From Ulva prolifera (Eukaryota > Chlorophyta > Ulvophyceae > Ulvales > Ulvaceae): a DNA stretch of 64,000 bases. The translations under genes were made by a program, and so were the position numbers. Location of the stretch: positions 2,983,713-3,047,712 of the forward strand of contig CM041201.1 of assembly GCA_023078555.1 (NCBI GenBank), written 5' to 3'. Positions 1 through 64,000 of this stretch are shown here, in pieces. Under the pieces are notes generated by a model. It was not told where the DNA came from and searched no databases. It was given only the letters and a program-made list of their open reading frames with translations. How positions within the stretch are numbered: the first letter of the stretch is position 1; every line of letters begins with the position of its first letter.

Positions 1-315
1 CCGTTTCTCGGAATTCCACTCGTCGTTCATGGCACTAGGCCAGGCACAAGCGCACCACCCCCTCATGTGTGTGTATGCATGAATATGTGCTACAAAGACC
101 AATTGTCATCGTAAGACGGAGAGGGAGAGGCACAGCAAGGTCACAGCAAGGTCAGCAACGCTTCACCCGCAGGTCAGGTCACCCGCCGTCACCGTCATAC
201 TCTGCTGCCTGTCAACACCCCTCACCTCACTTCACCGCGCGTCGCACCAAGCCCTGACTATGGCACCCACGTGCACAGCCCACTATCCCTCACCTCCCCA
301 TGGCCTGCCACATGT

Positions 316-418
316 GCTCCACCTCCCTGATCATCCGGTGGAACACTGATTTGCAAGGGCTCATGCGGCTCCACCTCCCTGATCATCCGGTGGAACACTG
401 ATTTGCAAGGGCTCACGC
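316..418. repeat. Two-copy 52-bp tandem duplication
   Basis: A 52-bp unit beginning GCTCCACCTCCCTGATCATC is present twice back to back, with first copies at 316 and 368. The two units differ at only one or two bases, so the duplication is recent. No gene is involved. Confidence 0.9.
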
Positions 419-550
419 GATCAGCTGGAGCTGAGACAGCATTGTGCACCTGTATCGATCATCACAGTGATCAGCGTGGGGCCATCGGACCAGGGTGCAG
501 CACTGTTTGGCCGCACAGCCAGGCCGCCAGCCGGCCACACGGCACCTGAA

Positions 551-597
551 CATTCCACAATGCATGTGTGCACCATTCCACAATGCATGTGTGCACC
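551..597. repeat. Two-copy 23-bp tandem duplication
   Basis: The unit CATTCCACAATGCATGTGTG plus CAC occurs twice in direct succession without a mismatch. It lies in non-coding DNA. Confidence 0.85.
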
Positions 598-743
598 ATC
601 TTCAGAGCTGGCCATCGCTGTAGCTTACGCAGTTCGGCAGTCGGCATGCAGGCCAGGCATGAATGCGCATTGTGCAGCATGCCCACTGGCAGGCATCCAT
701 GTTCCGCGCATGCTCGCTGCCCGAGATGTGTTTGTGGAGAAAA

Positions 744-763
744 GGGGGGGGGGGGGGGGGGGG
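744..763. repeat. Homopolymer run of 20 G
   Basis: An uninterrupted run of G on the + strand in non-coding DNA. Similar C or G tracts elsewhere in the window sit directly behind 5' splice sites; this one has no gene next to it that I can identify. Confidence 0.9.
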
Positions 764-2691
764 CTTGGATCTGTTGTCTCAAGAAGTCTCCTGAGCAGCT
801 GGCACTTCTCAGGTGAGAGCAGGTCACGATCGCAACCTTGGAGCACTGATATCGGATCAGGCTCATGGCGCAGCTCTGGCACCAATGCAGATGTAACGTT
901 CTCTATGCTCTCTGTGGGTTTTGCGTGCGCTGGTTGCGGTTGTGGCCGGGGGTGCGTTGGACCGGGTTGGTGGTTGGGCTCTTGCGCTGCTTGCTGGTGT
1001 CGCGGTGATGCTCGCCCCGCCGCCTTAACCCTTGTAGCATTCTCCGTACTTAATCCGCAATCCCAAAGCATGCATGGCCATATGCGTAGGGACAGTGGCT
1101 CCTCTGACATCTGGAACTGTGGCAGTCCAGTGATCTGGCCGCTATACCACACCATAGATCCTTGCACGTTGACATTGTTGCACGCCATATATTGCGGTTG
1201 CTCGCCATAGCTGCCATATCACTGGACTGCCACAGGGGCCAAACAAGGCATCCAAGTTACACACTGCCATAGACCGTGGCAGACTGTGGCTGGCAGGCAG
1301 CAGACAATGGCTTCCACACAAAGCATCAGCAGGAGCTGAGCATGCACTCCATGTGCACACCGCCCCATCCAGAGACTCAGCTCAGCTCAGTGAGGACACA
1401 CGTCAGTGAAGAGGTGGCATCAACGCTCTGCAGGACCAGTACTCAGCATTCCAGCGATGCAGGGACACACGTGCTGCATGTAGCCTGGACTGTGCAATGG
1501 ACCCATCCATGTACAGGGCCCGACAGCTGCAGCAGCGCTAATCGATGGTCTTACTGGAGTCTGCTTGACGACATGTTCCTGCGATCCACATTCCAGCACC
1601 TATAGCTACGCCTCAGTGCGGCATCTGCGTTGCAGAGGCAGCCCCAGGGCCAGGGCGCAACAGTTGCACTTTATCGACTGCGCTGTCCACATGGACACGT
1701 ATTGCTTGGCATGCTTCCGTGGAGATGAGCTTTTTTACGCGTCCTGTCACGACGCATGCAAATGCTCAGCCCCGCCCGGGGAGCAACACAGAGCCGCGAT
1801 CAGTTTTGTGGCTATGACGGACTCACTGTAAAGCTTATCGAGCCTGCGATGCTACCTGTCTCTCCGAATGTGTCTCGGCAACATGGCCGAGCGAGTGAGC
1901 GTGGCTGCGTGATCGTGCCAAGCGATTGTGGCGATGAAGTGGGCTCACGTGAACGGTTGCAACATACTGCAGCTGCGAGTTGATCACGCGCGCCCCAGCG
2001 CATTGAGGCCGCATGGGGGGCCTCTCAGCGACTCGATCGAGCCTGGCCACATGCGCATAGTAGTTACAGGCAGCACCAAGAAGCGGCCTTCACAGCCATG
2101 ACGCTGTGTCGATGCCGAACCATGATGTCGCATCTAGTCACCACATCCACTGTTGTGCCACAGTCCCAGCTTATGAACGACTGTGGCACAAGCATGAGGT
2201 CAGATTGCTCGGACGCTTATCACAGGGCAAGTTACCACCAAGGGAATCTTGCATGCAGCGCATGCAGCACATGCAGCAAAGGAGTGCACAGGCAGAACCT
2301 CTCTTTGCGACCTTTTCGTTCTTTAACACAGGCCGCAGAGAACCACCAGATTGGTGCACCACCATGGTGCCCACGGGCGTTGCCCTTGGTGGTGTTGAAG
2401 GCCTTGACCTGCACACAGCTTCCATCAGCGCGTGGCCAGGATTCACAGAGTTGTCTGCATGCTGCATTGGCAGTGCCCCGGTGAGTGCCGACAAACAGCA
2501 GCTGCTGTCGATCAGTAAACCACCTTGACGTGCAGCCAGAGCTCGCTTCAGCCATTGTCATGTCTGGCAGACAATGAAGGCGCTCACTATGACATGGGCT
2601 GTGTACTAGCAACTTGAGTTTCGAAGCGCCGACGGTGTGTGGATGCACTGGGGACGCAAGGGCAGGTTGTCAGGTGTTGCACATGGCTGAA

Positions 2692-2776
2692 CGTTGCTGG
2701 TTGCGTGGATGCGGACTTCCCTGGTTATCCCGCGATGCTGCCTACCTCTTTCGCTTTGTCCTTGAGGAACACACAT
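2692..2776 (-). repeat. Interspersed repeat family B, copy 1
   Basis: Read on the minus strand this segment contains a core close to TCAAGGACAAAGCGAAAGAG followed by GGCAGCATCGCGGGATAACCAGGG. The same core recurs at 30442-30530 (-), 11471-11515 (+), 33981-34020 (+) and 49381-49440 (+). Copy 1 and the copy at 30442 are alike over about 85 bp, including a shared GTTGCTGGTTGCG end. It is short, non-coding and of unknown origin. Confidence 0.7.
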
Positions 2777-2985
2777 GGCTGAACCAGCTGCCGTTCCCGT
2801 GGCCTGACAGTGAGTGAGCGTTTCGTGATCAGTCAGTGTGAAATTCCTGTGCACCACGGCCTGGCAACATGAAAGGTGATATCATGCATTTCTGTCAGGA
2901 TGCACCATGTCATGGAGAGAGGTACACATTGATGAAGCCTGACGAGAGTATCCCTGCATGATGGTGTTGTTCTCTTCCCGTTGAC

Positions 2986-3024
2986 CAGGGTACTGCCCAC
3001 ACTGCCCAGGGTACTGCCCACACT
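2986..3024. repeat. Two-copy 19-bp tandem repeat
   Basis: The unit CAGGGTACTGCCCACACTGC occurs twice in direct succession. No gene is affected. Confidence 0.85.
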
Positions 3025-3809
3025 GCCCCAGCAAGCAGTCATGATAAAGGGTGCCATATACCAAAGCAACTGGATTACAGAGGCAACACCGCGGTTATTC
3101 AATCAGGCGCAGAAGACATCACGCATCCATGACACATCAGGAGTGTCAAAGCGACATGTTACATGTGGATGAATGTTCACAGACGACAAATCAAGAAGCC
3201 ATGGCACAATGGCACTACACAGATGCAGGTTCACATAGTCTTTCAGCACCTAGCCATCAGTAAAACATTGCATGCTCTGTGCATCTATTCAGCCAACCTT
3301 CGTATCCAGCAATCCTGACAGAATTGCAAATTTCATTCATCGCACTGGACAGCTGCCAACACTGAGGCTGAGCGACCCCGCCAGTCCGTCCAGCCATCGT
3401 CGCCACCGGACGGCCCCACGTGCCCAAAAGTCTCAGCGCGTGCTGGTATTTGACTACATCCCTGAAAATAAATCGAAACTACCTGCCCAGACCTGTCCCC
3501 TGGCGCTTGGCAGCATGGGCAGTCATCTATTCTGTGCATCGTACATCTGCCTGACAAGAGCTGCAACGATGACTGGTAGGATCCAGGGCGCCGCATCAGT
3601 ACACGAGCGCCCCACTCCTCTCCTTCATGAACGGCCAAAGTCCGCTCTGGTATACAAATCCTCTAGACCATCCAAAGTGCCTCATCGATGCGGGTGGCCC
3701 GCACCGACCACGCAGCCTGGATTCTCTCACATATGCTATGGCCGGCCGCCCGGGGGCCGCTCGGCATGTGCTGTGGTCACCGCACTGGGACCGCCGCTAA
3801 CGCTGTGCT

Positions 3810-6800
3810 CTAGAACTCGATCGAGGTCACGCCCTTCTCGAAGCCCATCTTCTCGAGGTTCGGGTGGCACGCAAACTTGAGCATCGGCGGCGGCCCGCAC
3901 AGCACGGAGATGGTGCCGGGCTCATACCGGAAGAGCGCGCGCTCGCACATGTCGAGGTCGATGAACCCGGAGGAGTACTTCCACCCCGGCGTCGGCCGGT
4001 CAACCGTGTAGTGGATCTTTACCCTGCAGCGACGCCACTCACGTCAGCACCTCTCCCCCCGGACAGAACCTCCCGACCCCAAACGTCACCAACAGAGACC
4101 AGCAACTGCAACACAACCCTCACGCAAGTGCTGGTGAACAGAACAGCGCATCTGCACGCCTACGCAGCGGGTTGCGGCACGTGGTGGGCTGGCTCGGCAC
4201 AGGCACGCACCGGTCGGGGTGGCTCTTCGCGAGGGCCTCGAGCTCGGGCCGCAGGAGGATGTCCGCCTCGGTCTGGTTGGCGTACAGCAGCCGGATCTCG
4301 GTGAGGTCCGCGGGGTTGCTGAGGATGGCCTTCATGACCTGGTACATCGGCGTCAGGCCGGTGCCGCCGGCGATCATGTTGATGCGCTTCACCTCGCTCT
4401 CGAGCTTGTGGTTCTTATAGTGGCCGGGGCGGTCGTAGTGGAAGTGGCCGATCGGGCCCTTCACCTCGACGGTGTCACCCACCTCCAGAGCCTCCAGAAT
4501 CTGCACAAAGAAATCGCAGACCGATCAGCACACGGCATTCCCGAGACATCACGCCCGCCAACGTCCAACTCCGAGAGGTCTTTCACATGCATACATGCAC
4601 TGCTGACAACAGGCGCAAGGCCGGGGGAGGGGCGTAGGTGCCCACCTGGGAGAACTTGCCACCCTCCGGGAACTTCGGGTGCACGTTGGCCTTGTAGATC
4701 TTGACCACGAGGTCAAAGTGGCCGCGTGTCTCGTTCGCGGTCGTCGGGGTGTACGCCCGCATCACCACCTCCTCATCGCCCTCCGCATTCGTGACCTTCT
4801 TCCGGATCAGCATGTGCTTCCCCGTCGGCAGCCCGAGCAGCTGCTCGTCATGCTCGAGCCCGAACCGGAACAGCGTCACGTCGTGGCTGATCTTGATCTT
4901 TTCCTTCAGCTCCGCAGCCTTCTGCTTCTTCGGGTTGAGGAACGGCGCGTCGACGTCGATCGCCGGCAGCGGCGCCGCCGCCGTGCCCGGCATGACCACA
5001 ACCGCGGCATCCACGCCGCCGTACAGCAGGTTTGCCGGCACCGGTACGCCCTCCGGCGCGAGCTCAGCGATGTAGAACTGCTCAAGCTGCTTCTTCGCGG
5101 CGTCTGAGTGCACGGCGTCAAAGTCCTCCGTCGCGTCCTCGCCGCCGGCCATGAGGATCGAGTCGGCGCCGCCGGGGTGATCGTCGAGGAACTTCGTGCC
5201 ATCATACACCTTGCCCTTGTACGCAAACCAAACCGACGCCTCCTCGACGTGCTGCTCGAGCATCGCCTTGGTGACGTACTTCTTCGTCGAGTCGAGGCCG
5301 GGGGCCGCGGCGGCGACGGCGGCTGGGGCGGAGGGGACCGCGCTGCCGGCCTCCTGCTCCCGCCAGCCGACGTTGCCGAGGGGCCCGGGCAGCATCGGCG
5401 CAGGCTGCTGGAAGCGGATGCATAGCCGCCCCTGCATGCGGTGATCACATGAAGCAGCTGGGCGGCGCATGAAGCACACGAAGCAGCCGACCACATGAAG
5501 CAGCTGGGCGGCACGAGACAGGGACGGTACACCGGTCGGAACATGGCACAGCCGCCGAGCCGTGCAGCTGTCCCAAGGTCATGCAAGCAGACAGGAAGTT
5601 GATGGTGAGGTACTTGCTGTGAGGAGCGAGCGATGTCAGGCTGCAGGGGCTGCAGGGGCCTACCTGAGGGTCGACCTCCTTGTGCAGGCGCAGCCGGAAC
5701 ATGCTGTTGTTGCCCTGGCCGAGGAGGGTCCAGGTGAGCACAGCCGGCTGCGTGTTCTGGGACTCGTCCCACGCACGGCAGACGACCTCGGTGGCGGTGA
5801 AGAACTGCGACGTGTCGACTGGCAGCTCCCAGTGCACCCACGTCCAGTGCTTGCCTGCCTGGTTGGGCGTCTCCGTCACGATGATCTTGGCTGGGTGGGA
5901 CCATGTCTCGCCTGCACGGTCGCGCGGTGATGATTGTGATGGGCTGGGAGGAGCGGATCTGACTATATCGCAGGTATTGCAGCTTGCATACAGGTCTCAG
6001 CAGTGGCAGCAGTCAGCGAAGAATCCTTGGATTCCTGCGAGTGGGGTCTCACCTCCATTGAAGGAGACTTCCACACGCACGATCTTGCGGCCACCACCGG
6101 AGTAGGCGTAGCCCTTCATGGTGTAGCGTCTGTTCTGGTCCATCAGGATGCGCTCATCATGACCAGGACTGGAGATTGTGCTGTTGATGTTGAGTTCCTT
6201 CAGGATGAAGGAGGGATCCTTCCACCAGCCCTGCTTGGCAGCGGACTCGGCGTCCACATGAGGTGGGAGCACCTGCACAGCGCTGTTGGTGTCACGCCTC
6301 CGATTTGGCTCAGGACGACGTGCGCGAGTGCAGTACTCCCGGCACAGCATACAGCTAGAATTCGGGGTGACGCCTGGCCGTTCGCGAATCTGAGTACACA
6401 ATATGAAACCCACTGTAACATGTTATCGTCGCCGACCAAAATGACAACGAAGTTTCGCCAGCCTTAAAACCGTGCAGCAAGCACGATAAATATACTTCGT
6501 ACTGTTTCGTACCTTGTTGTCGTGGAAGTGGTACCAGTTCTGCGAGTCCTTGTCGCTCACATGGAGGTGGGATAGCCACTTCACAGAGCGACCCCCGATC
6601 CAGCCAGGGATTAGCATGCGGCACGGGAAGCCGTGATCTGGGTGCAGAAACTGGCCGTTTTGTTTGTATGCGATCAAAACGTCCATGGACGGGTCGAGGG
6701 CGTGGCCCAGGGTGAGGGCCGTGCCGTACGACCCATCAACCCCCTTCGGCAGCTCACCCTTAGGTCCACAGAAGTGCACATACCTACAGCAGAATATCAG

Positions 6801-7540
6801 ATATGATGCATAGAAACGGTTCGTGCTTTGCGGGGCGCACATGCGCTTGTAGAACGGAGCGGGAGCAAAATTCCAATTCAAAATTCTTAGATTACGCATA
6901 CAGCCTCGGGCCGGGCGCAAACGGGCAGACAAACAAGTTCACCAGAGGAAATCAGTGGCAGTATATATGGATCGTACTTGGCTCCCTGCGCCTGGGATTT
7001 GACGCCGACGAGCTTCAGTACATCAGACAGGCGGGCACCCGTCCAATTGTTCACACTTACTGCGCCTGGGCCCCACGAGAAGCCCTGGCTGTTCTTCACC
7101 ATATTCACCTCCTTGCGCCTATTGCCGCAGCACGTGAGCAGACATGGCACAGTGACAGCTGGCAGCTTGGCAATATCGTCCATGGTGATCTCCATAGGCC
7201 TTTCAACCAGGCCGGTGATGGTGATGCGGTGACTGCCCCACTCGAGTCGGGGCACGGCTCCATGGTTCCTCACGAAGTGCATAGACACAGGAGTCAGCCA
7301 TCCCTCTTTCATGACGTCGGCATGTGGTGGCTCGCTGTTGAAGGGATGCTTGCCGGTGAGGCGAATGAGGTCCGGATGGCGAGGGACCCAGTTATCCGCG
7401 CACTTCGCGTCGCGGTCATCAATCTCGGTGACAGGCTTCCATGAGCTGAAATTGCTATTCTTCTTGTCTAGTGGAGCCTCGCCTGGCACGAGAGGCCGGC
7501 CGGCGATATAATCTTTACTTGCAGAATGTCGGACACCCAT
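3810..7540 (-). CDS. NIA: Assimilatory NADH nitrate reductase
   Basis: Cytosolic nitrate reductase, NAD(P)H-dependent reduction of nitrate to nitrite. Seven exons, all phases consistent: 7540-6978, 6783-6513, 6272-6053, 5911-5664, 5431-4646, 4500-4211, 4023-3810; 863 residues, usual family length. The molybdopterin domain carries NWVPRHPDL, KHPFN and the Mo-ligand Cys context CCGNRRKE; then GYAYSGGGRK and the dimerisation domain (RAWDESQNTQP). A cytochrome b5 domain (about 485-560) has heme ligands in DDHPGGADS (His519) and AVHSD. The FAD part has RAYTP and GPIGH; the NADH part has GGTGLTP, CGPPPML and the end GVTSIEF. The linker before cytochrome b5 is Ala/Pro-rich and lacks the RxxSxP 14-3-3 phosphosite of land plants. 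The ATG at 7540 is chosen because an in-frame codon at 7642 lies upstream of a TATA-like element. No nitrite reductase or nitrate transporter lies next to it in this window. Confidence 0.97.
5446..5512. repeat. Direct repeat inside a nitrate reductase intron
   Basis: CACATGAAGCAGCTGGGCGG is present twice, 46 bp apart, within the intron between exons at 5664 and 5431. It does not disturb the splice sites. Confidence 0.85.
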
Positions 7541-7629
7541 GGACAAATTGTGAATCTGACTCAAACAACGCAATGGTGTATCTGACCGTGAAGGGTGATT
7601 TTGTTGCAACTGGTAATTTCGAGGGCATT

Positions 7630-7638
7630 GATATATAG
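7630..7638 (-). promoter_or_regulatory. TATA-like element of nitrate reductase
   Basis: On the minus strand CTATATATC sits 90-98 bp upstream of the chosen ATG at 7540. With a start of transcription about 30 bp downstream it would give a 5' UTR of roughly 60 nt. This is sequence inference only. Confidence 0.5.
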
Positions 7639-10600
7639 ACAAGACGCCTTATGCCGCTTCGCACTTCTCCTCATGGTCGCAGTCCATCGCCAGACCATGG
7701 AGGGACCCATCGAAGTCGCTGACGAGGTTTCGCGGGCATCGAACACCCCACAAGTCACCCTTGGGTGCTTGCCACCAATATCCCCTAGATACGCCTGCAA
7801 TCACAGATGACGATGTGGTCACGCATCGCAGGCTCATGATGCACATGGCTTCTCTCTGCTGGAAGGCAAGCTAGCCGGTCAAGCTCCCGCGGCCACGTGT
7901 TGCAATGGACCAGCTCTAGACCATGGAAACAAACTTTGTAGATGCACTTAAATGCCTTAATTCACCATCCTGGACGGTTGCCTGTGCTTCTGCAGAGGCT
8001 TGCCTTGCGGCAAGTGTCACAGCGCGAGCACCAACTAGTGCGCATGCAGGTTTGCACGGGCGATGCGTTTGATCCCGCATCGCTAGGTAACCGGCCCGAG
8101 TTTGAACGCTTCGGGACCAGCTGCTCTCAGGTCCGGCCCGGGATGCTGAGCCCTCCAGGACGGTTGCGTCTGCATGATCGAGCATGCCCAAGCCGACTTG
8201 ATGCGCGGTTGTATTTTATGCAAGCTGCACGCAGCTGCTCTGGCACAAGCTGTGTCCGTGTGTTGCGGTCGGCTGCAGTGATCATGAACAGCTCCAGAAC
8301 AGTAACCTCGCCGCTACGTCGAAACCTTCACGTTCGCGTGTACACGTTCACCCGTTAGCTCTACCGTGAACGCGGGGCACCTCCATCTGATACCCACAAG
8401 TGCTTCCGTGAACCGCAAACACGTATACTTCGGTAGCGTGGGGTGGTCTCCGGCGGCCACTGGCAACTCAAACCACAGTCAACTTTCCGGGACCAACTAC
8501 ACTGTTGGTCGCGAGCTCGGGACCGAGTTTCACCGGAAACGATGATAGATCATTTCCAAGCGTGTCCGCAGTGAAATGTTGAAGTGAAGCTCGAGCGCTG
8601 TGTGCCTTGTCGGACGCGACAAGTGCAGAAATTCAGATCCAAGTCCTCCATTCGACGCATGCGCATTGATTGAACCTGATCTGGTCCTGCAGTCCATCGC
8701 ATACGTCGAATATCCGGATATATCCGACAGCGCACTGCAGCGGCGCGCGGCGTACGATCGTTGGGAGTACTAGTGCCAGGTGCGCTAGCGTCCGACACGC
8801 GCTGTGTGACCAGGACGACGCTGGAGAGGCAGGTGTCACCGACGACACACGCCGTTCATGGGCAGATGACTGCAGATCGTGAGCTCTGCTCGATACGCCG
8901 TGCGCGAAAGATCTCTGTGCATAGAACAGGACTTCGCAGCAAACGCACTGCAGGACGCCCTGTTCCAAATAACCAAGCCACACATCCGGCCATGTGAGGT
9001 AGTTACGGATTGGAGCTAACGATGCAACTGCACTGCAACCCATGCGGCATTGTGGTGCCTCCAGCTCCGACCCCAATCCGGATGCGTGGCCGTGCGTTGA
9101 TGTGGTGATTCTGCGAGGCTGCTGCGAGGTGGTGTTCATGCTGTCGAAACTCATGGTACATCCCGCACCCGCTTGCAGACGCGGGGCCCTGCATCATGTG
9201 ATGCACACGTGCGCTCGCCACAATCTGTACCCTCACGGCGAAACGCTGATTAAACGTAGCAAATCTTGACCTGTAGACCAGCGCAAATACTGGCTTAGTC
9301 GATTGGTCTTCATCTTGGCCGTCTGAGCCTTCTGTGCCGCTATGGGGCCGCACAGGTTTCCCACAAGAAGCCATCACAGGAGGTCACATATGCATGTGGT
9401 GATGAGAACCTGGACTCGAGTACTGCTGTGCCACGTGACTGTCGGGTGCAGCTTGCGCGCTGTGCCCGCTTTCGAAGCGAGCGTGAACTCCGGAAGCCGC
9501 GGCCCTGATGTCGTAAGCAAGCACCCCCAAGGCCCTTGCCACTCACGGCGCAGCGGCCTCACCCCGGCTGCTGCATGAGAGCTGCACGGATGTGCATGCA
9601 CTACTGGTTCATAACAACGCTGTTGCCATCTGTAGTACAGTATGCATATGCACGCTGAACGCATGTTCGTTTTGTAGCTCGACGCCCGCCAGTCTGTGAG
9701 CAAACGGTGGATAACAATGTAACGATCCTTTCCGATCTATCTCGTGGATCTTCTTTGACTCTGATTGGAGTTGCAGCGCGCCAGCCGGATCATAAACACC
9801 TCGATCCTACAACGCTCAAACACCGACACCGCTTCCAAACTTGGGCCCGCAGGATAGCATCCATCGAATCGCTCGCTGATGCAAAATGTTTCAGCTGCAA
9901 TACCGCCGGCCAAACGTGTCGGAGTTGCGATTTGTCCCGCGCGGCCACCGGCTTCACGCACCAGCGCAGCAAGCACCGACTCTCTTCCTCTCCAACATTT
10001 CAACGTCCGATGTCAAGTCAATCAGGGCCAGAAATATTCGACGTCTCTGTGCGAACCCGTGCCATCTTTGGGTTCAAGCGAGATAATTATCATGGCATTT
10101 TTATGATACCCGCAGGCAGAGGATCTGCAATTCGTCGCGCCAGCAGGCACGTTCACGAGCCGCTGCCCACCGATGACTGGAATATCTTCCGCAAATTGCT
10201 AGTTGTAAACATCATACTGTGCGCTTCGAGCGCTGAGTCTGCCTCCAACGCTCTTGCACCACGTGGCGTGTGCAAGCCACTCTCGCACAGGTTTGTGACA
10301 ACGCCACAGCGGCACGCGTGCACGCTTCAGCCTCATTCAGCTGCCTTCTGAACTGCTTCAGCATGTCCATTTGACTCATGGCGACGCAGTCAGAGCATCC
10401 CAGGGGCGAGCGCACCTGGGTACCACACAGCACAATGCCGCACACAGGCTTCAGGATGACCACTGACCCCCTCCTCCCGAATCCATGAATCGTATGGGTC
10501 CTCTTGAAGCCCATACGGACATTTTGACAACTCGTGCTGCTGATTCACCCACACTTCAAGCCGTGCAGTTGTGCAGCGCCTGCGACATGCTGCAGGCGGG

Positions 10601-11180
10601 CACACAGCAACTGGCGATACTCTGATCCACTATGGGCCACTGGGGTGGAGCTTGTGGCCTATCGATGCACGGTCCAGCTCGGTCATTTCATGGCTGTGGC
10701 CACTGCTGTGGCTACCCTGTCCAGTGGCCTGAGCGTGGCCTGTGCCCAGGACGCAAACACGTGCAGCCGCGATGCCACACGCACCCCCGCTGCGTCTGCA
10801 CACTGCGAATCAACACGCCCCTGCCGGGCGCACCATGGCGATGGAACCCCGCAGCGCCGTCTCGTGTAGCTGCCTGCGGCACAAGTGCCCTGTCACCCAG
10901 AGCGGTTGCCAGGCCCTGGAGGATGCTTCGACAGACCTTCCAGCAAGATGTCGGTGTGTTCGCTACGCATCTCTCCAGCATGCATCTGCGACGCCAGAAT
11001 GCGGCCGCCACAGCATCAGTGGGGTGCCTTCCCTCCCGTCCTCGCGAGGCGCTACGCTTGCACAGCCTGCCCCCGCAGGTGTGCTAGCAAGCAGTGTTTG
11101 GCCGCCAGTTGGCCTCGGTGTCGGGTATTCTGGTTCTGTGGCAGCAGAGAGGGGCAAGCAGGTGAAAGGATCCTGACACA

Positions 11181-11181
11181 C

Positions 11182-11257
<76 letters not shown>

Positions 11258-11258
11258 C
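11181..11258. repeat. (AAC)n / (GTT)n microsatellite
   Basis: About 26 uninterrupted repeats of the trinucleotide CAA on the + strand. Poly-Thr, poly-Gln or poly-Cys/Leu frames through it are artefacts of the repeat; no gene spans it. Confidence 0.97.
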
Positions 11259-11470
11259 GGCCTGAGCCCGAGCATGTGGGGGCAGCGAGCATCCTTGTCA
11301 GCCGCAAGGCAGTTCCTCTGTGAGGTCGTGATGTAGATCACAGTCCAAGTCTCCCGTTAAAAAAAAAATCATCCTTGCTGGACATTTTCAACATGTTGCC
11401 AGCTGGGGGTTCGCCGCAGCTGCATGCGTGACCCACACACGCTCTCTCCATGTACGTACATGTACATCAT

Positions 11471-11515
11471 GTATGTGCTACAAGGACCCCGGCGGGCAGG
11501 CAGGGAGCACCGCAG
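11471..11515 (+). repeat. Interspersed repeat family B, copy 2
   Basis: Contains TGTGCTACAAGGACCCCGGC followed by GGGCAGGCAGGGAGCACCGC, the same core as the copies at 33981 and 49381. It lies downstream of SAE2. Confidence 0.6.
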
Positions 11516-11745
11516 ACGCATGACCCAAAAACGGTATCACAGCACATGTGTGCGACTGCAGGCCATGACCCCAGCGCTGGCTGGACTTCTTGTGCGGCGC
11601 TGCTAACGATGGCCCACGCCGCCGGTGCTATGCACCTCACCGCCTGAGCGCATGTGCTCATGTATGCATGTGCTCACAAATGGCCGCCCGGGGTATTGGT
11701 GTGCCGCCTGCGGTGCGATCTGCCCCTCCGACTTGCCCCCTACAC

Positions 11746-11814
11746 CACAGAGCTGAATGCAGGCTCATTACACGGTCTGTTGAGTTCACAGAGCTGAATG
11801 CAGGCTCATTACAC
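11746..11814 (-). terminator. Duplicated polyadenylation region of SAE2
   Basis: The 28-bp element at 11746-11773 is repeated exactly at 11787-11814. On the minus strand each copy begins with GTGTAATGAGCC, giving TGTAA signals at 11813-11809 and 11772-11768, about 50 and 90 nt after the SAE2 stop. TGTAA is the established green-algal poly(A) signal. Duplication of the signal could give two cleavage sites. Confidence 0.65.
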
Positions 11815-11861
11815 AGCCTTTCGTCTTGTCACAGAATCTCATCGGTGACCAGGGTGCCTCG

Positions 11862-14800
11862 TCAGTCGAGCTCAATGACATCATCATCCGCTCGGGCTGC
11901 TTTGGACGAGGGCCCGGCCCCATCGTCCCCAGCTTTCCGCTTCGTGCCCCGGTCGGCGGCACCGCCCTCGTCGTCACTCAGCACGTCGATGACGCCGTCC
12001 CCACCCACAGTTGACCTCGCAGCAGGCGCAGGCGCTGCGGGCTCTGTGGCTGTGGGGGTCTCGGCTGCCTTGGCCACTGGCGCCGCGCCCTCCAGCATGT
12101 AGCCCTCGGGATGCTCCTGCGGGTTCACCACCTGCAGGCATCGAGGGTGTGTCGGCTGTGGTCACACCCGGGTTGTGTTTTCATCATGAGCAGCGTCCTT
12201 CCACAGGCATAAGGGGACTGCCATTGCATGAGGCGGTGCTTGGGCGCTCCCGTGGAGATGCCAGACTCTGTGTGAACTGCTCTACGAGCCTCAAAGCTGT
12301 GAGGCTGCCGCTGTGTTCTGGCGGTGCAGCAATCTGCCTGGCTGCACATGTGGTGTTGCTCCTGCCTCTTGCCCGCCCCTCTGACTAGGTCTGTGTATGC
12401 TTCACACGTGGTGAAGGGTCGACCAGGTGGCATTGTGACTGAGGATGCGATGCAGACACATGCAGGCCCCATTCATGATTCGTGCACCTGAGGCCACACG
12501 GCAGATGCTGCTACAATCCTTGCAGGATGCCCGCCTGGCCTCCTGGTAGTGATCAATGCGGGCCACACTTCAGATCAGCAACATGATGGTGAACGTCTTG
12601 TGCATTGCCTCGCGATGTGAAGGTTGCACTCTTGGCGTGGCACCACAGGGCCTGCGTTGCCCTGCCTGCATGCCCTCTGTCGCCATGGGGCCAATGTGTG
12701 TGATATAGGTGCTATTGATTGCTGCGCAGGCTGGTGAGGCCAGCACGCCTCGAGTTGAACAAGGCAGAAGGGCAGTTGGGCCATGGCCACGCCGGGCTGT
12801 TGACGAAGCTCTGTGGCCATGGTCTGACACAAGTGCCGCACAGTTCCACACCAGACGTAGAACTGCACCGAGAGCTCGAAATGATGCATCTTCAGGGCAC
12901 AGATGCGAGAACACTCGGCTCCCGCAGCGCCAAGAAGTGCCACCAACGGTACGACGAGTGAGCCTCTTACTCACGGTTGTCTGCAGCATGGTCATGGCAC
13001 CGAGTGCCCCCTTGCAGACGCTTGGAGTGGTCCCAGAGAGTGCGATTTGTCAAGGCCCCACACAAGCACGACTACTCAGTGCCACATTCAAATTTACCGA
13101 CCATCCAGACAAGCAAGAGGTGCTCTGCACAGCCGCACAAGCAGAATCAGCTCACATGCAAAGAGCTCCTGGAAACTGGCATGCGCAAGCTGAGCCAGGC
13201 AGCAGCGGGTCAACAGCGAGACGCAGACGCACCGCTTGCTGCAGGACCAAAGTCAGCTTCATGTTCTGTGACTGGTCAGTCACGTGCAGCCTCGTGTTGT
13301 GCCCAATCCCCCCAGGCAGCTTGGCCAGAGCACATGGCAGGTGTGAGCGGTTCTCCTCCACCTCATCCTCATCGAGGTCATCCCCTTCTTCATACATGAA
13401 GTCGTCTGCAACTATCATCGGGTGGTTGAAGGCCATACGGCCCTTGAGTACGCCATCGACCAGCTGCTGGAGGGTGAAGTGGTGCAGGTCGAGGCTGACG
13501 GTGGCGACTGCATGGCCACAGACCAAACATGATGGATTGGGCGGACGCAGCGATGAGGCGAAGGATAGCTTGCCATAGACGTTAGGAGTGGCCTGTAGCA
13601 GCTGCTGCTGGTTGACAGGAGGTAACACGGATGACTGCTTGCTGCATGAGTACGCATGGTCAATACTGATGCAAACCGAAGGGATAGGCCAAACGAGACT
13701 AAAGGCGCAGAAGTGGGGGCTTGAGCCAGCTGGTCGGGTTGCGCTCTCGATGGGACCATTCTCATGCAAGCGGGCTGAAGACTAGGAACTTGGTCGGGAG
13801 CAGCGTGTGGTGTATGGAATTTCGTGAGATAACCTAATGCAGCTGGGCGGCTGGCGCAGATCAATCTTGCATGCTTGAACATGGATCCTATTCCTCAGCA
13901 CTGCGAAGTGCTGAGCTCACTAAGGGCACCGACCCGTTGACTCAGTTCGACAACAAGCACCAAGCTCAGCCCTATGACTTCTCAGGAGGAAGAGTCTTTT
14001 CTTGAGAGTCACAGGGAAGAACATGCTGGAAACTTGCTATTGGCCCATAGGCCCATGCATAAGCACTGGCGCATCTCTCACCTCACCTCTCTTGCCTGTG
14101 CGAGGCCTGGATGCCAAGACAGACTTTTCGACCAGGCCTCACAAGGGGGCAAGGGCGCACGGCACCCACGTGCTTGCAACATTGACAAGCAAGCCTACGC
14201 AACGTACGTACACAAGCAGCATGGTAATCCTTATGGAACACGACAGATGGCAGCCCGGGTCCGGCAGGCCCTTCCGCCGGCCGCTGCATCGCAGCCTCAT
14301 CCAACATTCGGACAGCTGGCTCGCAACACACCTCGACCGTAACTCCAGTGCACGAAAAGCTCGTCACCAAACAGATGTGGGCCTGACGTCTGAAAGCCCG
14401 TCCCAAGCTGCAGCGCAGCAGGGGCTGGATGTAACAAGGCATGACTGTACATCGCCGCCACAGCCTTCTGCAGCTACACAAGGGAGGCTACCAGGCGTGC
14501 ACGACCGCATGCTGCCGTATGGCAGACCACTAGAACGGCCGTGCGGGACCACCTCGCTTAGCACAGGAGGAGGCCCTGTGAGTTGCGCACGGTTGTCTGG
14601 GGGGGGGGTTTCCCGGTGGTTACCGCTTCGGCATATGTGGTCCCGTCAATTCGGAGTTGTCAATGTGCTCTCCAGGATACGGCTCAGTGAATTCAAATGA
14701 ACTTTAACTATATTAGATAGCCTACCCAGCAGCAGACCCACACCAGCCCGTCCTTGTACAGCCAGGGTACAACATCTTTGACAGCAGCGGTCCGACACGC

Positions 14801-17800
14801 GGCCACACAGAAAACACATGGTTGCGTGGCCACGGTGCCGCGATCCTGCGCCCCCCATTGTCGCATCACCCCCCCCCCCGCTGAACACAGTAGCCCATGC
14901 CCAGGCAGCACGGCCACACGGCGATCGTGACAGCACAGTCTGCAGAGGCGGCCAGCTACGTGCCAGGACTGCTTCAGGGCCAGTCATGCATGGCATCCGG
15001 AGCACGCACCCCTGAGAGGAACGTCGTGCGGCAGGCGTCCGGGCAGCCGCCGAGCAGCTTCATCGCCTCGAGCGTCACAAGCCCCGCGACGACGGCGTTC
15101 GTCGTCGCGATGGCGTGGATGATGTTGCCCGCCATGCCGACGGCCGCAAACTGCGGCTGCCTGGGGATGCCGTAGGCGTGCGAGCGGAGGTTGGAGGCCG
15201 CCGCGACGACGGCGACGGCGAGCGGGTCGTCCTTCGTGAAGCTGCTGCGCCCGACGTCCGCGGCACGGCGCTCGTGGAAGACAAACACGGCAGCAATGAA
15301 CACCCGCGCCGTGTCCTCCAGCGACCAGTCCTGCGGCGGGGTGCACGGGCGCGTCAGTGCTGTGGCATGATGCATGCATATTTGCCAGGACTCAGACGAG
15401 CCCGTTGAGAACGTCCAATGCAGCGGCGTATGCATGCGGCAGTCAAAGAGAATGCGCGCTTGGATTCATGCCGACGTGCACAGCGAGAGCGGCAGTTGCT
15501 CGCGGTCCGGGGGGCTGCACCTCGCGGGGGTTGAGGCCTAAGAACTTCACGACGTCGGTGCCGTCGCTCTCGGTGGGCGGCGCGAGGCCGCCGAGGACGG
15601 CTGCCGCAGGCTGCAGTGGCGTGGGCGGCGCGCGGTGCTCCCACAGCACGGCGATGCCGGCGACGCGCTCGATGTCGCGCACATACACGAGGTCGTACAC
15701 GCGCTGCGCGTACTCCCACGCGCCCTCGCCCGCCTTCCGCAGGAAGTCGCTGACTGCCGGGGCGCCTGCAGGTGGCCGGGGACGCCGTCACCCGCCGCAC
15801 CCTCCGCGGCGCAAGCACACACCTCCATGCCGGCGCTGCATTTGTGCGGTGGAGAGGGCTCTGAGGCACGGAGGGGGCACGCGTGTGCATTGCGAGGACT
15901 GAGTCGGAGGGGCAGGTAGCGTCGCACAAGTTGTGCGCGCGACACAAGTGAGAACACAGCCTACGCAAGCCTCGTGTGTGTTACCATATAGCCTAGGGTA
16001 TACATAGGGCGAGGCTAGGTGTGCGCCTGGCTGCTGCGAGTCCGAGCCGGAGCCATCCCCGTTTGTTGGGTGTGCGTGCGTGTGCAGGTGGGTGTGTGTA
16101 TGTCACATTCGCCATACGGCATGGGGGTTTACAGCAGGGAGGTGTGTCACCATCGCAGGCCTTGTGGTGCACGCCTTGATGCGTCGTGCCGGTCCATCGG
16201 CGCTTGCTCGTCGAGAGCGCCTGTGGTTGCGAAAGCCCAAGCTGCGGCACGACGGCGAGCTCCAGGACCCACACCGGCGGCGCTGTGCATGGACTCCGGA
16301 TTGTGGAGATGCAGGTGCTGGCCTAGCATGAGCTTGCTGCTGCTGACAGCCTCAGGAGAAATGCAGGTTTGGGGGGGGGGGCACCTGCCGCGGCCGCTTT
16401 GTCCGCCTCGCTCGCGTTCGCATCTTCTGCCGTGACCTCATCAAGGTCGTTGGTCTCCTCTGGAGCCCCAAACAAGCGCTCGAAGAGGAGATCCTTCGCC
16501 CACACGATGCAGTGGATGGGCTTCTCCGGTGTGTTTCGAATCGTGCAGATCGGGAAGCCCTTCGGGGCTGGCCTCGGCTGACACTCGAAGCACTCTGACT
16601 TGCCCTTCAGGTGCACTGTGGTCTGCAGCAGTGCGGAGACGCTTCGGCAATGGGCCGACGCTGTGCCGGTGTGGAAGCAGCACTGGGTGACGGCATCGCC
16701 CTTTCTGTGGAGACAGGCTTGCAGGTGCGCTAGCACAGGTCAGCACGAGAGTGGCGGCTCGTGTTGCGGCCAGCTTGCGGCGACGCCGCCTGAGTGCATC
16801 AGGAGTCGTGCACGACGTGCCCAGTTGCGGAATAGGCTGCTGTTGCAGGCACTGTGGAGACTGCCAGGCTATTAGCGGCAGCTAGCTGAGAGTGTTCCAG
16901 TGTACAAGGCCGCCTTGCAGAGCCAACGGAAACATGAGGAACAAAGTCGTGTCATGCATAAGAACTGCGTAGGCAATCGAGGTTGTGATGTGACTCATGG
17001 TGCATTCAGACCAGGCTCTGCTTCGGCTGCAGTACCACACAGAGGTCCTGAGTGCACCTGGCCCTTGTAGCCTGTTGTGCCCGACTCCACGAGGGGCATG
17101 TCTGCAGCTAGGCACAGGCGGTTCACATGCCGTCTGGCCTCGTCGTTGTCTAGGCCGTTGAGGACGATGTCGAAGGATTTCATGAACGCCATGTCAAACA
17201 TGCTCTCCTTGACGTTGTTCTGCAGCGTCACGATCTCTGCCTCTGGGCAGAATGACCTCACTGCTTCGGCAGCTGTCTCGGCCTTGCTCTTGCCGACGTG
17301 CCGTTTTCTGAACAGGAACTGCCTGTTCAGGTTGCTGATCTCGATGGTGTCCATGTCTACCTGCACCAAGTGTGAAAAGCGTGGCACCAGGTCTTCTCCG
17401 GTTGGAATGGCCCAAGAAGGAGCTTTACAACACATGAATTGGCTTCTCGAGTGGCTTTACGGCTGCTAGAGGGCGCAGAAGTGAGGGTCATACGTTCATA
17501 ACATGCTGGGGGGGATTGGCTAGACATCACGCCTCGAGAAGGCCAGATGATACGCCAGGCACGCACAGGACGGAAGACATACCATGGTAACCTTTCGGAA
17601 TCCACTCAAAATCAGTGTCTTGATGAGCTCACAGCCGATGCCTCCAGCGCCAATCATGAGGACATTGGCTTTCGCTGCCTGCACAGCACGGCACCGATCC
17701 GTGGACTCTCACTAGCTCGGCGTCGCTGCGGGTACACTTACGTAGTGAAGGCACCTTCTCTTGCCATTCTGATGAGAATGCGACGGCTGGCCACGCGACC

Positions 17801-17802
17801 AT
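11862..17802 (-). CDS. SAE2: SUMO-activating enzyme subunit 2 (E1 catalytic subunit)
   Basis: Catalytic half of the SAE1-SAE2 heterodimer, which adenylates SUMO and takes it as a thioester; acts mainly in the nucleus. Eight exons with consistent phases: 17802-17755, 17678-17583, 17360-17058, 16622-16385, 15765-15521, 15330-15010, 13592-13233, 12131-11862; 626 residues, as in plants and animals. Visible motifs: nucleotide loop [26 protein letters not shown], a first zinc pair CFEC, the catalytic Cys in [32 protein letters not shown], a second zinc pair CLVC, a ubiquitin-fold domain with EEGDDLDE, and a tail with a SUMO-interaction-like VIDVLSDDE, a KRKAGDD basic patch and the end DDVIELD. Exon 1 uses a GTGCCT donor; the alternative GTAAGT donor downstream gives no open start. 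Shares a divergent upstream region with the eS31 fusion. Confidence 0.95.
14533..14708 (+). repeat. SINE-like repeat family A, copy 1
   Basis: About 175 bp alike to 20754-20930, sharing CTTAGCACAGGAGGAGGCCC, CGGCATATG, CGGAGTTGTCAATG and GGATACGGCTCAG. It is in an SAE2 intron, antisense to the gene, and lacks the tRNA-like head of copy 2. A 10-bp stem pairs 14536-14545 with 14586-14595. Confidence 0.85.
16371..16384 (-). repeat. C tract directly behind an SAE2 5' splice site
   Basis: On the gene strand the intron after the exon ending at 16385 begins GTG followed by 11 C. It is one of four such donor-adjacent tracts in this window. Confidence 0.85.
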
Positions 17803-18205
17803 GGTGCCGTTCAACCCCGTGTCGAGGTCCCAGTTCAAACACAATTGCAAGCCACTCAAGCGTCCATGCAGGTGTTACGCATACGCATACACTCCTTAAC
17901 TACGTGAGCGATGTTCCGAACAGATCTCAATGGGCCAGAAGCATGCAGTTGGGATTGATCGCTGCGGTCCCGTCGATCGCTTTCACTAGCGCGTGACACA
18001 GCGTAAAATTGCTCTGAAGCAGGTTCGTGGCGAGAGGTGACACGTCGCGATATGCAGCGTGACGTCATCAGCTGCAGCGTTCGATCCTGACAGCAGCGAT
18101 AACGCAGCACCAACTACAATAAGTGCCATGCTACACACCGTTCCTCCCCTTTCCGACTTTCCGGTGCAAGGACAGCACTCTGACGATTGCTCAGTATCGG
18201 ACAAG
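17803..18205. promoter_or_regulatory. Divergent promoter region of SAE2 and UBL-eS31
   Basis: About 400 bp separate the two start codons, which point away from each other. The palindrome TGACGTCA, the core of bZIP/CRE-type sites, lies at 18060-18067. A pyrimidine-rich stretch TTCCTCCCCTTTCC at 18141-18154 lies shortly upstream of the eS31 start, reminiscent of the start regions of ribosomal protein genes. Shared control is inference. Confidence 0.55.
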
Positions 18206-19195
18206 ATGGTGCAGGTATTTGTGCGCTCTGACAAGACGTACTGCGTGGATGTCCCAGCGGCATCCACCGTCTCTGACTTTCTCTACGCCTTTGAGGACGT
18301 CGCAGGTGAGTCGCCTGAATGCTCGCTTGGTGTTGTGTTGTGGCTGCCCGTATGGCGCGCCACGTAGCAGCTGGCTTGTCCTGCGCTTCAATGATTCAGC
18401 AACGCATTGAACAATGGATCAAAGTAGCAGCCTGCGATGGTTACTTTCATGTTCTCACTTGCTGCGTGTCTCGTATTGACAGCGCTGATGCTGTGTCTGC
18501 AAGTATACCGCCAGGTTCATTGTGTGGGGCTTGGGGTCAAAGCTGTAGATCTGTCGGCTCGTTGTCACAGAAATTGCGTGTTCGCAATCGGTCTTGTTCG
18601 CTGCTGAGCCAAGTTCGGGATCGGTGCACTGCAGTGCAGTGCTGCGCCTGTCCAGTTCCTGTCCAGTTCACGCAGCCTCCGTTCTCAGCAGCTTCATATG
18701 CTCCTTCAGCAACCTGCGGGAAGCTTCTTCCATGACATCCGATGCTCCATATCGAGTGGTGTGCAGTAGTGATGTCATTCAAGGCCTCCTTTTGGCCTCC
18801 CTTGCGTCCACGTCAGTTCGCTGCATGACCTGATGTCACGTGCAGGTTTCCCAGCTGATGAGGCCCGCGTCGTCTTCGCTGGCAAGCAGCTGGACAGCGA
18901 TGCGCTCCTGACGGAGTGCGGCGTCCAGGAGGGCTGCAGCCTTGACGTGCTCGGTCGCCTGCTTGGTGCTGGTAAGAAGCGCAAGAAGAAGACCTACACC
19001 AAGCCCAAGAAGAACAAGCACAAGCACAAGAACGTCAAGCTGCGTGTTCTCAAGTATTACAGCGTCGATGACTCTGGCAAGGTGAACCGCACGAGGAAGG
19101 CCTGCCCACAGTGTGGCCCAGGCATTTTCATGGCGACCCACAACGACCGCGTGCACTGTGGCACCTGCGCCACCACCTTCATGTACCCCAAGTAA
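18206..19195 (+). CDS. RPS27A: Divergent ubiquitin-like domain fused to ribosomal protein eS31 (S27a)
   Basis: Two exons, 18206-18305 and 18846-19195, joined in phase 1; 149 residues. Residues 1-74 are a ubiquitin-fold domain: [34 protein letters not shown] and [19 protein letters not shown]. The FAGKQL core around Lys48 is kept, but most ubiquitin lysines, including the Lys63 equivalent, are gone and LRLRGG is replaced by GRLLGAG. It therefore cannot supply ordinary conjugable ubiquitin. The end resembles the FUBI domain fused to eS30 in animals (GRMLGG). The rest is a normal eS31 of the 40S subunit: [21 protein letters not shown] and a zinc finger with C-x2-C ... C-x2-C (CPQCGPG, HCGTC). 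Whether the UBL is cleaved off is unknown; a Gly remains at the junction. Confidence 0.95.
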
Positions 19196-19240
19196 GTTGA
19201 TCTAGGGCGTATGCGTGGGTGATGGGAAGCTCGATTGCAT

Positions 19241-19245
19241 GTAAC
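19241..19245 (+). terminator. Polyadenylation signal of UBL-eS31
   Basis: TGTAA occurs about 45 nt after the stop codon at 19193-19195, a typical distance for the green-algal signal. Confidence 0.6.
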
Positions 19246-20654
19246 ATGACATCAGCACCGCTGGCCAGACGCACTAGCAATTCGGACTGGCTGCCCTTAC
19301 AGATGAGGCCATGCCATTGCATCATTCACGGGAAGAGAGGGTTTGTTTTGCTGTGCCATATGTAGCGTCTATATCACCGCGTGTGGGTGGACAGCTGTGT
19401 GCGGTTGTGACATACACCGCCACAGGTCAGCAAGTGCCATTGTCATCAAGAACGTGGTGTGGTAAACATTGTTAGCAAATTTGTGATACCTTCCAACACA
19501 TGTAGAGTTTGTGAAACAGTCCGTCCTGCTGCGACAACAACTCACATGTTCTATAATGCGATTGCTGTTCTTCAGTAAATGCTCCCTCCTTCACGCCGGG
19601 CTCATTTTATGACATACAAGATGATAGCTTTAGCCTCAGTGCAAATGACCAACCACGTACTTCCAGCCGCCTGCGATGCAGTACAGAAAGATGAACAAAC
19701 AGTCTTGTGTGCTGGGTTCTGCATCACTTGAAAAGTCTTCGACTACTGGACACCAATGGCGTCAGGTGCTTTGAGCAAATCTGCCATCGTGACATGCTCC
19801 CGCAACATTAGGCTACATTGCATCAGCTGAAATTGCAGACGCAGCGCACATATCAGAGTTGTATTTGGGTCATGTTATGTTGCACACAGCAGGATCAATG
19901 GCGTGCCCCCAATGCGCAGCTACTCACTTCAATCGCATAAGCGCAGATTGCTTCAGGTCTGGCTCATCCAATCAAAAAATGAGCTCATGAACAGCAGCTA
20001 CGCCCACTGTGCCTTGCTGCAGTGCTTGAGACAAAACCAGCTCATCTTGAAGGCTGAAGGCCATTCTGCAGCCGAGGCTCACCTCGGCAAGAAAGAGGTC
20101 CAATCAATGCTTGATCCAATCAATGCTTGGCAACGCATCGTTTTTTTTATCACTGCTGCAGCAATCGGACCGCTGCATGAGCATGTGACTTTGTGTACAT
20201 GAGGTGCAGCCGTCAATTGTAAGGACCACAGCCTGCACTGCAGACCGACATAGTGTCAGGCCAGCATACATCAAGAGTGCCAAGCCTCAAGCAGCTTTGG
20301 GGCCTGGAATGATTTTGCTTCTGCTGATTGGTGACCAGCACCGTACTAAGGAAAGGAAAGTAATATCTTGAGTGTACCCCGAGACTGCACATAACAAATT
20401 AAGATTACTTATGGGACAAGGTTGCTATCGCGGACGACATGGTCACAGTGATGGACGGGGCCTCTTCCATTTGTGGGGACAGGATATGTTGTAGTCACTA
20501 TGAACAGGCGATGCATGGGCGGGTCAAATGACCTTTTGAGAAATAATCATGTGCATGGACTGTGTACAGGCCTGAGGTGATGATACCATTCAAAACAGTC
20601 ATGAAATTAGTGTTCGTTTCTTGCACAGTACCATGATCTGAAGTCTTGGTGGCG

Positions 20655-20930
20655 CCTCACACCACACCACACCACCGAGGCTGCACACTACTAAGCTACC
20701 CCCTCCGTTTCAGGAGGTCGTGGGTTCGATTCTGCGTGCGCTTTGGGGAATCGAAACGGCCGTACGTGACCACCTCTCTTAGCACAGGAGGAGGCCCTGT
20801 GAGTTGCGTACGGTCGTGTGAGGGGGTTTCCAGGTGGTTTACCCCTTCGGCATATGTCGTCCCGTTAACTCGGAGTTGTCAATGTCCAATAGGATACGGC
20901 TCAGTAAATTTAGATTTACTTGACTTTACA
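20655..20930 (+). repeat. SINE-like repeat family A, copy 2, with tRNA-like head
   Basis: The body 20754-20930 matches copy 1 and, in its last 80 bp, copy 3. Upstream lies GGTTCGATTCT at 20723-20733, which fits the tRNA B box, preceded by a short stem CCTCC/GGAGG at the place of an anticodon arm. The head looks derived from a tRNA gene, as in tRNA-derived SINEs, but its arms are too degenerate for a working tRNA. A 10-bp stem pairs 20757-20766 with 20807-20816. Confidence 0.75.
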
Positions 20931-21615
20931 CTGCGTCACACCAACTTGAGCTGTGCACAGCAGTCGTTCTCTGTCATCAAGATCCTTCCTGATCATGATC
21001 CTTCACAACAAAGGATGGCGCTAGTACTGGTGAGGACTCTGAGGAGTGCTGGCTAATCGTGTTCATGAGTGGCCGCTCAGATTTGAAGCACAAGCAGCCG
21101 CCGACATGGACCCGCACTCATGTGCCACGGTGAAACATCTGCTGCAGATGGACACGGACAAAATCTTATATATCTCCAGGGAGAGTGCATTCGCAATTCC
21201 GGAGACCAGCGTCCGATCTGGATGCACCATGCTGAATCATCCGGCCCTCGGCCCCACACCAGCCGTCGTGAACTCAGCGTCGATTCTGCGCCAATGGGCA
21301 AATGGAATAGCTGGTCTGTGCAGCACTCGAGGCCAGCCACACAAGCGTGATCAATGCTGTCCACCATGTTTGGGTTGTCAAGGACAGGCTGCATCAGAGC
21401 ATGAGTGGCGGTGAAGGCACATGTACCGTTGCTGCGACGGTCCTGCGCCAGCGGCCGGAAGCCAGCAACACTGCGGCCACAAGACAAAGCTCCCTCCCCT
21501 GATGCCACTCAAACCCAGTCCGCTCACACCGGCATGCATGAAGCCGCGCTTCCTCAAGCTGCGCGTGCTTGCAATCTGTGGTGAACAGGGACGTGTTGCG
21601 GAGCTCCGAGGGGGA

Positions 21616-21643
21616 GCTCCCCCTAGGAGCTCCTAGGGGGAGC
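21616..21643. repeat. 28-bp perfect palindrome
   Basis: Two 14-bp arms with no spacer, centred on GAGCTC at 21629/21630 and containing CCCCCTAGGAGCTCCTAGGG. A further GAGCTCC lies just upstream. It is in non-coding DNA; it could form a cruciform or be the scar of a transposon. Confidence 0.9.
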
Positions 21644-22929
21644 CGATGCCTCCAGCCGCGCCGACACACGGGCTGGTGCTAGATGTCTCGTGCTGCGAAC
21701 GCACGCATGCGCACGCACAACACCTTCATGTTGCGGCAGGAGTCCTGCCATTTATACAGATTCCTGCCTCGATGGCCTGTCAACTCGCCGCATGCGGCCG
21801 CACGCCGTGCGGCACACCCCACAACATCATACCGATTCGGGCATCGGAAGGAATCTGGTTACAAGGCCGGGGGGTGGCGTACGCCATACACCCTGCCCCC
21901 ATGCAAGCGGTCCTGCCATCGCCTGCAGCAGCCGCAGAAGCACCTTATTCTGTCATACACTACACAGACTCGCCGGCGGCTGGGAGCGCAAACGCTCCTG
22001 ACAACCTGCACCGGCTGTCCGGTCCAAACGGCCGCTCTTATCCTGCCACCCCCCTGCTCGCGTACATGGCATTCGGCTAGGGTACATTCCATCTGTAGAC
22101 ACACACGCGGAGCGCGCCAGCTCCCCCCTCCATGCAGGAAATCCCCCGTAATCTGACAATGCATAAGGCACATGCATGAGCCGGAAGCGGGCTCAAATGA
22201 CTTACAAACAACGCAGCACGGCCAGCATGGTGCGGTGCCTGCGCTGCTGGGGGTTGGCTGCCCAGCACGCAAAGCACAGCGCACGCCAGTCCTCACGCGG
22301 CAGCACGCACGCGCCGCCGGCGCACGACCCTGTGCAAAGCCGACTCACAGTACCGCCGCAGAAAATGCGATTCAGTCGCGCCGTCCACGGGTGCGCCCCG
22401 AGAACGTGCTGAGCTGCTGCAGGTGGACAGCGCTTCTGCCGTCTTCAGCAACGGCAATTGAGACGCCGAGGGACGGCGGTGCATGATGCGGCCGCATTTG
22501 GCGGGGTCGGCGGGCTCGTCACACCTGTGGCCACGGCCCATGCATGAACTACGACGAGCCGTCGTTGCACTCCAGGATCTCCCCAGTCCAGCTCCTGCAC
22601 TCAAGTGCGCTTGTGACACAGCGGCCTGGATTGCGTATGTACCCTATCAGCCTGACACCTGACATCGCGGATTATCTGCTAATGGTGCATGCACGTGCGA
22701 CGTACGTGCGATCCCGAAAGTCCTGAGACGTGCCGCTGCGTTGTGACAGAGTGCGTTGTGACAGAGCGAACCAAACAGGCCCCTCCAGAAGCCGCCAGCA
22801 GGGCATGGAAGAGCTCCGACGCATGCCACCGAGAGTTTCAACTCAGCCCGAGTGTCACCCGTCCTGCCCAGAATGGGCCAAATTCCAGCTTGGCCAAAAG
22901 CAGAACAGTGTTGTTGTTGATGAACAAGG

Positions 22930-25900
22930 CTATGTAGTCATGCGTATGCACACATACAAGAGGGGGGCGCACTCCGGGGGCGTGTACTCCTGGTCCACAC
23001 ACATCGCCGTCATCCAGTTGCGCTGCATGCAGACGTGCGAGGGGTCGCAGCAGCCGAGGACGCCGTCGATGCCGAAGCCGGCGCAGCGGCTCCACTCTGT
23101 GCCGACGCAGCCCGCGCACGCCCGCACCTCGACGCTCGCGCGGCAGTTCTCGCCCTTTGTGATCGCGTCGGCGATTGCGATGGCGACCGCGTCCACTGAC
23201 TGCTCCGCGACCGTCTCGGAGTAGCTCTGCGCGAACGCCTGCGCCTGATCTGCACAGGGGCGCGCACGCATGTCACTCATGCAAGGATGGGGAAGGCGGG
23301 CTTTCAACTTGAGCTGTTGCATAGTTCTGGGCAACGGGCCATGCATCAGTCTGTGCGCTCACGCCACCTTCATCCGGACCGTTATTGTGCAGCCAGGCGC
23401 CACCACACCGAAACATCAACTGTCCACAGGTTCCGCTGCCGGCGCTCGTAGCCACTCAAGCTCCACTCCGCATCGCAGCTGTGCTGTTGCCTCGGCGGAA
23501 CCCGCAGTCTCGCTCAGGATATGCTGAGAGATCCAAACACGACAGCCGGTCCGGTTCCGGGAGAGGCCGGGCGGGGGCGCACCGTCGATGCAGGCGTCAG
23601 CGTACGCGTCGGCGGCGGCGTCCACGACGAGCAGCGCGACCGCCTCCGCCGTGTCCTCCGCGTTGATGCTGCAGTTGCAGCCCTTGCTCTCTGCCCACGC
23701 CGTCGCCCACGCGCTCGCCTGTGCCTCGACGACGGTCGTGATGGACGACCGGCTCATCGCGCAGCTGTCGAGCTGCCCCACCCCTACGCACACCTGCACG
23801 CGCGCCCGCCTCGGCCTCAGTGGACGCCACCCCACGTCACAGCAAGCAGCCGCCGGTGGACTGCGGAAGCGGGGCTGCGCAGGGGTGTGAGAGACGTTAG
23901 GTGTGTGGGCTGGCTTGCACGCACTGCTGACGGCAGCGCTGCTACTGTAGCTTTTCCCCCGATGCAGGAGAGCTTTCGAGCCTGCCATGCGCATCCACAT
24001 CCAGGGGTGTCGAGCCAGCGCCGCTTGCAGTTCGGCCGGATTGCTCAGCCCCCCCACATCTACGTGCGCTGAGGAGCCGCGCTGCAGCAGCTGATGGAAC
24101 TCCCACTACAGGCTGGCGGCTTGCACGAGCTCGGGCCGTTGCACGGCAGAGCACAAGATGAAGCAGACTACACAGCACACAGCAGACTACACAGCACACA
24201 GCAGACTACACAGCGCACACTCCCACCATGTGCAGCACGGGTGCGCTTAAGCCACGGAGAGGTGCGCACCACGCTGGCATCAGCGACCGCTTTTGCGAAC
24301 GCGCTCGCGGTGGTGAACGCAACCACACGCGCCGCGCCGACCGCGATCGGCCCGTCCTCGCATGCGTACGCCGCCGTCGCGGCCGCCGCGTCCGCGACGC
24401 CGCTGAGCGACACCTCCTGCACCCACGCGGCTGCGATCGCCTCGCACGTCAGCGCGTTCTCGCCGACGACGAATTCCGCAAACACGGACGCGTCGCAGTC
24501 TTCGTCCTCGTAGCCCGCGCGAGTGCGCGTGACGATGTCCACGTACACCGGGATCAGCGCACGCTGGATCTCCTGCTTCACGACCGTCTCGGTCGCGTTG
24601 CCGTCGACCTCCACGACCGCGTACGTCGTGCTCTCGACGGCGGCGCGCTCGCTCGCCGCCGCAAACCACTCCACCGCCGCCGTGCAGTTGCCGCAGGCGT
24701 CGACGGACGCCATCGCGGACGCGATCGCTTTGGCGGACGTCGCGGCGGAGGCGGAGGCGGTGCCGCCGGCGGACGCCCAGCCGCCGCCGCGGCATGACGC
24801 GGACACGGCCACGACCGTCGCGGCGATCGCCTCCGCGGTGTCGGACACGGTTTTGCGCATCTGCGCCTCGGTCGTGCCTTGCTCGCAGACATGGTCCGCG
24901 AGCTGGAGGCCTGCACGTGGCGAGCGGAGTCACTGTGCGTGAGCGTGTCGGTGTGTGAGCGGTGGGTGTGGCTTCAGGGGCTGGCACGGCGGGAGCGTGT
25001 GCCGTGCTGGTGTAAGCCGGCGCAGCCTGTAGGACCCGTCGGAGGTGGGCTGAGTGTCCGGCCGTGCGGCCCTGCTGAAGGTGTCTAGCAGTGCCGCAGC
25101 AGCGTGGCCCTGTGCGGGAAAAGAGGGCCCGCTACTGCATCTGCTGCATGTAGTAGGCGCGAGCTGCTCGCACACAGGCCCAACTGGCACTCCGTGACCA
25201 CAAGCAGGGCTGAGGGACGGTTCGCTCGAGGCGGCGGCTGGTGCAGGCCCGCTGAACGGATCTTGCGGTGACGGTGGATCCGGGGGAGCACGTCGTCATG
25301 CACACACAGAGTTATGGCTTGTGGGAACAATGCAATACCTGGAGCACCACGGCCGATTGTCCGGCTGATAGTTGGACAACAGAACGAGAGCGTGCGACGT
25401 CTATGCTGCCATACTAAAACTGAGATGCGGTCATCACTGCCGCCCGCATGCAGGCCCATGCTCGTGATGTGTCAGTTGAGCAGTCGAATTTTTTTCGATC
25501 GGCCGGCCACAGCGCGCAGCAGCACAGGAGAGTTGGAGAGGGGAGGGGTGGCCACGGAACGAGGCCAGGCGGGGTCAGTCATTCGACGACATGTGCCAGC
25601 TAGGCGGCATTGCATGCATGTAGGGACAGGGCGCACCGAGGTCGATGAAGACGTCATTGGACTTGCTCTCGGAGGCCGCGATGGCGGAGGCGCGGCAGGA
25701 GGAGCGTGAGGAGGCGGTGAACACCCGCTGCGCCGCCGCTGCACACACGCATGCGCACTGTGAATCACTGATCCGCGCTTCCATCACCAGCGCGGCGCGA
25801 TGAGTGCAATGCAAACGTCAGGGCTGCGTACTGCCGTGTGCATGTGCGGCGCGCGGCGCCGGCCCTGCCGGCCCAGGGGCTGCGTGGGTGTGGCGCTGCT

Positions 25901-27357
25901 GCGCTGTGGCTGCGTGTGCTCGTGGACCTGTTTCAGGAGAGATTCCAGCGCCGCGCTTGGCTTGGTTGTCCCCGTTCACTCTTCTGAAACATCACTGCGT
26001 GGCTTGGTGTGCGTTCTCCCACGCCTGTGCGGAGGCGCGTGCGAGACGGCATGGCCATGCACACGGGCAGATGCATGACACCCCTACAGCTGCAGGTACA
26101 TAACCAGGGCGTTTGCGAGAGGAAGTGCATGCATCGCCCGCGTCACGCGCCGGTGGGCGTGGCCCGCATGGACGATGGTGTGCCGCAATTGTCCTCCAAG
26201 ACAAGGTCGGAGGCAGCCGAGTGTGCACCGCGAGTGGCGACAGAGCTACCAAGCCCGCATGCGACTGTGTACAGTCGCAGCGCCTGCATGCGTGCGTGGG
26301 CGTGGCGGACGGTGCGCGCGACGAGCTGGCGCACCACGCCACGAGAGGTAAACTTGCGCGCGACCGCGAGCGTCAGAGCACATGCGGGGAAGCCCGGACG
26401 AGCACAATGACTGAGATGCTAGTCAGGCCGCTGTGGGCGATGGTGAGCGTGACGGCTGGGGGCACAGGGCGAACACAAAACTTGTGTAATGCAGGACGGA
26501 CAGGGTGTGAGAGGATAGGGGCTCGCTGTTGATTATACACCGGCAGCGCGTGCAGCTGCCGCCCCTGTGCTGGGCTCCGGGCAGGCAGCTCCGTTGGTGA
26601 CAGAAGCACCTGCCAGGAACGCTGTGAAACGGGATGTCTGAGGATGGTACGAAGGTGTGGCATCGCTGCATATGCGCCCCGGGTAGGCCGGCCTGTGCGG
26701 GCCGGCTGCTTGCGGAGGCGCATGCGGCCAGGTACTGGTATCGAGCGGAGGGTAGTGCGGTGTGCAAGCTAGGGGGGACACGACAAGTTAGCACCGGCCG
26801 GGTTACGAGCGTGCGGGTGTGGTCCACGGGCGGTGTCTTCGATCGCGACGATATGCTGGCCCATGGTCAACATGTATGCAGTAAACACAATTCTCGGCAC
26901 AAGAATGTCTCTCGCAGCAGCCCCCACACACGCGGCCGCACCGCCGCAGCACCACGGCAGCGCAGGCCTTAGTTCGGCAGGGCTGGATCACCGCAAGCGC
27001 TAGCTGCAACACCGCGCAACGGCGATCGTTGCGACGTTGGCGTGGAAGCGACTCGGTCACGCAATGCCCAACACGTCTCGCGCCTGCCTGCTGCATCTCT
27101 TCTACATGTGTTGCACTGGCACCGTGCCTCTGAGATCGTGCCTGGTGCCTCGTGCGGCGAGGATCAGGAGCGTTTTCACAGCACGGGTTCGGCCCACGTC
27201 GATCGTCGGAGGATCGCGATCGGAGCCCCCGGGCCGCAATTGACCAGAAAACTGCATGCAAGGCTTGATACAGGAATATGGAGATGGATTTCTTACCTTC
27301 GTGGACGGACGCGAGGGCCAGAGACGCAGCAATGGCGAACGGAACGGCGAGCTTCAT
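22930..27357 (-). CDS. Secreted alanine-periodic protein with CBM1-like C-terminal motif
   Basis: Not a family I can name. Model: exon 1 27357-27297 (signal peptide MKLAVPFAIAASLALASV), then 24910-24270, 23772-23583, 23249-22930; phases agree, 403 residues. The first intron would be 2.4 kb, so an exon may be missing; a possible one lies near 25640-25760. The mature part has stretches in which every second residue is Ala (TASASAATSAKAIASAMAS, VEAQASAWATAWAES, AVAIAIADAI), separated by short cysteine motifs (CGNC, CNC, CAGC). Alternation of this kind suits beta structure or an extended repeat. Residues about 348-381 read EWSRCAGFG ... CCDPSHVC ... NW ... C, the cysteine pattern of fungal-type cellulose-binding module 1. 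A cell-wall or matrix protein is my inference. Confidence 0.62.
24161..24215. repeat. Three-copy 19-bp tandem repeat in an intron
   Basis: AGCAGACTACACAGCACAC is repeated about three times in direct succession in the intron between the exons 24910-24270 and 23772-23583 of the alanine-rich gene. Confidence 0.85.
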
Positions 27358-30300
27358 TCTGAGCGCCCTGCGACAATCAATTCCCACAACAACTCATGAG
27401 GGTGCGCTGCGAGGCTGTGGGGGCCTTGGTGGCGTGAATCGTCTTTTGTACTTCAACATCGCTTGGTGCCGCTGGCGTTGCGCTGATTTCTCGAGAGCAG
27501 GGATCGATTTCGATACAGCTCATGAGCCGACGCGGAGCATGCATGGCGCAGATGACGCGGTGCGCTGAACGCCATGACGCTCTGGAGAGCCCAGATGTAG
27601 GGCGCTGTGATGGCTTGCGCTGGGAAGGGAGCCAGGAAGCACTCTACAGCATGACGATGAGTGTACAGTACACATCACAAGTGCCTTCTTGACGCGGCAT
27701 CGTGGCGTCAGGAGTACACCAGCCCTTTGTATATGCATTCCTTGGAGCATCACAACAAAGTTTGCGGAATTCAAAAGCGCGTATGTGTACACGGCCGAGC
27801 CATTAAGGCCTGTCCGGGATGAGTGTGATGTGAACACCCTCTCTCCCGATCGGCGGCCGAGGCGTGGCGCTACAAATGGGCAGCATGATAGGACACGATG
27901 TCGCTGTGCTCGTGTCCACGTTCTGTTGGCTGACTATAGATACTGCAGCTGAACCTTTGTGTGTTCTGGTTCATCTCGTTTTGCGTCTGTACATGGGCTC
28001 TAGCCATCTAGTGGTAGCTCAGCGTCGTGGGCGTCAAGGCATGAACCGCAACACGCCTGTACGCCTGTGCTTACGCACGTGAACCTGCACTGCAGGTCCT
28101 GCAGCTGTTACAATTAGATAAAGACAGAGAGGAAGGTTGCGTCACAGGCACCGCAAAAGCACATAGCTGAATCAGATCACGCGTCGCTGTATGGCTTTTG
28201 AAGAAGGCCTGCAGTGCGTCTGGCGTGGCGCCATTCTCATCAAGTTGCCATGAAGCCGCCCCATGGCCAAGGCGCGCCGGCTTGGAAGGGTTCGTGTGGA
28301 TGAGATCCTGGTCCACCGTGGTGCAAGTTTAGTCCGCCTCGGGCCCGCGCGCTTGGCGTGCCATGCCAATGCCATGCTGCTGCAGGCGCACCTTCTCATA
28401 ACTGTGACGCAAGCCGGCAGGTGGCGGCCATCGTTATTCAACGGCGACTTTGCTGTACTAAGACGTCAGTGCACGCAAAGAAACTATCTCGTGCCTGCAG
28501 AGGTCTCGCATGCTGTGGACGAGCCCACGTCGAGAGGCTGGCTGACTGCAATGCCTGGAACGTCGTGAAGTTGGAGAATCACAAAGGTCTGATGTGGCTC
28601 CTTGCTGAACCACAGCCCTGTGCTTCAGTTGACAAATTTGACAGAGCAGCTGAGCAATCCAACCATTCCAGTAGCTGTTTGTTTGTGGCTGTGTTGACAG
28701 TTGCTGTTGCAGCAACACAGCTCCCCAATTGTTTAGACTAGCGTAGCGTTGAGTACTGAAATAAATCGGCAGCTCATCTGTGGTGTTGTCTGGAAGTCCA
28801 TGGAGCTCAGGGAGCAGCTGTGCTATCTCTGAGACGATGCCTAAATGTCCTCACCTGGTGCCCGAGTCCTCTGGCACAAAATGAATCGCGGCTTGATATT
28901 TTTGCTGCAGCTGCGAGCTTGTGCCTGCAGATCGAAGACAGGAGGTATGTCGATTGCAGTGCTGTGGGACCACTGCAGTGACACCCATGCATGGAGCTCG
29001 ATTGGACAACATATGTGGCAAGCTTCGTGTTCATGTGTCACCTCTCGAGCGCTTCCAGTGATCCTACATCTGTTCTAGACCAGTACATGTATGCAGGAAT
29101 CTAAATTCACATACGTCCCTGACCTCACATTCACAAGGAAACAAGCAGACAGTGCTCAGCGCATACCACCGTGGAGCTTGCTGCAGCGTGAACACTGCAC
29201 TGATGGAGCAGGTGCCTGCGCTCATACCAATTCTGTGACATATCTGAAATCTTTCATGTCGTCTGGAACTGTGTGTACGAGATAGTGGCCATGCGCAACA
29301 AGACGCGACGAAGCCTGGCCCGGACAGCCTCGCTCCACAGAACTCATTCGCAAAGCACGTATAGTTTAACATCGTTAGCGATTGTATGACTGTCGCCAAC
29401 GTGTAATGAGGCCCTCGACTTGCGCCCCCGACTGCGGTGAAGCGAATACATCACAGGCACCCAGTATGATGTACAAACATACCTATCATGAGCGACTAGA
29501 CATGCGCACGCAATGGGTGAATGGGATGAGGGGCAGCGTGTGCGATGAATTTGGACGCCGGGTAGTTGCACGGAACCACGATGTGCTCCATTTCCATCGA
29601 CGTCTTGCCCCGATCACACCTGCCTTGCACAAACCTTGCTTGGAGTAGAGCTGCTGACGGTGACGGATCTTACAGGCCGTGCGCACAATACCGCAGAGAT
29701 CACTTAGCATGCGCGGAACGGGCTGCGCCTCGTTCTTGAACATGTCGCGATCACAGCGAACACCTTGCAACCTTGCCGAGGCAAAACTTGGGTCAGAACG
29801 AATTCCATCGTGGGCCCTGCATGAAGCTTCGAACGTATGCTAGGTCAGGTCTAGGGTCGCGTGCGTGTAATTCGGCGTACATGATGCCTTGCCAGCGACA
29901 GGCTGAGTACAGCTGGGTGGATGCTATGGATCGGCCCATCAGGAAAGCACATGCTGTTGACCTCGTATTCTGCAGTCGTGAGCTTTCACTGCGAAGTTAT
30001 TGACGTAGATGATTCCACATACTCCTGCACTGCATCATAGGCCTGCCTTGCACCACCTGCTCAAAGCTGTGGAGATGTGGGCACATGCCTCCCAACTGCA
30101 TTTGCCACCTGGCTTCAGCTGACTAATCAAGACTTCCTGCACACACTGCACTTGAACCCCATGCCGGACTTTGCGGATGGTATCTCCATGCGACAACGCA
30201 GCACAGTCAGCACTCGTGGCAGGAGGTCTGCCGCCCGCATTCACAGCATTCACAGCAAAGCGTGCCACAAGGATACCTACATCTTTGCATGAATCCTTAT

Positions 30301-31853
30301 GCCATGCTGTGTGCAAGTGTGAGATTTGCGAGGACATCAGCAGGAGGTGTTAGGTGGCACGAACAGTAACCAACCCATGATGGTGAAATGCAGCACCAGA
30401 GGTGTCACACATGAAGGAGGATGTGTTGGTGTGTTCTGCGTGTTGCTGGTTGCGCGGGAGTGCGGTTGCCCTGGTTGTTGCCCGCGGTGCTACCTGCCTT
30501 GCTTGCTTTGTCCTTGAAACACATGAAGGGGACGCCAGTGTAGCATGGTGCGTGTCCCATGGGTAGGCCATGTTCCTCATGCACTGCGCAAGGGTGGTTC
30601 TGGGTGCCAGTGGAAGTGGCCATACAGATCATGGCGCAAACGGCGCCAATTCTCTGAAGCCTCCATGCCAATCGCAGCACTGCATTGCCTGCCATGCAAG
30701 CTGCTACGGCCAGCGCGGTAGGCCGATAACCTCTCATTTCCACTTGATGTAGAGCTGAAGTGGTGATGACATGCTCCAAGGTGATTGGGTGAGGGCAAGT
30801 GGAGGCGGGCCTTCAGCCAATGGACTGCCACCTGTGCCGCACCCCAGGGCAGACTCCAGCGCAGGACGCTGAAATTTTCCAGCTTAGCTGAGTCCGAAAG
30901 AACGTTGGAGATTCGACCGATTCGCCAGGTCACATTGGTCATCGTCACGCCACCGTAGGCGGAGTTCTTTGTACCAGGGGGCCGTACACCAACACTGCAA
31001 GCCACTGATGCAGATATGCAGATATGCCTAGACATGCCCTCTGCGGACATTGTATGCATGCATTGTCGCCCAACATTGCCACATGACCACATCCCGGCTT
31101 CCAGCGGCCAAGTCTGCCGACGTGAACGAGTAGATCATGCCCCTCTGAAAACTGGTGAGGTGGTGTTTGAGTCTGGGCCTTGTGCTGCGCGTTGATACGC
31201 AATACAACCTCAACTCCAGCCACCATCGCGGTGATGGCCACAGCTGTGTAACCTGCCCTCCGCCTTCAGCCTGGAGCATGTCGCTGCTTGTAGCCTTACA
31301 GCTGCTTTTTTGCAACATTTGGCATGCCAAAGCCTCCCATGCATGTTATTCACTGTACCAGTGTGGCGGCTCCTATCTCGCTCCCGCGGCCGTATGTAGC
31401 GGAATATGTATCACCTGTTACACTGTCTCCCTCGCCAGCTTTGTCCGTGGCCACACATCGCCGCAGTGCAGTCGATGCAGTTTGCTGGCATGATGACCGA
31501 TCCCTGTTTGCTACGCTCGAACATTCACATCAACATTCATTGCAAGCGACCAAAGCGGCCATATCCAAAAGCATGCAGCCACGCTGTACCTGCGGTGCTG
31601 CCTGGATCCTCATCTTTGACCTTGCAGCACGTCCACCAGCACACATGCTACGCCGACACACCCCACGCCATCGTTCCACGTTTCCTTTCTGCATGCAACA
31701 CGGCAGCCCGACCCCGTCACCGGGAACTTCCAAAACCAAAGCACACACACAGTTCCAGCCGCCGGCCCAGCCAAAAGTCCAACGGCGCCGGCCGCACCTG
31801 CGGAGCCCGGCCACCACCCACAGCGCCTCCGCCACCTCCGCAGCCCAAGTCCT
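27358..31853. other. Region without a recognisable gene
   Basis: About 4.5 kb between the alanine-rich gene and the 3' end of meckelin. No frame shows a domain or repeated motif that I recognise and no chain of exons with matching phases is evident. It holds one family-B repeat at 30442-30530. Confidence 0.45.
30442..30530 (-). repeat. Interspersed repeat family B, copy 3
   Basis: On the minus strand TTTCAAGGACAAAGCAAGCAAG is followed by GGCAGGTAGCACCGCGGGCA. It is the closest relative of the copy at 2692-2776, alike over about 85 bp. Confidence 0.7.
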
Positions 31854-34800
31854 TCAGACCAGGAAGCGCTTGTCCACGAGCGCGCTCCGCGCCAAGCTCT
31901 GCCGCCCAAGCTGCCGCCGCGCCAGCGCCACGGCGACCGACACGAGCCACGCGACGCACGCCGCGGCCGTCGTGTTGCGCATGCTGAGGTCCAGAGCACA
32001 CAGCAGCATCACCTCGAAGCCGACGAGGCGCACCTCCTGGCCATAGAAGATGGCCGTCGACCAGAGGTTGTAGGGGTCGCGGGCGCGCACGGCCTTACGG
32101 CCGGAAGAGTCCGCCGACTCGCGCACCGACACGTCCCGCGTCCACGTCTGCCACAGGGTCGGCGTGACCACCTGCGCATGCAGCCGCCTCTGTGAGGCAG
32201 GACACCCTGGAGAGCCGCGTGTGGGCGTCCGTGGCTGGTGCTTCACAAGAGTAAACAGGTGCAGACCAATTTGTGGCTAATACCCGTCAGAAGCAGCTTC
32301 AGAACAACGTGGTGATGCATGTCTACCCCTGCACCATGAGGGAGCCCCGAACTCGCTGCCGCAAACAATTCATGCCACCGCATAGCCGTCTCTGCTCTTT
32401 CGCTAACCCGCCGCAGCACAATAGATCGATCAGCTGCCACCGAGCCTGCATGTGCACAAAGCCCCAGCGCTACGCATGCCCACAGGCCTTCCGCGTATGT
32501 TGCTGTGCCAACATGCCGAGAGATGTTGGGAGAGGGGCGCCGGGCCGCACCGCCGGCGCCGTCTCCAGAGAGCGCTTCAGAACCGTCGTAAGCTGCGCCG
32601 CCTGCGCGGCCGAGGCCGCCGACGGCCCGGCCTCGCGCAGCCGCGCCTTCTTCGCGGCGTACGCGTCGTGCAGGTCGGAGCCGAGGAAGAGGAGCTCGGC
32701 CTCGGCGCGGCGGCGGCAGCTGCCGGCGGCCTGCTTGTCGAGGTTGAGCGCGAGGCGGGCGAGCGTGTCGTCGGAGCGCGGCTCCATGAACTTGCCGTCG
32801 AGGTAAAAGCCCGCGAGCGCCTCGTCGAGGATGAAGAGGCTCGTGTTGCAGAAGTACAGCTGGTCCCTGCATGCATGTTATTGTCCTCCGCAAACATATT
32901 TCTGAGTTGTCGATGTTCCAACGGACAAGGCTATGGAATGATACCGATGTACATGCATGCATGCACAGAGGGTAAGGGCTGTTGCACCGCGGAGAGGTGT
33001 AACGCCGCGAGTCCCGGCTGCGCACGCAGTGTGGCATGCAGTATTTGCACAGCATCACTCCAAGGTGAGTGTGGAAAGCAGACGAGACGACGCTCAGCAA
33101 GCGAGGTGTTGACCGTCAGAGCGCGTTTGCGTATGGGACGAGGGCGGTTGTGGCGGCTGGGGATGGGTGCTGTGAACGCGCGGCCGCTGTATATGTCAGT
33201 GCCTGGACTGATGAGGCTCGGTGTCTGCCCTGGACATGCGAGATCAGCTGGCCTGCTCGCCCGAAGATTCAGCAGTGATGCAAGCTGTGGCAGTGATAGG
33301 GCATCAGGGCGTACAGCATGGCTGTGAGCTGCTCTCACCCATGCGCATGCTCAATACTGGAACCGCTGTGAGCTGTTGCGAAAGGGCAATAAGCATGCTG
33401 ATGGTGGACTGACCGCCGTGACATGGCAGCGACAGTCACAGGCAGCATGAGCAGGTGTCCTGCCCTGGGCCCGGCAGTAGGTTTTGCCTCGCTGTGCAAG
33501 AGCTGTGCCTGTAACTGATTGTGTTCTGCATTCCAATACACCAGGACCCAGCCTCCTGTGCGCAGGCGCGGGGGAAACAGCCCTTCGGCGTGGACTGGCC
33601 GACCATGCACGCATCAGCAGCAGATGGCACAGCTGCGGGAAAGATGCATCGAGGCATGCTCGCCAGGGCAAGGGAGGTGCACACATGAAGGAGTACCGAG
33701 GGTCCTCCCAGTTACCATAGCCCGGGAGCCTCAGGGATGTCAGCACAGCCCGCACGGTCACCTGGCAGATGACGATCAGCAGCAGCGTGCCAGCTGCTGC
33801 GCCCATGGCCAGGAGATCGCTGCGGTGGAGCTCTTCTGGGCACTGAGCACTTCCCTGGGATGCCATGTATGCAGCGGTCTTCCAGCCCACGCCCTCAAAG
33901 AGGAGGATCTGCATTGAGGCAGCAGTGGCTCACACCATGGCTGCTTGTGAAGGAGCACACCCTGCCTGGTCAGAAGACGTGTGTGAACAAGGATCAAGGC
34001 GGCAAGGCGGGCAGGACCGAACAGAATCTATGTGTGAACAGCGCAGCGATGCTTGGCTGAGCTTGACACACCGACAGCAACACGGCGACATAAACGCTCT
34101 AGACACCCTCAGACTGAGCACGGTCAGGGCTGAGTCTTGGGCCAAGGTACAGCGGCGTGACCACGAACATTGCGACCGGTCTTGTGCCTTACACTCAGAC
34201 AGGAGGCAGCACGAACAATGGAGACCGTTTGGGTAGAAACTGGCTGCTACCACAGACGAAGGACAGGGGTGTGATCTGCGTTGGGGGCATGTGCATACTT
34301 TGAGACAAGCCGACACCAGCTTGTGCATGCAGCCGACATGGATTCACACCACGCTTCACAGCTGACAACCTGACAGCCGGACCCCCACTCGTGGGCCTGC
34401 CACTTGGATGCCCACGATGGACCATCGGAACAGCGGCAGCCTGCAAGCAAAGTGTGGATACATGACAACACGAAGGAGCAGCGGCGCACCAGAATGATCA
34501 CTGAGACTGTTGGACTGGCCCGCCGAGCTGTGCTGAGTTTGCTAAATGCATTAGCAATGAAGATGCTCCGCCAGCAGCTCACGGCGCCCTCCACGTGTCG
34601 CCCATCCTCATTGATCACCTGCAGCACAGCACAAATCCCTTAGCACTTGGCAAGATCACCATATATCAGATGTGCATCATCACCCTCCTGCAATGCAAAG
34701 CACAGCCACTTGCCTAAAAGGTCCAGTCAATGCATCTGTCTCCACGTTCCTCAGCTACCTTTCGACACAGCGATATAATTGGTACAGCCCTGAAGCTACA

Positions 34801-37800
34801 TACGCTCTAGATAATTAACATACCGCAGCTATAGAGCTGCTGCAGCATACCTGTTGTGGCCGCTCCCAGTCCACCAGCGCCACGTCCGTCACCTGCGTCT
34901 GTACGTACACCATGTGGAGCACAGCCAGCCCGAGCCCAAACGCCGAAAGGATCACAGTCAGCCTGAAGTCCTCGAGCTGGTCGTTGGGGATGGCGTACAG
35001 GAAGGAGGCCTTCTGGCCCTGGAAGACGACGAAGGAGTGCAGGGAGAGCACCATCGCCACGGCTGCGAGGCCGAGCCCGACACACAGGCCGAGCTCGCCG
35101 AGCAGCTGCAGCAGGAACTCGTACTCCCCGTCGGCGCCTGAGCCCCTGCGCCGTTCCTACACATGAGCAAACAGAACCAGGATGGGATGCCATCCATTCG
35201 GTGAACGCAGCAACGCTGGACGTTTTTGTGGATAGCCCCTGAACTACTGTTTTTTAGGACAGGTTAAAGAAAGACCGACCACAACAGGCATGCTGGATCA
35301 GCGCAGAAGGGCGATGGAAATGAGGAGCCGGTGTATGGGTGCAGGTTTCAGCAGGTACTGAGACGGAGCAAGGCGCCAGTAAGCAGAGCCACCGAGCAAG
35401 CCAAAGGAGCCCGCTGCAGAAAGCTGCAAGTCCTGGTCGATAGCTGCTTGCAGCACCGCAGTGCCGACGCCTCACTCAACACAATGCTTGCTCAAGCCGA
35501 CCCTAGGGCAGGCAGTGATCCCGGGATGGCAGGTGTGAGCAGCACACACCTTCCACTTCAGCGCCCGCAGGAAGCCGGTTGCGAAACCCAGACTGAGGAA
35601 GATGCCCATGCAGATCTCCCACGCATCCCAGAACTCTGCTGTGACCGCTGCGCTGTTGAGATACTGTACCTCGAATTTGGCCGGGCGGCGTTGCAGTTCC
35701 TCCCCGGCGCTGGGCACAGGGACCGCAGAGTACTCCAGGTACAGCCGTGGAGGCCTGATCTTGTACCGGGCTGCCTCTGACATCTGCAGCGCCATCGCAA
35801 TCCTCAGCAGGCTGCCTGTGACAGTGATGGCACACTCTGCCGCAAGGGGTGCTTCCGCTGGTGCCCTGGCACCGCTGGCATGGTGGCTCACCCAAAGGGC
35901 GCCTTGCCCAGATGAAGGCCTCACAGCATAGAGTTTCATGCCCGTCGTCATGATCACCCTCACCACCCCATGACAAATCTAGGACAACCTCTACCACTTT
36001 TCATACGTTGGGGTGTACAAGGCTCGCACGGTGCAGCAAAGAGGGCAAGCTGTTTCAAGCAGACAGAAGCTGGCATCTGCACGGAGCCCACCTGGATGAC
36101 CAGCCTGACAGACGACGCATACTGCACCCACGCTGGAGTCTCCTCTTCCGCTGCACGGCCGAGCTGCGTGTCGATCATGAAGAACCGCCGTGTCAGCTGC
36201 GCCTCCTCCTGCCGGCCACTCCTCTGGATGTTCTCAATGATGAGGGGCACCGGGTAGAGCACCGGCCGGCCGTAAAACTGCTGCTGCTGGAGCGACATCG
36301 CCTCGATGTCAGCCATCGAGGCGTCCTCCAGGCCGTCCACGTAATACAGGTCAAACAGCAGCGTCTCGTTGGCGCCCTGCTGAGCCGTCCGCATGAGGTC
36401 CAGAACGTCGAGCGTGCACTCGTTGGTGAAGTCTGTGCCTACATTCGCCCATAAGTCTGCCCTTGCCAGCTTGTTGCCACACACCTGCGCAGCAGCACCT
36501 GGTGTATGCTGTTCTCAGGGCAGGCAAATTCTGGCAAGCTGACGCGGTGATACATCCCACGCTTCGCCCAAGGAGAATTTAGTTAGGTTGATGACATATG
36601 AGCATTGTTGCGCTATGGCCATCCACTCCATGACAGGCACACAGTACCTGCCACAGACCAATTTGGAGAAAGCAATTCAGACATCGTCTGGTCAGACCAG
36701 GGGGGGAAGCTGACGCTTGGGCCTGCCTCGATGACTGGGCATGGCAGCTGCTACACTGGGGTCCTGATGCAATACACACAGGTGGCTATGGTGTGGAGTA
36801 GAGTCTTGCAGGCACATGGCAGCGACTGCAGCCCGATGTGCATCAGCAGGACTGCACACCTGTGTCTGCAGCTCAAGCGGGAAGAGCCCCAGGTACGTCC
36901 CAGAGAGAGTGTACGTCGCCAGCACAAACATGAGTTTGGAAACTGATCGGGACTGCAGTGACCCGCCGCGGAACTGCAGCTCTGTGTTGACACCGTTCGA
37001 GTCCAGTGCAGTAGTGCTGATTCCGTTGGGGTAGTATAGCCAAGGCAGCGACTTGGTCCACCCAATGGCTTCTAGTATCTCATCCGGGCGGTAGAGGTCT
37101 CTGTTACGGATGCGAGACAGCTCGTCGTACACGTTGCATGCTACAGAATCGCTGCAGCACAGCCACGGGCATGGTCAACACAGCTACCGAAGTCCTATGC
37201 TCACAGATGGAACAAAAAATGTGAGTTGGCAGTAGGTGTTACACACAAGGGCATTATCGTGCGTGTGCCGCACAGGCACCAGTACGTTGGAAGCTGCTAT
37301 GCGTTTTCATCTGTTGTGTCTGGAGCAGGTGTGGGGGCTCTCACAAGTTTGATGATTGTGGGATGTGGCATCCACATTGCACAATCAAGCACACAGGCAC
37401 ACACAAGACTATCCAAGCACACTTGCACATTCAACAGCAGCATAAATCGCACCTGCTGTATAACTGTAGCACGCACAGGTTGCCGACCGAGTTGCAGCTT
37501 TCAGGGCCGCCTGTATCATGGCACTCGGTGACAGCTTTCTCTAGGTGGTCCTTCAGAGCTGCCGAGACGGGGACTGTGACAACCAGACTTTGCGCTGAAG
37601 CAGCGCTTGTCTGGACAGGTGGGGCCCCTTCAAAAGGTGTGGTGCTGGATCCGAGTCGGAGAGACTCGAGAACTCGTTTGAGCGGGGCCTGGTCGGAGCA
37701 GCGTACGTCAGCGGGCAGAGCTGTTGGGCAAACACACTGTGAGCGGCTATTGATTACTTTGGGGTACTCGCAGAAGGGGCAAGAATTGCTGCCAGCCTCC

Positions 37801-38346
37801 ACTTTGGCAGAGCACACGATGCATCGCTGTAAGTATGTGCCGTTGGCTGCTTGGAGGAGCGAGCCATCGATGCCACGCTCTGTGATGAGACCCAGCTCAT
37901 CTTGATTATCTGTGCACTGGCATTCTCCACCAACAAGCCTTGCAGGCCGGTGGTTGTCGCTGGAGGAGGTGTCACATTGGACACAGCGATGGCCATCAAA
38001 TGAAGATGCACTGTCACACTGTTGACACGTTCCAAAGGCGGTTCCATCAAATGCAGAAGTGGGAAACGTGCGCCGGAACCCTTGATCGCAGCCACAGTCC
38101 CACCTGACAGTCTGCAATCACTCTGCAGGTCAACTCGAGGAGTGGCTCGTTCCCCAGGAGTCACTGGGACAACAAGCAGCTCAGCACCTGATTTGAGCTG
38201 CAAACGCTGCACATCAGACCTGCGGTGTCATAAATAGAGCCATCCGGACAGCTGTTGAATTCATGCACCCAAGAGAAGCCCTGGCTGTGTACTATGACAG
38301 CCATCAGCAGTGTGCATCCTGCGAATGTGAGCGCGGTCCCTTGCAT
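31854..38346 (-). CDS. TMEM67: Meckelin, ciliary transition-zone membrane protein
   Basis: Meckelin (MKS3) is part of the MKS module of the ciliary transition zone, which gates protein entry into the cilium. Ten exons, all phases consistent: 38346-38188, 38111-37453, 37151-36860, 36484-36092, 35783-35550, 35156-34851, 34618-34490, 33908-33697, 32866-32551, 32171-31854; 1005 residues against about 995 in humans. Signal peptide, then a cysteine-rich ectodomain (SCPDGSIYDTAGLMCSVC, DCGCDQGF, GTCQQCDS, RCVQCD, RCIVC, CPFCEYPK, SVGNLCVLQ), a beta-rich part (LPWLYYPNG, LTRRFFMID), and several membrane segments starting near residue 560 (GIFLSLGFATGFL, VGLGLAAVAMVLS, TVILSAFGLGLAVLHM, SVIILILLFEG, GTLLLIVICQV, YFCNTSLFIL, VMLLCALDLS). 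WERPQQ, CWRSIFIANAF and the terminal ARSALVDKRFLV match conserved family positions. No other ciliary gene lies next to it. Confidence 0.94.
33981..34020 (+). repeat. Interspersed repeat family B, copy 4
   Basis: GTGTGAACAAGGATCAAGGC followed by GGCAAGGCGGGCAGGACCGA, inside a meckelin intron and antisense to the gene. Confidence 0.6.
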
Positions 38347-40753
38347 TGTCAGCTGTCTGCCTGAGCAAGGCTACCTGGAAGGCTTTGTTAGTATGCTGAG
38401 CTCCTGTATTTTGATCTCCATGCCGGATTGTGGCAAAACTGAACCCCTGTCATTGATCATGGAATACAAGCGCTTCAGGCCCAGACAGGCGCACTGGCCT
38501 TCGATAGCACCAGTCAATCATAGCCAAATGTTCCTGTCGCTGCCACCACCTAGAGCTAAACGCTTAACGCTTGGTAGTTTAAGCAACGGTCTGCATGGCT
38601 GCCACTGGGATTTCGAATTGAACCGATGCCACGTTCCGCGTGCACACCCAAATTTGAAAGCCCGAACCTGCTTATTCTGCTCACCAAATCTGCAAACCTC
38701 CGTTGCTATCCTTCTCTGACAGGATTTCTTTCGGAATGAGCTCTGATCAGTGCGTTTGCTAGATCAGCTGAGGAACCGCGGCCGCGATTCCTCAGAGCGA
38801 GCGGGCTGTTGGCCACGCAAATCGCTGTTCAGAAGATGGCAATTACAGCTGCAACATGCATGCACCCAACATCGTGCCCCGAAATCGATGCACCGAGCAC
38901 CGATTCAAGTTTCGGGACTGCGTGCAGATCACCTGCTCGCTTTCCGTCGTATTGTGTTGGGATTGGTGGCATCTCGTGCCAACAAGGCCTTCATGAACTG
39001 GCCACCTCCCTATGCCAGCTGATAGCTGCAGTACCAGGCTGACAGGGCAGGCAGTTGCTTCGTCTGCTTTGCGAAGGCTGGTGCTGTCTCGAGTGAAGCA
39101 TGATGCCCAGCTATATTCACAACTGCATACATCACTGGTAGGCATTGCTACGGAACTACACCCGCTATCGCTCCTTAGAGAGAAGCCACACCCAGGGGTC
39201 ACAAGCTGTTTTCAAGCCGAGTGAGGAAGCCACCTTGAGTCGCCGCTGTGTCGATGAGCTGCAAGGTGATGTGCGCAAAGCGTCTGCCTGCTGGCCTGGA
39301 CAACAAAGCAGCTTCTCTTATCAAGACAACCCATACGCAGTATTAGCCGTATGCGAGTTTCATCGCATTTACGATCGTCATGCCAACGTAAGTGTCATGG
39401 TACATGATTCGTGCCACGACCTGCCACGACCTGCAGCACTGCCTGAGAACATGTGCAACCCAAGTACTCTGTAAGGCTGTCAATATGTCACCGTTTCAAG
39501 ACCACACTGCAACTACTGGGATGCACATTGTGGTGGTTCCATGTTGCGGATGTCTAGCACTCCATCAATCAATCCTCGAGCACTCCAGCGCTGCAGTGGC
39601 ACTCTGACGGTGCTAGGCTGCAAAGCAGTCCTGGTCCCTGTTACCAGCTGAGTCGCACAGGCTGGACGGAGATCATTAAGCCGCGCAGCGGACTGCTGCT
39701 GGCATGTCTGGCTGGCAGTACACGTCGAGAGCCCCCAGTATGCGCCCAAAATGCGCATGCGGACAGTGGCCAGAGGAGGCGGCCGCACAGACACACAAAC
39801 ACTCAGAATCGTGTAAGATCACGATCGCCGTGCCGCATAGACACCGCAAGACACGCCCCGGCCCGGCAGTATCACCGCGGGGTGGCCCTGGCCACAGCGC
39901 CGCCCATGCCTCCTCCGCGTGCAATCGGAGAATGGATAAGGTATACAGCTCTCCGATTCAGAAGAATGGAAGCATCCGGGGCCTGCAGTGCCGAGCGGCC
40001 CGGCGGAGCTTGCCCCTGCCAGCTGCAGCCCAGGGGGCCCTCGAGGATCCGCTGGCGACACGAGTGCATGTTGGGCGCGAGGCGATCAGGAGTCTGAGCA
40101 GTTGCGGATATGGCAACACGCAGAGAGCACACATGTGCTGGGAATTCTTAAGCAGAGAGGGGTGGTAGCGAGGAATGGTTGAAGGGGGTCACGACCAGCG
40201 GCCGTTGATGCAGGTGCAATGCTGCTCCGCACGGCTCTGCTCCCTGCAGCTGCGTTGCCGGGTGGCATTTTGCGTCTTTGCAATTGAGGCAGTGGCCTGT
40301 CGAGGCCACTCTGCTGGTGGCGCAGCGCTCAGTTCCCTCCGCGAGCATGTACGGCGAGACGCCTAAGTGGTGCGTTGTCTAGACCTTATCAAACAAACAG
40401 CTGTCTGTTGCGCTGTTGCAGTGAGGCTGTGTGTGTGTGGCTGTTGATTCGGCATGCAGTTCTGCAGAGGTGCTTTCGCGGTGTCAGTCTGTGGCCGTTC
40501 ACTAGGAGTACTCCTCTGTTGCGCATCTGTGTATTGCACCCCATTTTGGGGAACGCGGCTGCAGTTCCCAAAAATGCTAACCAGCAGCTGTTGCATATGC
40601 ATGCCCTCGTGCACAGGCCCGCGCGTGCCACAGCACCCCACACCTCAATTGCAAGTGCACTCATGATAGCTGACGATCCGTTCAGAGTGCGGTTTTGCCC
40701 GCATGCATTGTAGCTTGGCGCTTGCGGCATGATCATCAGCGTGCTTGCTAGCT
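38347..40753. other. Region upstream of meckelin without a recognisable gene
   Basis: No domain is evident in any frame. The meckelin promoter must lie in the first part, but I see no clear TATA element. Confidence 0.4.
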
Positions 40754-41827
40754 GAGATTCGGTTTTGGTGTTTGTCTTCTCCCGTTCACTCTTTTATCAT
40801 CAGCGTGCATGCTAGCTGGCGTGAAGCCGGCCGGCAGGCGGGAAGCGGCGCGGCTCAGGAGCGCGTCGGGGGGGCCTGCAGGTGCCTTCCTCTCCGCTCT
40901 GCCGGGCGGTGTTCTCACCCTGGGCGACGACAAGTTTGTCCTGGCGGTATGGCACCGCCTGCGATTCCGCGTCGACGGGATCCTGACGGACGTCCCCCCC
41001 CCCCCCCCCCGCCCCCCTCCTCCGTGCAAATGCAGTGCAGGTGTCGCCGCCGAGCCAGACCACGCCATGGTCTACAAGAAGGTAGCAAAGGAGACCCAGA
41101 TGCGCAATGATAACCTGGCTCGCGCCTTGCGCCTGCAGCTGGTCGCCTCTTACGCAGGACTGCAGTCCGCGCTGGAGTCGCTCTACCGTGCCCTCGCGAG
41201 GGGCGCGGGTGTGGAGCTGAATCGCCGCGGGGACATCGTCGTGGTCATGCCGTGCCTGGAGATGGCGGCCGTGGATGTTGTTGTCACACATGCGTCGGCG
41301 GCCTCGTACGTGGCCGCTGCGGCGCGAGAGACGGGTGCGACGGCGGAGCGGGCGGAGGACAGGAAGCGGGACCGCTTCCGGCGGGACGTGCCTGCCATGC
41401 CGCGTTCCGGTTTGTTACGTTTGCAGTCGAATCGTGTGGCTTCATGGGCAAGGCTGCCGTGAGGTTTGTCGGTCAGTTGGGCCCCCCCACGTGGGCCCCC
41501 CCACCTGGGCCCCCCCACGTGCACGGGGGGAATGTGGCCGCTGCCAGTGGGCACATCTCCAAAGGCGCGTTTGTCCAGTGGGCGCTGTGGGTGTTGTCAG
41601 TGTCAATGCAGCGTGGCAATATTAACGCGGATATGTATCGGAAGTCCGGGCTTGTCATCTCTCGGGAGCAGGGGTTGCGGTATGATGCGGGCCTAGAGGA
41701 CGCGATCCTGCCGGACTGAGGTGTGAGTGCGGTTGTAGAGTTCGTGTGTGTGTGAGTGTATGTTGATGTTGATTCGGATGAGATTCGGTTTTAGTGTTTG
41801 TTTTCTCCCATGCACCCTTTTGTAAAC
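40754..41827 (+). mobile_element. Decayed retrotransposon 3' end between direct repeats
   Basis: A coding remnant (40809-41719) of a retroelement polyprotein lies between two imperfect direct repeats of about 43 bp. The left one is at 40754-40796 (starts GAGATTCGGTTTTGGTGTTTG), the right one at 41780-41822 (starts GAGATTCGGTTTTAGTGTTTG). They differ at about six positions. This could be two tandem 5'-truncated LINE copies sharing a 3' tail, or the flanking repeats of an element of another class. No reverse transcriptase core is left in the window. Confidence 0.6.
40809..41719 (+). pseudogene. Retroelement polyprotein C-terminus, frameshifted
   Basis: The first frame (40809-41462) carries a damaged zinc motif CKCSAG ... 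DHAMVYKK, where the last ligand expected as Cys is Tyr, and RRGDIVVVMP ... AAVDVVVTHA ... AERAEDRKRDRF, the layout of the nuclease-like C-terminal domain found behind the reverse transcriptase of several retroelement groups. Around 41400 the reading moves to another frame, which continues FRFVTFAVESCGFMGKAAVRFVG and, after a GGGCCCCCCCACGTG-type tandem insertion at about 41480-41525, ISKGAFVQWALWVLSVSMQ, SGLVISREQGLRYDAG and a stop. A C-rich run near 40990 encodes an out-of-character poly-Pro. The frame change and insertion mark it as dead. Confidence 0.7.
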
Positions 41828-43415
41828 AGCTGGCGTACGTTAGTACGTTGCAACGTTGCACACCGGCCGCGGCAGATTGCCCCCGAGTGGGCCCCGCATT
41901 CACACATATGATATCTCTAGAGATATGCAGTGGCATCATGCAAGAAACTTCTTACTGCCGCCGTCACATGCATGTAGCCTGGATCTGGAAAGACCAGGCG
42001 CGCGGATCGTTGCGATGGCCTAGCGTGCCGTGGCGCGCGCGGACATCGATCAGCTGCTGGAACTCATCCGAATCGACACCGATGCCGAGTTACACACACA
42101 GCAGTGATGCCGCAGGCCGCAAGCATGTCGGCCTGCGCGTCTGTTCAGGCGTTGAGCGTCTTCATCTCATGAGGCTCTGAAACGACGGAATTTGCCCGAA
42201 AACGTGTACACGTTCACACCTGCAACGACAAGTTCGCTGACAACACCATGCTGCAGCCCAAACGTGAACGAGCCACACGCGTCATCCGCCGTGATCCTGC
42301 AAATCCGAGCCATGCTTCCGATGAGCACTGCTGAGATCTTCTTCGAATGGAAACGACTAATGCGCAAGTGCACCATGGTCACGCTCGCGCGCTGCCCAGT
42401 CGTCTCAAGACGGCGGAGCTCGTGTTCCATTGATACACATCTTACGTCAGCAGTATACGTAGCTGCATGTGCTGTCATCCCGTCCAGGCCTGCACAGCCG
42501 ACGTGGCTGTGGCTTGAGTGTGCCCAGTTGTCGTTCCCGATCTTATGCTTGTACTAGTACTGCGCGCTGTTCCTGGGATGGTACCTGCCTCCTCGTCTCT
42601 GTAGCACATCCGACATGTGGTACCCGAAACGGTGTGCAGCACATGTGCGCATACTGTACACTGTGTACAGCTTACACTGAGCTCATCGACATCGCAACAC
42701 CCATGTATGCGCGGCTTAGCCCGGTCTTGTCAGTCGGGCTAGCTACTTCTCAGGCGGTACTTGAACGTTCCTACACAAAGAATTGATATTATGGGCCTTT
42801 TGTAGCCCTGTGCGCGGGGCTGAGACAAACGAGGCTGAGCCAACGTGCATCGATATCTCTGCGCGGGGCGATTGCAAGGGCTGTCATCATGCCACCACCT
42901 TGAGCACTGCCGTTTGCAGCATGTGAATCAGCAGCCGAGTCAACATAGCTTGACCATCTTGTCTCATTCAGTATGCGTCGTGCATAGCCATGCCTTTGCT
43001 GACTCCTGAGCTGCAGTACTAGTGCCGTGTTCGAAATCTCTCACGTGCACACGCGCACTGTCATGTACTGTCGAAATCGCGCCTCAACATTTCGCGCCTC
43101 CGACCTGATGCGCACTGCAGCGCCAGGCCATCCGGTTGCAGAAAGGGAGAGAGTTTCACGAGCAATCAGCACTCAACGGTGCACTGGGTAATACTACAAA
43201 ACGTGTGTTATCTTCGAGTGGACGATTGACTGGCCTGGTACACAATCCAAACGTTGCGCCCTTCTCGTGTAGCCGCTTCACTAGGCAACAACCTGATACA
43301 GGCGCCTTGGATGTTCTGTAAGCGTTTAGAGAGGAGCTGAAGGGCCTGGCCACCAAGGACGCAGGGCTAACCGCTCTGGTTACATAGCGATTGGAATCGG
43401 CAACGTGCAGTTAGC
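41828..43415. other. Region upstream of UDP-glucose epimerase without a recognisable gene
   Basis: No domain in any frame. The epimerase promoter should lie at its right end; I see no clear core element. Confidence 0.4.
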
Positions 43416-47004
<3,589 letters not shown>

Positions 47005-47848
47005 CGGGCACCGCTGCATGCGGTGCGGCTGTGTAGAGGCTGTTCGAACAGGCAGGGGAAGGAGGCAGGAGCATGTGCTGGAGCCTACGATGCATTCGAG
47101 GCTTGTGCGAGCAGCGGACGTGCTGGCTGCTATAACCATGTAGCGAGGCCGTCTCGTTGCAGTTCCCTGTGAGAGCCAGCAATTGAGAAATGAATTCCTT
47201 GAGGCAAGATCTGTTGTGGGTCGCATGGATCGGATATGTGAATGGATCCAGCGGGATGAGGCCAGTGTGTCCAGCGAATTGCACTTGGCTACCAGTGGCC
47301 TCCGTAGCGACGCAAGTTGCGCATCTGTGTAGTGTTCCGGTGTGAAATGATGTATGTTTCAAGGGTGCAGATTTGTATGGTTAGGCATGTGCCATATTGG
47401 GCAGAAGGGTAAATATGTGCCTGCAGCTTCGAGTCCAAATACATTCTGCAAGTCATCGCCCGCTCCCGTGCTTCTCACGACCAAGGGCTGTCAGCTGCTC
47501 GTGTAGACCTGAGGTGCATTGTACGTGCGCATCGACATGGATCATGCCGACGGTTCTACAAGCGGTTTCCTGTCGCCACCGCACAGCGTCGTCACGTACC
47601 GCCCAACAACGCTGATCTGGACAGCACGATCACATATCGCATACGAAGCTCCACATCGAATGACTTGTCGGTATAACTCTGCCCAAGACAGGTGCAGGTC
47701 AACCTGTGTAGACAAGTGTGCTCCGCACCCCACGCATTTATTGTCAACAACGAGCAATACAAATAATTGCATACGCTTGTATTCAAACGTCAACACCTCT
47801 CCACTCTCAGACTGGACGGGGCCCAACTTCCGTCAGCGGTCATCTGCG
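47005..47848. other. Epimerase 3' flank and UXT promoter region
   Basis: No gene is evident. I find no TGTAA close behind the epimerase stop. The right end must hold the UXT promoter and 5' UTR. Confidence 0.4.
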
Positions 47849-48429
47849 ATGGCGACCGGCAACACTCCAGATGCTACACAGAAGAAGATCATTGCTTACG
47901 AGAAACGGGTCACCGAGAGATTACAGCCTGACCTGCAAAATGCAACAGATAGGAGGCAGAATCTCATGCAAGAAAGAACAGACTATGAAGATCTACTCAG
48001 TAATGTGCAACGCATGTTGAATGAGGTGAGCTGTCCTCCCTGCTGCACACGCCACGCCTGACGCTGCAGTCTCCACTCTGGATCACTTGTTGACAGTGAC
48101 CATCTGGCCTCAAAGTGATTGAGCTTGTGCAGAAGAAAATAAAAGGCTTTGTGGATCCAATTACCACTCGCGTTCCGCTGGGATCAGATGTGGAGGCTCA
48201 AGCGCTCATTGAAGATGCGGAGACTATTTTCATCAAAACTCATCTGGGATTTTGGGCAGAATGTAGCCTGGACGAGGCACCCAAGTTTATTCAAGTGCAT
48301 GTGACTGACCTGGATCGTCGGATCAAGGTCGAGGATGCCCGCATCGCCAGTATACGAGCTCATGTGAAACTTACTCTCCAGGCTCTGGGTGAGCTGAACC
48401 AATGGCCCATGAAGCCTGCTGATGCCTAG
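47849..48429 (+). CDS. UXT: UXT-type prefoldin-like protein
   Basis: UXT is an alpha-type prefoldin-like subunit, in animals part of the URI/R2TP co-chaperone assembly and a transcription cofactor. Two exons, 47849-48025 and 48133-48429; 157 residues, the length of human UXT. The N-terminal coiled coil runs YEKRVTERLQPDLQNATDRR, then the beta-hairpin core LGSD ... ETIFIKTHLGFWAECSLDEAPKFI, and the second coiled coil DLDRRIKVEDARI ... LQALGEL. The phrase GFWAECSLDEAPKFI corresponds to GFFLELTLAEALKFI in animals. The acceptor at TTGTGCAG/AAG (exon start 48133) is chosen because AG sites further upstream bring in a TGA at once. The gene follows the epimerase by about 850 bp on the same strand. 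Confidence 0.86.
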
Positions 48430-50437
48430 TATTCAAGTCACAGTCAGCGAGCTCAGCTGTGTCACTACTGCTACTCAAAGGAACCCCAAATGCCGAATCC
48501 CAACTCTCACTGCCAAATGGAGGATCCTCCTGCAGAGCTGCAGTGATCACGTAAGGCTCTGCACCACTCTGGTATATTCCGCTTCCTGCATTGCTACTTT
48601 TGGAATCTGTTCCTGCACCACAGAATGCAGATCGGCAGGTGCTGAGTATCGTGTGGTGCAGGCTCGCAGAAGGAGTTCAATTTTGAGTTGGCTGCAACTA
48701 TGGGACCACAAGAGAGGAAGAGGCTATGGCATCGAGATAGGCTGCAACAAAGTTGCTGTGCAGCCATTTATCAATACAGTGTGACACATGTCCTGGACAG
48801 GTTCCGGGGTCAATCGCAGATTGAGCTGCTTTCATGGTGCGACATGCCTACAGCGAAATACTGAGTTATAGGGCACTGTGCCTATGGTGAAGCACGCAGT
48901 ATCACATCTCTCCAGGGGCAGCTATGATGGATAGTTACGTCTTTGCGCACTTCTGTGATAACTGAGAGGCATCTGTAAAGCACTTCCAACAGCACAATCA
49001 GCCAGCTGCGACTCCGCCACCATCACCTGGTCCATGCCAAGGCGCCACAGCAGGATAACACCTGATGTGATCGATTTCAGTTGTAGCTTGCAAGCCACAT
49101 AGCGGATGTTAGCCAGTCATACATGCATTTGTGTGCCATGCCAGCGGAATTGGGCAGATGATTCGTCGCATCTTCAACTGCTGAGCATCATTGTTGGTCT
49201 GGCTTTGAGTGGGATCGAGCCCTTGTTCCTGAGGGCATGTTGTGGCCATGCTTCAGAGTGATCTATCATAGGTGTGCTGTGCTGGGTGTTCTTCATGTGA
49301 GCGCTGTGTAAGGCCGGGCTGTCGCTCCTGGGCCGCGGTTCTGTGGCCCTGCTTTCTTGAGGACCTGACATGGCTGTACTGTGTCACAAGGACAAAGGCA
49401 GCAAGGCGGGCAGCACCGCGAAAGAAGCAAACAGACGAAGCAAGCACCCAGACACCCACGCACGCAACACCCACCACGCCCAGAAAACCCATCACGCGCA
49501 GCAAACGACACAGATCCGCAGACCGCCAAGCACACACGCACGCACAGACCCCATGGCCCACACACAACACAACCGTCAACACCGTACCGCCCGCCGCCGT
49601 ACGACAGGGCCGCGCCCAACACACAGATGCCCGAAGCCGCCCATCCTGGCCGCCCGATGACCGGGGGCCGCCCCAGTCCCAAACCCCACAGCACACCCCG
49701 GCAGCCCGGCCCACGCCGCACCGTACCCAGGACGATGCAGCGCCCAAGCCGTCTCCGCAGTCCCTGCACATGCCAACGAAGGCATCCCGCACGTCCAGCG
49801 GACCCGGCCTAGCTGGAGTTAGAGGCCAGGCTGTACTGTGGGAGTCTGGAGGTTGTGCCCCGGTACGTGCCAACTGTGCCCTGTTGCATTATGCACGATG
49901 AGCGGAGTGGCTTGGAGAACGACAATACCTGATGCTTATTAGCCACAGAAAGCAGGAACCGTCTGGGATGCTGTGCTCAGGCGACGGTTGGCCTCGACGT
50001 GTGCTCATAGCGAGCAAGAGTGGTCGAGGCCAGCAGACGGAATATGATCAACTGTAAATGAAGTTCTGACGGAGGAAGGGAACGCCTTGCGGCAACGACA
50101 GATTAGTGTCGACAGTGGCAAAGCTGACGAACGCCGCGGTGCAAGCCAGGCCATGGTGCGCAAAATACGTTCCCGACATCGCGGGTCCAGGACACGCGCG
50201 TGGTTGGTGTACTATGGCATACTACCGACATGCAAGCTGCAAGTTTGGCCACGCACCACTAAATTGTCAAGGGCGACGATTCACACGCATCAGTGAGGAG
50301 GCACATGGGGTGCTCCTTACAGACTCGTCATGCAGAGGGCAAAGACACGTGCAGTTCTCGCCACATCCGCATCTGATTGCCGATTTTTGATTTGCTAGAG
50401 CATTGTGGTGCTGGTCGAGCTAGCGCTTCATCAAGCT
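48430..50437. other. Region between UXT and the ARM/BTB gene
   Basis: Around 49253-49901 long frames run on both strands at once through CA/AC-rich low-complexity DNA; this is a composition effect and I call no gene. The region carries a family-B repeat at 49381. Confidence 0.5.
49381..49440 (+). repeat. Interspersed repeat family B, copy 5
   Basis: GTGTCACAAGGACAAAGGCA followed by GCAAGGCGGGCAGCACCGCG. It is the cleanest version of the core shared by the five copies. Confidence 0.7.
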
Positions 50438-53400
50438 ATGCCAGGCATTTCAGCCGATGGCTCAGATACAGCAGCGAGCTCTCCCAAAAGACGAGGCGCA
50501 GCACATCAGGACGAATATCGCGAACGTAGGATGACCAGCGAGTCAGCCCGCTCCGATGGGTCATTCACATCTGTCATCAGCACTGCCAGCGCTCGTAAGG
50601 ATCGATGGCAGGCACGTTCACGTACGCATCCAGGCAACTGAACAGGCCACATATGCTTCATATCCTCCTGCCAATAGTAAATTCCAATGTCCCCGCGGCT
50701 TTGAGGCCTTGCGTTACGTCAGCTCGTGATGTCTAGTTCTGCGCTGTTGTGGCAGGGCCCGCGTGGAATGCTATGTATTCAAGGCGTGGTCCTGATTGCA
50801 GGCATGGATATCCTACAGTTCAAGGGCATGTCACGTGTTCTTGAACACGTGCATCGCTGGGTAGAGGGTAAATTCTATGCCGTCGCGCAACAGCTGTATG
50901 GTGATGTGTCAGATCCTGCAAGCACCAAAGCAAAACTGATCGAGGTGGGAAATCATACTTCCACAATCACATAAGTTGGGGGTCAGATTGCATGAGATGC
51001 ATTTCAATAGCTTGCTGTGCCATATGCAATCTGGCAGGTGACCCAGTAGGCATTGCATGCTTCACTGGCTTGGTTTGGAACCCACCTGCAATGGTGCCTG
51101 CATATCTGTTGTGTGCATGACTTCTCCAGTCTACATGGAGGCATGAGCTGGCGTCCCTATCATCAGGTAGACCAGGGAAGCGTCTCGCCCGGTGAGAGCG
51201 TGTGTGCAATGCTATCATGTCATGCCATTTCTGCGAATTACCGAGGTCAGCTAGCAACGGTGTTGGGCGATATAATTGGTCTGCCATTGTCTAAGTCTAG
51301 GGCCTGTCCCAAACTGTATGGCCTTGGCAGGCAGGTGACATGGCTGGGGAACATGGCTTCAGCAAACATGCGCACTTGTATGCCAAAGTGCAACCCAACT
51401 ATCTGACGTCCTTGTTGTGCAGGAGACATCTGTGTTATGGGGCGACGAGCAGCACAAGCAGGTTGAGTTTGTTCGTATGCTGTATGACAAGATGGTGCAC
51501 AACTGCAACCTGGGGGACTGGGATCTGGGATACAAAGCCATCATTCAAAAAGAGGATGGCTTGGGGGCCCTAGTCGAGATGTGTGGGGCAGTCGGGAAGG
51601 CTCAGCCAGTCCTGGCTTGGGCAGCCCTGATGTGCTCTGTGCAACAGCCGGACGGGTCGGGCATCAACTTCTCCCGCTATGCCCACGTGCTCACAAAGGT
51701 CGCTCAGCGGTAAGCTCCCACGCCTCATATCACCTCTCTTTCTAGAATATCAGGCTTCCCGTATCGTAGATTCACTGGTCATGCTTCATGGCCGTGTGCG
51801 CCTCGCCGGGCCAGCGGAGCACAGCCGCAGCTGAGCATTCTGCACACACCCTCTTGAACTCCCGTCCCCCGTTGCATGCCTCCGCTTGATGCAGCACCAG
51901 CTGCACCTCTCTCCGCCTGGCTGGGCTCTTGCGCATCCCTTGGTCACACCTGCCAGCGAGACTCTCCTCCGCCTTACCCGTCAACAGCTCTGGCGAAATC
52001 AAATAAATTGGCAGGATCTCTCAACAGCGGAGCGCGCTAGGGCGCCCTGCGTGTACATGACCAAACATGAGCCCCCCCCTGCCCGCCCGCAGGTGCCGCA
52101 AGGTGAAGCTCGCGATGCGCAGCAGCTTCGACATGTTGTTCTGGCTGCTGGCCGACCAGCTCGCCTCAAACGACGCGTCGGCGGCGGCGCCAAACAACAA
52201 GCAGCGCCACCTCCTGCACAGCGCCCTCTGCCGCCTCATCCCCTTCTCGCACGACCAGATGCTCAGCCAGCTGCTGCTGCAGCTGCTGCTGCTCTCGTAC
52301 TCCATCCCGAGCACCGCAGAGCTGAAGCAGGGCTCCCCCGACACATGCGCCTTCCTGCACACCCTCACTCACGCTGTCACGCAGGCCTCGCAGGCCGCCC
52401 CCGGAGTCCTCATCTTCGTTGAGGTCCAGCTCAGCTTCGTCATCGCGAGTGCGCCCCCCCCCCCCCCCCCCCCCCCCTTTTGCAACGAACCGCGTGTATG
52501 CCTCCCAGAGCCCCCCAGCGTTTCGGCACCTGGCTAGACGCGCCACCATGACACATTTGTGTTGCAACATGAGCCTGCGTGCATGCTAACACTACCCACC
52601 GATATCTACGCTGCCGTTCGCATCCCGCAGCGAGCTGACGCTCTTTCGTATTTCTTGTTCTGGCCAGCTGCAAGCCTCGGCTGCGGCTCCACGGTGGTAG
52701 CTCCGGTCGAAATGTGGCTGGTGGCTTCGTGACCAAATCGGTGTGGTCGTTTGGTCAGCGGTGGGCAGGCCGTCAGGGAATTGGCGTGCGTGCCGCGTGT
52801 CAGCGCGCAGAGCCCTGCATGGCGTGACGGCCACGCGCGGCTGCAGGTGTGTTCATGTGCCTAGCGCCGGCGCCGGCGATGATGGAGGCCGCACTGTCCG
52901 CCGGCCTGCTCGGCCTCATGCACAAGATCCTCAACTGCCAGACGGCCAAGCCGCTGCGCCTGGACGTCACGGCGCTGAAGGGTGCCCGCATCGCCGACGG
53001 CGAGCGCGCCGCGAACAAGCTCCTCACCGGCGCACAGCGGTGCCCCTCCCTTCACTCCCTTGCCTCCTCACACCGCCCTGCAACACACGCGACATTCACA
53101 TTCATGCGCCACTGGCAAGTGCATGCTGGCCTGGCAAGTGCATGCTGGCCTGGTTCCGGCATACATTCGCCTTGATGTAAGAGTTTGTACATGGCGTGAG
53201 CGCCAGATCCGCTCTCAGGGCTGCTGCTCGGTTCAGCCTGCCGATGCGTGCCTTGCATGCACGACGCCGCCATGTCCACTCTGCTCACGCCCGTGACAGT
53301 AGCTTGTGCATGTGATGGTCCACCGGCGTACAGCGCCAGCGTGTGGCGCGGCCCGTGCGGCCTTCCCACATCAGGGCAAGCACGAACTGCGCGCACAAGC

Positions 53401-56400
53401 AGGCAGCGGGCGGGTGTCTGCAGGGAGCTGTGCTCGCTGATCGGCGTCGTGAAGCTCGTGTTTGTCACGATCTGCGGCCACATGGAGCCCGCGGCACGCA
53501 AGGCGTGCGTCATGCAGCTCTCCCCGCCGGCGATGCTCGATGTGTGCACGGTTGTGCACAATCTGCTCGCGCGGCCGACGCGTGCGCTCGCCGGCGGCAC
53601 GCAGCAGGCCGAGATCGACCTCCTCGCCAAGGTCGCGGCGGACATCATCCCGAGGACCGCAGACTGGTTCCTGACGCTCGTCGGCGCGCGGTGCTTGCAC
53701 ACAGTTGGTCTATGGCAGAGCTGCCAGCCCCAGGCGCGCTGCCTCCCGTACCCGTTATCTGCGGCGGGTGCTCTGTCACAGACTCGCGGAGGCCTACTGG
53801 ATACGCTCAGTGGGGAACCTTCCGCAACTTGCACAGAATTTGGTGCAAGCCTTTGGTCTACTACATCAGGAACAGCATTGGTCACGAGGGAGCGTGGATC
53901 TGAGGTTGGGGACTGCTCCGCGGCGCACCCTGCGCTGGGCTGTTTGGAGTGGTCACCCAGTGCGCATGTGCCATACCGAGGAGCTTTGAGAACGGCATGT
54001 CTGCACGCGGACGGGCGTGTCACGGCAGCCATACAAGGCGGCCTGACGTGATATTTGGTCTCCAGTTGGAGGGTTTTCAGTTCTGGTGGGGCCATGGAGC
54101 AGCGGAGCGTGCGATGTGGTGACGTGGCGGTGCAGGTGCTCGAGCTGGCGCGGCAGCCTGCTGTGATCCAGGCGATGAAGCACAGCGGCATCGGCGGCGC
54201 GTACTCCACCAACACGTACGCCATGATCTTCCTCGCCGGCCTGCTCAAGGAGTACCGCCCGCTGGCTGAGGACTGGGGCCGCATCCGCAGGTGCGCCTGG
54301 CCGGCTGCCCCACCGACACAGCTGCGCCTCATGCGTCTGTTATGATATTGACAAACTACAAGGACTCAGGCCATTGCGTGGCACAGGATCATATCACACT
54401 GCCAGGCATTGCAACCAGGAGCAGTGCTGGAAAGATCTAGAGCTTGAGCGTCGCCTTCTGCGTCTTGACGTGGCCACCAGGCGCTGTTGTGAGCTGCAGC
54501 ACGGCGTAAGCGGCAGTGAGGCACATCAAGCCTATTTATATGCTCAAAAGTTTGACAGATTTCCGTCCTCCGGCGCCCCGGCTGCACATGGCGCCGCGGC
54601 GTGTGGGATGACCTCACACCCGCCTATGTGTACCCCTCCTGTGTCGCTGTGCTGTGCACTTGCAGACAACCGCGGCCCCCGAGAGTGATAACAGTTTGGC
54701 ACAGTGTACTCCTGGCTGAGCAGTAGCGGTGCGGCAAGCGGGGTGGTGAGGAGTGCTGCACCGCGCAGGGTTGTGGAGGACGTGTGTGCCGAGGCGGCGG
54801 AGATGACAAAGCTCGTGCCGCTCGTCGCCTCGCCGGTGCGTGGCCCGCTCTTCAACTTCATGGAGCTCGACGTCGACATGGTGCCGGCCACGCCCGCCGC
54901 CTGCTCCCTGCAGCACCTCGCCCTGTGCGTCTTGAGGCCCTCCTGGACCACCGACCAGGACCGCCCCTCACGTGCGCTTCCCCCCTCCCGCGCTCTGGCA
55001 CAGGCGCTGCTTCGAAGCGGACCTGCTCGCCGTGCCTGTGAGCGATCGGCACAGGCTGCATGCAAGCCTGGCGGACAGGGTGGTGCTTGATGCTGAACCT
55101 TTGGCATGGCATGGCGATATCATACTGTGGGTTGCGCTTGGGAACACTCGTGGAGGCACACTGGGGAGGCCAGTCCTGTTCAGAGGCTTGCTGTTGGTCG
55201 CTCGGTCCGGGTACACCAGAGGTGGCTTGTGTGGCACTGTCTTGTGGATCTATTTGGAGCTGCTACATTTGAACGATGGCTTGGACACCTGGATTCGGTC
55301 ACCACAGCACAATGTCCGGCCTCATGAAACGTCCGCACATGTCTGCCCCCGCCTCGAATGGGTGGCGAACCCTGTTCTGGACTCTGCTCAGGACTCAGCT
55401 TCGGACAGGAGACCTCGTATTCCACGGCTGGTCCCAAGATTGCAGCGGCATTGCCGCTATCGCGTCACGGTCTGGGTCGTGCAGTTCTGGACCCGAGGCC
55501 GCCAAAGCCGCGAGCATCGTTTCACGCGGCGATGGAGGCGATGGAGGCGACGGCCACCGACATGCGTGATGGCCTGCTGGACAAGCGCCTCGTGAACAAG
55601 CAGCGCATGGACACGGTCGCGTTCTCCGTCGGGGGGGCGCTCTTCCACGCCGTCGCGCTGTCGTGCGAGCAGAACAGCCCCGTGATGCGCGCGAAGCTCG
55701 AGAAGGTGTCCAACATCTACAAGCAGGTCATCCCGATGCGTTCCGTTGGCAACCTCGACGACACGTCGATGTACGAGGTGTGGTTGCGTGTGTGCTGCTG
55801 TGATATGCATGGGACCCATGCATGTACATATGCGCCGTGGTGCGTGGGCAGGCGATTGATCCATGCATGCACACCCGGGGCGGAGCGCTGTTGTGAATCG
55901 CGACAGGACGTGTCTGACGCCGCGCTCTCAGAGCAACAAGGGGCGGTTCTCAGCAATTTGGTGGCACACCTCCCAGGGGTTGGGGGTTGACATAGCTCCA
56001 TTCATGCGCGGCGGCCGTGCAGGCGTTCACGCTAGCGTGCGAGTTCATGTACACGGCGGAGATCGAGGAGCTGGAGGACGCCGAGGTGGCGATCAACGTG
56101 TGGATGGTGGCCTCCGCGCTCGTCATCCGCGACCTGCCGCGCTACGTGCACGCCAGGGTGCTGCAGCTGCTGCCGGCGGCGCACCTGCAGCTCATGCCGG
56201 GCCTCTTCCGGCAGGCGCTCGCGGCGTGGCAGCTCAGCCGCTCCTCGCGCCCCGAGATGGAGGAGCAGGGCTCCGGCATCCTGCAGGCGGTGCTCGAGCT
56301 CATGATGTGCAAGCTGCAGGCGTGGACCTGCTCCCTTGCACTTCGGGGCGCTGTTTGCATGCTGCCTGCTGTCACGGGGTGCTGCGGGGGGGCGTCTGAA

Positions 56401-57752
56401 TTGCTGGCGTCGACTGCGCATCCCATGCACGCATGCATAGCCGCGCTGCTGTGCATACGGCACGCGTTGTCCACAGTGGTGCCGCCTGCCTCGACGGCTT
56501 CGCCCGTGCAACACACATGCACATGGCACACCCCGTTCCACATGCCCCATCACAGCGCTCATCACTGGTGGTGCTCATGGCTACCTGGCATACCTGAAAA
56601 TATGCTGTGATCTTGTTTCGCATGCGCACAGCCGGCCGGAAGGTCCCCATGTGCATACCCCGTACGGCGGCAGACTCCACACAAACACATGTATGCATGG
56701 ACACGGAAGGGAGAAGCACACACCTGCGCGTCAGCGCAGACATTTACGCTCGCATGGCTGCAGGACCTAGTGAAGAACAAGGTGCTGCACAAGGTCACCG
56801 ACGAGCACGGCCTGGTCTTCCAGGACCGCCTCGCCGCCAGCATCGGCATCATGCTCGGCATGGAGCCGGAGCCCCCCGCGGCGCGCGACTCCGTCATGAT
56901 CTTCAAGTTTGTCGCCGCCGCCGAGGGCTCCATCGACTTCTGGCGCCAGCTCTCGGCCGGCATGGTGATCGGGCGGTACACCAAGGCGTGGATTCAGCGG
57001 CGGCGCGCGGAGCGTGTGGCGCGTGCCGAGGCGGAGCGGCGCTCCGCAATGGAGGACCCCATGGCCCTCGACATCGGCGGCGGCGGCGGCGGCGGCTCGC
57101 TGATGATGTCGCTGCCGGCGGGAGGAGATGCAAGCAAGCCGAAGAAGAGTAAAAGTCGCGCGCCCAAGGCAAAGGTGGTGGCGGTGGTGGAGGACGGCCC
57201 AAGTGACGATGGCAGAGCAGAGACGCTGCCGAAGCAGGAGAGCGGTGCGGGGAACGAGGCACAGGAAGATGCGGACAAAGAAGAAGGTGAGGAGAAGGCG
57301 AAAGAGAGGAAGAAAGCGGCGAAGAAGGGTCGGGTGGACGAGGGGGTCGCGTACCTTGGGGCGGAGGCCCCGAAGAAAGGGAAAGGCAAATCGAAGGACA
57401 GGCAGAAGAAGGAGGGCGACGGCGGCGCGGAGGATCCGGACCCACAGAAGACGAGCGAAACTAAGGGGAAGAAGGGGGGTGTGGCCGACGAGGGGGGGGC
57501 TACTGCGGAGGCTGGCGATGCAGATGCAAAGGCGGACAAGAAGAAGAAGAGCTCGAAGAAGGGCAAAGACGACGTGCGGCAGGACTCGCAGAGTTTGTGT
57601 TGTGTGCAGTAGTGCTGAGGGGTGAGCACAGCGCGTCGCGAGAGTAGCAACCGGTACAACTTTTGCAGGGGAAAGAGAAGCGTGCAACCATCACAGCGGC
57701 TGATGACGCTGAGCTGCTCATCAAGGAGGAGCTGCGGCGGCAGAACGGCTAG
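50438..57752 (+). CDS. Large ARM/HEAT-like protein with BTB/POZ domain and charged tail
   Basis: I do not recognise a named orthologue. Exons in phase: 50438-50594, 50802-50944, 51423-51709, 52093-52448, 52847-53039, 53424-53690, 54066-54290, 54769-54971, 55485-55777, 56023-~56319, ~56764-57573, 57669-57752; about 1,100 residues. The first 660 residues are predicted mostly helical and look like an alpha-solenoid (QPVLAWAALM, HLLHSALCRLIPF, ALSAGLLGLMHKIL, VLELARQPAVIQAMK). Then comes a BTB fold: DTVAFSVGGALFHAVALSCEQ and EFMYTAEIEELEDAEVAIN. Plant ARIA/ABAP1 and animal ARMC5 also pair ARM repeats with BTB, often as ubiquitin-ligase adaptors, but similarity beyond layout is not shown. The tail is Lys/Glu-rich and ends LLIKEELRRQNG if the last intron (donor GTGCGG at 57574) is spliced; unspliced, it stops at 57612. 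The junction between 56.32 and 56.76 kb is unresolved and may use a GC donor. Confidence 0.7.
52449..52477 (+). repeat. C tract directly behind an ARM/BTB 5' splice site
   Basis: The intron after the exon ending at 52448 begins GTGCG followed by 24 C and then T. The splice assignment is supported by the matching phase of the next exon at 52847. Confidence 0.85.
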
Positions 57753-58104
57753 CAGACTGGCTGGCTGTCGTTGCAGTGTGTGCAGCGGGCCACTGAGGCT
57801 CTGCGGAAGGTTCGTGCTGATAGGCCCCCGGTGGGGTGTTCGTGAGATCGTGCTTCCTCCATCACACCCGGCCGGCACCGCGTAGAATGGCTGTGGCACG
57901 TTGCTGAAGTGCATTGGAGACGTGCCCTTTGCAATAGGATTGTTGAATTGTAAGGCGGTGGCGCCCGAGGTTACACAGGCTGTGCCTACGCTACGCTATG
58001 CCAGTCCTCCACACACCATACGGACTGATCCACCTGCTGCGTCACGAACGCTGATACTATGTTGATCTACGGCCTACATAGAGGCGGGGTCTGCATGGAC
58101 TCGC
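57753..58104. terminator. Convergent 3' ends of the ARM/BTB gene and MINDY
   Basis: The two genes end facing each other about 350 bp apart. TGTAA occurs at 57949-57953 on + for the ARM/BTB gene, and on the minus strand at 57975-57971 for MINDY, about 130 nt after its stop. The two transcripts could overlap by a few tens of bases. Confidence 0.5.
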
Positions 58105-60288
58105 CTACATGATACTGCAGCTGCTGCTACTCGACTTGCTCTTTCTGGCTGGCTCGACATACACCGGCCCATCCTGCCGTGCGGCCGTGAACTGGCCGCG
58201 GCTCCTCCCCGACGTCGACCCGGCCCGGTACGGCCCACTCGCCTGCCGACCCGGGCTGCCCTCGTATCTGCTGTGCTGCATCTGATGCATCGCCTGGCCG
58301 CCATGGCCGGACGGGTCATGCGCTGCACTGCCCTGCTGCGCCTGCTGTGCGTGCTCGGCGGCGGCGTGCTCCTGTTCCTCTAGCCGCAGCGCGAGCGCGT
58401 AGTCTGCGTCGTGGGAGGTGTGCGCCATGGGGACGACCGGCGCGGCCGGGACGGCGACGTGCACGGCCGCAGGGGGGGGTGCGGCGGCGTATGCGCCTCG
58501 GACGTCCGGCGCCTGTCCATGATACCACGGCGCCGCCTGCCGGCTTGCTGCAGCGGCGCCTGCTTGCGCGTCCGCAGCCGCCTGTACGGACACACGTGTC
58601 AGCTGCTTGGGAGATGGCAGCAGGGTAAAGCATGTCTGGTAGGGCGAAAATCATCTATTGAAATGCAGTGCCTGGATCACCACATGCATGACGCGGATTG
58701 AACCGAGTGGACGTGGATTTGTTGGTGAATGGTCCTGATTGGACCTGCACCGTGCTGCCCATGTGCGGCATACCTAGCATGACAACTTGGCGCTGTTAAG
58801 ACGCTGTATAGAAAGGAGCGGGGAAAGACCTGCTCTGAGAGGCGGATCTGCCGGATCACCTCCTCCTGTTCCTCTTGCTGTCTCTTCTTGAAGACGCTGT
58901 AAGGCTCGAAGGAGCTGCTCACGTAGCACGTGTCGCCTTTTTCGTTGTCGAGCTTCTCCCAGGCCACGCCTTCCTCGCCACGGTAGCCCTCGTCGGTGAC
59001 GAGACAGTACAGGTGGCCATCTGTGTGTTTGTATAGCGTGGAAAAGTGGTTGTTTCGGAAGAGCACCGCATGCTCCCCGGAGCGCATCTGCTCTGTCAGC
59101 TGGAACAGACCGGTGATGGTGAGCTGGGACTGCGAGTCTTGGATGAACTGTGCGATGGCCATGAGCTCTGACTGGCTGAATGTGTCCACGGCTGCAGCAG
59201 CATGGGCTGGGCTGAGCGAGTGGGCAGGCATCCACAGTAAGTCATAACAGCATTTGAGCTGGGACAACCCGCTGGGACAACCCACAAAGATGCTACTGTC
59301 AGTGCACGTGCAGCAGTTTGACCGGGCCGTCGAGTATTTGACTGCATACCTGATCGCTGAGGAGTGCTGGCAGCAGCTACTGGAGATATGGGCGCGGGTG
59401 TTTCGTGTTGGCTTGCCAGAGGATCCATCTCGCTCATACTTAAGCAAGATACACGTTCAATCATGTCATTCATGACTTCGTGAACCTGGCCGGAGACTCC
59501 TTCGGCGTCAGGTGAAGTGTCACGAGGTGTTGTTGCTTCCGGTGCTTCGCTGTCGGGCAGCGGTGCAAAGGGAGCTGGGGATGATTGTTTCGGGACTGCG
59601 GGGCTGATCAGAGAGTCTAAAATGTCGGTGTGTGCCCTGCTTGTTGATCCAAGACTGCACGGCAGGCAGGCACCCCTCAGCTGGTCAGACCACAAGCACG
59701 TACATGTTGCACTTGCAGCGGGATGGCGACAACCCACCTGAGAGATTCGAGTTGCTTGCGTTGTGACCCGGACAATGACGATCGCAGGTTCTGTACCACG
59801 CGATCGTCCGCGAGGCTTGAGCACACGATTTCCGTCGCACCGTTGTACGACATCTTCGCTAACCGCGCCATAGCTGGGCCGCCATCTTCATCCACAATCC
59901 ACCCATGCAGCAGTCTCACGTTGCAAAGATCGAACACGTTCATCTCGCTTGTGAACTCGAATCCCGACACCGACCCAAACTTCGGGTTGACGTCCAGGCC
60001 TTCTATGAATCGGCCTTTCATCACCAGATCGATCGTCTCCGCGATCTGAAGCTGCAGATTGGAGTCTTGCGATTCGCCGTGCATATCCATGATCTTGCCG
60101 ACAAGCGTGTGCTGCAAGATGGAACTGTCGACAGCTCCGCTGGGAAGAGTCAGCTCGCCCTTGAGGATCAGAGCGTTCCATATTGCTAACAGAGGACAAG
60201 GCCCATTCTCATTCTGGAGTATAACGCGCTTATCGCTGCTCTGCAGAAACTTAGTGCTGAAACTCAGCGCATCCGTTGGTGACCCCAT
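58105..60288 (-). CDS. MINDY: MINDY-family Lys48-chain deubiquitinase with CaaX box
   Basis: MINDY1/2 (FAM63) enzymes are cysteine proteases that trim Lys48-linked ubiquitin chains. Four exons in phase: 60288-59738, 59636-59440, 59191-58830, 58581-58105; 528 residues. The catalytic Cys lies in QNENGPCPLLAIWN, the His in FRNNHFSTLYKH; VTDEGYRGEEGVAWEKL follows as in the family. FEFTSEMNVFDL and LLHGWIVDE match the central part. A variable acidic/Pro-rich insert (ISPAVPKQSSPAPFAPLPD) is encoded by exon 2. The C-terminal region holds DADYALALRLEEQE, the MIU-type ubiquitin-binding helix expected there, an Ala/Gln-rich stretch and the end SSSSSCSIM. CSIM is a CaaX box, with Met favouring farnesylation, so membrane attachment is likely. 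The donor of exon 3 is GTCTTT, weak but phase-correct. Confidence 0.94.
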
Positions 60289-61554
60289 GGTGAAAGCGGC
60301 AGCACAATCACTGATGACATCAATGCGGTCACATACAATTGAAGTAGCTAATGCCGGTCCAAGCCTGTTTTTCTCGCAGTGTCCTGCAACAGCGATCTCG
60401 GGTGCGTCCAGGTGGTCACAGCTGCAGCGCTGTACGTAATGCCTCAGTCGTGGTTGGGACGATTCCGGAGCCCTCGAACGTATATCTTTCCTCATGTCCA
60501 CGGACAGTACCTCCCACATGACTAGTGCATCACACAGCGACATAATATATGCACTCGGCAACAATGCATCACGGCACCGGCCGCGTTCTCACGTTAGCGT
60601 GCCTGGCCAGGTTCGCATGTGTGTGCACAAAACACAGCAGTGGACATAACCAATTGCAATGCTGCCGTGTCAGAGGACAGGTCAGAAGCACCATCGAGGC
60701 CGACCGCGACCTTGCTACCCTGTCAGCATTGAAGTAGGTGGACACCTATGCTTGGACCCTGCTCTCAGCTAGAGAGCTCTCGATGATACACCTGCTGCAT
60801 CCATCACCAGCAGCACGTTCTCTGCAAGATGGCTGCGTAGATGCTTCTGGCCTCACTGGAAATATCCCTTGTCTAGCATGACAAACATCCGCAGCTCAAC
60901 TGTGAGCCCAGCCACAGCAACCCGGGCCTCAGCAACGCCGCCTTAAGCAGATGCCTGGTGAAGCCCGGAAAGCACCCGCACTGCTCGAGGCCAGGCAGTA
61001 CACACGGGCACCTACATGAACTCGCACGGAAAACACAGCCATGCAGACACTCGTCTACTCACTCCTGACATGCATATATCCTACACTTGACTGACACGCA
61101 CATTATCCTACAGGCTAGCCCCTCCTACATCCCCATGCACCAAAGGGCACAGCGCCACAGACTTTGTTGCATCTCTGCATGCACGCGCGAAACCAGCTGT
61201 GAACACCTTGCATTTTCAATGCAAATCAGCAACGCCAGCGGTGCTGACAGCCCAGGCATCATAGCCACAGCAAACCCGCGGGGCCCCCGGCTTCAGACCG
61301 TCAGACCTGCCTCATGCACCCTCTGGGGCCTCCGCCACCAAGCCGCGGCTGCTCCTGCAGTTGGACACATCAGCGCGCAGTTGCCGTCGCCCCTCCAGTG
61401 ATCGCCTGTGTCCGAAGCGACCTCGTCGTGTGCGCGAACGCTGCCCGCTGCCCTGGCTTGCGAGCGCAGGCCGAAGGGGGGCCCAAGAGACCCGCCAAGA
61501 GAGCTCCACCTGACCTCTCCCCCGGCGCCGGCCGCGGGCAGTCGCAAGCCGGGG
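60289..61554. other. Region between MINDY and the MFS transporter
   Basis: No gene is evident. The left end must hold the MINDY promoter and the right end the 3' UTR of the transporter. I see no TGTAA close behind the transporter stop. Confidence 0.4.
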
Positions 61555-64000
61555 CTATTGCTCGTCGTGCGGCGCGAAAGCACCCCCCGCGTCTAGGGTG
61601 CTGGGGACCTGGGAGTACACCGGGGTGGCGCTGCGGCGGCCGGCGGCGGCCTGCACGTCCTCGATCGTCTCCAGAAGCGGCTGGCCATGCGTCTCGGGCA
61701 TGCTGATCATCATCAGCCCTGCACACGTAGAGGCCGGCTCTCACCACCGGCTCCGGCGCGCGCTGTGCATGCCTCCGTGTCGCTCCCGGAACGCTCGTCC
61801 GGACACAAACTTGGACTGGTTATGTACAAATTGGATACAGTGGTGCAGCCTAACCGTTCACCTGGCAATGCTTCCTTTGACTAAAAATGGGGGGAGGGAG
61901 GTTGCAAATCGATTGGTTCATAAACGGAAGGGATGCGGATGGGGATGGGGGACAGGGGCCCGCACCCGCAGCAAACGACGTCAGGCCGAACACCGCGAAA
62001 CTCAGAGTGCCGGCATGCATGAGCGCAGCAAGCAGCACGACGAGCGGCGCGATCACGCCGCCGAGGCGCGCGGCCGCGGAGTTTGCGCCGAGAGCCGCGC
62101 TGCGCACGACCGTCGGGAAGAGCTCCGTCGTGAAGACGAAGAGGAGTGCGAAGGCCGCGGCGGCGCCGAACTTGCCGACAACGGCGGCCGCGATGCGCAC
62201 GGTCGCGTTGGCGGAGCCGGGGGTGCCGGCGGGGACGGCGGCGCAGAGCATGCATGCGACGCCGCAAATGAGGAAGCTGTACGTGGTGATCCGCCGACGG
62301 CCGAGGCGGTTGATGAGCTGCAGGGCGGGGGCGTCTAAGGAGGGGGTGGCGGGGTGGCGGTACAGACCGCAGCGCAGGTCGCAATGCATGCGTGGTCTCA
62401 GCGAAGGGGCGTGGGGGCAGTGGCGGCGGCCGCATGCCATGAAGACGGCGGTGGAAGCAGTAACCCCCAGGCGCAACGGCCGCCGGGGCCACAGCATACA
62501 GCAGTTTGCAGCAGGGCGTTGCCACGGCGGTCAGACCTGTGCCGGCTGCAGCCGCACGGCGGTGTGGCCGTGCCGCAGCCTCCCCGCACCGCACGCCCGC
62601 CTCCACAGCTCCGCATGCCATGCAACCGCCCGAGCTGCGCGGGGGCTTACAGCAAGGAACGTGGCCAATGCAGCAGCAGCAACTTCGCCCTTGAACAGAC
62701 ATCATGGGACATCAGAAATAAACTGCAATCCGGTGGGCACGTACCGCGATGGTGACGAAGTATGAGGGGTACTCGATGAGGGAGATGAGGAAGAAGTTGA
62801 CGTAAAGGCTGCCCTCGAGCGCCTCGAGCGCGAGGCTCACGCCATAGTACGCGAGGCTCACAACGAACCAGCAGAACATCATGACGAACATGCGCCGCCG
62901 CAGCTCCGGCGCGCGGAAGGTGTCGAGCAGCGTCGCGGGGGGGCCGGAGGCCGCGGGGGGCCCCGCGATCGGCGCGTCCGGCATGCGCGTGCCGTTGTGG
63001 TGCGCGATCTGCGCCAGCACGGCCGTGCTCTCCGAGTGCCGGCCCTGCAGCACGCAGCACGCTCATGCATTTTGTATCGTGTACTCTGTGAGCTGCAGCA
63101 CGCAGCACGCTCATATGACTGGTGACCTGCAGCACGCAGCATCGGCGCCGCCACGCGGCCCCGATTCCTAGACGCTGCTATCGCGGCACATGACTGCAGC
63201 TGCTTGACGTGGTCACGTGAGGTCGGGCGCGGGCTGCGGCTGCATGCATGCATGCATGCGGTCAGCGCAGGTTGCGGCAGGCCGGGGGCCGCACCTTGGC
63301 CAGCAGCCAGCGCGGCGACTCGGGGAAGAAGGGCATGATGAGGACGATCGGGAGGATGGAGGCGCCGCAGATGACCGTCTGCGGCCGCCACTCCGGCACG
63401 GCGTACGCGACCAGCGGCAGGATGCAGGCGCCTGCAGCCGGGGAGCGGCACTGTCAAGCAGCTGCATAACGCGTGGTTGCAGGTCGCTGCATCGTGGTGG
63501 GGTGTGCGTGAGGAGGGAGAGGCTGGACATGCAGCCACCAGACCGAGCCACAGATGTATCTCGCCGATATATGCGGCAGAAGGTGTGGCTGCGTGCACGT
63601 AATCGTGCGGGACGGACCTCCATCTGCGGCTGCGGGCCCAACAAAAAGCCCCAGGAGCGCCCTGACAAGTCCAGAGGAGACTTGCTCCTGTTTGTAAGGA
63701 GACACAGTGGATAGTGACGGGGGATAGACGGAGGGGTGAGAAAGAGGGGGTGAGACAGAGGGGGTGAGACAGAGGGGGTGAGAAAGAGGGGGGTGAGAAA
63801 GAGGGGGTGAGAAAGAGGGGATGAGAAAGAAAGGGTGATGAAGAGGGGGTGAGACAGAGGGGGTGAGACAGAGGGGGTGATGAAGAGGGGGTGAGACAGA
63901 GGGGGGTGAGAAAGAGGGGGTGAGAAAGAGGGGGGGGGGGGGGGGCACCTGTGCACCAGAAGAGCTGCGACGCGATGCCCATGATGCCGCGCCACGACGC
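61555..64000 (-). CDS. MFS organic-cation/sugar-type transporter, 5' end outside window
   Basis: C-terminal 334 residues in five exons with consistent phases: 64000-63949 (partial), 63431-63295, 63044-62745, 62317-61966, 61718-61555. The reading begins WRGIMGIASQLFWCT, then LPLVAYAVPEW and FFPESPRWLLAK, the PESPRWL signature that ends the first six-helix half of the SLC22/sugar porter type. After a cytosolic loop come FVMMFCWFVVSLAYYGVS and NFFLISLIEYPSYFVTI, then INRLGRRR, FTTELFPTVVRSAALG and the end motif PETHGQPLLETIEDV, typical of organic cation transporters. The substrate cannot be told. Plasma membrane or plastid location is open, since the N-terminus is missing. Confidence 0.87.
63717..63929. 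repeat. Minisatellite in a transporter intron
   Basis: Roughly a dozen units of about 18 bp built from GAGGGGGTGAGAAAGA and GAGGGGGTGAGACAGA, some with GATGAAGA. It fills much of the intron 63432-63948. Unit order is not regular, so this is an ordinary drifting tandem repeat. Confidence 0.95.
63930..63948 (-). repeat. C tract directly behind a transporter 5' splice site
   Basis: On the gene strand the intron after the exon ending at 63949 begins GTG followed by 16 C, then runs straight into the CTCTTTCTCACCCCCTC minisatellite. Confidence 0.9.

Follow-up and report, generated by a model that had tools for sequence, protein, structure and literature searches.

Canonical fusions of ubiquitin with the ribosomal protein eS31 read LRGG-AKKRKKK across the junction in plants and animals. 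Several lineages are described as departing from this form. In the passages of PMC10457151 that deal with UbS27a, its ubiquitin is highly divergent in Caenorhabditis, in 12 other species including P. falciparum (nine of the 12 being protists, from six phyla, with Catic and Ploegh 2005 as the source for the nine protists), and in all Plasmodium studied. The eS31 fusion of Giardia is reported to be uncleaved, which one review blames on an extra alanine between two glycines (PMC8122580), and Giardia eS31 is reported to remain in the ribosome together with its ubiquitin-like domain (PMC3684764); a second review describes the junction otherwise, as a change of Gly75 to alanine. Among algae, the relevant passages of PMC6332867 imply the usual Ub-S27a fusion for Chlamydomonas and place the S27a ubiquitin of Guillardia, a cryptophyte alga, on a branch apart from most other ubiquitins of its genome. 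We found no published report of a divergent Ub-eS31 in a green alga in the literature covered; a published case is possible, as the species list of Catic and Ploegh 2005 lies outside that literature. Divergent Ub-eS31 fusions are already on record from nematodes (Caenorhabditis), Giardia, Plasmodium and other protists, a precedent missed by the initial annotation of the locus described here, and the notable point of the present case is its Giardia-like junction.

The gene was found in a window of 64,000 nucleotides of Ulva prolifera DNA (Table 1). Its joined exons form an intact frame of 149 amino acids closed by TAA, in which a ubiquitin-like domain of 76 residues is fused to eS31; the domain had initially been given 74 residues, and the length adopted here takes KKRKKK as the start of eS31. 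Both halves score above the curated Pfam cut-offs, ubiquitin (PF00240) over residues 4-72 (E 5.3e-11) and Ribosomal_S27 (PF01599), which is eS31, over residues 101-144 (E 1.1e-22), and the eS31 domain is placed C-terminal to the ubiquitin-fold domain as in the canonical Ub-eS31 precursor (UBI3/RPS27A). Lysine is encoded by AAG in 18 of 18 cases, and GC3 reaches 0.71 for the ubiquitin-like domain and 0.86 for eS31, next to a GC of 0.54 for the intron; this codon use fits a real, expressed gene. A chance match or a pseudogene is ruled out by the Pfam scores, the intact frame and the codon bias, in agreement with the earlier description of 18206..19195 as an intact gene and not a dead copy. That description had also included a poly(A) signal, which stands only as a probable TGTAA at 19240, with no AATAAA up to 600 nt from the stop. 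Green algae usually use TGTAA as their poly(A) signal, and this motif also lies 3' of both other stops checked, those of polyubiquitin and RUB. From these features we infer that the gene is spliced and expressed. The Gly-Ala-Gly junction falls within exon 2 and is unaffected by the choice of first exon.

Table 1 Features of the ubiquitin-like-eS31 gene, in positions of the window
Feature	Position	Strand	Content or basis
Exon 1	18206..18305	+	ubiquitin-like residues 1-33 and first base of codon 34; GT donor at 18306
Intron, phase 1, GT-AG, 540 bp	18306..18845	+	splits the Gly codon that pairs with ubiquitin Gly35 in the alignment
Exon 2	18846..19195	+	remaining ubiquitin-like domain, junction, eS31, TAA stop
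C-terminal half of ubiquitin-like domain, with FAGKQL and GRLLGAG	18846..18973	+	alignment
Junction codons GGT GCT GGT (Gly-Ala-Gly)	18965..18973	+	Ala codon 18968-18970 in the ubiquitin Gly76 column
eS31 body, residues 77-149, C-x2-C / C-x2-C zinc ribbon	18974..19192	+	Pfam, PDB sequence matches
TGTAA, probable green-algal poly(A) signal	19240..19244	+	sequence

The two halves of the protein have evolved differently, the eS31 half being conserved at the sequence level in contrast to the strongly diverged ubiquitin half. In the PDB, the eS31 tail has 68 distinct sequence matches (102.5 bits for the best), among them, at low rank, chain 8fvy_f, which we take to be Giardia. The full chain of 149 residues has a mass of 16.5 kDa. 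The eS31 part has a pI of about 10.3 and contains the very basic stretch [19 protein letters not shown]. Its zinc ribbon (19103-19168 of the window) opens with CPQCGPG, much like the CPNCGPG of PDB 3j80_f, presumably a yeast; other PDB chains have CPSDECGAG or CPNAECGAG here, two residues longer. Two exons of a ThiF/E1-fold gene (17675-17583 and 17360-about 17000 of the window, minus strand; Pfam ThiF E 5e-49) stand head-to-head with the eS31 gene, and their motifs recall the SUMO-activating subunit UBA2/SAE2. The adjacency of an E1-like gene and a ubiquitin-like gene is probably a coincidence.

Compared with the canonical ubiquitin of the same genome, the domain is identical at 24 of 74 positions, far from the near-identity typical of the canonical Ub-eS31 precursor, which supports the earlier description in that the domain is far from ubiquitin. 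The alignment between the two scores 13.7 SD over 500 shuffles (z 13.7). Hydrophobic residues occupy all 14 of what we take to be the core positions of ubiquitin, against 14 of 57 positions elsewhere (Fisher P 1.7e-7). Most ubiquitin lysines are lost, as had been noted, including the Lys63 equivalent; more precisely, the equivalents of Lys6, 27, 29, 33 and 63 are gone and those of Lys11 and Lys48 remain (two of seven). The Ile44 patch is altered by deletion of Leu8 and replacement of His68 by Asp, all three residues of the Phe4 patch are retained, and so is the equivalent of Arg72. Taken together, the Pfam match, the conserved core and the surface changes suggest that the domain probably keeps the ubiquitin fold but has probably lost most of the main face by which ubiquitin binds its partners.

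The junction reads [11 protein letters not shown], with alanine in the Gly76 column and with neither an inserted residue nor an indel, and the Gly75-Gly76 cleavage site of canonical Ub-eS31 is replaced by Gly-Ala-Gly. In PDB 3j80_f, a glycine precedes KKRKKK. The anatomy of the algal junction, the significance of which the initial annotation had missed, agrees with the extra-alanine wording for Giardia, that is, with the change blamed for non-cleavage there. As Gly76 at P1 is now alanine, the fusion should be a poor substrate for ordinary deubiquitinases, if it is cut by them at all. The deubiquitinases OTULIN, USP21 and CYLD are reported to fail on G76A linear diubiquitin (PMC5658516), an isopeptide bond with G76A is described as more resistant to deubiquitinases (PMC5298413), and diGly mutants of FUBI-eS30 (AA, GV) are described as non-cleavable and as disturbing 40S maturation (PMC8354635). 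Our best reading of the junction is that removal of the domain would be impaired or absent.

The alternative that survives best is that the domain is cut off regardless, after Ala75 or Gly76, by a protease that is either tolerant or dedicated to the task, and is then discarded as a disposable leader in the manner of FUBI. Cleavage of such fusions is reported as the rule in yeast and humans, where it is required for good 40S function, USP36 acts promiscuously in vitro, on FUBI fusions as on ubiquitin fusions (PMC8354635), and a glycine still stands at position 76 of the algal protein. Set against this, all three deubiquitinases tried on G76A reject it (none of them algal) and the FUBI-eS30 diGly mutants stay uncut, and we regard removal by such a protease as unlikely. 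In another reading the freed domain is conjugated, as a new lineage-specific ubiquitin-like modifier with a glycine end. The Arg72 equivalent is present, a terminal glycine is possible, and modifiers with a single-glycine end exist, namely ATG8, ATG12 and UFM1; however, the diGly is absent, the Ile44 patch is altered as described above, and the E1-like gene next door does not amount to evidence for a dedicated E1, which together make a modifier highly improbable.

The position of the intron bears on the origin of the domain. It splits the Gly35-aligned codon after the first base, a site and phase shared with Ub-eL40 and with four of the six polyubiquitin repeats; the intron is absent from the other two repeats, from the ubiquitin of the Ub-RUB gene and from RUB. 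As this phase-1 intron is common to the alga's own ubiquitin genes, the domain most likely derives from ubiquitin in place, that is, from an ancestral Ub-eS31 gene. The initial annotation had noted that parts of the domain recall FUBI, the eS30 partner in animals. The C-terminal stretch CGV...L.V.GR.LG does resemble the last third of human FUBI, the first loop shares with human FUBI a length two residues below that of ubiquitin, and FUBI-eS30 occurs in unicellular organisms too according to one review, all of which would suit a domain swap in which a FUBI-type domain took the place of ubiquitin before eS31. Against such a swap, the domain scores no better with FUBI (z 13.0, human FUBI only) than with the alga's own ubiquitin, its intron site is that of the alga's own ubiquitin genes, and FUBI-eS30 is described as holozoan (PMC8354635). 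The eS30 of Ulva prolifera itself looks unfused: its first exon carries ATGG readable as an unfused MGKVHG start, and none of the listed ubiquitin (PF00240) matches is adjacent to the eS30 locus. On the scores, the intron site and the apparently unfused eS30 we reject a FUBI origin and consider a swap very improbable.

The 88.9 Mb assembly (44 contigs) was searched for further eS31 genes. PF01599 has a single match genome-wide, the fusion gene itself (three best candidates scored). A search with the complete protein, at an E limit of 10, returned 11 matches, of which two are its own exons and nine lie in other ubiquitin genes: six at the polyubiquitin locus on C4, one in Ub-RUB on C2 and one in Ub-eL40 on C9 (32-40% identity), and one in a ubiquitin-like frame on C7 (31% identity). 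Neither search found a second eS31 gene in the 88.9 Mb assembly, be it fused to canonical ubiquitin, a copy whose presence the initial annotation had regarded as counter-evidence, or otherwise. Canonical ubiquitin is encoded by the polyubiquitin gene (six repeats), by Ub-eL40 and by a ubiquitin ahead of a RUB (NEDD8) domain, and with these genes the cell should need none from the eS31 gene. An assembly effect is scarcely credible. It would require either a wrong base in the alanine codon (GCT differs from the Gly codon GGT at a single position, in the one assembly available) or a canonical Ub-eS31 gene in sequence missing from the assembly (the genome search scores best candidates only). Errors cannot account for the frame, the splice sites, the codon bias and the 49 other differences that separate the domain from ubiquitin, and the 88.9 Mb in 44 contigs include eL40, eS30 and polyubiquitin. 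A pattern search for close relatives in collections that hold no eukaryotes as such confirmed none of 10 matches on viral contigs and none of 49 on prokaryote contigs.

Other ubiquitin-like loci of the genome show peculiarities of their own. At C2:4146000-4148800, the frame of canonical ubiquitin stays open past ...RLRGG and continues with NKVTVYG..., and another frame, reading ...LRAFAKLRGG, stands immediately ahead of RUB/NEDD8; this locus may possibly encode a three-part precursor of ubiquitin, a degenerate ubiquitin-like domain and RUB. Three uninterrupted, diverged ubiquitin-like frames occur within about 11 kb on C7 (336600-340000 and 347000-349000), one of them ending RLRGC and not RLRGG, and are perhaps a local expansion. 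The same genome holds PsaD and 38 LHC matches. One LHC open frame, compared with PDB sequences, matches two multi-domain LHCI chains at the top and then, with near-equal scores, many Lhcb chains, including siphonaxanthin-type ones (Bry-Lhcb); by itself this comparison supports placement in the green lineage and nothing narrower.

The gene, its single copy in the assembly, its divergence, the intron site shared with other ubiquitin genes and the junction are established, and the reading of them that we favour, and consider fairly probable, is that the domain is a former ubiquitin kept as an in-cis chaperone of eS31 after drift in place, with cleavage poor or absent. The ubiquitin half of the single Ub-eS31 gene would have drifted where it stood, no longer homogenised with the polyubiquitin and Ub-eL40 genes; relieved of gene conversion and of ubiquitin supply, which the polyubiquitin, Ub-eL40 and Ub-RUB genes would meet, it would have come under selection that preserved the fold and not the signalling surface. 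The domain may fold ahead of the very basic eS31 chain and, as a chaperone in cis, keep it soluble until assembly. Alanine at P1 would allow deubiquitinases little or no cutting, and with cutting poor, part or all of the eS31 probably enters the 40S subunit with the domain still attached. Such a chaperone role of the ubiquitin half has been proposed in yeast and Giardia. When yeast makes eS31 that lacks ubiquitin, the protein is reported to aggregate, with the authors' caution that this may partly stem from the ribosome defect itself (PMC6721733), and SUMO is reported to replace ubiquitin partly on eL40 (PMC6721733, PMC8122580). Among the three fates offered by the initial annotation, that of a chaperone is best supported, residence on the ribosome is plausible and a new modifier is the least likely.

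How far the domain persists on mature ribosomes is less certain; we consider such persistence possible, if somewhat doubtful. Translation is reported to be still possible with uncleaved Ubi3 in yeast ribosomes (PMC6721733). Non-cleaved Ubi3 is nevertheless described as assembling poorly in yeast, with variants that are lethal when they are the sole source of eS31, and given this lethality a single gene whose product stays uncleaved would be expected to carry a cost, barring adaptation of the ribosome. Two further points against persistence are that the C. elegans counterpart, diverged as well, has kept Gly-Gly, and that a single base separates the alanine codon from a glycine codon. As to published structures, one cryo-EM study of Giardia lists eS31 among the proteins without clear density, the relevant passage of a second leaves protein eS31 undiscussed and so lends no support to a visible domain, the relevant passages of papers on Babesia and Plasmodium ribosomes and of a treatment of the ribosomal beak mention no attached domain, and a Plasmodium ribosome model is described as omitting eS31. 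A broader proposition, about as doubtful, is that the eS31 of every cytosolic 40S subunit in this alga bears a ubiquitin-fold appendage that is never cleaved off, owing to the same Ala-in-GlyGly change as in Giardia but acquired independently. Retention of the domain on the ribosome, if true, would mean that a change which harms yeast was accommodated on more than one occasion; if the fold is kept and the surface and cleavage site are lost, the chaperone role is separable from ubiquitin supply. Ulva prolifera would thereby offer a photosynthetic system for asking why ubiquitin became fused to eS31.

Judged by its sequence, the algal fusion shares the features of divergent UbS27a, namely a diverged ubiquitin half, a conserved eS31 half and, most likely, descent in place. 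FUBI (FAU), the eS30 partner in Holozoa, is similar in its few lysines, GR-x-LG ending and ribosomal passenger, and probably in its ubiquitin fold, but the passenger of FUBI is eS30 and FUBI ends in Gly-Gly, whereas here the passenger is eS31 and the junction Gly-Ala-Gly. Plasmodium UbS27a shows a similar degree of divergence, the P. falciparum domain being identical to its own polyubiquitin at 24 of 76 positions against 24 of 74 in the alga, and codon 35 is interrupted by an intron in both genes; unlike the algal gene, Plasmodium UbS27a is described with a second intron after codon 63 (PMC10457151). The UBL-1-eS31 protein of Caenorhabditis (PDB 9bh5_Af) likewise combines a diverged ubiquitin half with eS31 in one polypeptide, but UBL-1 keeps Gly-Gly (LLGG-AKKRKKK) where the algal fusion has Gly-Ala-Gly, and in the alignment UBL-1 lacks four residues at about ubiquitin 53-56 whereas the algal domain lacks two in the first loop. 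The ubiquitin-like-S27a of Giardia lamblia (Catic et al. 2007, via PMC8122580, PMC11354881, PMC3684764) also carries a divergent ubiquitin-fold domain on eS31, has an alanine at the Gly-Gly junction, which is known here by description, and leaves canonical ubiquitin to come from elsewhere. Giardia differs in being a diplomonad, and non-cleavage and residence in the ribosome are reported there, whereas in Ulva prolifera both are predicted from the gene.
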